Below are positions 1-43,020 of a stretch of DNA of 43,020 nucleotides, piece by piece. The first letter of the stretch is position 1; each line of letters opens with the position of its first letter. Made by a program: the position numbers and the translations under genes. This DNA is from Candidatus Peregrinibacteria bacterium. Lineage in GTDB: Bacteria > Patescibacteriota > Gracilibacteria > UBA1369 > JACRIC01. The stretch is taken from contig JACPHH010000008.1 in the NCBI GenBank assembly GCA_016188705.1, forward strand, positions 1 through 43,020, in the 5' to 3' direction. The notes beneath the pieces are model-generated. The model saw only the letters and a program-made list of their open reading frames with translations. It did no database searches and was not told the origin of the DNA.

Positions 1-1118
1 ATGTGTTTTAAAACCGCATCCACCAAATCGCCGTGAGGATCCATTACGCAAAGACCTTGTCCATCCTGAATATCTTTACTTATGAGTAATTCCAAAAATT
101 TACTTTTTCCATTACCGGATTTACCAACCACATACATATGCCTTGCTCTATCTTCACGCAGGATTCCAAACGGCAACTGCTGATTGTGATAATTAGTCAT
201 CCCAAATGGCACAACATCTCGCTGATGAGATTTTGGTAGATTGATAGGAGGTTCACTTCTTCGAGCCAATACATGAACCATATGAGGCACTATCTGAGGA
301 TCAGGGAAATAATACATGCCGGCAATCTCATTGATTCCCATGAGTGAACTCCCTCTCAGAGATCTTTGTTTCCAAAGTGAGAGACCATTTTGACCATGAA
401 AGCGACGACCAGAGGTGAATCCATTAAAGTCGATGGAATTGAACTGTGTGTATGCTTGTTCAAGTGCAGTCAATTGTCGATCAGCCATTTGTTTATTGTG
501 TGTTTGTACAGCGACTCTCACACTGACATTGTATTGTCGCTCTTCTGCTTTAGTGCTGATAGCTGTTTTTTCTTGTTCAAAAAAATCCTTTTGAGATTTA
601 GATTTTAATCGATCGCGCAAACGAAGCCTCCTTCCCCAAAAATTCAGTGTGTGTTTCCAATTTCGAACAACATTAAACCAGTAATCATCCAATCGTGGTG
701 ACATGACTACTTGTACCCATAATTGTTCTCCTTCACCTGCTTTACTGAGTACGGAAAAAAGCCCTGCAAGTGCGTCTCCTTCGAATTCATCAAAACGTTT
801 CCATGGGTAAAGGTCTGAACGTTTATTTTTCATCTGTGAGGCTATAAATCCGGAACTTTCTACTTCGCTTGTATAGTCTTTTTTTTGTTCTTCAATAATA
901 GCATTTGGATAGAGAGCATATATTTGTCCCTTAATTAATTCAAGCAATCTTTCAGGTATGTGAACATAAAAATAAATGTGTTGAGAATGTGAAACCAGCT
1001 CAAAACTCAGAGAATTACCTTTAAGTTGTTCGTGAAGATTTTCAAGCAATTGAGCGAAACGCGGTTCGATTTTCAAAAACTTCTGACGCCATTGTTGTAT
1101 GCGAATAAGAAGGAGCAT
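1..1118 (-). CDS. VirD4/TraG-like conjugation-type ATPase (C-terminus outside the window)
   Basis: I translated this reading frame by hand; it runs off the left edge without a stop. About 372 residues are visible. A long N-terminal region without a recognised domain (around 300 residues) is followed by a P-loop GKSGNGKS and then by MDPHGDL, the Walker-B-like strand typical of TraG/VirD4/HerA-type DNA-pumping or coupling ATPases. Such proteins energise DNA or protein transfer at the membrane; which substrate this one handles cannot be read from the sequence. The ATG at 1118 is the right start because an in-frame TGA, the stop of the upstream gene, lies 12 bases before it. It is the third gene of a minus-strand operon after the small zinc ribbon and the Cys-rich protein. 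Whether it belongs to a complete type IV secretion locus depends on sequence to the left. Confidence 0.75.
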   Translation of the reverse strand, partial: MLLLIRIQQWRQKFLKIEPRFAQLLENLHEQLKGNSLSFELVSHSQHIYFYVHIPERLLELIKGQIYALYPNAIIEEQKKDYTSEVESSGFIASQMKNKRSDLYPWKRFDEFEGDALAGLFSVLSKAGEGEQLWVQVVMSPRLDDYWFNVVRNWKHTLNFWGRRLRLRDRLKSKSQKDFFEQEKTAISTKAEERQYNVSVRVAVQTHNKQMADRQLTALEQAYTQFNSIDFNGFTSGRRFHGQNGLSLWKQRSLRGSSLMGINEIAGMYYFPDPQIVPHMVHVLARRSEPPINLPKSHQRDVVPFGMTNYHNQQLPFGILREDRARHMYVVGKSGNGKSKFLELLISKDIQDGQGLCVMDPHGDLVDAVLKH

Positions 1119-1130
1119 AAGAAAAGCATA

Positions 1131-2954
1131 TCATCTGTTGAGTTTTGCTGCTATCACTTTTTGAGCGGCACGTGCGGTATTACTGAACTTACTATATGAC
1201 ACACGTGCTTGATTGAGCATTTTTTGATTCAGTACATGAGTATCATCACCAGCAATATTTTCCTTGTGATCACTATGGTACGTTTCATGTAAAAAACACG
1301 GTTCACAATAAATACGCTGCGGAGTGCCAGGCTGATATGGTGTCTCGATACTCCTATTGCATCGATCACAGGTGCGTTTCCATAATTTAGATGGTAAACG
1401 ACGTTTTCGTCTGGCTAAATGTCTTTGATCAGGATGTGTTTTTGGTATCGATAAACGCATACGTCGATATAACAGTAACTCCTGAGCAGTAATAAAATAT
1501 GGTTTTTTGGTCTCTTCACATTCGATAGCCCAATTCAGTATTTCATCAGGAATATCATCGATCTTTATGGGAAGTTTTTCAGCGGGAATTATTTTTTGAA
1601 CGTCGGGCCTTTCTATAATTTCATCTTTCCATCTCAATCCCTTTGTCAGAGCTTCTTGCTTGGACAGAGGAAAATATTCCATAGCTATAGTTTCATTGTA
1701 ACAGAAAGGCGAATATGCGATGGGTATGTTTTCTCCCCATTCACCTGTAGAATTCATATGTTTAATGAGTCTCGGAACTAATTCTTCGTATTGTTCTTTG
1801 GTATATTGTTTGTTTAAGATACAAAATTTACGATGATTTATTCCAATACAGCCGAAACAATACTGGATATGTTTAATACAATCGCAATAAAAACAATCAC
1901 TACTCATCTGCACGCTGGATGAAAAAAGTGCCCGTTGGCTTCTTAGCGCTCCCGTTATTTCATACATCAATTCCGATTCCTTTCCTGTTCCAAAGCAATC
2001 CATCATATCTTTTCCTTTCCATCCACAAACCTGACAGTGTCGAAGGTCCTGAGCGCCAAGTATAATGTCAAAACAATTGTAACAATTATTGGCATGTTCA
2101 ATCATATTCCCTGTACAGTTTTCAGAACTAATCAAATGTGCATACAAAGTTGGTAGCGTGTTACTCCATTCAATAAATTTTTTTTGCATGGCTTTTATAC
2201 CTCTCTCGTGTAATTCTTTCTGCAATGCTTCATATTTTTCTTTTGACACCGGCTGATTAAAAATATGATAGCCTTTTGAGCGTAAATTTTTACAACAAAT
2301 ACTATGATGACAGTTACGACAATTTTCTAAAAAATAGCTGTCTTGACAGCCATAACAATCTTGAAGAAAAAAACAATTATAGCAGTTTACGCAATCTGCA
2401 CATTCATAAAGAAGTTCAGAGCTCACACAGGAATAACAATCAATGCAGCTATTACACATAACAAGCCATGAACTGTTGTATACATTTTCACAATATCCGC
2501 AAGCAAATGTTAAATAACAATTTTTACAATAATCCGTATAGGTAGTATATTCACAATTCTCAAGTGTCGCCCCTTGCTGCATTCCACGGCGTGGCACAGC
2601 CAGTTTAAGCTCATGAAGTTGTTCAAAAAAAGGACGGGAAAAATCTATATCCCGGCCATACTCAAAAGGATTCCATGAATCACTCCACCACACATCTTGT
2701 TTATAAGCTTTATGTGGACTATCCTGAGAATAAAGGGATACAAATTCTTCTCCAGTAAGATCACATCGCTTATTATAAAGTTTGCTTTCGTTACGAATGG
2801 CTAACCGACGTTGGAAACGGCAATCGGGACAACATCGGGGAGGCGGAATATCATAACGCACATCATTAATAACAGGGGACAATTTTTTCAAAAATGCCAG
2901 ATCTTCCTCTGTTACAGAATATGAGAAACCGCATTGAATACATGTGTGGTTCAT
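1131..2954 (-). CDS. Large cysteine-rich protein with many CxxC motifs, function unknown
   Basis: This 607-residue protein begins with a zinc-ribbon-like segment (CIQC near residue 5, CCPDC near 42) and continues with a long array of CxxC-type pairs spaced 8-15 residues apart (CKNC, CENV, CNSC, CIDC, CADC, CYNC, CYGC, CRNC, then CYNC, CQVC, CFGC). A further CDRC...CEPC pair lies near the C-terminus, followed by a basic tail. The regular spacing suggests a repetitive metal-binding or disulfide-stabilised solenoid. I know similar proteins as conserved unknowns of candidate-phyla-radiation genomes, sometimes mislabelled CaiB/BaiF. No signal peptide or membrane segment is visible. Its ATG overlaps the stop of the upstream zinc-ribbon gene (ATGA), and the ATPase gene follows 12 bases downstream, so the three are probably co-transcribed and work together. 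Confidence 0.8.
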   Translation of the reverse strand: MNHTCIQCGFSYSVTEEDLAFLKKLSPVINDVRYDIPPPRCCPDCRFQRRLAIRNESKLYNKRCDLTGEEFVSLYSQDSPHKAYKQDVWWSDSWNPFEYGRDIDFSRPFFEQLHELKLAVPRRGMQQGATLENCEYTTYTDYCKNCYLTFACGYCENVYNSSWLVMCNSCIDCYSCVSSELLYECADCVNCYNCFFLQDCYGCQDSYFLENCRNCHHSICCKNLRSKGYHIFNQPVSKEKYEALQKELHERGIKAMQKKFIEWSNTLPTLYAHLISSENCTGNMIEHANNCYNCFDIILGAQDLRHCQVCGWKGKDMMDCFGTGKESELMYEITGALRSQRALFSSSVQMSSDCFYCDCIKHIQYCFGCIGINHRKFCILNKQYTKEQYEELVPRLIKHMNSTGEWGENIPIAYSPFCYNETIAMEYFPLSKQEALTKGLRWKDEIIERPDVQKIIPAEKLPIKIDDIPDEILNWAIECEETKKPYFITAQELLLYRRMRLSIPKTHPDQRHLARRKRRLPSKLWKRTCDRCNRSIETPYQPGTPQRIYCEPCFLHETYHSDHKENIAGDDTHVLNQKMLNQARVSYSKFSNTARAAQKVIAAKLNR

Positions 2955-3124
2955 AATGTAACTTCAGCACGACGTAAAATTCTCTCAGCTTCTTCTTTCC
3001 GCATAGATTTACCGCAGGAGTTACAAGTCGCTCTTCTTGCTGTCCAATTGACAGCTATATCTTGATTCTCGCAATATGGACATTGTTTATTGAGAATGCG
3101 TTTTGCCATAAGTTTTTCATCCAT
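2951..3124 (-). CDS. Small zinc-ribbon protein
   Basis: A short protein of about 57 residues with two CxxC knuckles (CPYC and CNSC, 17 residues apart), which is a minimal zinc ribbon, and a charged C-terminal helix. The frame is open 20 codons further upstream, but that extension is hydrophobic and low in complexity, so I start at the ATG beginning MDEKL; the ATG beginning MAKRIL five codons later is equally possible. Its stop overlaps the start of the Cys-rich gene by four bases, indicating translational coupling. It may be a nucleic-acid-binding or structural partner of the two downstream proteins; this is inference from position only. Confidence 0.6.
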   Translation of the reverse strand: MDEKLMAKRILNKQCPYCENQDIAVNWTARRATCNSCGKSMRKEEAERILRRAEVTL

Positions 3125-3184
3125 ATTGATTAAAAATTGAGTATAAATAATGAATTGAATATCGCTCAATAAGTAGATTAGCAC

Positions 3185-3388
3185 AAATTTATTATTTTTT
3201 AAAAAAAAATATCATCGTGACGATGTCCAAAGGTTCTCCACGGTTCATCAGTACGTAGCCCTTGCGGATATTTTCGATTCAGTTATTGTTACTATACATA
3301 GTGGCATAAATTTTCAAACATTATTGAACGACTAAAAATGAGCATCGAGTTATGACACCATGAATAACCGACTGAAAATACTGAAAAA
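3185..3388. other. Intergenic stretch, nothing recognised
   Basis: This AT-rich region separates the divergent minus-strand Cys-rich operon and the plus-strand leader peptide. It should hold both promoters. I see no clear -35/-10 pair with good spacing, no hairpin and no repeat. Confidence 0.5.
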
Positions 3389-3466
3389 ATGAATATACGT
3401 ATTGTCACAAATCGCAACCTTCTTTTCCTCGGACTTCTTACGGCGGGTCCACGGGATGTGGTATAA
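3389..3466 (+). CDS. Putative leucine-rich leader peptide (25 aa)
   Basis: The ATG opens a 25-codon ORF ending in TAA. The core reads NLLFLGLLTAG, with five Leu codons (CTT, CTT, CTC, CTT, CTT) at 3419-3439, and it ends in PRDVV. The CGG-GAT codons near its end form the left arm of an antiterminator with bases downstream of the stop, which is the geometry of a ribosome-controlled attenuator. Leu-rich leaders of this kind normally precede leucine or branched-chain biosynthesis genes; here the next genes are two small Cys proteins. No Shine-Dalgarno sequence is visible, as elsewhere in this window. Translation is inferred, not shown. Confidence 0.5.
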   Translation: MNIRIVTNRNLLFLGLLTAGPRDVV

Positions 3467-3523
3467 AATGCGATTAAATTCAAAATTTTCTTAAATATCC
3501 CGTGCGGCCCTGGGATTTTTTTT
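3446..3523 (+). promoter_or_regulatory. Candidate transcription attenuator: competing antiterminator and terminator
   Basis: CACGGGAT at 3450-3457 is fully complementary to ATCCCGTG at 3497-3504 (8 bp antiterminator). The same ATCCC (3497-3501) can instead pair with GGGAT (3512-3516), which runs into eight T residues (3516-3523), a rho-independent terminator shape. A ribosome that reaches the leader stop (3464-3466) would cover the left arm and let the terminator form; stalling at the Leu codons would leave it free. The terminator stem is only 5 bp with a 10-base loop, so it may be weak. A second hairpin (AGTCTC 3550-3555 with GAGACT 3571-3576, then TTTT) follows. Confidence 0.5.
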
Positions 3524-3624
3524 GTCATACAGAAAAAGTGAGAGGATTTAGTCTCGTTCTAGCAGAAAGAGAGACTTTTCAGCCCAAAAATTTTCCATTA
3601 TGCCTATTTTTTAATTTTTTTATT

Positions 3625-3879
3625 ATGTCTAAACAATTATTACAACCTGGTGAATATGGCCATGCTGCTCCTTATGAAGAAGAAGAGTATGAACAACTGG
3701 ATATGGCCCATTGCTTCGGTGAATCTCAATTGCGATACAGAATCGGATGTGATGCGTGTAAGACTGTTCTTTCTACCATTGATCAGCCAAGCGGAGGTGT
3801 TGCGAGATTACAGGATGATTTTAGAGAACGCGCGTGTTTCGCTACTCGAGATGATGTTTTGTATATGTCTATTTTTTAA
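3625..3879 (+). CDS. Small CDxC-motif protein, first of a paralogous pair
   Basis: An 84-residue protein starting MSKQLLQPG. It has an acidic N-terminal third and then the segment YRIGCDACKTVLSTID, which matches YGIGCDRCGKCLHID in the next gene. The two are therefore tandem paralogs that share a GCDxC metal-binding or redox motif. I chose the ATG at 3625; the frame is open further upstream to a GTG, but that part overlaps the attenuator hairpin and has no protein-like composition. The sequence before the ATG is T-rich with no Shine-Dalgarno motif. I do not recognise the family. The attenuator-like leader upstream suggests control by premature termination. Confidence 0.6.
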   Translation: MSKQLLQPGEYGHAAPYEEEEYEQLDMAHCFGESQLRYRIGCDACKTVLSTIDQPSGGVARLQDDFRERACFATRDDVLYMSIF

Positions 3880-3890
3880 ACTCTTTTTTT

Positions 3891-4163
3891 ATGCGCAATG
3901 AAATAAACATTACTCGTATTGGAGGACATCGATTCCCTTATGAGTATTATTCACAACATAATGGTATTTCTGGCGTTCGTACTGATGTCGCGTATGGCAT
4001 TGGATGCGATCGTTGCGGGAAATGTTTGCATATTGATGAAAGTATTACGAACTACTCAGAAGGTGATTTTGAAGCGAAAATTTGGGAAACTCGTACTGAT
4101 TTTTCTCGAGTTTTTTGCGTTTCCAATAACGAGTGGAAATGCCAAGCTGATGGTGAGACATGA
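3891..4163 (+). CDS. Small CDxC-motif protein, second of a paralogous pair
   Basis: A 90-residue protein with the central motif GIGCDRCGKC, aligning with the preceding gene, and one more Cys in each of two C-terminal segments (FCVSN and WKCQAD). That could supply a four-Cys zinc site. It starts 11 bases after the upstream stop, directly behind a run of seven T residues, so the two genes are one transcription unit. There is no membrane segment or signal peptide. Function is not recognised. A weak 7-bp inverted repeat (AAGTGTT 4172-4178 with AACACTT 4197-4203) lies between it and the convergent protease gene and may help end transcription. Confidence 0.6.
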   Translation: MRNEINITRIGGHRFPYEYYSQHNGISGVRTDVAYGIGCDRCGKCLHIDESITNYSEGDFEAKIWETRTDFSRVFCVSNNEWKCQADGET

Positions 4164-4204
4164 ATTTAGGCAAGTGTTCACATAAAATTTTATATTAACA
4201 CTTC

Positions 4205-6589
4205 CTAATACCCTTCATTCATGAAAAAATTGAAGCTATCGACCTCGTTGAGAAGATTTTTAAGCATGTAGGCAAATTCAGCTTTCGTGACGGCATGATG
4301 AGGGTCATAAAGACCATAAGGCAGAATATGTTTTTCATAACCTTTGTCCATCAGAGGCTCATACCACTCGACTCCGTTTCCGGCCTTCCATACTTTTAAA
4401 TCAAAAATACGAAACATCATTGAAAGCGTTTCAGCAGTCGTTGACTTGTGATTTGGCCGAAAAGAGCCGTTTTGATACCCCGACACGAAACCTTTCTTTT
4501 TTCCATACCGGATATATTTCGCATACCACGCGTCTTTTGTAGTGTCCTTAAAATTTTCCGTCCGCGACACTTTTTTTGAATAGGAATCAAGCTCCCCCCA
4601 AAGCGCGTCATCATGTTTTCCCAAATTCTTGCTTTCTTCTTCAAATCGGATTTTCGCTTCAACAAGCAGTTTCAAAATCTCAGCCCTTGTAAGCGCGTTT
4701 TCCGGCCGGAATTCATCGCCTGTCATCGATTCCAGATAGCCGCGTTCCTTGAGATACGAAATTTCGCTTTCATACCTATGGTAGCTGATATCCTTAAAGG
4801 AACTGTTTAAAGCTCCTATTTCATATAATCCGGGTTCCTTATTTTTGAGATTTCTAAAATGCAAAAGAATATTGCGAAAATCCTCAACATAGGTATCGTA
4901 ATTCGTATCCTTATCCTCATAGGTTATATAAAAATAATGATCTCCATCACTCAAATAAACTTCGCTTTTTTTGCGAATTTCGGTTCCTTCTCCAGGAAAG
5001 CTTGTTGTTACCGACCAACCCTCAAGACCGTCCACGACCAAAGTCTCATTTTTCGCTAATACCTGACGATAATCATTTAATTTATATTCTTTCATCGTGG
5101 TTTCAAAAAGTTCGCGATTATTCAATTCGCGTTCCGATTCCGTCCATTTTTCATAAAACACTTCCATGACTCCATCGAATGAATCTGATCGTGTTATTTC
5201 CAAAATCGCGTTAGGATCAAAAACAGACTTTTGATTGGGCATCATATACCAGCCGTCCATTTGAGTCAGCGAGAATGGGGGATTGTCGAAACTCATGGTT
5301 TTTTTAACCGCAGGATTATCGACTGTCTTCGAGTTTATATGAAAAGTTTTCAATACTTCTTCATAGGACTTCGTGGAGGCTTCCTTGGACTGAAGATCCA
5401 TATTAAAATATATGGAAATCAGAGCATGGCCATACGGAATAAAATAGGCTTTTGATTCGTAATCGGAATAACTGAGACGCACGAGGTGCGCGGGATAGCC
5501 GTTCAAGGTGGTTTTTTCACGTTTGTAACTTGTCACAAAGGCATTGGCAAAATCCATGCCTTTAAAAAGCTTTTCAAGAAATGCATCATTGACCTTAAAC
5601 GGAAGCAGTGTCGCTTCGATGGTAATATAGGAAAATTTTCCGCCGGATTGACTTCGCATTCGAATGAATTTTTCATTTATTTCTTCAAAATTCCAGCCTT
5701 CAGGAGTTCCAATCGTAAACTTCGGATAAGAAGGATAAGTAAAAGTGCGCGTTTTAATCGTGTCATTCCAGAGTTTCATTTGTGATCGCATCGCTTTTTG
5801 CGCTTTTTCTTGAGTAATGGCCTTGTCATCAAGATGTTCCTTCATCCAATCCCGCGCCTCTCGAATATCAAGAACATATCCGAGATTTCCGAGTTCCGAA
5901 AGCACATAGCTCGGTACGCCGACAAAATTTCCCTGCTCGTCAAGCGCCGTGCCGCCGGAATTGCCAAAACTCACCGAAGCGTCGGTTTTAATGTACTGAT
6001 GACCGTTTTCTTTGCTGAATCCGCTGACCTGTCCTTTTGTCGTGGTAATGGTATCCTGTCCTGTGTCGGGATAGCCGACAATCGTAAGCGCTGCTCCTGT
6101 CTGAAGGTCTATTTCTTTATTCGCGTCAAGAAAGGCAAGATTTTCGACAGTGTTTCCTTCTATATCGGTAGCGTCTATTTTGAGCAGAGCAAGATCAAGC
6201 TCGGTATTTTGAGCCATGAGCGAGGCGGAATAATCGCATACAGGAGCCTGATTCATTTCGAATGTTACGCAGACTTCAAAAGCATCGAGCGGTTTTTGAT
6301 CATTATCGGAAATAACATGATTATTGGTGAGAATCATGCCATCGGATTGAATAATGGTTCCTGAGCCAGACTGTGTTTTTAAAATATTTCCCGCGTAGGC
6401 TAATTTATAAGCAACGATTTTTATCGTGGGAGACGCCGTGGAAAAATTTCTTGGTTCCGTGTTTTCGGCTTCGGTCAATGGAATGAGCGCGTACAATGAA
6501 ACGATTAATATTGAGCCGGCAATAAGCCATGCGGCAAGCATTGACACTTTTATTTTTTTATTTTTCCATGCAAGATTGTGAGTGTCCAT
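4205..6589 (-). CDS. HtrA/DegP-like trypsin-fold protease with C-terminal SLH repeats
   Basis: About 794 residues. An N-terminal membrane anchor (about 20 hydrophobic residues around position 20) is followed by a trypsin-fold S1C domain with the triad visible: His in TNNHVI, Asp in ELDLALL and Ser in GNSGG. No PDZ domain is recognisable; the middle 350 residues contain two similar copies of an unassigned domain. The C-terminus carries three S-layer-homology segments, two starting FKD (FKDISY and FKDTTK), with the RPENALTRAE-type helix turn in the first. The protein is thus probably tethered in the membrane by its N-terminus and bound to the cell envelope by the SLH repeats, cleaving misfolded or surface proteins. 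The ATG at 6589 (MDTHNLAW) follows a T-rich tract; a start 19 codons upstream is less likely. It stands alone between convergent and repeat-bearing regions. Confidence 0.85.
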   Translation of the reverse strand: MDTHNLAWKNKKIKVSMLAAWLIAGSILIVSLYALIPLTEAENTEPRNFSTASPTIKIVAYKLAYAGNILKTQSGSGTIIQSDGMILTNNHVISDNDQKPLDAFEVCVTFEMNQAPVCDYSASLMAQNTELDLALLKIDATDIEGNTVENLAFLDANKEIDLQTGAALTIVGYPDTGQDTITTTKGQVSGFSKENGHQYIKTDASVSFGNSGGTALDEQGNFVGVPSYVLSELGNLGYVLDIREARDWMKEHLDDKAITQEKAQKAMRSQMKLWNDTIKTRTFTYPSYPKFTIGTPEGWNFEEINEKFIRMRSQSGGKFSYITIEATLLPFKVNDAFLEKLFKGMDFANAFVTSYKREKTTLNGYPAHLVRLSYSDYESKAYFIPYGHALISIYFNMDLQSKEASTKSYEEVLKTFHINSKTVDNPAVKKTMSFDNPPFSLTQMDGWYMMPNQKSVFDPNAILEITRSDSFDGVMEVFYEKWTESERELNNRELFETTMKEYKLNDYRQVLAKNETLVVDGLEGWSVTTSFPGEGTEIRKKSEVYLSDGDHYFYITYEDKDTNYDTYVEDFRNILLHFRNLKNKEPGLYEIGALNSSFKDISYHRYESEISYLKERGYLESMTGDEFRPENALTRAEILKLLVEAKIRFEEESKNLGKHDDALWGELDSYSKKVSRTENFKDTTKDAWYAKYIRYGKKKGFVSGYQNGSFRPNHKSTTAETLSMMFRIFDLKVWKAGNGVEWYEPLMDKGYEKHILPYGLYDPHHAVTKAEFAYMLKNLLNEVDSFNFFMNEGY

Positions 6590-6646
6590 AAAATAAAGAT
6601 AAGGGATAATGAAAAAAGGGGAAATGCGCATTTTCACTTCGATCAT

Positions 6647-6878
6647 ACTGGCTTTTTAGCACTTGTCCAGTTTAAAAATTGTAACTGCCCACCGCTGTTG
6701 CTTTTTATTCAGATAAAAGAGGGCGGGGACTCCCATTTGAGCGCATAGCGAAGCGTAGCGAAAATGGAGTCCCAGCCCTCTTTTTCAAAAAAAACGGTGG
6801 GCAAGTACTAAAAATTCACGGTGTCGAGGAAAGTGTAAGGAAAATGTTGTGCAAAACCATTGAAAAAAATTCGACTTT
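6647..6878. other. Intergenic region dominated by a type D palindrome
   Basis: The gap between the protease and RNase H genes holds the type D palindromic element annotated separately. The remaining 70 bases next to the RNase H stop show no further feature. Confidence 0.6.
6681..6807. repeat. Palindromic element, type D, copy 1
   Basis: Inverted ends GTAACTGCCCACCG and CGGTGGGCAAGTAC enclose a second inverted repeat (GAGGGCGGGGACTCCCATT with AATGGAGTCCCAGCCCTC) around the loop GAGCGCATAGCGAAGCGTAG. The same core recurs at 23541-23670 and 34237-34527. The whole element can fold into one long imperfect hairpin. No protein is encoded, so it is a non-autonomous repeat, MITE- or REP-like. Confidence 0.8.
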
Positions 6879-7760
6879 TTAAAAAAGAGTTTGATGTTTG
6901 TTTAAAAATTCCTGCGCCTGTTTTTGTGTCCAGGCTTTTATTTTTTTTATGTCATTTTCTGAAATTTTTCTGCCCGTTGATTGCTGTGCTTGTACTACTT
7001 TTTTTAATGCTTCTTTGTTTATAAGCCGCCTTTTTGCGGCTTTTTTCCTATTTTCAAGAGTTTTTTCAGCAAACATGAGGTAGTTCCCGCATTCCGTGCA
7101 ATCTACTCGTATCATTCCAGAATCAGTGAGAAGTCCATAGAGTCCTGCTGTTTTTTTCCCGCACTTTGCGCAATGAAAAAGTTTTTCTTCTTTTTTAAAA
7201 AGGACTGCTTCTTTTCTCGATTCGACGCCTTTTTTCCCAGTATTTTCAGAAATGATAAAGTTTGTTTTTGAGTCCATATCGACTTTGCCATTCGAGTTTT
7301 TTTCAAAATGTAAGTCTCTTTCATCCAAATGATTTCCGTGCGATGCAATCATTTTTTTTCTCTGTTTTTCGGCTTCTTCTACTGCCATTCTGTCACAACG
7401 ATTATTATAAAAATGATCGGCATGGCCCTTTACCCACTGAAAACGAATTTTGAGTTTTTTTCTTACTCTATCAAGCCTTTCCCAGAGATCGAGATTCGCT
7501 TTTCTTTTCCAGTTTTTATTGAGTGATTCAATGACCAGCCGCGAATCCGAAAAAAGCTCAATGGGTGTTTGCAGGCGCTCGTTTGCGACCCATTCGAGAG
7601 CATGAATGATGGCAAGCATTTCCATCCTGTTATTTGTAGCCGTGGATTCTCCTCCGCGAACAATTTTTTCTTTACCATCGTATGCAATAATGGCCGCGTA
7701 GCCACATGGACCAGGATTTCCGAGTGAACTTCCATCGGTAAATATTTGGAGACGTTTCAT
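6879..7760 (-). CDS. rnhA: Ribonuclease HI with a C-terminal zinc-ribbon extension
   Basis: 293 residues. The first about 145 form a complete RNase HI domain that cleaves RNA in RNA:DNA hybrids. The carboxylate catalytic residues are visible as TDGSS (Asp near 9), NRMEML (Glu), SDSRLV (Asp) and NNRCDRMA (Asp), and the WVKGHAD handle region is intact. A linker leads to a four-Cys zinc ribbon (CAKC...CTEC, residues about 195-225) and a basic helical tail. Classic RNase HI is about 155 residues, so the extension nearly doubles the protein; it may be an extra nucleic-acid-binding or protein-contact module. The gene stands alone on the minus strand. Confidence 0.93.
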   Translation of the reverse strand: MKRLQIFTDGSSLGNPGPCGYAAIIAYDGKEKIVRGGESTATNNRMEMLAIIHALEWVANERLQTPIELFSDSRLVIESLNKNWKRKANLDLWERLDRVRKKLKIRFQWVKGHADHFYNNRCDRMAVEEAEKQRKKMIASHGNHLDERDLHFEKNSNGKVDMDSKTNFIISENTGKKGVESRKEAVLFKKEEKLFHCAKCGKKTAGLYGLLTDSGMIRVDCTECGNYLMFAEKTLENRKKAAKRRLINKEALKKVVQAQQSTGRKISENDIKKIKAWTQKQAQEFLNKHQTLF

Positions 7761-7817
7761 GCATCAAGTGAAACCTTTTTCATGTCCGCTGTCAAAATTT
7801 TTTAGATGCTTCAAGAA

Positions 7818-7894
7818 AAAACGATGAAAAATTTGCGGCCAATTTTGCAAATTGCAGTAGTAAGCATATTTTTCAGAGGTTCCTTAGGGATATT
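7818..7894. repeat. Palindromic element, short type C, copy 1 (left end degraded)
   Basis: It contains GAAAAATTTGCGGCC, then AATTTTGCAAATTGCAGTAG and the right end TTTTTCAGAGGTTCCT. The right end matches the large type B elements, and the centre equals the right half of types A and B, so this is an internally deleted relative. The left inverted end is no longer intact. It lies just downstream of the HTH gene. Confidence 0.7.
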
Positions 7895-7908
7895 GTGATA
7901 AAAACGAA

Positions 7909-8280
7909 TCATACGATTTTCCCTTCTCTTGCATATTCGCGAGGCCATTGGCATATCTGCGGATTGTATAGCATTTTTACCGTATTTTTTCGTTTCCAAC
8001 GATGAACCGTGCTTGGACTTACATGAAGCTTTCGTGCTATTTTTCGTAAACTTCCTCCGCTGTGCGCCAATGTAAGCGCCGATTCTACCACCGCCATATC
8101 GCATCGAAGCCTGTAACGAAGGGTTTCGCGATGCATTACCCATGTTTTTTGACAGATTGTGCATTTGAGCCGCTGATCTTTCTGACTGTGAATCACGACA
8201 TTTCCCTGAAAGAGTTGACCTTGCATAGGACAGACGGGATTCGGACAGCACTGGTTTCGAATAGTGACAGCTTGTTCCAT
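7909..8280 (-). CDS. Zinc-finger plus helix-turn-helix protein, IS1 InsA-like
   Basis: 123 residues. The N-terminal half holds Cys pairs (CCPNPVC and CTIC) resembling the zinc knuckle at the start of IS1-type InsA proteins. The C-terminal half is a clear helix-turn-helix: GSLRKIARKLHVSPSTVHRW, the resolvase/transposase-type HTH. There is no catalytic transposase domain, no terminal inverted repeat and no target duplication around it, so it is either a domesticated or solitary InsA-like DNA-binding protein or an IS remnant. The start at 8280 lies 30 bases after a strong terminator-like hairpin with a leader ORF, suggesting attenuation control. A regulator role is inference. Confidence 0.65.
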   Translation of the reverse strand: MEQAVTIRNQCCPNPVCPMQGQLFQGNVVIHSQKDQRLKCTICQKTWVMHRETLRYRLRCDMAVVESALTLAHSGGSLRKIARKLHVSPSTVHRWKRKNTVKMLYNPQICQWPREYAREGKIV

Positions 8281-8309
8281 GAGGAGGTGGTTAAAAAATA
8301 AGAAGGTAT

Positions 8310-8388
8310 AAAAAAATCCCGCGAATCCTTGTGGGTATCGCGGGAAAGTGTTGAATCATTTTTTATCACTTGCTAAAATTCCCGCGAA
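8310..8388 (-). promoter_or_regulatory. Candidate transcription attenuator upstream of the HTH gene
   Basis: On the minus strand, TCCCGCGA (8345-8338) pairs perfectly with TCGCGGGA (8324-8317), followed by seven T residues (8316-8310): a strong rho-independent terminator. The left arm can instead pair over 9 bp with TTCGCGGGAA near 8388-8379, which overlaps the last codons of a 26-codon leader ORF. The order is leader, antiterminator arm, shared arm, terminator arm, U-tract, then the HTH gene start 30 bases on. This is the same layout as at 3389-3523. Confidence 0.6.
8317..8345 (-). terminator. Rho-independent terminator in the leader of the HTH gene
   Basis: Perfect 8-bp GC-rich stem TCCCGCGA / TCGCGGGA with a 13-base loop, followed on the minus strand by seven T residues. 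It lies between the leader ORF and the HTH gene, so it would stop transcription before the gene unless the antiterminator forms. Confidence 0.7.
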
Positions 8389-8453
8389 CGCAGCTTTACG
8401 CGAAGGGTAATCGCGAGGAGATTCTTCTTGCTAATAAATGAATGAGACATCAT
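8373..8453 (-). CDS. Putative leader peptide (26 aa) of the second attenuator
   Basis: A 26-codon ORF starting with two ATGs and ending in TAG. It contains KKNLLAITLRVKL with four Leu codons and ends RSREF. The RSRE codons form the left arm of the antiterminator, as PRD does in the leader at 3389-3466; both peptides also share the NLL motif. No Shine-Dalgarno sequence is present. Translation is inferred from position and from the repeat of this arrangement. Confidence 0.4.
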   Translation of the reverse strand: MMSHSFISKKNLLAITLRVKLRSREF

Positions 8454-8629
8454 GTGACGTATTTTTTACGATTGTATTTTACTTTGTTTATTCGCAGCCT
8501 GTCAATGATAATTAAGGAATGTATTTTTGAGTGTGTATTTCAGCGTTTTAGGGAACTTTAAAAAAGTCGAAAAAAATGTAATTGAAAGATACTTTTTTGA
8601 TTTGATGTCCTGTAAAAAATTATCCAGGT
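8454..8629. other. AT-rich intergenic stretch, nothing recognised
   Basis: Between the second leader and the fragment behind the AbiEi-like gene I see no ORF, repeat or clear hairpin. It probably carries the promoter for the minus-strand leader and HTH gene. Confidence 0.5.
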
Positions 8630-8785
8630 CTATTCATGACTTACTGCGTCTAACTCCGTTCGAACAGCAGAAGTAACATATCCTACATATTGACTTCCAT
8701 CTCTTCTTTTCGCTTCATCAGAGGGCACCGATTTTCTATATTCTTCATTGTTTTGAAAAACTTTTTTACAAACAGATTGAAACAT
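8630..8785 (-). CDS. Short orphan ORF or gene remnant downstream of the AbiEi-like gene
   Basis: From the ATG at 8785 a 51-residue, soluble, charged sequence with normal protein composition is encoded (begins MFQSVCKKV, ends DAVSHE). The frame stays open upstream to 8836, overlapping the end of the AbiEi-like gene in the +1 frame, without another ATG. It could be a small gene in the toxin-antitoxin operon or the tail of an older gene cut off by a frameshift. I do not recognise it. Confidence 0.35.
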   Translation of the reverse strand: MFQSVCKKVFQNNEEYRKSVPSDEAKRRDGSQYVGYVTSAVRTELDAVSHE

Positions 8786-8819
8786 GTCTAATGACGTAAT
8801 GCTTCCATCCGCAATTGCC

Positions 8820-9383
8820 TTAAATATTGCATTTTTTCATGCCGTATTTTGGTGCCCACTTTTTCATTTGCTTCCAATGTAAGCCTGAAAGTTCATCGAA
8901 TCTTTCTGCTTGCCAACAGGTAAAATCCGCCTTAAATTTTCTTGAATTCAGATACAGATAATCGAGAAGAGCTTTTTCAGATGTTGCCATCCATGCGCCA
9001 TCTTTTCTTTGTTCCACTCCGAAAAAAAAATCAGGTGAAAGATGGCGATAACTGAATGTGCCAAATTCATTACGATATTGTTGAGTCTTTTTTGAAGTAA
9101 TCAAAGTATATGTGGCAGTGCCTTCTGGAATAATTCCGTTCCATGACAAGACCGATTCCAGACTGTAATAAGATGGGGAAACCATTTGTTGTCCGATCAT
9201 GAACACATTGGGATGAAAATCCGGAAAAGTGTAAAGATTTTGTTTCAAACGAATGAGTTTTTTATTTTTGCATAAGCGGAAAAGCTGTACTTTCACTGAC
9301 TCAGGTTTTTGATGAAAGTAGTTCCTCATCTCTTCGAGCGTAAATGTTTTATAATGAAATGGTTTGAGTTCATCAGCTTTCAT
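8820..9383 (-). CDS. abiEi: AbiEi-like antitoxin of a type IV toxin-antitoxin pair
   Basis: 187 residues. The N-terminus is a winged-helix domain (segments FTLEEMRNYF, VKVQLFRLCKNKKLIRLKQ and the wing NLYTFP), followed by the AbiEi-type core with SPSYYSLESVLSWNGIIPE and TSEKALLDYLYL, both typical of this family. AbiEi represses its operon and counters the AbiEii nucleotidyltransferase. The start ATG overlaps the stop of the toxin gene (ATGA), so the two are translationally coupled. Unusually, the antitoxin lies second; in the classical abiE operon it comes first. Confidence 0.85.
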   Translation of the reverse strand: MKADELKPFHYKTFTLEEMRNYFHQKPESVKVQLFRLCKNKKLIRLKQNLYTFPDFHPNVFMIGQQMVSPSYYSLESVLSWNGIIPEGTATYTLITSKKTQQYRNEFGTFSYRHLSPDFFFGVEQRKDGAWMATSEKALLDYLYLNSRKFKADFTCWQAERFDELSGLHWKQMKKWAPKYGMKKCNI

Positions 9384-10231
9384 GTTTTTCTTTGATAATC
9401 TGTTACAAGAGCTAGAGTACTAGGAATGTAATCATAGAGCCAATCCTTAAAGGAATTTTCGTCCATAAGAATAAATCTCTCCAAGTCCATTTTCATAAGT
9501 GGAATATCCAGTTTTTTTATTTTCTCGGAAACAGCGACTAACAGATCTTTTTCTGTTTTAAATGTTTTTTGCTCTTGTTGTTTTGCGGTGGCATTCAGGT
9601 AGGCAAGATTGATTGGGATTTTTTGTTTTTGTTGTAAATACCACTGCAGATCGTAGTAATCACGTCCTTTTTGATATTCACGAAAGAGCACCGCGGCAAT
9701 TTTTCCAGCAAACCCTGTGAACAAATCATTAGTGGAAATCATATAATCTCCGACCATACTCCTATAGTTTTTCTTTTCATAAACGGCGAAAGCAGGAGGG
9801 TTGGTATCAAGTTCAATTTTAATTTTAATGGTCTGCGAAGAGAGGGGAGAAAAACCAATATCATAGAGAATATCAGAAAAAGAAAACATGATTTTTAGAA
9901 CATTTCGATTTTTATTACCATTGGCACGCATGTGAAAACCTGTGATTTTTTCAGAAAATGCTTTTGCAATCTCCGCGAAAAACTGTTCTGCGGGAAAATC
10001 GGGGTCAGGTTTATCGAGAGCCAAATCGATATCTTCGGAAAAGCGGTTGATTCCGTATGAAAGACGCAGTTTTGTCCCACCCATAAAATAAACGGGATAG
10101 CTCATCTTGGTGTATAAAACGTATAAAATAAGGTATTGCAATTCTTCTCTTACATATTGAAGCAAGAGTTGTTTATCCTTCACGCCTTGGTATTTATTTT
10201 GAAACGCCTTGAGAAAAAGAGTATAGTTCAT
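9380..10231 (-). CDS. abiEii: AbiEii-like nucleotidyltransferase toxin
   Basis: 283 residues with the DNA-polymerase-beta-like nucleotidyltransferase signature of AbiEii: FMGGTKLRLSYG, then RFSEDIDLAL, where the two Asp bind metal and the GG precedes the nucleotide site. A second conserved segment (DLFTGFAGKIAAVLFREYQKGRDYYDL) matches the typical lysine/arginine-rich helix and the RDxYDL motif. Proteins of this group transfer nucleotides to tRNA ends or other targets and cause abortive infection or growth arrest. It is the first gene of the pair, with the antitoxin overlapping by four bases. A full type A palindrome lies 65 bases upstream of its start. Confidence 0.88.
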   Translation of the reverse strand: MNYTLFLKAFQNKYQGVKDKQLLLQYVREELQYLILYVLYTKMSYPVYFMGGTKLRLSYGINRFSEDIDLALDKPDPDFPAEQFFAEIAKAFSEKITGFHMRANGNKNRNVLKIMFSFSDILYDIGFSPLSSQTIKIKIELDTNPPAFAVYEKKNYRSMVGDYMISTNDLFTGFAGKIAAVLFREYQKGRDYYDLQWYLQQKQKIPINLAYLNATAKQQEQKTFKTEKDLLVAVSEKIKKLDIPLMKMDLERFILMDENSFKDWLYDYIPSTLALVTDYQRKT

Positions 10232-10295
10232 TTCTAAAAATTAACAAAAATGTATATTTACAGAAATAGTATATATCAATATTACAGACGTAGTC

Positions 10296-10463
10296 AAGGA
10301 AACCCTGATAAATATGATTTTGTTACGAAAATTGCAAAATTCGAGCGAAAACGCTGAATGACCGACGAAGCCGTATCAGAAGAAGATACGGTAAGGAGGT
10401 CTGAAGCGTTTGCAGCCGAATTTTGCAATTTGCAGTAGTAAGCATATTTATCAGGGTTTCCTT
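10296..10463. repeat. Palindromic element, type A, copy 1 (intergenic)
   Basis: Perfect inverted ends begin AAGGAAACCCTGATAAATA at both sides. Inside are further inverted segments and a central hairpin (CCGTATC / GATACGG). Read on the minus strand from GGA-AAC-CCT, the whole 165-base element is an open frame of 55 codons, the same frame that is read as protein in queE, although this copy is intergenic. Confidence 0.88.
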
Positions 10464-10676
10464 AATATAAAAATACCGTAAGTGATCACAAGTAGATCAA
10501 GAAAATGGTGGGGCGTTTTCCTTTTTAAAAATATTCGAGTAGCTGTTCACGGCGGCTACATTCAAAATATGGATAATATTTTGGATAAAAAATGTCTTGC
10601 ATTCGGACTCTGAATGTCGGACACTCAATATAAGTTATATTTAAAATATAATTATGTATTCTTAACCTCATCTATC
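10464..10676. other. Intergenic stretch before the small membrane protein, nothing firm
   Basis: AT-rich DNA between a type A palindrome and the small membrane protein gene. The frame of the downstream gene is open from 10614, but the extra 21 residues have no hydrophobic or family pattern. I see no convincing promoter pair. Confidence 0.4.
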
Positions 10677-10970
10677 ATGACACACGCAAAATGCAATTAC
10701 TGGAAATGTTCAAATGCCATCGGTCTTTTTCTGGTAATTCTGTTTGTTCTTTGTTTCGCGTGGTATTTTATCCGACCTGTTGAACAGGAACTCCACCTCC
10801 AACTTTTTAGGATGTCCATTGTCGGATTTGAAGAAATGAATGCAATTGGATTTATTCTCGGCGCAATTCAAAGTTACATTTTGGGCTATCTTGGTGTTGG
10901 AATTTGGACGCTCGTGGGCTGCTGCATGAAATCAGGCGAAAGTCACGGTTCATGCTGCGACGGCAAGTAA
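10677..10970 (+). CDS. Small membrane protein with two TM segments, DUF5676-like
   Basis: 97 residues from the ATG beginning MTHAKCNYW. Two hydrophobic segments (IGLFLVILFVLCFAW and AIQSYILGYLGVGIWTLV) are separated by a short loop, and the ends are Cys-rich (KCNYWKCS at the start, CCMKSG...SCCDGK at the end), which could bind metal. The layout resembles small two-TM proteins of the DUF5676 type; that family call is tentative. A start 21 codons upstream is possible but would add no recognisable sequence. It is the only plus-strand gene between the toxin pair and the defence island. Confidence 0.55.
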   Translation: MTHAKCNYWKCSNAIGLFLVILFVLCFAWYFIRPVEQELHLQLFRMSIVGFEEMNAIGFILGAIQSYILGYLGVGIWTLVGCCMKSGESHGSCCDGK

Positions 10971-10975
10971 ATATT

Positions 10976-10992
10976 TCCGGATCAAATCCGGA
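10976..10992. repeat. Perfect short hairpin TCCGGAT-CAA-ATCCGGA
   Basis: A 7-bp perfect inverted repeat with a 3-base loop starts six bases after the membrane protein stop. No T-run follows on either strand, so it may be an mRNA 3' end stabiliser rather than an intrinsic terminator. Confidence 0.5.
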
Positions 10993-11037
10993 TTGAGCAG
11001 CTTTAAAATTCAATAGCGATTCAAGAGATTCTTGGCG

Positions 11038-11700
11038 TTAAGATATTTCTTGTGGAATTGGCTTCATCTTTTCCAGTAGTTTCTGATATGAACGACCTTC
11101 GGTTAATCTACTCCAGAGCTGTTGCAAACTCTTGTTTATCGACGGCTTCATCTCGTTAATATATTCGGCATTTTCATCCCCTTTATCATATATAGCAATG
11201 AACACTTCAAGATTCTTTAGATAGTTTTCGTACTGTTCGCGCGCTTTAACTTGTTCATTTTTTTGTTTATCCGTAAGCTTTTTACCTTTGGGATACACAA
11301 AAGGATCCATACGCGATGTTAAAGAGACGTACAGCCACTCAGCCGTATGTCGTATTGCCTCGCGTACATGGCCGTTTTGATGCTGAATAACCTTCAGTGT
11401 AAAATTTTTCAATATTTCGAAGTGATCATCCCCCAATGCCAAAAAGAATAGTTTTAGACCCGAAGCAAAGGCTTCTTTATTTGCAATATTCTCGATTTGA
11501 TCAAACTTTGGCAAAAATTCAAGCGCCACATCTGCACTGACTTGAAAAGCCTTTGTTTCACGATGCCACAGCGATTCTATTTCTCTCTTCGCTTTTTTAC
11601 ACTCTTCACGCGAGCCAGTCATTAATATGGATAGTAGTCGACGAAGTTCGTTTTGCATTTCGGGGGTTTCTGTGGGATTTGAGTGGGATGATTGGGGCAT
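11038..11700 (-). CDS. Unknown helical protein, last gene of the defence island
   Basis: 220 residues, soluble and almost wholly helical in composition, with no recognised motif. The segment REAIRHTAEWLYVSL with the surrounding alternation of charged and hydrophobic residues suggests a HEAT/ARM-like helical array. The gene starts two bases after the stop of the HEPN protein gene, so it is translated from the same transcript. By position it is an accessory subunit or adaptor of the defence system; its function is unknown. Confidence 0.6.
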   Translation of the reverse strand: MPQSSHSNPTETPEMQNELRRLLSILMTGSREECKKAKREIESLWHRETKAFQVSADVALEFLPKFDQIENIANKEAFASGLKLFFLALGDDHFEILKNFTLKVIQHQNGHVREAIRHTAEWLYVSLTSRMDPFVYPKGKKLTDKQKNEQVKAREQYENYLKNLEVFIAIYDKGDENAEYINEMKPSINKSLQQLWSRLTEGRSYQKLLEKMKPIPQEIS

Positions 11701-11702
11701 AA

Positions 11703-12761
11703 TTATTTGGAATAAGTTAGTTTTAGAATTTTATTAGCATATTTTTGGATTTTCTTTCTCAATTGTATGTCCATAATTCCAATGTTAACGATTTCTGGAA
11801 CAGATAAGACTTTCAATGCTTTTATTTTTTTGAACTTTTTTTTGAGATATATAAAAACAATCAAAGTTTTTCTTAAAACTTCGGCTTGTTCTTCCAAAAA
11901 TTCACAATCTACCTTTGGTAGTTGCGCCATTCCTTTGTCATCTGAATAAGATCGCGTTGCTTTTTTCAGACGATCAAAAAAACCGCCATGTACAAATTCA
12001 TTTCTATAGTCAAATAAGATTTTGAGATTCTTTTTAATATTTTCAAAGTCTTTTTTGTAATGATTTCCTAATAAAATCTCTACCCTTTGAATTATCTTGT
12101 ATGACCCATTATCGTTTTTATACCTCGAAAGCAGAGTTTCATACAGAGTGACTATTTCAGCGCATTCTTTTTGCCAAATCATTACATCCTTAGATTTTTG
12201 ATATTGCTCAAGTTCGCTAAATAATAGACAGGCTAGACTTAATCTCCATTGTTCCCTATTCCATTCCAAAACTTCGCAAGCATTCCAATTGATTCCTTTG
12301 ATCTCTGATACTAACAACTCGTAAAATTGCGGAAATTTTTTATTAGCAAACTTTTCCTTTGCATTATAACAATTTGATTTTTTATGAATGTTCAATGTTG
12401 TTTTTTTAACCGTTACTCCATCCCTATCAACATAAAACATGACAGGGAGAGATAAGTCCGAAAAAAGGTTTATGACAAATAAACTTTCATATCTACTTGC
12501 CGAGTTGTCCTTAGAATAATTTGGCAACAATATGCCCCAAGTACTTTCTTTATAAGATTTTTCATAGTCATCTTTACTACCCATGCCAAAGTAGTTTTTT
12601 CTAACATTCTGATTGAACGGTTTAATTTCTTTTTTTATTAAATTCAGAAACTCCCTTTTACTGATTTTTTCAAGGTTCCAAAATTCAAATTCCCCTATCT
12701 TTTTACGTTTTTCAGATATTTTTACTTGGCAACCCGGAAATGCTAGAAAAATTTTTCGCAT
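11703..12761 (-). CDS. HEPN-domain protein (Apea-like), putative RNase effector
   Basis: 352 residues. The C-terminal third carries the HEPN signature: LFDYRNEFVHGG, an Rx4-6H motif (R-NEFV-H) that in HEPN families forms the RNase active site in a dimer. The N-terminal 200 residues are unassigned. HEPN proteins of this Apea type are frequent in phage-defence and toxin loci, where they cleave RNA on activation. The gene lies 27 bases after the OLD-like ATPase gene and 2 bases before the last gene, so ATPase, HEPN and the unknown gene form a module: sensor ATPase with effector is the natural reading, by inference. Confidence 0.7.
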   Translation of the reverse strand: MRKIFLAFPGCQVKISEKRKKIGEFEFWNLEKISKREFLNLIKKEIKPFNQNVRKNYFGMGSKDDYEKSYKESTWGILLPNYSKDNSASRYESLFVINLFSDLSLPVMFYVDRDGVTVKKTTLNIHKKSNCYNAKEKFANKKFPQFYELLVSEIKGINWNACEVLEWNREQWRLSLACLLFSELEQYQKSKDVMIWQKECAEIVTLYETLLSRYKNDNGSYKIIQRVEILLGNHYKKDFENIKKNLKILFDYRNEFVHGGFFDRLKKATRSYSDDKGMAQLPKVDCEFLEEQAEVLRKTLIVFIYLKKKFKKIKALKVLSVPEIVNIGIMDIQLRKKIQKYANKILKLTYSK

Positions 12762-12788
12762 TTTTATAAAGTGCTGTTAGTAAGTTAG

Positions 12789-14228
12789 CTAATCTTGCCA
12801 AAGATAATTCACAATTTCTGTTCCAAGGAAATTTGCTAATTCACCTGTAGGCTTTCCAACTCCCAATCTTTTCCCTATTAAGATTCGCCAATCTCGAGAT
12901 GAGGAGTGATCATCTATGTGTAAATGTAGCTTTTTTATTAAATTTTTCGAAATCTTAGTATTCTTTTTGTCTTTAATTATTTGATCAACTTGTGCCTTTT
13001 CTTCTTCGCTTAAATCCCCTTCATTTTTGAGTTTTTCTAATTCGTCATTTAAGTCTATTGGATCTTTCATTTCTGCCAATAATTCGTTGGTCAGCAATAA
13101 GTTTTCTAAGCTGTAACATTTTAGGCGTTCGCAGGGCAGGATATCCGATTCCTGATTCGTGAATTCGCCCTTATTGTCGCCATCCAGAATTGTGATCCCT
13201 GATTTATTAGGATTATCAAGCGCTGTTTCTAATATTTTCTCTGCATTTTTTTTGTATTTAAGGATATCTCCGCCATTTGCCTGTATAAGAGCAATATCCT
13301 CGAAATTTGGAGACCGCGCAGCTTGGTTCCAAACTAAAAAATCGTCATTTCCTTCTACAATGACAATTTTTCTATTTAAAACAACCGCTAATGCCAACTC
13401 TATACTTAACAAGTTCGTAAAAATTGCCGCTTGATCTTTTTGAATTGCAGAAATCTTTTCACTTCTTTTATCAAAACAAACAATTCCAACGTCTTCTGTT
13501 AGACTCAAAAGACTAGCTATTAAGCCTGAACTATGGGTCGCAATTATAATCTGAATATCAAATTTTGTTACAATTTCATTAACGAAAATTGCAAATCGAT
13601 TTTCTAAATCTATGTGCAAATGTGCATCAGGTTCATCAATTAAAAGAGTTTTTTTGCTTTTTTGCCAAAATACCGCTTGGGTGATGATGTCGGCTGCTAA
13701 TGACAGAGCCTCCGCCTGCCCTGATGAAAGTTGAATTGTATCGGTTATTTTCTCTTCCTTCCCATTATCTTCTCGATATATTTCAAGATTAAACGGGGCA
13801 TTGCCACTAAATTGAACTTTAAATTCTGGTAAAATTACACGGAATAGGTTTGTTAATTCTTCTCCACTCACATGATCCGCTTTAACGTTATGTATGGTTT
13901 TATAACCAACGGAAGTGAGAATCCCTGTTGCCCTAGAAATTGCTCTATTACGATATTCTGAATCAAAATTTTTGTTTCTTGCCCGCTTCTTTTGTTGATC
14001 GCTGTTTTCTTGGTCTAACATCCCGGAACTATATTGCATACCTGTACCACCTCTTTCCGGCACGACTAAGTGATAATTTTCAGCATCAGATTGATAAAGA
14101 GCTCTCAGAAAGCTACTTTTGCCAGTAGCATTTTTTCCAAAAAGAACATTAATCTTTTTTAAGTTTGAGATCGTCAAATTTTTATTAGTGCCATCTATTG
14201 TCCTACTACCTGTAATTTTTATTTTCAT
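12789..14228 (-). CDS. OLD-like ATPase with TOPRIM domain
   Basis: 479 residues. N-terminal ABC/SMC-type ATPase: Walker A GKNATGKSS (residues 31-39), signature-like LSSGQAEALS, Walker B LLIDEPDAHLH and the switch ATHSSG. The second half contains a TOPRIM fold: IVEGNDDFLVW (Glu) and ILDGDNKGEF (DxD-like Asp pair). This ATPase-TOPRIM order is that of overcoming-lysogenisation-defect (OLD) nucleases such as GajA and related phage-defence proteins, which are metal-dependent DNA nucleases controlled by nucleotide binding. It is followed closely by the HEPN protein instead of a GajB-type helicase, so it is not a plain Gabija pair. Confidence 0.85.
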   Translation of the reverse strand: MKIKITGSRTIDGTNKNLTISNLKKINVLFGKNATGKSSFLRALYQSDAENYHLVVPERGGTGMQYSSGMLDQENSDQQKKRARNKNFDSEYRNRAISRATGILTSVGYKTIHNVKADHVSGEELTNLFRVILPEFKVQFSGNAPFNLEIYREDNGKEEKITDTIQLSSGQAEALSLAADIITQAVFWQKSKKTLLIDEPDAHLHIDLENRFAIFVNEIVTKFDIQIIIATHSSGLIASLLSLTEDVGIVCFDKRSEKISAIQKDQAAIFTNLLSIELALAVVLNRKIVIVEGNDDFLVWNQAARSPNFEDIALIQANGGDILKYKKNAEKILETALDNPNKSGITILDGDNKGEFTNQESDILPCERLKCYSLENLLLTNELLAEMKDPIDLNDELEKLKNEGDLSEEEKAQVDQIIKDKKNTKISKNLIKKLHLHIDDHSSSRDWRILIGKRLGVGKPTGELANFLGTEIVNYLWQD

Positions 14229-14258
14229 GGTGTTGTTTTATAAATCAATTTTCTTAGC

Positions 14259-17200
14259 TTATGAATTACTTTCGATAATTTGAATTTCTTCAGGCGTGAG
14301 CTCGTAAAGCTTATAAACAAGCTGGTCAATTTCATTATGTAATTTTTCCACTTCTTTTTTTTGAAATTGACCTTTTAGACAATTATCGTTTTTTGAAATT
14401 TCTAAGATTTGATTAACTAAACGAATAAATGTGGTTTGTTTGTCTCTTGTAGCTATTTTAATCGGTATTTCAGAAAGCGGTTTTTGGTACATTTCAAGTA
14501 TATTGCCTTTTCTTTTACCTCTATGATAGAGCCAAAAGTAATACAATTGAGAATTTAAAATTGCTAGCAAATATTTCAAATGAACCTCGTAATTTTTACA
14601 AAGTATAAAAAAAACATCCCTACTCCCATATATGGGGCTATCGGCCAAAGCAAAAAAATTACTTTTTGCTCTGTATGGTACGATTATTTTGTTTGTATTT
14701 TCAAATGTACTTTGTTTTCTAGGCCTATTTAATGCAAACCAAGGAAATGTCTCTTCATATCTAACTATTTGATCTTCTAGTATAGGCTTAAACTTTTCTA
14801 AATGTTTTTTTGTATTGGGATAATGATTAATATCTGAATCCCAAGTTAAATATATCAACTTATCTTTATTATTTTTAAAATTGTAGTGCCTAATATCTGA
14901 ATTCTTGACAAAATTTTTGATAATACTTGGTTCAAGTTTGTTCCCTTTATTCTCTGAGATAACAAAAACTCCTTCCCCACTTTCTAAAGCAAGATTAGGA
15001 TAATCTTTGATATACTTCTTTGTTATTTTACTTATCGTTACACCAATTCCTGCCTTAATTTCACATATTTCTGCCAAAGTCGGGTTCCCACTTTTTATCT
15101 TATTCAAAGTGCCAACCAAATTATTGTTCTTGGCCTTAGTACCTGTAATACGAATATATAAGTCTGAGCTTTCATACAAAAAATTTTGTTGGACTGCAAA
15201 ATATTGTGTACGCAAATCTTTAAAACTTAGTATTTCTGTTAGATCTCTATCTTGAGCTGTTCCGGTTCGACTTGTAACAGCTGTTTTGGCCAATATTTCA
15301 TCTTTAGCACCCTTTTGTAGCATAGTAATCATATTTGATTGACCCAATGCAGATTCAAAAATCCTCAACTCGTTAAAGTTTATCAGTTTGGTCACATTTG
15401 ACCTTTGACGAAAATCTTGCCTCAGTTTTTTAGCACCTGTGGCTGTTAAATAATAATTTGTAGTTATAAATGCTATTTCCCCTTTATTCCTTGCTAAGTT
15501 AACTGCTAAATGAAAAAAGAAATAGAATAGATCCATCTGCCCAATGTAAAATTGTTGACCAAATGTACTCTCTCTTATTGGACGAAAAATTTCCTTATTA
15601 CCTTTATCTCCAACATACGGCGGATTCGCGATCACCACATCAAACCCGCCATTTTCCTGAAACACTTCTGCAAAATGCAACTTCCATAAAAAGAAGGGAT
15701 TCGTATTTGACCGTTTGAACTCTTCGATCTTTTTTAGAGCAGAAAGTTTATTTTGATCTTTGAGTGTAGCTTCAATAAGCTCCCACACCACATCGTCAAT
15801 CTGCTTTTTAATATTATCTTTTTTACTTTTTTGCGTTGTTTCAAAAAATTCTCTATGTAAAGATTCCAGCATCTCTCGAATTTTTGTTGCGCTTCGATCA
15901 TCAGAAAATAAAACACCCTGACTCATATTTTGTGGTAAACGTAAATTTTTCTCATGCCTTAAAGATAATTTTACTCTTTTTAATTCACCTTCGAACTGAT
16001 CAAGTTCCGCCGGACGATCTATCTTTTTATCATTCATCCAAACAGGATTCTGCTGATAGAATGGTAGCAAGAGTTTTTGAATCTCCGTTTCTCGTTTTTC
16101 CAGTATTGCTATCTGTTGATTGTTAGTCGGAACAATAGATTCAAGAAGTCTTTCATCAAAAAGCTTAATTCTTTCGTATTCTTCCAATAAGCTGTTCCCC
16201 TGCATGATTTTATAATCGAGGTTTGGGAGGGGTTTAATTTCGGCCATTTCTTCCTCATCAACCACCAAAGAAAGCCAAAGTCTCAATTTGGCTATTTCAA
16301 CGGCTCCCGGATCTATGTCCACGCCATAGAGCGAGTTCTGAATGGCATGACGCTTAAAAGAATAAGGTGTGCGCTTGGACTTTGCATCTTTGAAGGTCTT
16401 TGTGGCGTTTAAAGCTCCACGCGCTCGGATGATCTCATTCATCATGCCAACTGGAAATGCGCCGGAACCGATGGCGGGATCGCAAACCGTGATATCGGCG
16501 AGTTTTTTATCGACCAGCTCCGCATTCTGATGGATACTCTGCGGTAATTTATACTTGCCGTCATCTTTTATGATTCCCTGCGTTTTCGCCATATCATGTT
16601 CAACGGCAAAATCACCGAGGTGAATAAATGTCTCAATATCCTCTCGCGGTACCCCATCGACTCTGCTCGGGGTGACAGAAAGTTCCGTAGCAAGATAGTT
16701 GATCAAACTTTCCTGGCACATGTAGTGGACAATTTCGCGTGGCGTGTAATAGGCTCCCTTTGATTTTCTGTCCTTGATTTCCAGCAGATTTTCAAAAACC
16801 TTTCCGAGCATTTCAGGGTCAATCGCCACTTCTTTTTCCAAAGGCTCGTCCTCTTTAATGGTGAAGTTATACCTGTCGAAAAAATCCAGAATTCCCGAAC
16901 CTTTGTCTCCCTCTTTGGTTGGTATGTCATTTGAAAATAGTTCGTTGGGAATGATGATGTCGGTATTTTCCCAGTCATAATTCTGAATCGGCTCAAAAAG
17001 ACCGCCATTCAAAAATGGGATACGACAGTCAAAACGGCTGTAATAAGCTTTATCACCACGGTCGGTTGCCAATGCTTCGTAAAATAACGGTTCCAGAATG
17101 TCGTTAAAAAAGTTTTTGTAATTTCCATATTTCTTTTCAAAAAGCGCTCTTAAAAAATTCTTTGGGCCGGATCCCCAATTTGAATTTTTGTCTACTCCAA

Positions 17201-17969
17201 GCCAACCTTTTCGTTGCAGGAAGTACAGGAAAACAATCTGTCCAAGTAGTTTTTTGGCAAAATCCGCCGTGTGAATGCCTTTGCTGTCAAAATCCGCTGT
17301 AATTTTTTTGTCCTTCTCGAGAATTTTATCAAACTCTTCCTTGAAATTGAGAAAGAGATCCTTGTATTTGTTAAAGAATTCCTTCGTAACGGTTTCAATG
17401 CTGAATGCTTTTTCAATTTCCTTTAAAGTTGGGTTATTTTCGTCATCTTCAAGGATCGGCAAAAGCTGTTTTTGAGCAGTATGACTGTTTTCATTTTTGC
17501 CTACGATAAAAGAAAAACGCTTTGCAGGAGTCAAATTTTCTTTAACCTCTACCTTGCCCTCTTCAGTCTGCTTCAAATGATATTCCATTTTTACCAAAGA
17601 AAATCGCCAATCCTCGCCATTTGGCGACACAAAAGCGACTAAGCCAGCTTCTTTTTCCGCCCTTGTTTTGAGATGATGCGCTACAAAATTTCTCTGTTGG
17701 GTTCTTGCCCTTTCAAGAGTCGTGTCTTTTTTCAGGTAAACAATCAAAATATCAACTTTTTCTCCTTCCTGAGCTGTGTAAGTCCCTACTCTTTCATAAT
17801 AGTGAACAACGTCTCCGAAACCGCCTTTTATCATTTGTCCTGCCCATCTTCCGCGTTTGGATTCGTCAATCTCATTTAACAGTTCTTGAATGAACCGAAC
17901 GAATCTTGTTTTATCAAAAGGATTATGAAAGGTTTCTAAAATTAATTTTTTGGCTTGTTGCTGATCCAT
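14259..17969 (-). CDS. Eco57I/PglX-like adenine-specific DNA methyltransferase
   Basis: 1236 residues, a size usual for type IIG or BREX-like enzymes. The SAM-binding motif I is DPAIGSGAF (residue about 495) and the catalytic motif IV is NPPYVG, marking N6-adenine methylation of DNA. The N-terminal 400 residues are helical with no nuclease motif that I can identify with certainty. After the catalytic core the C-terminal part looks like a target-recognition domain (segment GSRDVFFIL and beyond). Three further defence genes follow within 30 bases each; the AlbA_2 and helicase genes lie upstream with a 212-base gap that holds repeated motifs. Its job is probably self-marking, with or without restriction. 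Confidence 0.88.
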   Translation of the reverse strand: MDQQQAKKLILETFHNPFDKTRFVRFIQELLNEIDESKRGRWAGQMIKGGFGDVVHYYERVGTYTAQEGEKVDILIVYLKKDTTLERARTQQRNFVAHHLKTRAEKEAGLVAFVSPNGEDWRFSLVKMEYHLKQTEEGKVEVKENLTPAKRFSFIVGKNENSHTAQKQLLPILEDDENNPTLKEIEKAFSIETVTKEFFNKYKDLFLNFKEEFDKILEKDKKITADFDSKGIHTADFAKKLLGQIVFLYFLQRKGWLGVDKNSNWGSGPKNFLRALFEKKYGNYKNFFNDILEPLFYEALATDRGDKAYYSRFDCRIPFLNGGLFEPIQNYDWENTDIIIPNELFSNDIPTKEGDKGSGILDFFDRYNFTIKEDEPLEKEVAIDPEMLGKVFENLLEIKDRKSKGAYYTPREIVHYMCQESLINYLATELSVTPSRVDGVPREDIETFIHLGDFAVEHDMAKTQGIIKDDGKYKLPQSIHQNAELVDKKLADITVCDPAIGSGAFPVGMMNEIIRARGALNATKTFKDAKSKRTPYSFKRHAIQNSLYGVDIDPGAVEIAKLRLWLSLVVDEEEMAEIKPLPNLDYKIMQGNSLLEEYERIKLFDERLLESIVPTNNQQIAILEKRETEIQKLLLPFYQQNPVWMNDKKIDRPAELDQFEGELKRVKLSLRHEKNLRLPQNMSQGVLFSDDRSATKIREMLESLHREFFETTQKSKKDNIKKQIDDVVWELIEATLKDQNKLSALKKIEEFKRSNTNPFFLWKLHFAEVFQENGGFDVVIANPPYVGDKGNKEIFRPIRESTFGQQFYIGQMDLFYFFFHLAVNLARNKGEIAFITTNYYLTATGAKKLRQDFRQRSNVTKLINFNELRIFESALGQSNMITMLQKGAKDEILAKTAVTSRTGTAQDRDLTEILSFKDLRTQYFAVQQNFLYESSDLYIRITGTKAKNNNLVGTLNKIKSGNPTLAEICEIKAGIGVTISKITKKYIKDYPNLALESGEGVFVISENKGNKLEPSIIKNFVKNSDIRHYNFKNNKDKLIYLTWDSDINHYPNTKKHLEKFKPILEDQIVRYEETFPWFALNRPRKQSTFENTNKIIVPYRAKSNFFALADSPIYGSRDVFFILCKNYEVHLKYLLAILNSQLYYFWLYHRGKRKGNILEMYQKPLSEIPIKIATRDKQTTFIRLVNQILEISKNDNCLKGQFQKKEVEKLHNEIDQLVYKLYELTPEEIQIIESNS

Positions 17970-18181
17970 TTAAACAATTTTCTAAGTTTAGAGAGTAATT
18001 AAATTTTTTAATTTATAATTATTGGCTTATATAAGGTATTTTTAGTGGTTTTTTAATCTCGGTTTAATCTTTTTTAATCCTTTTTCTTCCGGATCTGACG
18101 TGTTTAATTTTGCTGTCCATTTACTGTGTTTTGAAAATAGATTTTATGAAATTTGGCTTATTTAAGGTTAAAAGCCAACAA
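17970..18181 (-). promoter_or_regulatory. Internal spacer of the defence operon with repeated operator-like motifs
   Basis: This 212-base gap is the only large one in the six-gene set. It contains TTGGCTTATATAAGG (18022-18036) and TTGGCTTATTTAAGG (18153-18167), 14 of 15 identical. The second forms an inverted repeat with AAGCCAA (18172-18178). Between them TTTAATC occurs three times. A separate promoter with operator sites for the methylase half of the island is a reasonable guess; no protein is assigned. Confidence 0.4.
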
Positions 18182-19633
18182 CTAAGTTTTATTTTCATCG
18201 CCCATTGAAAATAAACCCTGAACTATTTCCCTGCCTGTTTTAGAATAATAAGATGACTTTTTCATCCCATGTTGCTCCAATAATCCTTTATCAACCCATG
18301 ACTTCAACAGTCTTGTCATTTTCAAGGTATCCTTTACTCCTGTGATTTTGCGGGCTTCATTATTCGTAATTCGGTAGTGTTCTTCCAAATACTTGTTTAC
18401 CGTATCCCAATAATTGATTTTTTGCAGATTTAATAAAATGAGCAGAACAGAGTTTGGTCGAAATGACTGTGGATAATATAAAGGCTCATAGAGATTGTTC
18501 TCCTGCATAACCTTGAAAATTCTATCCACACCTTCTCCAATATCAAGATTTGGGGCTATTGAAAAGCGGTTTAATGTTCTTAGAATAATGGGATTGCGTG
18601 AGAATCTCTCAGTTCTAATATTATTGGGGGTGATATGACCCGGATAAGTTCCGGGACTTTCTATTTCAATTCGATCATCAAACAGTCTTATCTGTATATC
18701 ATTTTGAATAAAATAATTCCTATGAATAACTGCATTGGTAATCGCTTCTTGAAATGCCCATTCAGGGATCAGTAGAGAAGATTGAAAACCGGCTCCGTGC
18801 AATTTTGGCGGGGCGCTTTTTGCAACACTCCTGAAATATTCGATTGCCGTCTCAATTTGATGCATCAGTGGTCCCTCAATGCTAAAAGGCCGTCTCACAA
18901 AATTCGGCGTGCCTGAATAACTCGGCTTTGTGCCGTAATAATGTGATATTTTCAGCCCGACTTTTCTACCAAGCAGAACTGAAGGGTTTTTACTGAATAT
19001 CAGTACGCCTGCATTAGTTAATTCATATCCATGACCTATTTTGACAGCGAGTCCATTGTCTTTCAAAAACTGCCAATCATCTTTGCTTTTACTTTCAGTA
19101 TCGCGCTTATATTCAATGAGCAGTTTTTTATCTATTTCCTCTAACGTGTTGATTTTTGAAGATTCGCTCTCGAATTTGATGGTTCCTTTCTCATATTTAA
19201 ACCTAATAATTTCTTCGGCGGTCATTTTTACATTTTGATTCCCCCTCCTGATAAAAGTATCTCCTCTTTTTAAAGAATGAATATCATTACTTTTCTCAAT
19301 TTTTACAACAACGAGTTTGTCATCTTTTTTTTGTGTATTAATTATCTCTATCTCGAATGTTTTGTAGTGCCTAAAAGGAGGATCTAATTCTTTATTAATC
19401 AATTTCAGAAATTCCGAAACATTATCAGTATATTCACTTATACCTATAAGTCTTTTTTCGTCTTCAGCTTTTTTCGGATCTTCTAGTCCGATAACAAGAA
19501 ACCCTCCGTCTGCATTAGCAAACGCAACTACAGTTTCCAGTAACTTGGCAGGTTGTATTGCAGCGCGTTTACATTCAAATTTTTGCCACTCATTAGTTTC
19601 TAAAAATAATTGTACAAGGTCTTTGTCTATCAT
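18182..19633 (-). CDS. AlbA_2-domain protein with RecG-like ATP-binding region
   Basis: 483 residues. The N-terminal AlbA_2 (Schlafen-related, nucleic-acid-binding) domain shows EWQKFECKRA, the run VVAFANADGGFLVIGLED and later RRGNQNVKMT. A central region with FQEAITNAVIHRNY and RIEIESPG matches the HATPase_c_4-like domain of RecG-related regulators. The C-terminus is winged-helix-like. Such proteins are annotated as transcriptional regulators or as parts of defence loci. It starts six bases after the helicase gene, so both are co-translated, and the methylase follows 212 bases on. It may regulate the island or act as a nucleic-acid sensor; the sequence does not decide. Confidence 0.82.
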   Translation of the reverse strand: MIDKDLVQLFLETNEWQKFECKRAAIQPAKLLETVVAFANADGGFLVIGLEDPKKAEDEKRLIGISEYTDNVSEFLKLINKELDPPFRHYKTFEIEIINTQKKDDKLVVVKIEKSNDIHSLKRGDTFIRRGNQNVKMTAEEIIRFKYEKGTIKFESESSKINTLEEIDKKLLIEYKRDTESKSKDDWQFLKDNGLAVKIGHGYELTNAGVLIFSKNPSVLLGRKVGLKISHYYGTKPSYSGTPNFVRRPFSIEGPLMHQIETAIEYFRSVAKSAPPKLHGAGFQSSLLIPEWAFQEAITNAVIHRNYFIQNDIQIRLFDDRIEIESPGTYPGHITPNNIRTERFSRNPIILRTLNRFSIAPNLDIGEGVDRIFKVMQENNLYEPLYYPQSFRPNSVLLILLNLQKINYWDTVNKYLEEHYRITNNEARKITGVKDTLKMTRLLKSWVDKGLLEQHGMKKSSYYSKTGREIVQGLFSMGDENKT

Positions 19634-19639
19634 AGGTAA

Positions 19640-22600
19640 TTAATGAATTAGATATTCAGATAATATCACTTCTCTCGGCCCACCTGTTGCTACTGCTCTT
19701 TCCACCACTGTTTGTCGAAAAAATTCCTGAGGAATATTGAGCTTCAATTTTCCTAAAATTTTCATTGGATTAATTTCTGTACTCAAAACTTTTAATAGAT
19801 TTTTCAGAGTTCCCTTTGGCAAAGATCCCTCCTCTAAAAGTTTCATGGTTGCTTTGAGAAATTCTTCATCCTCATCGGTAAAACCTTGAAAATGTTTTAT
19901 GTTGTTTGATTTTAAAATTTTCAATATTTGGCGTGCCGCATCTCGCCCCTTTGGAGCAATTTTTTCTTCCATCTCTTCGGTTGTCGATAGAATAAATGCC
20001 TCCTTGTTTTTTTCAAGCATGGCATAGAAATCTTTTTCCACTTTTTCTCGCTTTTCAGAGTCCATTGTTTTCAGGCGACTTACGGCATCAAAAAAATCGA
20101 GCTCAATAGCCTCGCCTCCCAATGTGGAAATATAAAATTTCTCAAGTTTTCCTTTTCTAAAATACGTTAAAACGGAATTTGAATGTATCGCGGAACTTTT
20201 TTTTGCCGATCTCGCTTTTTTTGGCAATTTTTTAATTCTTTCAAAAAGATCGGGATTGTTTTCACGAATTGCTTTTATTTCATTCAAATATTCCAATTCA
20301 CTTTGCTGATCCTCATCTTCTCCAGTAATCGTTTTTTTGGATGTTAACCTCCTAAAAAGATCGTGTGATTTTATTTCTTCTCCATCGGTAAGAAGTCGCG
20401 CGTCGTTTCCAAGCATTTCTATAAAGGCCTCTATTTTCGCCTCAGCGGCCTCCTCAAGCTTGATTTCGTCGTTCGATTCTTCTGTCGGAAAAAAATTATA
20501 CGTAAAAATTTCCTTAAACTTGGTATCGATGCGATTAACACGTCCCACTCGTTGTATCATTCGAGTAGGATTCCATGGAATGTCATAATTTATAACGACA
20601 TTTGATCGATGCAAATTAACTCCTTCGGATAATGTTTCAGTGCTTACAAGAATCCGGTAATCGTCTTTAGGACAGCGTACATTAGCATCAAAATTTTCAA
20701 TCACTTTTTCTCTGACATTACTCTGAGAAGAACCGGTATACACAATAACTGATTTATCCTCATCTTTTAGCTTTGCTCCCAGATATTCCGCGGTCTCCTT
20801 TGATTCCGTAAAAAGAATGATTTTATTTTCTTGTAAAGTTTTTAATGAGTCTAATGTATTTAACAGCGTAATAAGTTTTGGATCTCTCGTAACTTTATCC
20901 CACAAAGATTTTACTTCCTTGAGAATTTGTAAATCATTTTTTAAATCATCTTCAAACGCAGACTTAAATTCCTCTGATTTGAAACGTTCCGCCTTGTCCG
21001 TATCAATTAATTTCTGAATGGCCTCGTCATCTTCATCATCCAAATATTCAAATATTTTATTTGAATATTTTTTACTGGTATAAACATTCCCTTTTTTCAA
21101 CTCTTCAATAAAACGCTCATAAGACCAAATAAACCTTTCGATACTTTGCTTAAAAGCATAAAAACTGCTTTCCAGTCTTTTAATGAGCAATATTTTCATA
21201 AATTTCCCCATATTAAGTTGAGCCAGCCATTCAGCTTGAGATAAATCTTCTTTCAAATAAAGCATGACCGTATAACGAGCATAGTTCAGTTTGTGCTCAA
21301 TGAGATGCAATGTTTTATGGAATATTTCATTCTCATAACTATTAAATTGGTAAAATAAAGGTTCAGGATCGACCACTGCCGGAAATTCCAATTTTTGTTC
21401 GGCTAAATCTTTTGCATAATATTTGCTTATTTCCGACCGTGTCCTACGAATCATCAAGTGTTGTAAAATTTTCTCACGAATTTCCTTGGAATTTTCTTTA
21501 ACAATTTTTAAATATTTTTCACTATCGTTCTTTCTATCAAGACTTTTTAATTTTTTCATGAGTCCGCCGAAAAAATTATCGAGATCCGACAAGTTTGGTA
21601 TCGTGCTCTTCTTTCCTTTTTGAAAAAGTTTTATCTGAGAGAGAATGTCTTTTGGAGTATTGTTCAGCGGCGTTGCGGTAACAAGAATCACTTTTTTCCC
21701 TCGACATATTCGAGCCAGTTTTTCGTAACTCATTGTTGTTTCCGTTCTAAAACGGTGCGCTTCATCAATAAAAACATTGTGATATTTATCAAGATCAGCT
21801 TTCAATAATTGATCGAGTTTCCCGATTGATTCAAAACGAGACTGTCTAATCTGGAAATCTTCAAAAACATTCGACCAAGAACCTGGATTATTTCTATCCA
21901 AAAGAGCCGGTGGAGCAATGACCAAGTGTCGCCCTTCAATTTGCTGTGCAAGCATTGCCGCCATATAGGTTTTTCCTAATCCAACTACGTCGGAAAGAAA
22001 AACTCCTCCGTATCCTTCTAAAATTTTTTTTGCCTCCGATACGGCATCATTTTGATATTCCAATGTTTTAACACCATACGGTTTATAAAGATTGTTTTCG
22101 CGATTGGAACTTAATTCACACTTAAAATATTCATAAAGAAATTTTAAATACAGTTCGTATGGTGTGAACTGCGCGTATGGCGATTTTGTTTGAATGGTGT
22201 CCATATAAATTTTCGATACTGGAACAGCGTTCTTCCATAAGGCATTGAATTGATTCAATGCAAAGTCGTAATCGGAAGGATTTTTCAATTCAACATTAAA
22301 TTCAAGATTATCAACCAAGCCAGCCCGTGAAAAATTGCTTGAACCGGTAATAACTCTTCCCTTGTCCCTGTCTCCTTTTCTGAAAGTCATGACATAGAGT
22401 TTCGCGTGAATATTTCCTGTCGGATAAGCTTTTATCTCTAATTTCTCGCTATTTATCCATTCCACAAATTTATGCACCCCTTGTTCTATATTTTTAGAGT
22501 CTTCAGAGGCTTCAAACTCCTCTAATATATGATCTGGCATTTGTTTTTTTATTTCGGCATGGGTATGAAAAAGCAATTTTTCCTGCTTTGCCCTTTCCAA

Positions 22601-22813
22601 GAGTTCATACGTTGTTCTATCAGTTTTAAGACCGATTAAGATTCTGATCTTATCCGTTTTTTCAAGAGATGGATACAGCTTATAAAAGCCACTTATAAAA
22701 AAATATCCGACCAAAACATCAAAATACTCACAATCCTTTATTAAAATCTTAAATCTTTCCAAAAGACTTTTATCTTTTTCGTTTGTAATAAAGGTTAAAT
22801 CTGAATGTATCAT
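19640..22813 (-). CDS. SNF2/DEAD-type helicase with N-terminal phospholipase-D domain
   Basis: 1057 residues. The N-terminal 200 form a PLD-like nuclease domain: the single HxK motif HAKLYV with GSSNFS, as in dimeric PLD nucleases. A superfamily-2 helicase core follows: Walker A VVGLGKTYMA, motif II FIDEAHRF, motif III VTATPLNN and motif VI QRVGRVNRID. The C-terminal 250 residues are helical and acidic. The domain order is known from DNA-defence helicases that accompany methylases. It is the first gene of the operon and begins 35 bases after the 3' end of tRNA-Gly on the same strand, so the tRNA transcript may read into it. Together with the methylase it would translocate on and cleave unmodified DNA. 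Confidence 0.88.
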   Translation of the reverse strand: MIHSDLTFITNEKDKSLLERFKILIKDCEYFDVLVGYFFISGFYKLYPSLEKTDKIRILIGLKTDRTTYELLERAKQEKLLFHTHAEIKKQMPDHILEEFEASEDSKNIEQGVHKFVEWINSEKLEIKAYPTGNIHAKLYVMTFRKGDRDKGRVITGSSNFSRAGLVDNLEFNVELKNPSDYDFALNQFNALWKNAVPVSKIYMDTIQTKSPYAQFTPYELYLKFLYEYFKCELSSNRENNLYKPYGVKTLEYQNDAVSEAKKILEGYGGVFLSDVVGLGKTYMAAMLAQQIEGRHLVIAPPALLDRNNPGSWSNVFEDFQIRQSRFESIGKLDQLLKADLDKYHNVFIDEAHRFRTETTMSYEKLARICRGKKVILVTATPLNNTPKDILSQIKLFQKGKKSTIPNLSDLDNFFGGLMKKLKSLDRKNDSEKYLKIVKENSKEIREKILQHLMIRRTRSEISKYYAKDLAEQKLEFPAVVDPEPLFYQFNSYENEIFHKTLHLIEHKLNYARYTVMLYLKEDLSQAEWLAQLNMGKFMKILLIKRLESSFYAFKQSIERFIWSYERFIEELKKGNVYTSKKYSNKIFEYLDDEDDEAIQKLIDTDKAERFKSEEFKSAFEDDLKNDLQILKEVKSLWDKVTRDPKLITLLNTLDSLKTLQENKIILFTESKETAEYLGAKLKDEDKSVIVYTGSSQSNVREKVIENFDANVRCPKDDYRILVSTETLSEGVNLHRSNVVINYDIPWNPTRMIQRVGRVNRIDTKFKEIFTYNFFPTEESNDEIKLEEAAEAKIEAFIEMLGNDARLLTDGEEIKSHDLFRRLTSKKTITGEDEDQQSELEYLNEIKAIRENNPDLFERIKKLPKKARSAKKSSAIHSNSVLTYFRKGKLEKFYISTLGGEAIELDFFDAVSRLKTMDSEKREKVEKDFYAMLEKNKEAFILSTTEEMEEKIAPKGRDAARQILKILKSNNIKHFQGFTDEDEEFLKATMKLLEEGSLPKGTLKNLLKVLSTEINPMKILGKLKLNIPQEFFRQTVVERAVATGGPREVILSEYLIH

Positions 22814-22847
22814 TTTTTGGAAAATTAATTGTTTAATAATTCATCTC

Positions 22848-22922
22848 TGGAGCGGGTGAGCGGAATCGAACCGCCGTCTCAAGCTTGGGAAGCTCGTGTA
22901 CTGACCGTTGTACTACACCCGC
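22848..22922 (-). tRNA. tRNA-Gly (anticodon CCC)
   Basis: Acceptor stem GCGGGTG/CACCCGC, anticodon stem CGAGC/GCTTG with the 7-base loop TTCCCAA (anticodon CCC, reads GGG), T-arm with standard TTCGATT loop and an encoded CCA end. It is transcribed towards the defence island, whose first gene starts 35 bases beyond the CCA. Confidence 0.93.
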
Positions 22923-22965
22923 AGTTTTTTTGACACTTTGGAATAGATTACCACCGTGTTTTTTT

Positions 22966-23036
22966 AGGAAACTTCTGAAAAATTTGCAGCCAATTTTATA
23001 AATTGCGGTAGTAAGCACGTTTTTCAGAAGTTTCCT
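22966..23036. repeat. Palindromic element, short type C, copy 2 (both ends intact)
   Basis: Perfect inverted ends AGGAAACTTCTGAAAAA and TTTTTCAGAAGTTTCCT flank only about 37 bases that match the right half of types A and B (TTTGCAGCCAATTTT, then TTGCGGTAGTAAGCA). It is an internally deleted version with its own matching ends, between tRNA-Gly and queF. Confidence 0.82.
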
Positions 23037-23065
23037 AGAAAATAATTAAAAATTTTCTCTCGCTT

Positions 23066-23497
23066 TCATGAACATTTATAAAATTTTCGACAGATGGTTT
23101 TTACATTGCCTCGCGGATTCATGTCCACTTCGATTTTTGCTTTTTTTGGCTGAATCGCTTGAAGAAAATCAGCAAAAATAATTTCCGTGACGGTTTCATG
23201 AAATATCCGAATATCGCGAAATGCATTGATATACAGCTTAAAACTTTTCAGTTCCAGACAGCGTTTATTCGGCACATAGCCAATCCTTATCATACCAAAA
23301 TCCGGATAGTCAGAAAATGGGCAAATGGCAGTAAATTCAGGGCTTTCAATCGTGATCCAGTGTTCGCTTTCTTTCACCTGCTCTTGAAATTCAAAAGCCA
23401 TGAGCGGAGCAACTTTCTTCAAACGATCGCGAATCACTTTAGCGTCAATTTGCTGATAGTCTTTCCCTTCTTCGTAGAGATATTTTGATGTATTCAA
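23066..23497 (-). CDS. queF: NADPH-dependent 7-cyano-7-deazaguanine reductase (QueF)
   Basis: 143 residues, the size of the unimodal QueF. It reduces preQ0 to preQ1. The nucleophilic Cys lies in FTAICPFSDYPDFG together with the catalytic Asp, and the QueF motif ELKSFKLYINAFRD (substrate and NADPH binding) is present, followed by the conserved PRG near the end. No ATG is available in frame; the TTG at 23497 is the best start, and it overlaps the TGA of a small upstream ORF (TTGA), pointing to coupled translation. It is the last gene of queE-queC-queF; QueD is not in the window. Confidence 0.93.
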   Translation of the reverse strand: MNTSKYLYEEGKDYQQIDAKVIRDRLKKVAPLMAFEFQEQVKESEHWITIESPEFTAICPFSDYPDFGMIRIGYVPNKRCLELKSFKLYINAFRDIRIFHETVTEIIFADFLQAIQPKKAKIEVDMNPRGNVKTICRKFYKCS

Positions 23498-23781
23498 GTG
23501 GTTTTTGAGTGAAAGAGATTTTTTGAAGCATGAGGATTATGTACCTGCCCACGGCTTTTTTTTGAAGAAATGGGGCGGGGACTACCATTTGAGCGCATAG
23601 CGAAGCGTAGCGAAAATGGAGTTCCCGCCCCATTTCTATCTGAATAAAAAGTAAAGCAGTGGGCAAATACTGAATGATCTGCCGCGTGAAAGAGATTTTT
23701 CGAAACACGAGGATGATCTGTCTCATGAAATGGATTTTTCGCGGCATGAGTATTTACCATGGGAAGTTGACGTATTTTCAT
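23494..23781 (-). CDS. Small bridging ORF between queC and queF containing a type D palindrome
   Basis: 95 codons. Its ATG overlaps the stop of queC (ATGA) and its TGA overlaps the TTG start of queF (TTGA). The encoded peptide has three similar segments (HAAKNPFHETDH, RVSKNLFHAADH and HASKNLFHSK) from imperfect about 37-bp repeats, with the complete type D element (23541-23670) read in frame between the second and third. No fold is recognised. It may serve only to carry ribosomes from queC to queF, or be an accident of repeat growth. The exact overlap at both ends is the argument for calling it. Confidence 0.4.
   Translation of the reverse strand: MKIRQLPMVNTHAAKNPFHETDHPRVSKNLFHAADHSVFAHCFTFYSDRNGAGTPFSLRFAMRSNGSPRPISSKKSRGQVHNPHASKNLFHSKTT
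23507..23758. repeat. Three imperfect ~37-bp repeats split by a palindrome
   Basis: Units resembling GTGAAAGAGATTTTTCGAA then CACGAGGATGATCTGTC occur at about 23507-23543, 23686-23720 and 23722-23758. The type D element sits between the first and the other two. They encode the KNLFH segments of the bridging ORF. Not CRISPR-like: no unique spacers of constant length. Confidence 0.55.
23541..23670. repeat. Palindromic element, type D, copy 2
   Basis: Inverted ends GTACCTGCCCAC and GTGGGCAAATAC enclose ATGGGGCGGGGACT...GTTCCCGCCCCATT and the conserved loop GAGCGCATAGCGAAGCGTAG. It interrupts the ~37-bp repeat array between queC and queF and remains open in the frame of the bridging ORF. Confidence 0.82.
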
Positions 23782-24431
23782 ACTTTTTCGTATGGAAGCG
23801 GATCTGCGATGCCCGCTTCACGAAAACCTTTGAGCCGAAGCTCGCAAGCGGGACAAGCGCCACAAGCCGGACGTTTGCCATAGTAGCATGTATGAGTATG
23901 CCGCAAAAGGTCGATTTCACCAAAATCTCGCATGAGTTCCACGGTTTCTTTTTTCGTTAAAAACATGAGCGGCGTGTGCATGGTAAAATCATATTCCATC
24001 GCGAGATTGAGCGTTTTTTGAAGAGACTGGATAAACGCGTCGCGACAGTCGGGATATCCGCTAAAATCGGTCTGGCATACTCCTGCCACAATATTTTGTA
24101 TCCCTTTTTGATAGGCAATAATTCCAGCCAGCGAGAGAAACATGAGATTTCTTCCAGGAACGAAGGTCGATGGAAGAGCATTTTTCCACTCAATTTTTAC
24201 ATTTTTTCGCGTTAGCGCGTTTTTTGTCATGTCATGGAGAAATCGCGCGTCAATCACCGTGTGTTTGATTTTTTTTATTTTAGCGATTTTTTTGGCACAG
24301 ACAATTTCCACCCTATGCCTTTGGTCATAATCAAAGGTTATCGCCTCGACCGCGTCAAATTTTCGCATGGCCCAAACAAGACACGTGCTACTATCCTGAC
24401 CTCCCGAAAAAACAACAAGCGCTTTTTTCAT
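23778..24431 (-). CDS. queC: 7-cyano-7-deazaguanine synthase (QueC)
   Basis: 217 residues, usual length. QueC converts 7-carboxy-7-deazaguanine to preQ0 with ATP and ammonia. The PP-loop SGGQDSSTC is at residues 9-17, the zinc site is CYYGKRPACGACPAC near the C-terminus, and GRNLMFLSLA is the second conserved block. The ATG at 24431 lies only six bases from the end of a type A palindrome, so any ribosome-binding site would have to lie within the repeat; no Shine-Dalgarno motif is seen. The stop overlaps the bridging ORF that leads to queF. Confidence 0.95.
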   Translation of the reverse strand: MKKALVVFSGGQDSSTCLVWAMRKFDAVEAITFDYDQRHRVEIVCAKKIAKIKKIKHTVIDARFLHDMTKNALTRKNVKIEWKNALPSTFVPGRNLMFLSLAGIIAYQKGIQNIVAGVCQTDFSGYPDCRDAFIQSLQKTLNLAMEYDFTMHTPLMFLTKKETVELMRDFGEIDLLRHTHTCYYGKRPACGACPACELRLKGFREAGIADPLPYEKV

Positions 24432-24437
24432 GGCATA

Positions 24438-24604
24438 AAGGAAACCCTGATAAATATGATTTCGTTACGAAAATTGCAAAATTCGAGCGAAAACCCTGAA
24501 CGACTGACGAAACCGTATCAAAAAAAGATACGGTGAGGCAGTCTGAAGCGTTTGCAGCCGAATTTTGCAATTTGCAGTAGTAAGCATATTTATCAGGGTT
24601 TCCT
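24438..24604. repeat. Palindromic element, type A, copy 2 (between queE and queC)
   Basis: Same ends and core as copies 1 and 3. It fills nearly all of the queE-queC gap. On the minus strand the 55-codon frame beginning GGA-AAC-CCT is open throughout here too, with several substitutions against copy 3. Confidence 0.88.
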
Positions 24605-24609
24605 AAAAA

Positions 24610-25590
24610 TTATACTCCTCTTTTATTGCCCCACAGCAAAATATGAAGTCTCGGAGTAAATTGTACGCCAATGCCGCGGCAACGCTTTTTGAGCCATTTT
24701 CCACGTTCCAATACGGCTTCTTTTCGTATTCCTTCAGGCATTAAATAGACATTTTTAAGTGGAATCTTATACTGCTCGCATATATTCAGGGCTTCCAAAA
24801 TATCATTTTCATGCGAAATTACAAATTTATAACTCACATTTTTTCGCAAGAAATTTTTATGCCGAATATCGTCAATCTGATGATTTCTATTTTGAATATT
24901 TTTGTCCTGAAAAAATTTATTTTGAACATCTCTGCTCTGACCATCGTTTTGCTGAACATATTTAGGAAACCCTGATAAATATGATTTCGTTACGAAAATT
25001 GCAAAATTCGAGCGAAAACGCTGAACGACCGACGAAGGCGTATCAGAAAAAGATACGGTGAGGAGGTCTGAAGCGTTTGCAGCCGAATTTTGCAATTTGC
25101 AGTAGTAAGCATATTTATCAGGGTTTCCTTTATCAGGATTTCCTTTGCTACTATCATTACTTTGTATAAACGGCAATATCTTCAACGTATAAGTTCTCGT
25201 CTTTGCGTTTTTCAGTTTAAAACTTACGTTGATTTGGTCAAATGGAAGCTCGGTTTCAATACTTCCGTTGGTTTCGATTTCAAAAAAATATGTCGGCAGC
25301 GCGTTCATTATTTTTCGAATCGCGTCTTGATGCAATAAAGGTTCTCCACCTGTAAAAAGAATATTTCTGCAATGTTTTTCACGGCTCAAATTTTCGATAT
25401 TTTTCAGAAGTTCCGATAGTGTGTATGTTTTGAAATCAAGAAAATCCTTGTGCCAACTGTATTTCGTGTCGCACCAATCGCAGCTAAGATTGCAGAGGGC
25501 AAAGCGAATAAAAATAAATGGTTTTCCAATATTTTTTCCTTCGCCCTGAATTGAAAAAAAAAGATCCGAGACAGATATAAGTTTTTCCAT
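24610..25590 (-). CDS. queE: 7-carboxy-7-deazaguanine synthase (QueE) with an in-frame repeat insertion
   Basis: 326 residues against about 210-245 usual. QueE is the radical-SAM enzyme making 7-carboxy-7-deazaguanine. The cluster motif CNLSCDWC (Cx3CxxC) and the SAM-binding GGEPLL are intact, as are FSIQGEG at the start and NVYLMPEG and RLHILLWGNKRG at the end. Residues about 154-209 are the translation of a complete type A palindrome (24964-25130), followed by about 40 residues of Asn/Gln-rich linker before the family sequence resumes at SYKFVIS. The insertion lies between conserved blocks, so the enzyme may still work. First gene of the que operon. Confidence 0.93.
   Translation of the reverse strand: MEKLISVSDLFFSIQGEGKNIGKPFIFIRFALCNLSCDWCDTKYSWHKDFLDFKTYTLSELLKNIENLSREKHCRNILFTGGEPLLHQDAIRKIMNALPTYFFEIETNGSIETELPFDQINVSFKLKNAKTRTYTLKILPFIQSNDSSKGNPDKGNPDKYAYYCKLQNSAANASDLLTVSFSDTPSSVVQRFRSNFAIFVTKSYLSGFPKYVQQNDGQSRDVQNKFFQDKNIQNRNHQIDDIRHKNFLRKNVSYKFVISHENDILEALNICEQYKIPLKNVYLMPEGIRKEAVLERGKWLKKRCRGIGVQFTPRLHILLWGNKRGV
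24964..25130. repeat. Palindromic element, type A, copy 3, inside the queE coding sequence
   Basis: A full copy with perfect ends, AGGAAACCCTGATAAATATG and its reverse complement. It is read on the minus strand as about 55 residues beginning GNPDKYAYYCKLQ and ending KSYLSGFP. Directly beside it (25131-25144) a partial end is duplicated, giving the GNPDKGNPDK doublet. Confidence 0.92.
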
Positions 25591-25866
25591 TGAATTATCG
25601 TCTTAAAATTCTGAAAATGAATGTTACCATATATCTGTTGTATCACATTTTTTTTTCCGCGCAAGAAGATTGAAAGTTTTTTTTTGACAATAAAAATCCC
25701 TGTGTCTCATAATAAAAACCCTTTAATAGAAATTTTTGGTGAAAAATTTGCAGCTAATTTTGCAAATTGCAGTAGTAAGAACGTTTTTCAGAGGTTTCCA
25801 ATATATTTTTCATAAATTCTACCATAAATGTCCATAAGAATTTTACATATTTTTTAAATTTACAAT
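25591..25866. other. Divergent intergenic region between queE and the liv operon
   Basis: It should contain both promoters. A degraded type C palindrome occupies about 25745-25800. I looked for a preQ1 riboswitch on the queE side and did not see its C-rich loop and A-rich tail. No promoter pair stands out. Confidence 0.5.
25745..25800. repeat. Palindromic element, short type C, copy 3 (left end degraded)
   Basis: GAAAAATTTGCAGCTAATTT, AAATTGCAGTAGTAAGAACG and the right end TTTTTCAGAGGTTTCC match the other short elements. It lies 66 bases before livK, where it may overlap the promoter or leader. Confidence 0.7.
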
Positions 25867-27132
25867 ATGTTCAAAAAACATTGGAAATTGGCTGTTGTAA
25901 TGGCCATTTTTGGAGTGCTCGTCCTGGCGCTCGCGGGTTGTGCGCAAAAAACACAAACCGGCGATGAGACATCCAAGCTTATCAACCCAGATGGGACATC
26001 CAAGGATACTGCTCCAAAGGAAGAAACAGGATCTATTAAAGTCGGCGCGGTGTTTCCTCTTACGGGAGAAGGCGCTGCTTATGGAGTTCCCATGCAGCAA
26101 GTTATCCAGATCGCTCTGGCAAAAGTGAACTCGAATGGAGGCATTAATGGACGAAATCTTGAATTTGTGTGGGAAGACGGAAAATGCAACGGAAACGATT
26201 CAGCCGCTGCAGCTCAAAAGCTCATCAGTATCGATCAAGTTAAAATTATTCTTGGAGGATTTTGCAGTTCGGAAACACTCGGAATAGCTCCGATTGCTGA
26301 GCAGTCAAAAGTAGTCGTTCTTTCTTCGGGCTCAAGTAGTCCTGATATCACCAATGCGGGAGATTATATTTTCCGCAATTATCCTTCAGATTCTTCTCAG
26401 GGGAAAATTATCGCTCAAATTGCGTTCGAAATGGGGCTTAAAAAAGCAGGTCTCTTAACAGAACAGAATGATTATACCTTTGGTATATCGAAAGTTTTTA
26501 AGAGTACTTTTGAAGCAAACGGCGGCACGGTCATTGAACAAACATTCCTTCCCACGGACAGCGATTTCAAAACGCAAATTTTGAAACTCAAGAGTGAAAA
26601 GGTCGACATGATTTTTATAAATCCGCAAACGCCGACAAAAGGCGATCTTCTTTTGAAACAACTGCAGGAACAGGGTTTGAAGGCTCAACTTTTTGCAAAT
26701 GATGTCGTTATGGGTTGGACCGAGAGTCTTACTCGTTATAAAGATTACGTGGAAGGTATGATTGGAGCTGAAGCAAGTTACCAAAAGGATAGCGCCGAGT
26801 TTCTAGAATTGGCGGCGAAATATAAAGAAGCAACGGGCAAGCCTGATCTTGATTATGCGGCTTATTCCTCAACGACCTATGATGCGGTTATGATTATTGC
26901 CGAAGGTTTGAAGCAGGTTGGAAATGACGCGGAGGCTTTCAAGGCTTTTCTCTATGGAATCAAAAATCGAGAAGGTCTTGCGGGAACGCTTACGATTGAT
27001 GCAAATGGAGATCCTCTTTCCGGACACAAGCCTGAAATTGTAAAAAATGGCAAAACCGAACCGTATGTGAGTACCATTGCTCAGCCAAGCGCTACGCAAC
27101 CAGCGCAGGATGTGCCGGGTTCATCGACGTAG
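25867..27132 (+). CDS. livK: Branched-chain amino acid ABC transporter, substrate-binding lipoprotein
   Basis: 421 residues. The N-terminus is a lipoprotein signal peptide with lipobox LAGC (Cys near 25), so the protein is anchored outside the membrane. From residue about 55 it is a type I periplasmic-binding fold of the Leu/Ile/Val family (VGAVFPLTGEGAAYG, then NGGINGRNLEF, both hallmarks). A Ser/Pro/Gln-rich tail follows. It captures amino acids for the LivHMGF importer encoded just downstream. The exact ligand cannot be read from the sequence. It is the first gene of the operon; livH follows 10 bases on. Confidence 0.92.
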   Translation: MFKKHWKLAVVMAIFGVLVLALAGCAQKTQTGDETSKLINPDGTSKDTAPKEETGSIKVGAVFPLTGEGAAYGVPMQQVIQIALAKVNSNGGINGRNLEFVWEDGKCNGNDSAAAAQKLISIDQVKIILGGFCSSETLGIAPIAEQSKVVVLSSGSSSPDITNAGDYIFRNYPSDSSQGKIIAQIAFEMGLKKAGLLTEQNDYTFGISKVFKSTFEANGGTVIEQTFLPTDSDFKTQILKLKSEKVDMIFINPQTPTKGDLLLKQLQEQGLKAQLFANDVVMGWTESLTRYKDYVEGMIGAEASYQKDSAEFLELAAKYKEATGKPDLDYAAYSSTTYDAVMIIAEGLKQVGNDAEAFKAFLYGIKNREGLAGTLTIDANGDPLSGHKPEIVKNGKTEPYVSTIAQPSATQPAQDVPGSST

Positions 27133-27142
27133 TGGATTTTTT

Positions 27143-28030
27143 ATGAATATTGTATTCCAAGTTATCATTTTTTCTCTCGTGGCAACCAGTGTTTACGCGC
27201 TTGTTGCCGCGGGACTTACCTTGACATTTGGAACATTGGAATTTATTAATTTCGCTCATGGAGATATGGCGATGACTGGCGCTTTCCTTTTTTTTGCGCT
27301 CTATTCTGGCTTGCATTGGCCTCTTTTTTTGAGTTTTGCTCTGACTCTTTTCGGTATTACTTTTTTGGGTATTTTTATTGAAAAAACCACCTTTCGACCC
27401 GTTCGTGATAAGCAAGAATTTATACCGCTCATTCTTTCAATCGGAGTGAGCATTATTCTCGTTTCCACTGTTACTATGATTTTTGGCGGAGGCAGCCAAA
27501 CGTATATTGAGGCTGCTCCAACAATATTTCACCTCATGCAAGATTCCGTTATTACCCTTCCTCAGGTGCTGATAATTATAACCTCTTGTATCGTTATCGC
27601 CGGTCTTTTTCTTTTTTTGCGGATGACTAAAATCGGTAAAGCCATTCGAGCGGTTTCCGATAATAAAATGGTGGCTTCCATTTTAGGCATTGACGTGAAT
27701 AAAACCATAATGATGACATTTGCGCTGGCTTCATTTCTTGCTGCGCTTGGCGGGATTCTTGTGGCGTTTGATCAAAATCTTTCACCGCGCATGGGTCTTG
27801 CCCTGAGTATCAAAGTGTTTGCCGCGATTACTCTCGGCGGTGTCGGCAATCTTTTCGGAGCGGTGATTGGCGCGTTCATTATTGGGTTTACGGAAAATTT
27901 TCTTATCGCTTATACTTCGGTTCCCGGGAGTTTCAAAGAAGCTTTTGTTTTTATGATTCTTATTTTTGTTCTTCTTTTCAGGCCTTACGGGCTTTTTGGA
28001 GGGAAAAAAGAGGAGATGGAATCACGTTAG
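27143..28030 (+). CDS. livH: Branched-chain amino acid ABC transporter permease LivH
   Basis: 295 residues, about eight hydrophobic segments. Family markers are ALVAAGLTLTFGTLEFINFAHGD near the N-terminus (first part of the LivH signature) and GVGNLFGAVIGAFIIGF near the C-terminus. It forms half of the membrane channel with LivM. The ATG at 27143 is preceded by GGATTTTTT, and the frame upstream runs into livK, so the internal start is right. The TAG stop (28028-28030) touches the first base of a type B palindrome that separates it from livM. Confidence 0.93.
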   Translation: MNIVFQVIIFSLVATSVYALVAAGLTLTFGTLEFINFAHGDMAMTGAFLFFALYSGLHWPLFLSFALTLFGITFLGIFIEKTTFRPVRDKQEFIPLILSIGVSIILVSTVTMIFGGGSQTYIEAAPTIFHLMQDSVITLPQVLIIITSCIVIAGLFLFLRMTKIGKAIRAVSDNKMVASILGIDVNKTIMMTFALASFLAALGGILVAFDQNLSPRMGLALSIKVFAAITLGGVGNLFGAVIGAFIIGFTENFLIAYTSVPGSFKEAFVFMILIFVLLFRPYGLFGGKKEEMESR

Positions 28031-28193
28031 GGAACCTCTGAAAAACGTAACTTCGTAACGAAATTTTACCATGTTGAGCGAAGAATGTGAAAAGCGACGA
28101 AGGCGTATCAGATAAGATACGTTGAGGAGCTTTGAACATTTTGCAGCCAACATGGTAAAATTGCAGTAGATGGTACGTTTTTCAGAGGTTCCT
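28030..28193. repeat. Palindromic element, type B, copy 1 (livH-livM gap)
   Basis: Ends GGAACCTCTGAAAAACGT and ACGTTTTTCAGAGGTTCC; inner arms TTTTACCATGTTG and CAACATGGTAAAA; centre GCGTATCAGATAAGATACG. The centre and the blocks GAGCGAA, GCAGCC and TTGCAGTAG are shared with type A, so both belong to one superfamily. It lies inside the liv operon and would fold as a long mRNA hairpin. Confidence 0.88.
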
Positions 28194-28248
28194 TAGTTTT
28201 TCCGTCAGTCTTGATTTTTTTTCCGCCGTTAAATTTTTTTTGAATCGT

Positions 28249-29148
28249 ATGGAATATATTTTTCACATTTTGAGCCTTATGTGCATTTATGCCATTCTCG
28301 CTCTTTCAATGAATTTTATTGTGGGGTATCTCGGCATTCTGAACCTCGGATTTGCCGCGTTTTATGGCATTGGAGCCTATACCTTCGCCATTCTTGTTCG
28401 CGGCATCGCGATCAGCGGACATTTTATTCAGCTTTCTTTTCTTGCTTCGTTTTTTACGGCGGGCATAGTATCAGCTTTTTTTGGACTGCTTCTTGCTCTC
28501 CCTACGATACGGCTCAAATCGCATTATATGGCGATTTCCACACTGGGTTTTCTCATGATCATTCACGGACTTTTTATCAATCTGCCCAATCTTACGCGGG
28601 GCGCTCTCGGTATTCCAGGCATCCCGCGACCGATAATTTTTGGTTTCTCTTTTTTTACGCTTCAGAGTTTTTTTCTGCTTTCTTTCATTTTCTTTTTGAT
28701 GGTCGGTTTTATTTTGCATCGAATCCTGCATTCTCCTTTCGGAAAACTTATCGAGGCCATTCGAGAAGATGAAACCGCGGTAAAGTCACTCGGTAAACAT
28801 ACGGTTTTCTATAAAATTCAGGCTTTTATTGTGAGTTCTTTTTTCGCGGGAATTGGAGGCGCTCTTCTCGCCAGTCTTTTGGGCTATATTAACCCATGGA
28901 ATTTTAATGTCGATGAACTTTTGAAAACACTGGCCATGGTTATTGTTGGAGGAATGGCTTCTTTTTGGGGCAGTATTGTCGGGGCTATTCTTATTATTCT
29001 TCTTCCGGAGCCGCTTCGGTTGCTTCATCTTCCTCCTGGAATAGTCGGGCCGCTACGTTATGCGCTCTACGGACTGATTATTATTCTTTTTATGATTTTT
29101 CGGCCTAATGGTATTTTAGGAAAACGAACAAATATTTTTTCAAAGTAA
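28249..29148 (+). CDS. livM: Branched-chain amino acid ABC transporter permease LivM
   Basis: 299 residues, about eight to nine hydrophobic segments. LivM markers: LSMNFIVGYLGILNLGFAAFYGIGAY near the start, AIREDETAVKSLG (cytoplasmic coupling loop contacting the ATPases) and GGMASFWGSIVGA near the end. It pairs with LivH. I start at the ATG of MEYIFH; a TTG three codons earlier is possible. The start follows a T-run with no Shine-Dalgarno motif. A 163-base palindrome separates it from livH. Confidence 0.93.
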   Translation: MEYIFHILSLMCIYAILALSMNFIVGYLGILNLGFAAFYGIGAYTFAILVRGIAISGHFIQLSFLASFFTAGIVSAFFGLLLALPTIRLKSHYMAISTLGFLMIIHGLFINLPNLTRGALGIPGIPRPIIFGFSFFTLQSFFLLSFIFFLMVGFILHRILHSPFGKLIEAIREDETAVKSLGKHTVFYKIQAFIVSSFFAGIGGALLASLLGYINPWNFNVDELLKTLAMVIVGGMASFWGSIVGAILIILLPEPLRLLHLPPGIVGPLRYALYGLIIILFMIFRPNGILGKRTNIFSK

Positions 29149-29166
29149 TTTTTTTTTTAGCTTCTT

Positions 29167-29943
29167 ATGCATATTTTGGAAGCACGTAATGTATCGAAGG
29201 CATTTGGCGGAGTCAAAGCGGTTGACTCCGCGTCGTTTTCTGTAGTTCGCGGTTCTATCACGGGCCTTATTGGTCCGAACGGAGCAGGAAAAACAACGAT
29301 GTTTCATATTCTTTCAGGATTCATGACTCCCGATGACGGATCCATTATTTTTGACGGACGAAATATTACGAATCATCCACCGCATAAACGATCTCGATTG
29401 GGAATGAGTCGAAGTTTTCAATCCATTCGTCTTTTTCCCGAACTTCGCGTTTTGGACAATCTTGTTCTAGCTTTTGATGAAAATAGAGACCGGCTGATCG
29501 ATGCTTTTTTACCGTATAAACATGACCAAAGGAGACTTGAAAAAAAGGCTCTTGTACTCCTTGAAACTGTCGGCCTCGCGGAAAAAGCTTTTTTCAAAGC
29601 CTATGAACTTTCCTACGGGCAGCAAAAACTTCTCGCGCTTTTGCGTACGCAAGCGCGAAAAGCCAAACTTGTGCTTCTCGATGAACCCACCGCGGGCATC
29701 AATCCGACGATGATTCAAAAAATCACCAAACTTATTCGCGCTTTTCGAGATAATGGCGTTACTTTTTTCATTGTCGAACATAATATGTCTTTTATTATGG
29801 AACTTTGTGAAACTGTTATTGTCATGGATAATGGTAAAAAAATTGCCGAAGGTTCTCCAAAAACCATTCAAAGGGATCCAAAAGTGCTTGAAGCCTATCT
29901 TGGAAAAAGAAATCACCGCGTCCATACTGCAAATAACCGATAA
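29167..29943 (+). CDS. livG: Branched-chain amino acid ABC transporter ATP-binding protein LivG
   Basis: 258 residues. Walker A GPNGAGKTT, ABC signature LSYGQQKLL (a common LivG variant of LSGGQ), Walker B LVLLDEPTAGINP and the switch His in VEHNMSF. The GMSRSFQSIRLFPELRVLDN block (Q-loop) is typical of LivG. It powers import with LivF at the inner face of the membrane. The gene begins 18 bases after livM. Confidence 0.95.
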   Translation: MHILEARNVSKAFGGVKAVDSASFSVVRGSITGLIGPNGAGKTTMFHILSGFMTPDDGSIIFDGRNITNHPPHKRSRLGMSRSFQSIRLFPELRVLDNLVLAFDENRDRLIDAFLPYKHDQRRLEKKALVLLETVGLAEKAFFKAYELSYGQQKLLALLRTQARKAKLVLLDEPTAGINPTMIQKITKLIRAFRDNGVTFFIVEHNMSFIMELCETVIVMDNGKKIAEGSPKTIQRDPKVLEAYLGKRNHRVHTANNR

Positions 29944-30018
29944 AATTTTACTTTTTCATTCATGGTGATGCGATCAAAAACAATGTTTTCTCTCCATGAT
30001 TAAATGTAACACTCTTTC

Positions 30019-30732
30019 ATGCTTTCAATCACTTCTCTCAGCGCGGGATACGCCGCGGCTCCCGATGTCATTAAAAATATTCACATAGACGTGAAAGAAG
30101 CTGAAATGGTCTCGATTATCGGACCAAATGGAGCGGGAAAATCAACGATTTTACGCAGTATTTTCGGTTTTACTCGTGTCAGTTCCGGATCGATTCTTTT
30201 CTATGGCGAAGAATGTATCGGACTCAAGCCTCAAGGCATTGTTCGTAAAGGAATCGGGTATGTTCCGCAGGGTCGAAGCGTTTTTCCATCGATGACGGTT
30301 CGTGAAAATTTGGAAATGGGCGCTTTTACGCTGTCAAATCGTGTCGATGTTGAACACGGATTTTCTTCGGTTTATAGCCAATTTCCGATACTTTTTAAAA
30401 AAAGAAATATCATGACGCGAAATCTTTCCGGCGGCGAGCAGCAAATGGTGGCGCTCGGCAGAGCTCTTATGCTTCATCCAAAGCTTCTTCTTCTCGACGA
30501 GCCTTCCATTGGACTTTCTCCAAAAATTACGCAAGAAGTTTTTGAAAAATGTCGGGATATTTGCCGTTCTGGAACCGCGATTCTCATGGTGGAACAAAAC
30601 GCGCATATGGCTCTCGAATACAGCAATCGCGGTTACGTCCTCGAACTTGGCGAAAATCGTTTGGAAGGCAGCGCGTCCTCACTTCTTCATGATAAAAAAG
30701 TCGCCGAACTTTATTTGGGAAAATCAATGTGA
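30019..30732 (+). CDS. livF: Branched-chain amino acid ABC transporter ATP-binding protein LivF
   Basis: 237 residues, full length. Walker A GPNGAGKST, Q-loop in YVPQGRSVFPSMTVRENL (LivF hallmark), signature LSGGEQQMVALGRAL, Walker B LLLLDEPSIGLSP and H-loop VEQNAH. It is the partner of LivG and the last gene of livKHMGF. It follows livG after 75 bases. A type B palindrome and then a terminator lie downstream. Confidence 0.95.
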   Translation: MLSITSLSAGYAAAPDVIKNIHIDVKEAEMVSIIGPNGAGKSTILRSIFGFTRVSSGSILFYGEECIGLKPQGIVRKGIGYVPQGRSVFPSMTVRENLEMGAFTLSNRVDVEHGFSSVYSQFPILFKKRNIMTRNLSGGEQQMVALGRALMLHPKLLLLDEPSIGLSPKITQEVFEKCRDICRSGTAILMVEQNAHMALEYSNRGYVLELGENRLEGSASSLLHDKKVAELYLGKSM

Positions 30733-30741
30733 ACTCTGTAA

Positions 30742-30960
30742 AGGAACCTCTGAAAAACGTAACTTCGTAACGAAATTTTACCATGTTGAGCGAAAAATGT
30801 AAAAAGCGACGAATTTCGGGGTCCCCGTTCTGGACTGAGCGAAGCGAGGGAAGAATGGGGTGAAGGAGGCGTATCAGATAAGATACGCTCAAGGAGCTTT
30901 GAACATTTTACAGCCGACATGGTAAAATTGCAGTAGATGGTACGTTTTTCAGAGGTTCCT
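30742..30960. repeat. Palindromic element, type B, copy 2, with a nested insertion
   Basis: Ends and core as in copy 1, but about 54 bases (30814-30867) are inserted between GACGAA and GGCGTATC. The insert has its own inverted repeat (CCCCGTTCT with AGAATGGGG) around CTGAGCGAAGCGAG, reminiscent of the loop of type D. The element lies just after livF. Confidence 0.85.
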
Positions 30961-31024
30961 AAAAAGAAAGGGAGCGTCCCGACTCACGCATGTAGCGTGA
31001 GGAGGGATTGCTCTCTTTCTTTTT
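30961..31024. repeat. Long hairpin downstream of the liv operon
   Basis: AAAAGAAAGGGAGCGTCCC pairs with GGGATTGCTCTCTTTCTTTT and encloses a second perfect stem CTCACGC/GCGTGAG. The right arm ends in T-rich sequence. It could be a terminator active on both strands or another palindromic repeat. Confidence 0.55.
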
Positions 31025-31043
31025 ATGGATTAAGTGGCTTTCC

Positions 31044-31066
31044 GCTTTCTCCCGAAAGCATTTTTT
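31044..31066 (+). terminator. Rho-independent terminator between liv operon and the next gene
   Basis: Perfect 6-bp stem GCTTTC/GAAAGC with the 4-base loop TCCC, followed after one A by six T residues. It is placed to end the liv transcript about 28 bases before the next gene. Confidence 0.65.
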
Positions 31067-31093
31067 GCTATGGTGCTTACGTGAAGATTTTGT

Positions 31094-31870
31094 ATGAAAC
31101 GATTTAAAATTCTTCTTTTAAATACGGGATATTGCGTGGGAGTTAATGGTTCTCGGAGCCAGTATGTTCGTTATTGTTACCGTTATCTTTTTTGTTCACG
31201 GCGCATACAACGGCAAGTTATTCATGACATCGATTCGCTTATCGCAAAGGAAAATCCCGACCTTTGCTGTTTCATTGAGCTGCACAAAGAATCAAATATT
31301 TTGAGGCGATTTAATCAACTGCAAGCGCTTTTAGATAAAGAATACCGATTTTATCATATGGCCAATAAGTATGGTGAACGTGGGATTTTGAGTCGCGCTC
31401 CGGTTTTTCGTCAGAATACAAACGGTTTTATGGCTAAAAAAGAACTTTTTTTTCGAAGGCATTATTTTCGATCAGGCCGAAAAAAACTTCTTTATGAAAT
31501 TATTTTGGAAAACGATATTCATCTTTTCATGGCGCATTTTTCTTTGAAAAAAGAAGTGCGCGAGCGTCAGTTCGTTCAGTTAAAAAATCTTATTCAAGGG
31601 AAAAAACGTATTATCATTTGCGGCGATTTTAATATTTTTCATGGCTACGAAGAACTCAAACCATTATTGGAAACAGGAAATCTTGAGGTGATGAATTCTT
31701 CCGACCAGAAAACCTTTCCCTCATGTCATCCTAAGCGATATTTCGACCTCTTTATTTGTTCAAAAGATATCAAAATTACGAATTTTAAGGTGCTTCGGCA
31801 TATTTGTGTTTCTGATCATTTGCCCGTTATTATGGAATTCGCAGTAAGAAAAAGAGTGAAACATTATTAA
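31094..31870 (+). CDS. Endonuclease/exonuclease/phosphatase-fold protein
   Basis: 258 residues. The family motifs appear in order: the N-terminal Asn in LLLNTGY, the metal-binding Glu in CCFIELHKES, the catalytic CGDFNIFHG, and SDHLPVIMEF at the C-terminus (His of the active site). Such enzymes hydrolyse phosphodiester or phosphomonoester bonds in nucleic acids, phosphoinositides or sphingolipids; the substrate is not evident. No signal peptide is seen, so it is cytoplasmic. Basic in its first half. It stands alone between a terminator and the K+ channel gene. Confidence 0.82.
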   Translation: MKRFKILLLNTGYCVGVNGSRSQYVRYCYRYLFCSRRIQRQVIHDIDSLIAKENPDLCCFIELHKESNILRRFNQLQALLDKEYRFYHMANKYGERGILSRAPVFRQNTNGFMAKKELFFRRHYFRSGRKKLLYEIILENDIHLFMAHFSLKKEVRERQFVQLKNLIQGKKRIIICGDFNIFHGYEELKPLLETGNLEVMNSSDQKTFPSCHPKRYFDLFICSKDIKITNFKVLRHICVSDHLPVIMEFAVRKRVKHY

Positions 31871-31934
31871 AAAATACTGGAAAAAAGAATGAAAATATGG
31901 TAAAATAATATGAAAATAAAACAAAAAATAACTT

Positions 31935-32795
31935 ATGAAAAGACAAAAATACGATGTGCTCCGTTACAAAATTGATCATTTTCTTCAACAAGGTTTTGCC
32001 AACGAGGAGTCAAAAACCTACAGAATCATCAATGACATTATTGTCCTCCTTATTTTCTTTTCCATCGCGTCCATTGTGGCGGCGTCCGTGGAAACATTTT
32101 ATCTCGCGCATCAGACATTTTTTGACGTTTCGGAAAATATCGTGGTCGGAATCTTTACCCTAGAGTATATAGCCAATGTGTACGTGGCGCAGAAAAAAAC
32201 ATCCTATATTTTTGGAGTGTGGGGTATTATTGATTTTCTCGCCATCGCGCCGTCATTTTTCAATCTCATTGATCTTAGGAGCATCAAAGTTGTTAGAGTG
32301 CTCAGAGTCTTGAGATTTTTACGGCTCATGAGGCTTCTCAAATTGGCGAAACATGCCACCAATAAGTATAAAGAAAGCAAAGAAACAAAATTCGACACGC
32401 TCAAGATGGACCTTCAAATTTATTTTATCGCGCTTTTTTCAGTCCTCGTGATTTTTTCAACCCTGATGTATTATGCTGAAAAAAATGTCGAAGGAACGGC
32501 TTTTACTTCGATTCCCCAAGCCATGTGGTGGTGCATTGTGACGATAACGACCGTGGGTTATGGAGACATGTATCCAGTGACGGTTTTAGGGAGAATGATC
32601 GCAGGCGTTACCATGCTTTGCGGTCTCGCGCTCTTCGGTTTGCTCACCAATGTCATTGGAAAATCCATGATGTCATCGCTTTTTGGGACATCAGATCTTG
32701 AGGCACCTCTGAAAAACGCAATTTCGGAAAGGAAAATGCAAAGATTCGAGCGAAAACGCGAAGTAAAAAGGACGAATAAAAGCAAAAAAGATTAA
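31935..32795 (+). CDS. Voltage-gated potassium channel
   Basis: 286 residues with the Kv layout: S1-S3 hydrophobic segments, an S4 with regularly spaced Arg (VVRVLRVLRFLRLMRLLKLA), S5, a pore helix and the K+ selectivity filter TTVGYGDMYP, then S6. Bacterial Kv channels of this kind set membrane potential or K+ flow. The last about 30 residues, from APLKNAISERK to the stop, are encoded by a degenerate palindromic element (32700-32821), which also supplies the stop codon. The extra tail is strongly basic and likely cytoplasmic. Confidence 0.92.
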   Translation: MKRQKYDVLRYKIDHFLQQGFANEESKTYRIINDIIVLLIFFSIASIVAASVETFYLAHQTFFDVSENIVVGIFTLEYIANVYVAQKKTSYIFGVWGIIDFLAIAPSFFNLIDLRSIKVVRVLRVLRFLRLMRLLKLAKHATNKYKESKETKFDTLKMDLQIYFIALFSVLVIFSTLMYYAEKNVEGTAFTSIPQAMWWCIVTITTVGYGDMYPVTVLGRMIAGVTMLCGLALFGLLTNVIGKSMMSSLFGTSDLEAPLKNAISERKMQRFERKREVKRTNKSKKD

Positions 32796-32821
32796 CGAAA
32801 CCACGTTTTTCAGAGGTTCCT
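32700..32821. repeat. Palindromic element, divergent type B, forming the 3' end of the channel gene
   Basis: Ends GGCACCTCTGAAAAACG and CGTTTTTCAGAGGTTCC match the type B ends. The interior keeps CGAGCGAAAACGC but has lost the central hairpin. The channel reading frame enters it and stops inside at 32793-32795. The convergent gene on the other strand ends just beyond it. Confidence 0.78.
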
Positions 32822-32823
32822 TT

Positions 32824-34152
32824 TTATTGAGTGGGGAAAGTAAAACTCCGTATGGTCGTTGCTCTTGGATCAACAACGTTTTTATAACCGACAATAAGTT
32901 TGCCGTTCGAGTATTCAAGCACCGTATGCCTCGTGTCATTGGAGTCAGGAGTGGAATCATTATCGCTCACTTTGAAAAAGTCCTTCGTGCCATCATCTTT
33001 TTCAACAAAAACCCACGCTTCTCCAATAAATTCTTTTCCAATTGCAACAGTTCTACTCGCTCGAAGTGAAGTATCCTCCAAAGTGAATCCCCACAGCGTC
33101 AAATTTCCCCGGCGAAGATACCCTGTGACATAAACAGGAGCAAGTCCCCCGAAATCATGATCAATTTTTCTCGAACTCAGGTATTTCCAATCGCTCGAAT
33201 ATTTATATTCAACAAGTCCGTTCTGGTCGAAATTACGTCCGGCCGGATCTTTAGGAGAAGTCATTATGAAAAAATCAGCATCCTTTTTATACATCACGCC
33301 TGTAAATGGAGCGCTGTCGGGATTAGAAAGGAGAAGAGGAGAACTCGATGTTCCTGAAATTTTCGTTTCAAGCGTCACTGGATCGATTCCGTACAGCGCG
33401 AATCCATCGGCTATATGTTGTGAATTAAGCTTCACGACCCAAATATACAGAGTGCCATCAAGAATAACTGCCCCTGGATCATCCATTTTATATTTTTCCA
33501 GATTGACAATATTATTAAAAATATATTGTTTTTTCTGAAATTTCCACGTTGAGTCAAATCGGTAGACAACCGTTCGTTTCATATTTGATTGGTAAACGGT
33601 TTCAAAAATAAGGTCATAACCATTGGAATCACAGATAAGTTGATGATCTGTCACATTGCCATCAGGACCTTTTGAGGGATAGAGAACGAAATTCGAGGAA
33701 CCAAATTCTTGAGAACTTGAGTCTGTCCAATTTCCCTGAGTATCAATTTGAAAAGCTTTTAAAATTATTTCATTGGAAGCGCTCCTGCCTACTCCAACCG
33801 TCTGTCGCAATGCCACAAAAGCTGTATTTTCCGTAAGGCACATTTCAGGCCTTGAAATACCATCGGCTGCGTAATAAAGAATTTTTTCACTTTTAAATTG
33901 GGATGCGAGACTGGCATTTTTTTCTTCAGACGGCGCGGATGGAGGCGGAGTTTCCGTTTTTTTGTCTGGCCTGTACCTTTTTACTCGCGGACTCACTATT
34001 TCAAAATTTCTAAAAATGCCAAAGAGCGACGCGCTTCCATTGCGGAATATCAACGTAAACGCAAAAAGCACGCTTAAGAGAAAAACGAGAAGAATCAGAA
34101 GGCTTTTAAGAGCGGGCTGTTTCTTTTTAGAGAGTGACATTGAGATTGGCAT
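32824..34152 (-). CDS. Membrane-anchored extracytoplasmic protein, possible beta-propeller
   Basis: About 442 residues. A short basic start (SLSKKKQP) is followed by one strong hydrophobic segment (about residues 17-37, SLLILLVFLLSVLFAFTLIF), a Pro/Ser/Glu linker and then about 350 residues rich in Gly, Asp, Tyr and Trp with regular strand-turn patterns (YYAADGISRPEM, AVILDGTLYIWVVKL, GFTLEDTSL). That composition fits a beta-propeller or similar beta domain outside the cell. No enzyme motif is seen. The ATG at 34152 follows a T-rich tract; starts 13 codons upstream or 4 downstream are possible. Its end abuts the channel gene from the opposite side. Confidence 0.65.
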   Translation of the reverse strand: MPISMSLSKKKQPALKSLLILLVFLLSVLFAFTLIFRNGSASLFGIFRNFEIVSPRVKRYRPDKKTETPPPSAPSEEKNASLASQFKSEKILYYAADGISRPEMCLTENTAFVALRQTVGVGRSASNEIILKAFQIDTQGNWTDSSSQEFGSSNFVLYPSKGPDGNVTDHQLICDSNGYDLIFETVYQSNMKRTVVYRFDSTWKFQKKQYIFNNIVNLEKYKMDDPGAVILDGTLYIWVVKLNSQHIADGFALYGIDPVTLETKISGTSSSPLLLSNPDSAPFTGVMYKKDADFFIMTSPKDPAGRNFDQNGLVEYKYSSDWKYLSSRKIDHDFGGLAPVYVTGYLRRGNLTLWGFTLEDTSLRASRTVAIGKEFIGEAWVFVEKDDGTKDFFKVSDNDSTPDSNDTRHTVLEYSNGKLIVGYKNVVDPRATTIRSFTFPTQ

Positions 34153-34236
34153 AAAATGAAAAAAATTGAATAACTGCGTCAAATATAACACCTGTTCAGT
34201 GAAAATAAAAGAGGATGAAATGAACTCTATTTTTAT

Positions 34237-34527
34237 ATTTGCCCACCGCTTTTTTTGAACAAATGGAGCGGGGATTATAGGAACTCACACAAAACCCCAT
34301 TTCTACTGCAATTTTAAATTTTTGGCTCCAAATTGTTCAGAGCTCGTCAACGTATCTTATTTGATACGCCTTCCTCGCTCTTCACAATTTTCGCTCAAAA
34401 ATTTAAAATTTCGTTACGAAAGCGAGTTTTATGTGAGTTCCTGCCATTTGAGCGCATAGCGAAGCGTAGCGAAAATGGAATCCCCGCCCCATTTCTATCC
34501 GAATAAAAAGTAAAACGGTGGGTAAAT
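34237..34527. repeat. Palindromic element, type D, copy 3, split by a type B element
   Basis: Outer ends TTTGCCCACCG and CGGTGGGTAAATA, and the loop GAGCGCATAGCGAAGCGTAG, are those of type D. The left half is interrupted after GGAGCGGGGATTAT by a 164-bp element, after which the D sequence resumes with GCCATTTGAGCG. Confidence 0.85.
34279..34442. repeat. Palindromic element, type B variant, nested in type D
   Basis: Own inverted ends AGGAACTCACACAAAAC and GTTTTATGTGAGTTCCT; inside, in the opposite orientation to the other B copies, are CTACTGCAATTTTAAATTTT, CAACGTATCTTATTTGATACG and TTCGCTCAA. The element entered an existing type D copy. Confidence 0.87.
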
Positions 34528-34541
34528 ACCTATTTTTCCGT

Positions 34542-34570
34542 TTGAACTTTGAGACTCTATTTGATACAGT
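34542..34570 (+). promoter_or_regulatory. Candidate promoter of tRNA-Phe
   Basis: TTGAAC (34542-34547) and TACAGT (34565-34570) are separated by 17 bases, and the tRNA starts 30 bases after the -10. This is the expected spacing for a housekeeping sigma factor, with two mismatches to consensus in each box. Confidence 0.4.
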
Positions 34571-34599
34571 ACAAATGAAATTTTTTATTCCCATGATAC

Positions 34600-34671
34600 G
34601 CCGCGGTAGCTCATTGGTAGAGCAGTGGACTGAAAATCCACGTGTAGGCGGTCCGATTCCGCCCCGCGGCA
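34600..34671 (+). tRNA. tRNA-Phe (anticodon GAA)
   Basis: Acceptor stem GCCGCGG/CCGCGGC, D-arm TAGCTCATTGGTAGAGCA, anticodon stem GTGGA/TCCAC with loop CTGAAAA (anticodon GAA), T stem GGCGG/CCGCC. CCA is not encoded. The T loop reads TCCGATT, so position 55, normally U (pseudouridine), is C. Confidence 0.92.
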
Positions 34672-34716
34672 TTTTCTTTCCGATCTTCACGGAATTTTTT
34701 CATAAAAACCCATTGT

Positions 34717-36714
34717 ATGAAGCGTGAATCGCTTCTTCATTCGCTTCCACTTATCTTGATCTTGGGCATCATCGCGTATTCAGCCCTCAGTCTTTCCGGA
34801 AAAAAATACGATAATAGCTCTCTTTTTTTCTCAACTCTTGCGTGCGTCGGTGTCAGCGTATTGGTTGTTTTTTTGTGCTACAGGAAAAATCGGGAATCAG
34901 CTCGAAAAGAAACAGGATTGTTGCTGCTTTTTATTTTGCTTTTTGCAATATCATGGTACCTTTCCGAGACCCGCACATACGGTTTTTCTGAATTACTTGT
35001 TTGGACAGCGAGTCTGCTTCTTTACATGAGTTTCGCGCATACCACCATTCAAAAAAAATGGTTTTTAAATGGAATCGTTGCGCTTGGAGTGGTGAGCAGC
35101 ATTATGGGTTCCTATTTTTATATAAATAATCCGGCTACGCGATTTTCAGGAACTTTTTTAAATGCCGATACGATTTCCGAAAATTGGCCGAACACATTTG
35201 CTTTTTTTATTTTGATGATTTGGCCGCTTGTTTTAAGCATGAAAATTTTTCCCCAAACACCGCAGCAAACAGAAAAATCAATACAAATCGAAACTGAAAA
35301 TGGGAGCCAATCAAAAAAAAAGTCCCACGCATGTTCAGAGTCAACACAGATGAACACTCCAAAAACTCGGCTCATCTCAATTCTGGAAACAATCGTAAAA
35401 ACAGGAACGATCGTTATTTTACTCACGGCTTTATATCTTACTTTTTCGCGCGCTGCTTACCTTATTTTTTTCATTCAATGTATTTTTCTCGCGGCCACCT
35501 TGCGTCCGAAGAGAAAAAAAATGGCGATTCAAACGATTCTTACAATCATCTGTGTCGTGGTTCTTGTCATTGGACTGCAGTTTCTTCGGGCGAGATCATT
35601 TCCAACAATTTCGATAGGGGAGCGTCTTACATTTCAAAATCAGGAAAAGGCAACGTCCATTCGCGAACGTCTTGATTTTTGGGAAGGTTCCGTAAAATTA
35701 GCATTAGAAAAACCATTTTTTGGATATGGACCCTACAGTTTTCAGTTCAGTTATCCGCATCTGCAAAAGGTATTTTTGGCTCTTTCCGATCATCCTCACA
35801 ACCTATTTCTCAAGGTCGCGGCGGAGCTGGGCATTCCTGCTCTCATTGTACTCATACTTTTTTTTCTCAGTTTTTGTTGGACTTGCGTCAAACGTTTTAA
35901 ATTTCTTGAAGGGAGTGAAAGACAAATGGCTATTATTCTCGCGGCTTCAGCAGGTGGCGCGCTTTTCCACGCCGAGCTCGACTACAATTTTAATTTCATC
36001 GCTACTATTGTTCTCTTTTGGATTTTGCTGGCGTTTTTGAGAAGCTGTTTTGCTTTTCCTCATCTTCAACAGGAAAGTAAAACGCGCTTGAATGCCGTTA
36101 TTGCGGTAATAGTGCTCATAAATGTATTTTTTGAAATGGGACTTCTCGGCATTGAAAAAAAAGCCAATGCGACGGAACAGCGCGGCGAATATAAAATATC
36201 GGAAAAATATTTTAAAATGTACGAGCAGACGCTTTTTCCAAGAGATTATTATTTTAAGCGTTTTCGTATTTTTAAGGAAGAAGGCAATATCGATCTCGCG
36301 CTTATAGCTTTGGAGAAAGAGAAGACTCTAAGTTCGGGCAATTCGGAAGCATGGGAACGTCTGGGTGAAATTCAGCGTGACAACAAAAAATACCATGAGG
36401 CTTTGGAATCATTTCGAAAAGCGCTTGAACTGAATCCCATGAATCATTTTTGGTACTATTGGAATTTTATTGATACAGCGCGAAAACTTGGTCAATTGGA
36501 TGAAATTGAAAACATAAAACCGCGAGTTCTCAATCTTCTGGAAAAATACGAATGGCAATTAAAAAATAACATTCATTATACCGCCAAAACTCCGAACGCT
36601 CGAGCCTCTGTCGCGCTCTATAAACTGCTCGCGGCGCTCTATCCGAATGAAAGCGATCAATACACAATGAAAGCTCAAATCTACGAGCAATTGATCATTA
36701 TTCTGATGGATTAG
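34717..36714 (+). CDS. O-antigen ligase/polymerase-family membrane protein with C-terminal TPR
   Basis: 665 residues. About ten to twelve hydrophobic segments span residues 10-470. The Wzy_C/O-antigen-ligase region is recognised by LTFSRAAYLIFF, FFGYGPYSF with DHPHNLFLKVAAELGI (large loop with the conserved His and Glu), and FHAELDYNFNF. The soluble C-terminal 180 residues contain at least one clear TPR (AWERLGEIQRDNKKYHEALE, ALELNP). Such enzymes polymerise or transfer polysaccharide or glycosylate proteins at the outer membrane face. Between loops a charged Gln/Lys-rich stretch (residues about 190-215) is cytoplasmic or extracellular. It follows tRNA-Phe by 45 bases. Confidence 0.85.
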   Translation: MKRESLLHSLPLILILGIIAYSALSLSGKKYDNSSLFFSTLACVGVSVLVVFLCYRKNRESARKETGLLLLFILLFAISWYLSETRTYGFSELLVWTASLLLYMSFAHTTIQKKWFLNGIVALGVVSSIMGSYFYINNPATRFSGTFLNADTISENWPNTFAFFILMIWPLVLSMKIFPQTPQQTEKSIQIETENGSQSKKKSHACSESTQMNTPKTRLISILETIVKTGTIVILLTALYLTFSRAAYLIFFIQCIFLAATLRPKRKKMAIQTILTIICVVVLVIGLQFLRARSFPTISIGERLTFQNQEKATSIRERLDFWEGSVKLALEKPFFGYGPYSFQFSYPHLQKVFLALSDHPHNLFLKVAAELGIPALIVLILFFLSFCWTCVKRFKFLEGSERQMAIILAASAGGALFHAELDYNFNFIATIVLFWILLAFLRSCFAFPHLQQESKTRLNAVIAVIVLINVFFEMGLLGIEKKANATEQRGEYKISEKYFKMYEQTLFPRDYYFKRFRIFKEEGNIDLALIALEKEKTLSSGNSEAWERLGEIQRDNKKYHEALESFRKALELNPMNHFWYYWNFIDTARKLGQLDEIENIKPRVLNLLEKYEWQLKNNIHYTAKTPNARASVALYKLLAALYPNESDQYTMKAQIYEQLIIILMD

Positions 36715-36865
36715 TTCAATAAAATGAGTGAGCAAGCTAGTTTACGATATTTTCATTTTTATCAAATCGTATTGAATCTAAACATAACGTCTTAAGTTAT
36801 CGAACATATATCGTTTAGTGTTTCCTATTACGATGGTCAAATATTTATGACGCTATGTATAGACT
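36715..36865. other. Convergent intergenic gap, nothing recognised
   Basis: AT-rich sequence between the convergent ligase and Ehr large-subunit genes. I see no gene for a NuoB-like small subunit, no strong hairpin and no palindromic element. Confidence 0.5.
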
Positions 36866-38491
36866 TCATAAATCATTTCCCGTGTAGGACAAATTGAAAC
36901 TTTTATTAATAAGCGGAAAATCCGGCACGACGTTATGAGCGCCGGCGTATCCAAGCAACGACCAATTCACGAATGAAGGATCTCGCGGCGCGACTCTTTC
37001 AATATTTCCGAGGCTATCTGTTTTGAGAAAATACAGTATTTCTCCTCTCCATCCCTCGACCACGCTTATGTCAACGGCATTTTTTTTAAAAATTCCGGTA
37101 GTTTTCGTCTCAATAGGTCCATCTGGTAATGTCTTCAATGCCTGTTCAATGAGTTTTATTGACGCGCGTACTTCTTTGATACGAACTTGAAATCTTGCAT
37201 AAACATCGCCACTCTCTTCAGTTTCAACGGTATTCAAATGTATTTCATCGTATGCCGCATAAGGAAAATCAATACGCGCGTCATTTTTGAGGCCAACAGC
37301 TTTAGCAGCGATACCTGTCGCGCCATGATCCACGGCAATCTTATACGACAACACGCCGGTGCCTTTGAGTCGATTCAGAAGAGATGCGCTATTTTCAGCA
37401 ATTTTCATAACTTCGGAAAAATCTTTGAGCAAATGGGCAAGATCGCTGGACAACATTTGTTTTTCTTCAATTCCTATATCTTTCGTAACTCCGCCACGGA
37501 CATTGACTCCTCGAAGGAATCTGCTTCCCGTCAACCGTTCGTTGAGTCTCATAACCATTTCTCGAAGTCTCGCGCCATTGGCTCCTCCAAAATTAAATCC
37601 TGTATCAATCATAATCGCGCCGATATCGCCACAATGATTCGCCAATCGTTCCAGTTCCGCATATATCACTCGTAAATATCGCGCTCTTTTTGGCGCTATT
37701 ACGTCACTTAATTGCTCTAATGCTTGACAAAAAGCCAACGAATGACTGAATGAGCTGTCTCCGGAAATTTTTTCTGAAAGACGCGCCATATCATTTGGCG
37801 GCAAAGTTTCAAAAAGTTTTTCACTTCCTTTGTGAGTAAAACCAAGACGAGGCTCAAGCAGGATGATTTCTTCTCCCGCCACGCTAAATCGGAAATGGCC
37901 GGGTTCGATAATTCCCGCGTGAATCGGACCAACAGGTATCTCATACATTCCTTCTCCTCCGACTTCTTGAAATGTATATGTTCGTCGCGTTTCTCCGTTT
38001 TTGTTTGATTTGTCAGCCGGCAGGCTCAAATTTTCTTCATTTCGCTGCGCGTCTTTTGGCCTTGTATTCCATGGAACATTTTTTTGTAACGGATACAAAT
38101 TTTCCGGCCAATTTTCATGAAGAATAATCGGTCGGGGGTCAGGATGCCCGACTGGAATCAGTCCGAAAAATGTTTGTATTTTTCTTTCGTAATTCCATGA
38201 TCCGCGAATAACGGAAGAAATCGACGGAAATTGTTCCGTATTTTTTAATTGAATATAAGGAATAATAAATGAGTGCTCCGTGGGCGCGCCGAAAACATAC
38301 CATATTTTAAAACATCCTTGTTCCTTTCTTTCATCCGTTGCCGTTATGAGTTTCAGTGAACAATTTTTACTGTGTAAATCATGCGCGACTTCTTTAATCC
38401 GAGAAACTGGTACTTCGAAAATACCTGCGTTTTGAGAGAATTCGACGTGAACGTCTTTGGAAATATAGTGTTTTAAATTGTCTCTATTCAT
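36866..38491 (-). CDS. hyfG: Ehr/hydrogenase-4-like large subunit (NuoC-NuoD fusion) without [NiFe] ligands
   Basis: 541 residues. Residues 1-170 resemble the NuoC/30-kDa domain (SWNYERKIQTFFGLIPVGHPDPRP region), residues 175-541 the NuoD/HycE catalytic-subunit fold (GPIHAGIIEPGHFRF, GFTHKGSEKLF). Where [NiFe] enzymes have CxxC at the first ligand site, this protein reads KISGDSSFSHS (residues 241-251); at the second site DPxxxC is DPSFVNW (504-510). All four Ni-binding Cys are therefore missing. This matches the energy-converting-hydrogenase-related (Ehr) class described between complex I and group 4 hydrogenases. The reaction is unknown. It is the last gene of the complex here; a truncated palindrome lies before its start. 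Confidence 0.88.
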   Translation of the reverse strand: MNRDNLKHYISKDVHVEFSQNAGIFEVPVSRIKEVAHDLHSKNCSLKLITATDERKEQGCFKIWYVFGAPTEHSFIIPYIQLKNTEQFPSISSVIRGSWNYERKIQTFFGLIPVGHPDPRPIILHENWPENLYPLQKNVPWNTRPKDAQRNEENLSLPADKSNKNGETRRTYTFQEVGGEGMYEIPVGPIHAGIIEPGHFRFSVAGEEIILLEPRLGFTHKGSEKLFETLPPNDMARLSEKISGDSSFSHSLAFCQALEQLSDVIAPKRARYLRVIYAELERLANHCGDIGAIMIDTGFNFGGANGARLREMVMRLNERLTGSRFLRGVNVRGGVTKDIGIEEKQMLSSDLAHLLKDFSEVMKIAENSASLLNRLKGTGVLSYKIAVDHGATGIAAKAVGLKNDARIDFPYAAYDEIHLNTVETEESGDVYARFQVRIKEVRASIKLIEQALKTLPDGPIETKTTGIFKKNAVDISVVEGWRGEILYFLKTDSLGNIERVAPRDPSFVNWSLLGYAGAHNVVPDFPLINKSFNLSYTGNDL

Positions 38492-38503
38492 ATAAATTTT
38501 AAA

Positions 38504-38536
38504 ATTTTGTTACGAAGTTACGTTTTTCAGATTGTT
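38504..38536. repeat. Half palindromic element, type B remnant
   Basis: AAAATTTTGTTACGAAGTTACGTTTTTCAGA corresponds to the outer arm of type B in reverse orientation, ending in TTGTTCCT. Only one half is present. It lies between the HyfF-like and large-subunit genes and overlaps the stop region of the former. Confidence 0.65.
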
Positions 38537-40002
38537 CCTCTCATCTTGTAGCTTATAGTTACAGCATTCAACAAATCGAGTAAAAATCGCGGAAAATAAA
38601 AACTTAAAAACAGAGCAAGCGCGAGAAGGGCAAGAGGTGGAAGAATGAGCCAGATATTTTCTTTTCCGGTTTTGAATTCAGACGACCCTGTCGTGACTTC
38701 AGACGGCTTTTCTCCAAACGCCATGGAGCTGGCATGTTTCAGAAATCCAATGAAAAGAATCGCCATTAAAAACATGGCAACAATGCTCACGATGGCATGT
38801 ATTTTTATGCCTACGGAAAGTATCGATATTTTTGTGAGAAATATGCCGAATGGCGGGGCGCCCGTGATAGCAAAGATTCCTACGAGAAAAAGTATGGATG
38901 TTATGGGCAGACTACTAAGCATTCCTTTTACTTTGGCGATTTTTGTCGAGCTGTATTTTAAAAATATCGTGCCTGCGGATAAAAAGAGCGCGGATTTAAT
39001 CAAAGAATGATAGATCATGTGGAGTACGGCGGGATAAATGCCAAGTGGTCCAAAGCCGAATCCAAGCGATATGATTCCCATATTTTCAATGCTTGAATAA
39101 GCGAGCAGCCGTTTATAATTTTTTTGGGTAAGAATAATGAGCGCGGCGACAAAGATTGAAAGTAAACCAAAAATAATGAGCAAATTGTTAGAAAAAGAAG
39201 CATCACGCAGAGCAAAATCAGTAATTATTTTAAATTTCATGACAATAACAAACGCGACATTGAGAAGTACTCCTGACAAAAGCGCGCTCACCGGAGCCGG
39301 AGCTTTACTGTGAGCGTCGGGTAACCATGTGTGCATGGGAGCAAGCCCAACCTTGGTTCCGTAACCAATCAAAATAAAAATAAAAGCAATTTTCGCTATC
39401 AACGGATCGAGATGTAAGGCGGCGTCCCTGAGCGCGTAAAAACTATTCCCACTCAATTCATTGACAGAAGTAAAATACAAAAGCGTCCCAAAAAAACCCA
39501 AAAGCAATCCAACCGAATTAATGATCAAATATTTCCACGCCGCCTCCGTGACGGACGGTTTGTTATAAAAACTGATAAGAAAAGCGGTGGAAAGCGTTGT
39601 TGCCTCGATGGCAATCCAAGCTAAAATTGGACTGTTGGCGCTGATAGCTAAAAACATCGCCAATAAAAAAAGATTCAGTAAAATAAAATATTGTTTTACT
39701 CTGGTGAATCCGATGATATTTTTAAGGGTTTCCTGGCGGAGATATTGCACGGAATAAATCGTGGTGGCGAGTCCGACAAAAGCAATAATAAGCATGACAA
39801 TGGCTTCAAAAGACTCAATACTGAAAAAATAGAACGGCACGTAAGTTTTGACGGAACCGACTTTAAGGGAAATAATAATCGACTCAACAAGCGCGATGAC
39901 CGTGGCAACGATCGAAATACATTCAATAACACGTCTGGATGTAAGCACGACACAGAGAAAGGCGGCGATAAAAAAAGACCCAAAAATTAACAATAATTCC
40001 AT
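38527..40002 (-). CDS. hyfF: HyfF/MrpD/NuoN-like proton-channel subunit
   Basis: 491 residues with about 14 hydrophobic segments, the antiporter-like fold of complex I, Mrp and group 4 hydrogenases. The key charged residues of the proton path are visible: Glu in WIAIEATTLST, Lys in GTKVGLAPMHTWLPDAH (with the signature PDAHSKAPAPVSALLSG) and Lys in HSLIKSALFLSAG. It would move ions across the membrane as the complex works. The ATG at 40002 lies one base from the end of a type B palindrome, so no ribosome-binding site outside the repeat is possible. Confidence 0.9.
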   Translation of the reverse strand: MELLLIFGSFFIAAFLCVVLTSRRVIECISIVATVIALVESIIISLKVGSVKTYVPFYFFSIESFEAIVMLIIAFVGLATTIYSVQYLRQETLKNIIGFTRVKQYFILLNLFLLAMFLAISANSPILAWIAIEATTLSTAFLISFYNKPSVTEAAWKYLIINSVGLLLGFFGTLLYFTSVNELSGNSFYALRDAALHLDPLIAKIAFIFILIGYGTKVGLAPMHTWLPDAHSKAPAPVSALLSGVLLNVAFVIVMKFKIITDFALRDASFSNNLLIIFGLLSIFVAALIILTQKNYKRLLAYSSIENMGIISLGFGFGPLGIYPAVLHMIYHSLIKSALFLSAGTIFLKYSSTKIAKVKGMLSSLPITSILFLVGIFAITGAPPFGIFLTKISILSVGIKIHAIVSIVAMFLMAILFIGFLKHASSMAFGEKPSEVTTGSSEFKTGKENIWLILPPLALLALALFLSFYFPRFLLDLLNAVTISYKMRGTI

Positions 40003-40003
40003 A

Positions 40004-40165
40004 AGGAGCCTCTGAAAAACGTAACTTCGTAACGAAATTTTACCATGTCGAGCGAAAATTGTGAACAGCGACGAAGGCGTATCAGATTAGATACGTCGAG
40101 GAGCTGTGAACGATTTGCAGCCGACATGGTAAAATTGCAGTAGATTACGTTTTTCAGAGGCTCCA
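40004..40165. repeat. Palindromic element, type B, copy 3 (between hyfE- and hyfF-like genes)
   Basis: Ends AGGAGCCTCTGAAAAACGTA and TACGTTTTTCAGAGGCTCC; inner arms TTTTACCATGTCG and CGACATGGTAAAA. It fills the gap between two genes of the Ehr operon and touches the start codon of the second. In this copy the minus-strand GGA frame meets a stop. Confidence 0.87.
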
Positions 40166-40170
40166 TAATG

Positions 40171-40818
40171 TTATTCTTTTAAATGTTTCATTGAAGTTAC
40201 GTCGAGTGAGCCAAAGTGCTTATAGATCATGGACACAAACACGGTAGCTATAAGAATCCAAACGAAAATATCAAATATAATTCCCATCTGTAAACCGGGT
40301 GAACGTTCAAGACCCGCGAAAAAAACAAATGCTACGATGCTATTTTCAAGCGAAAGAACGCCAAGAGCTTGAGAAAGCGCGCCTTTGCGGTTGACGATGA
40401 GAAAAAGAGAAATAAAAATCGCAGAAAGAGCCAGTGACAGCAGAGCAAAATGAGCGGGAATAATATTTGTGAGCGATGAAAATTTTTGGGAGTGAGCGAC
40501 TGCGGTAAATGAGGCAATGACAATGAGCGTAAGAGGTAAATTCAAATAGCTGCTGACGGAAAATGTTAATTCGTGTTTTTGAATGAGTTTTATAAAAAAT
40601 AACGGCGCAACGATAACTTTCACAATCAATGTAACCAAAATCAGTAAAAGAAGCGGGAAATTATTTGTTTCAAAAAAGGAACCCATGAGTACAACCACGA
40701 TAGCGAAAGATTGAATGCCGTAGGCGATCACGGCTTCAAAATTTTTCTTTATAAGATGCAAAAAAATAATGCTTAAAAAAATCGTTCCCGATAAAAATTG
40801 TAAAAAAACTATGCTCAT
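40171..40818 (-). CDS. hyfE: HyfE-like membrane subunit of the Ehr complex
   Basis: 215 residues, about six to seven hydrophobic segments, the size of hydrogenase-4 component E (NuoK-related). The segment VVLMGSFFETNNFPLLLLILVTL and LSLENSIVAFVFFAG, with a membrane Glu, resemble the NuoK-like Glu helices that pass protons. It begins 5 bases after the HyfC-like gene stop, with the leader AAATTTT before the ATG. Recognition rests on position and topology as well as on these motifs. Confidence 0.78.
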   Translation of the reverse strand: MSIVFLQFLSGTIFLSIIFLHLIKKNFEAVIAYGIQSFAIVVVLMGSFFETNNFPLLLLILVTLIVKVIVAPLFFIKLIQKHELTFSVSSYLNLPLTLIVIASFTAVAHSQKFSSLTNIIPAHFALLSLALSAIFISLFLIVNRKGALSQALGVLSLENSIVAFVFFAGLERSPGLQMGIIFDIFVWILIATVFVSMIYKHFGSLDVTSMKHLKE

Positions 40819-40823
40819 AAAAT

Positions 40824-41753
40824 TTATATTTGAATGAGGCCGATTGCGACGGCGCTTAAAATAAAAGAAGTTACTAAAAGATCAGGCAATCTAAAAAATC
40901 TGAATTTTGCCATGGTGGATTCGATGATCGCGATGATAAAACAGAGAATGAATATTTTTACAAGAAGAGCAATGACGCCAAGAAAAATCGCGTTTACTCC
41001 AGCGTTTTGCGCGATGCCGTAGGGGAAAAACAGATTTATTCCAAGCGCGGCAAAAATGAAAAATTTATTGGCCGCCGCCCATTCTATGAGCGCCAATCTT
41101 TTGCCAGAATATTCCAAAATCATGGCTTCATGGATCATCGTGAGTTCCAAATGAGTCGCGGGATTATCAAAAGGAAACCGTCCGGTTTCAGCAAGTAAAA
41201 TAATAAAAAAACCAGCGAACGCCAAGATAGAGGGAAGAAAAAATTGAGTCGCGAGCAAGATTTCAGCGTCAGAAATAGCAAAAAGATTGGTAGTGCCGGA
41301 CATGAGCGCGGTAGTGAACAAGGAAAGAATGAGTCCTCCTTCTGCCAATGCGGCAACGGTCATTTCTCGGCTGGAGCCAAATCCGCCGAATGCGCTTCCC
41401 GTATCCATTCCAGCAAGAGCCAGAAAGAATGTGCCAAGAGCCAGTGTATACACCACGACCAGAAGATCGCCCGTGAATGTATTTCGGAGAAAAGAAGCAA
41501 AGAGCGGAATACTTACTCCAATAACAAGAGTTGCGGCAAAAATAATACATGGAGCAAAACGAAAAATCCATGAAGCGTCAGAACTTATAATTTCATCTTT
41601 ATGCATCAACTTCCAAATATCTTTGTAGGGCTGAAAAATAGTTGCTCCTTGCCGATTTTGAAATCTGGCCTTTATTTTTTTTATTATGCCGATACAAAGA
41701 GGCGAGAGCGCGGGTACAAAAACGAGTTGCGTTAGCCAGGCGAGAATCATCAT
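40824..41753 (-). CDS. hyfC: HyfC/NuoH-like membrane subunit of the Ehr complex
   Basis: 309 residues with eight hydrophobic segments. The NuoH/HyfC family marks are clear: RFQNRQGATIFQPYKDIWKL in the first cytoplasmic loop, and ETGRFPFDNPATHLELTMIHEAM with EYSGKRLALIEW, the conserved acidic loop that couples the peripheral arm to the membrane. It forms the joint between the large subunit and the antiporter subunits. It starts with two consecutive ATGs; the first is used here. Confidence 0.9.
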   Translation of the reverse strand: MMILAWLTQLVFVPALSPLCIGIIKKIKARFQNRQGATIFQPYKDIWKLMHKDEIISSDASWIFRFAPCIIFAATLVIGVSIPLFASFLRNTFTGDLLVVVYTLALGTFFLALAGMDTGSAFGGFGSSREMTVAALAEGGLILSLFTTALMSGTTNLFAISDAEILLATQFFLPSILAFAGFFIILLAETGRFPFDNPATHLELTMIHEAMILEYSGKRLALIEWAAANKFFIFAALGINLFFPYGIAQNAGVNAIFLGVIALLVKIFILCFIIAIIESTMAKFRFFRLPDLLVTSFILSAVAIGLIQI

Positions 41754-41765
41754 AGAGTGAAAGAG

Positions 41766-41804
41766 GTAAAATTGCAGTAGATGGTACGTTTTTCTTAAGG
41801 TTCC
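41766..41804. repeat. Half palindromic element, type B remnant
   Basis: GTAAAATTGCAGTAGATGGT followed by ACGTTTTTCTTAAGGTTCC is the right half of type B with a short alteration near the end. Its last bases touch the TAA stop of the HyfB-like gene. No matching left half is present. Confidence 0.7.
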
Positions 41805-43020
41805 TTAGAGTGATAGAAAGAGAGCCGCCACTAAGGCGATGAGAATATAGAAAACATACAAATTGATATTTCCGCTTTGTATGTTTTTTGTTTTCAAAGA
41901 AAGAGAGGTAAGCAGTGTATTAAGAGGCTGATAAAAATAAAATTGATAAACATCGCGCGTGCTTAAGTTTACCATCCTGGATTTTGGCAAATATCTCGTT
42001 TCGGAATCATGATATTCGATTTCATGCTGGATGCTTGGACGAAGAATGCCTGCGAAAATAACGACGATTGATCGAGCGAATCCCGTTGCGGTAATTTCCA
42101 TGCGGGGAGTCAAGTCGACTCCGCAATCCCAGGTAGCTCCGATGGTGGTTTTTTGATGTTTATTAACAAAAAATTTGACGAGTATTATGACAAGAAAAAT
42201 GATCAGAACGAAAAAAATGAAAAACGCGGGAGCTGAAACTGAGCCAAAATTATTGGGTGCCACGATACTGCTCAGAGAAGATGACGCGAGAGTGGAAGAA
42301 GAAGTGACGACAGAAGATGGAATGACAAGCGAAGATGGAGTAACAAAAGAAGATGAGTCGGTAAACGGTGATAAATTTCGAAAGGCATTGAGATTTTCTC
42401 CTATTTTTATAAACAAAGATCCTAAATATCCTGAAAATATTCCAAACAGAAGACAAAGTGTTGAGAGCGCTCCCATTCCAACAGAAAGCGAAGTTGGCGA
42501 TTCTTTTGCGTGATGAATCTCTTCACTTCTGGGCCGAGCGAGAAAAGTCGCGCCAAATGCTTTTACAAAACAAGCCAAAGCAAGACCGCCGGTAAAGGCG
42601 AGAGCACCTCCCGCTAAAATAAAAATTGATTGCAGGAAAATATCCGATGATGCCATTCCTTGGAGGAGTGTCTGAAAAGTGAGCCATTCGCTGAAAAATC
42701 CATTGAAGGGCGGCAGCGCTGAAATTGCCATCGCCCCGATTAAAAAGAAAAGGGCGGTTTGCGGCATCAGTTTAATAAGCCCGCCGTAGTCTTCCATATT
42801 CCGGGTGTGCGTTTTTGAGATTACAGAACCAGCTGCCAAAAATAACAGAGCTTTGAATGTGGCATGATTAAAAATGTGAAAAAGCGAAGCAACAAGACCA
42901 AGCGTGGCAAGGGATTTCATGTCAAACGCAAGAAAAATAAGCGAACTGCCTAATCCGAGCAAAATAATCCCTATATTTTCGATGCTGTGATATGCCAATA
43001 ATTTTTTGATGTCGTGTTCC
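41805..43020 (-). CDS. hyfB: HyfB/NuoL-like proton-channel subunit (N-terminus outside the window)
   Basis: The frame stays open to the right edge (EHDIKKLLAYHSIENIGII), so the gene is partial; about 405 residues of the C-terminal part are visible. Antiporter-fold segments include HIFNHATFKALLFLAAG (conserved Lys) and PPFNGFFSEWLTF. After residue about 210 lies a 45-residue Ser/Val/Thr/Pro-rich stretch made of repeats such as TPSSLVIPSS, then a last membrane segment and the TWDCG motif of HyfB C-termini (GATWDCGVDL). It is the first subunit of the operon in view; other genes may lie to the right. Confidence 0.9.
   Translation of the reverse strand, partial: EHDIKKLLAYHSIENIGIILLGLGSSLIFLAFDMKSLATLGLVASLFHIFNHATFKALLFLAAGSVISKTHTRNMEDYGGLIKLMPQTALFFLIGAMAISALPPFNGFFSEWLTFQTLLQGMASSDIFLQSIFILAGGALAFTGGLALACFVKAFGATFLARPRSEEIHHAKESPTSLSVGMGALSTLCLLFGIFSGYLGSLFIKIGENLNAFRNLSPFTDSSSFVTPSSLVIPSSVVTSSSTLASSSLSSIVAPNNFGSVSAPAFFIFFVLIIFLVIILVKFFVNKHQKTTIGATWDCGVDLTPRMEITATGFARSIVVIFAGILRPSIQHEIEYHDSETRYLPKSRMVNLSTRDVYQFYFYQPLNTLLTSLSLKTKNIQSGNINLYVFYILIALVAALFLSL

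Follow-up and report, generated by a model that had tools for sequence, protein, structure and literature searches.

Palindromic elements of probable IS5 type lie in frame within queE and other conserved genes of a Candidatus Peregrinibacteria bacterium and its relatives

The queE locus

The window, by which we mean the whole stretch of 43,020 nucleotides that was analysed (contig JACPHH010000008.1 of assembly GCA_016188705.1, Candidatus Peregrinibacteria bacterium), carries on its minus strand a gene for the enzyme QueE whose open reading frame runs through a near-perfect palindrome (GGAAACCCTGATAAATATG...CATATTTATCAGGGTTTCC). The features of the locus are the following.

23778..24431, minus strand: queC, the next gene of the queuosine/preQ0 pathway, intact and adjoining queE
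24440..24603, minus strand: second type A copy, intergenic between queE and queC, duplication TAAA/TAAA
24610..25590, minus strand: queE (7-carboxy-7-deazaguanine synthase), 326 aa with the insert, open throughout
24840..24956, minus strand: extra low-complexity QueE stretch of about 40 residues (VQQNDGQSRDVQNKFFQDKNIQNRNHQIDDIRHKN), absent from relatives
24957..25143, minus strand: probable older 19-bp element terminus (GGAAATCCTGATAAATATG), split into 25129-25143 and 24957-24964, the parts sharing the duplicated TAAA
24961..24964, no strand: left 4-bp target site duplication, TTTA on the plus strand and TAAA in gene sense
24965..25128, minus strand: type A element, a 164 bp palindrome classed here as a probable IS5-type MITE, in frame in queE and read as GNPDKYAYYCKLQNSAANASDLLTVSFSDTPSSVVQRFRSNFAIFVTKSYLSGF(P)
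25129..25132, no strand: right 4-bp target site duplication, TTTA, an exact direct repeat of the left one

The assignment to QueE rests on sequence together with fold, the structure model matching Bacillus subtilis QueE (5th5, E 3.5e-14). The sequence score does not reach the curated cut-offs of NCBIfam, the best being 102 of 260 bits. The radical-SAM CxxxCxxC motif is intact (C33, C37, C40), and the TGGEP motif, the QueE core and the C-terminal RLH..WGNKRGV are retained, which bears out an earlier reading of the sequence alone that had called both the radical-SAM motif and the C-terminus whole. At the position of the S-P-K or S-Y-K seen in most relatives the protein has S-F-K. The insertion site is the loop that separates this motif, SPKL-like and reading SFKLKN here, from the YKFV strand; from the SxK-N motif to YKFV there are about 113 residues here, as against 5-14 in all 14 homologues from the order. 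Element and duplication together account for 56 of these residues and the low-complexity stretch for about 40; a second GNPDK is among the remainder.

The sequence-only reading had allowed that relatives might show an insert of the same length but unrelated sequence, or that queE might be a pseudogene with an intact second copy elsewhere. No insert of such length occurs in the 14 relatives, whose 5-14 residues rule out natural variation in loop length, and a search of the own genome with the QueE query returned only element copies, with no second queE found in the assembly, so that an explanation by a paralogue is ruled out as well. A complete and intact tgt is present in the own genome. In the AlphaFold model the core of QueE has pLDDT mostly between 85 and 98 and residues 143-240 are largely below 50; the model thus leaves the core intact and predicts the insert to be a disordered loop.

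The low-complexity stretch at 24840-24956, which lies downstream of the insert, occurs nowhere else in the own genome. Extra loops of this low-complexity, repeat-like kind are also seen there beside elements in the O-antigen ligase-like protein, RsmA and UvrD (loop sequences SITASCPEITPTRPTITN... at L046, MSQSQNQNQNQPIH... at L059 and DVQIIDVQNTDVQHAYDRHTDV at L185). Downstream of queC, at 23509-23756 of the window, lie three imperfect 32-bp direct repeats (GTGAAAGAGATTTTTTGAAGCATGAGGATTAT).

The element and the doubled GNPDK

The best-supported boundaries of the element are those of a 164 bp unit at 24965-25128 with the termini GGAAACCC..GGGTTTCC. The sequence-only reading had placed a complete element at 24964-25130; its presence stands, but its limits do not, having taken in bases of the duplication. 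A reading with a 2 bp duplication and a 166-bp element was dropped in favour of one with 4 bp and 164 bp, under which 44 copies match exactly and the odd bases at the termini are accounted for. Some 55 in-frame residues (154-209) had been proposed; within our limits residues 155-209 come from the element and the 56th codon from the duplication. The minus-strand reading contains no stop and gives the product GNPDKYAYYCKLQNSAANASDLLTVSFSDTPSSVVQRFRSNFAIFVTKSYLSGFP. The RNA is predicted to fold with an energy of -69.9 kcal/mol, compared with -28.5 kcal/mol for shuffled sequences (z -11), and Rfam holds no family matching the element. One sister copy in the own genome is 99% identical to it over its full length, and about 20 more places are at least 85% identical over most of their length. 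Given these near-identical copies and the strong fold, the element is far from a chance palindrome. With three differences from the type A consensus, the queE insertion is young.

The doubled peptide GNPDKGNPDK at the end of the insert had been taken as a scar of the insertion. When the element and one TAAA are removed and the flanks joined, the result is GGAAATCCTGATAAATATG, identical at 18 of 19 positions to the type A terminal repeat. Because the joined flanks match that repeat so closely, the present copy appears to lie within an older terminus, and this accounts for the doubling better than a scar does: most likely the insertion was nested, entering the TAAA of the 19-bp terminus of an older copy. 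The remainder of that older copy is most likely either gone from the queE site or no longer recognisable.

A family of elements in the genome and the order

The own genome (1.37 Mb in 35 contigs) was read in stretches around element copies, in an assembly that has gaps. A BLAST-type search gave 72 family matches in it, and a profile built from 18 copies gave 154, with boundaries that are approximate for the most diverged copies. Across the order, which contains Candidatus Peregrinibacteria records and so places the host outside Rickettsia, the family is present in 19 of 89 genomes; only three further genomes in the class sample have matches, mostly weak ones. Type A is 164 bp long, and the other subtypes are mostly 161, 162 or 163 bp. 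Besides the two copies at queE, the window holds the following.

10298..10461, minus strand: third type A copy of the window, flanks TCAA/TTAA
28031..28192, minus strand: 162-bp subtype copy outside genes, duplication TTAG/TTAG, 162+4 not divisible by three
40005..40164, minus strand: 160-bp subtype copy outside genes, flanks ATAA/ATAA

A related palindrome with GGAACTCACACAAA ends and without matching 4-bp duplications lies at 34280-34441 of the window and at L170, L171, L172 and L173. Another repeat family, with the core CATTTGAGCGCATAGCGAAGCGTAGCGAAAATGG, occurs in the window at 6730-6818, 23582-23670 and 34441-34529.

Target duplications and the link to IS5

In a set of 102 near-full copies, drawn from both the own genome and relatives, 44 have exactly identical 4-bp flanks and 74 agree in at least three of the four bases. 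Shifting the register leaves identity in 0-3 copies at offsets of two bases or more; the 10-14 identities seen at an offset of one base in either direction are what an overlap with the true register would produce. The duplicated site is YNNR, with T or C at position 1 in 39 of the 44 and A or G at position 4 in 42. The IS5 group duplicates YTAR. At most of the gene insertions just three to four of the four duplicated bases are kept, and at that in the sugar transferase two.

Two sister genomes carry insertion sequences with matching termini. That in G060 is 1169 bp long, encodes an IS5-family transposase (NF033581, E 3.7e-100) and has GGAAGCTCTGAAAAAC termini and the duplication TTAG/TTAG; the second, in G039, is likewise of the IS5 family (NF033581, E ~1e-100), with termini GGACTCTCTGAAAAAAG and flanks ATAA/TTAA. 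The G060 terminus GGAAGCTCTGAAAAAC is identical at 15-16 of 17 positions to the subtype B element terminus GGAACCTCTGAAAAAC, and the type A terminus is more diverged from it (12 of 17). An IS630/mariner origin, which apparent TA duplications would suggest, was rejected, the DDE_3 matches being few and both insertion sequences with matching termini belonging to the IS5 family. Because the 4-bp YNNR duplications go together with nearly the same termini on IS5-family insertion sequences of sister genomes, the family is best filed, as far as sequence can tell, as IS5-type MITEs. The own genome, in an assembly that is 94.65% complete, has no match to DDE_Tnp_1 or DDE_3, and the mobilising enzyme is therefore one that we infer from the relatives. 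MITEs outlive the insertion sequences that move them, and an autonomous copy in the same genome is usual without being required.

Insertions inside genes follow a frame rule

A search for element copies inside coding sequences, which the sequence-only reading had called for in the case of type A, found further interior insertions, that in QueE being one of at least ten in the order. It was carried out without regard to frame, by joining the flanks of each element and listing the open reading frames that span the empty site; PrmC came from a listing of open frames. The insertions are these.

Own genome: QueE, an O-antigen ligase-like protein, a glycosyltransferase, PyrD and RsmA
G001: NspC, a polyprenyl sugar transferase and PrmC
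G010: TilS
G069: UvrC

In PyrD, RsmA, NspC, UvrC and the sugar transferase, the family model of the host protein is split at the element. In all ten cases the length of the element plus four is divisible by three (nine elements are 164 bp and that of UvrC is 161 bp), compared with 36 of 92 other copies (Fisher p 1.9e-4); for 61% of the non-genic copies it is not so divisible. Because NspC, PrmC and TilS were fetched for their long open frames, this pooled p value is somewhat inflated, and the cleaner value is that for the own genome alone, where the frame-blind search gave five of five interior insertions against 19 of 51 others (p 0.011). All ten are moreover open in the frame that is used, for which random phase and orientation would give p ~5e-6. 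The arithmetic is simple: 164 bp and a 4-bp duplication make 168 bp, or 56 codons. The subtypes differ in the frame and strand used.

Several other candidates were examined and set aside. Long open frames at L040, L041, L044, L045 and L051 belong to elements just upstream of start codons, and those at L039 and L043 are probably antisense noise. Three copies next to genes and of a length not divisible by three were also checked. The coding sequences of nadA (L210) and of a folding-factor-like gene (L226) stop short of the element or just at it. The copy at mraY (L212) apparently takes the place of the C-terminus and so is not interior: this 162-bp copy, L212:2630-2791 (G042 C9), stands in place of the last transmembrane segment, and mraY probably terminates within or at it.

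Elements also lie at the beginnings of genes. At L047:3130-3293 (own genome, G000 C29:67129-67292) the start codon for a peptidoglycan-binding-like protein is part of the duplicated TATG. An ATG thus precedes the element and another follows it, and the 56-residue N-terminal extension may be optional. At L056:102-265 (G000 C29) an in-frame element sits in the signal peptide of a T4SS-pilin/TrbC-like protein, between its basic start and its hydrophobic core, the product reading MENNMKKKYQ, then the element, then QYIAFLALSLIM. Decayed element ends seem to have donated start codons to the genes downstream at L053:3175-3342 (MKNHMKAYF...) and L061:1961-2016 (MLTTAHCKIRL...).

Decay in frame

Pieces of the element remain in frame among the weaker matches as well: in DHFR (GTPDKYAYYCELQNSATN), in HisF2 with both ends kept (GTSEKRNFGNENAKIRAK..VCFSEIP), in UvrC (SEAFAAESLYSQSKKRFSEV), in UvrD (GTSEKYHFENE..VFLKIP) and in a pyridine-nucleotide oxidoreductase (GTFVKLHCDGK..FFELP). 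Together with queE, these remnants form what, judged by sequence, looks like a gradation between fresh and eroded copies, all within genes whose frame is still open. Differences of type A copies from their consensus fall 29/24/21 on the three codon positions, and as there is no excess at the third position the peptide bears no sign of selection. The simplest reading is one of tolerance and survivorship rather than of a function of the peptide.

UvrC has further extra stretches: in two genomes of the order one lies inside the RNase H endonuclease domain (L190:5446-7806 and L229:544-2817), and that of the own-genome UvrC matches GNAT acetyltransferase models.

Comparison with known systems

Rickettsia palindromic elements (RPE), described by Ogata et al. 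(2000, 2002, as cited in PMC10969869 and PMC2229807), are hairpin repeats of about 150 bp with an open frame that occur both between genes and in frame within conserved genes (PMC10969869, PMC2229807). Nineteen reading frames have been reported, and in the one case tested, guanylate kinase, activity was kept; the target duplication is entered as "?" (PMC2229807). The analogy drawn in the sequence-only reading is a good one as regards behaviour, since here too dispersed hairpin repeats (164 bp, about 150 matches) are in frame within unrelated conserved genes (ten interior cases). The present elements differ in belonging to another phylum, in the visible 4-bp duplication of YNNR sites and the partner from the IS5 family, and in that length modulo three sets the subtype used in genes. 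They may be called RPE-like in behaviour, a likeness by description and not a claim of kinship.

With IS5-family MITEs (partner NF033581/PF01609) they share terminal repeats that are 1-3 bases from those of the G060 and G039 insertion sequences, the absence of a transposase of their own, and a 4-bp duplication beginning with Y and ending with R. Unlike such MITEs they are nearly palindromic throughout and not just at their ends, are found repeatedly inside core genes, and are in much of the population exactly 56 codons long with the duplication.

Coding MITEs are known from other bacteria, among them ERIC/RU-1, the 168-bp YPAL/RU-2 of Yersinia with a 56-aa ORF and the 107-bp Correia elements (PMC2229807), and protein-coding palindromes of Wolbachia are cited there as well. 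In the Correia elements of Neisseria only the open subtype enters genes freely, and the subtype without open frames stays out (PMC2229807). The present family resembles these small repeats in having an open frame fused to genes and in a Correia-like exclusion of subtypes from genes; its sequence and host are different, and many of the fusions of those coding MITEs are to hypothetical genes. Perfect coding inverted repeats are described from four mitochondrial genomes of Nematomorpha (PMC6649704); these too are long inverted repeats within protein genes with both arms coding, set apart by the fact that ours form a dispersed transposon with target duplications. The sequence-only reading knew of no case in candidate-phyla bacteria, and no report of one was found in the literature searched, whose coverage leaves out most subscription journals.

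Proposed mechanism and its alternatives

The reading that we favour, at a probability of roughly 0.85, is that of a non-autonomous, palindromic IS5-type MITE that inserts at YNNR and is translated within host enzymes, tolerated copies being kept. An IS5-family transposase would cut the MITE into a 4-bp YNNR target, which is duplicated on insertion. As 168 bp are 56 codons and the palindrome has one frame that is free of stops, a landing in a surface loop in that frame would leave the gene open, and the product would be host protein, about 56 mostly disordered residues and host protein again. Selection would remove insertions whose length or frame does not fit or whose site is intolerant, and those that are tolerated would persist, diverge and shrink through in-frame deletions. 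In queE the landing site would be the loop between SFKLKN and the YKFV strand, within the terminus of an older copy. Since the element and its duplication make exactly 56 codons and the frame is open, the host appears to read the extra protein and keep its gene. Translation through the insert is suggested by the frame statistics, and the host enzymes presumably work with it. The stable mRNA hairpin of -70 kcal/mol might hinder translation.

That same hairpin (-69.9 kcal/mol, z -11) invites the thought that the insert is removed after transcription, by mRNA cleavage like that of an rRNA intervening sequence or by ribosome bypass, so that the protein lacks it. Hairpins of intervening sequences and mitochondrial bypass elements are precedents for such removal or bypass. 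Removal, however, would require neither an open frame nor divisibility by three. Both are present in all ten interior insertions, the shortened remnants are in frame too and no Rfam family matches, which leaves this a very unlikely course. We think it just as improbable that the host genes, queE among them, are mere pseudogenes or neutral passengers whose insertions have yet to be eroded. The youth of the queE insert, three differences from the type A consensus, and the S-F-K of QueE, in place of the S-P-K or S-Y-K of most relatives, would suit such an account; the catalytic motifs and frame are nevertheless intact, queC adjoins, tgt is intact and no second queE was found, the hosts include such core functions as RsmA, PyrD, PrmC, UvrC, TilS and DHFR, and old, diverged or shortened copies are still in frame.

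Co-option of the peptide, now functional in QueE and other enzymes, could be read from the fact that the oxidoreductase and DHFR have kept diverged copies; type A copies have no codon-position bias, frames and strands vary by subtype and the insert is predicted to be disordered, and we hold this more improbable still. As to a mis-joining of a multi-locus repeat, the assembly is indeed fragmented (35 contigs) and the repeat present in many copies, but the flanks come from one gene in every case, the 4-bp duplication is exact at queE and the same pattern recurs in the independent genomes G001, G010 and G069, so that an artefact is scarcely credible. Translated insertion of a tolerated MITE is the reading that we retain.

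Implications

How small palindromes enter conserved genes without destroying these, and what moves them, has been an open question since the Rickettsia work. The present family is an independent case from another phylum, with target duplications and an IS family of matching termini, and it contains its own control in sister subtypes that are one or two bases shorter and were not found inside genes. What is new with respect to RPE and coding MITEs is the host phylum, the visible 4-bp duplications and IS5-family source, and the contrast in length modulo three within one family. The series from a fresh copy in queE to remnants in DHFR and HisF2 makes the growth of proteins by selfish DNA traceable step by step. 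More tentatively, and as a proposal that we consider somewhat less than an even bet, a lineage of IS5-type MITEs may have become compatible with genes, the sum of its length and duplication being fixed as a multiple of three and one of its strands remaining open, and may spread through coding sequence as well as spacers. Were this so, a steady supply of disordered loop insertions decaying in frame would be a source of natural variation in protein length, with the mechanism of transposition in view.
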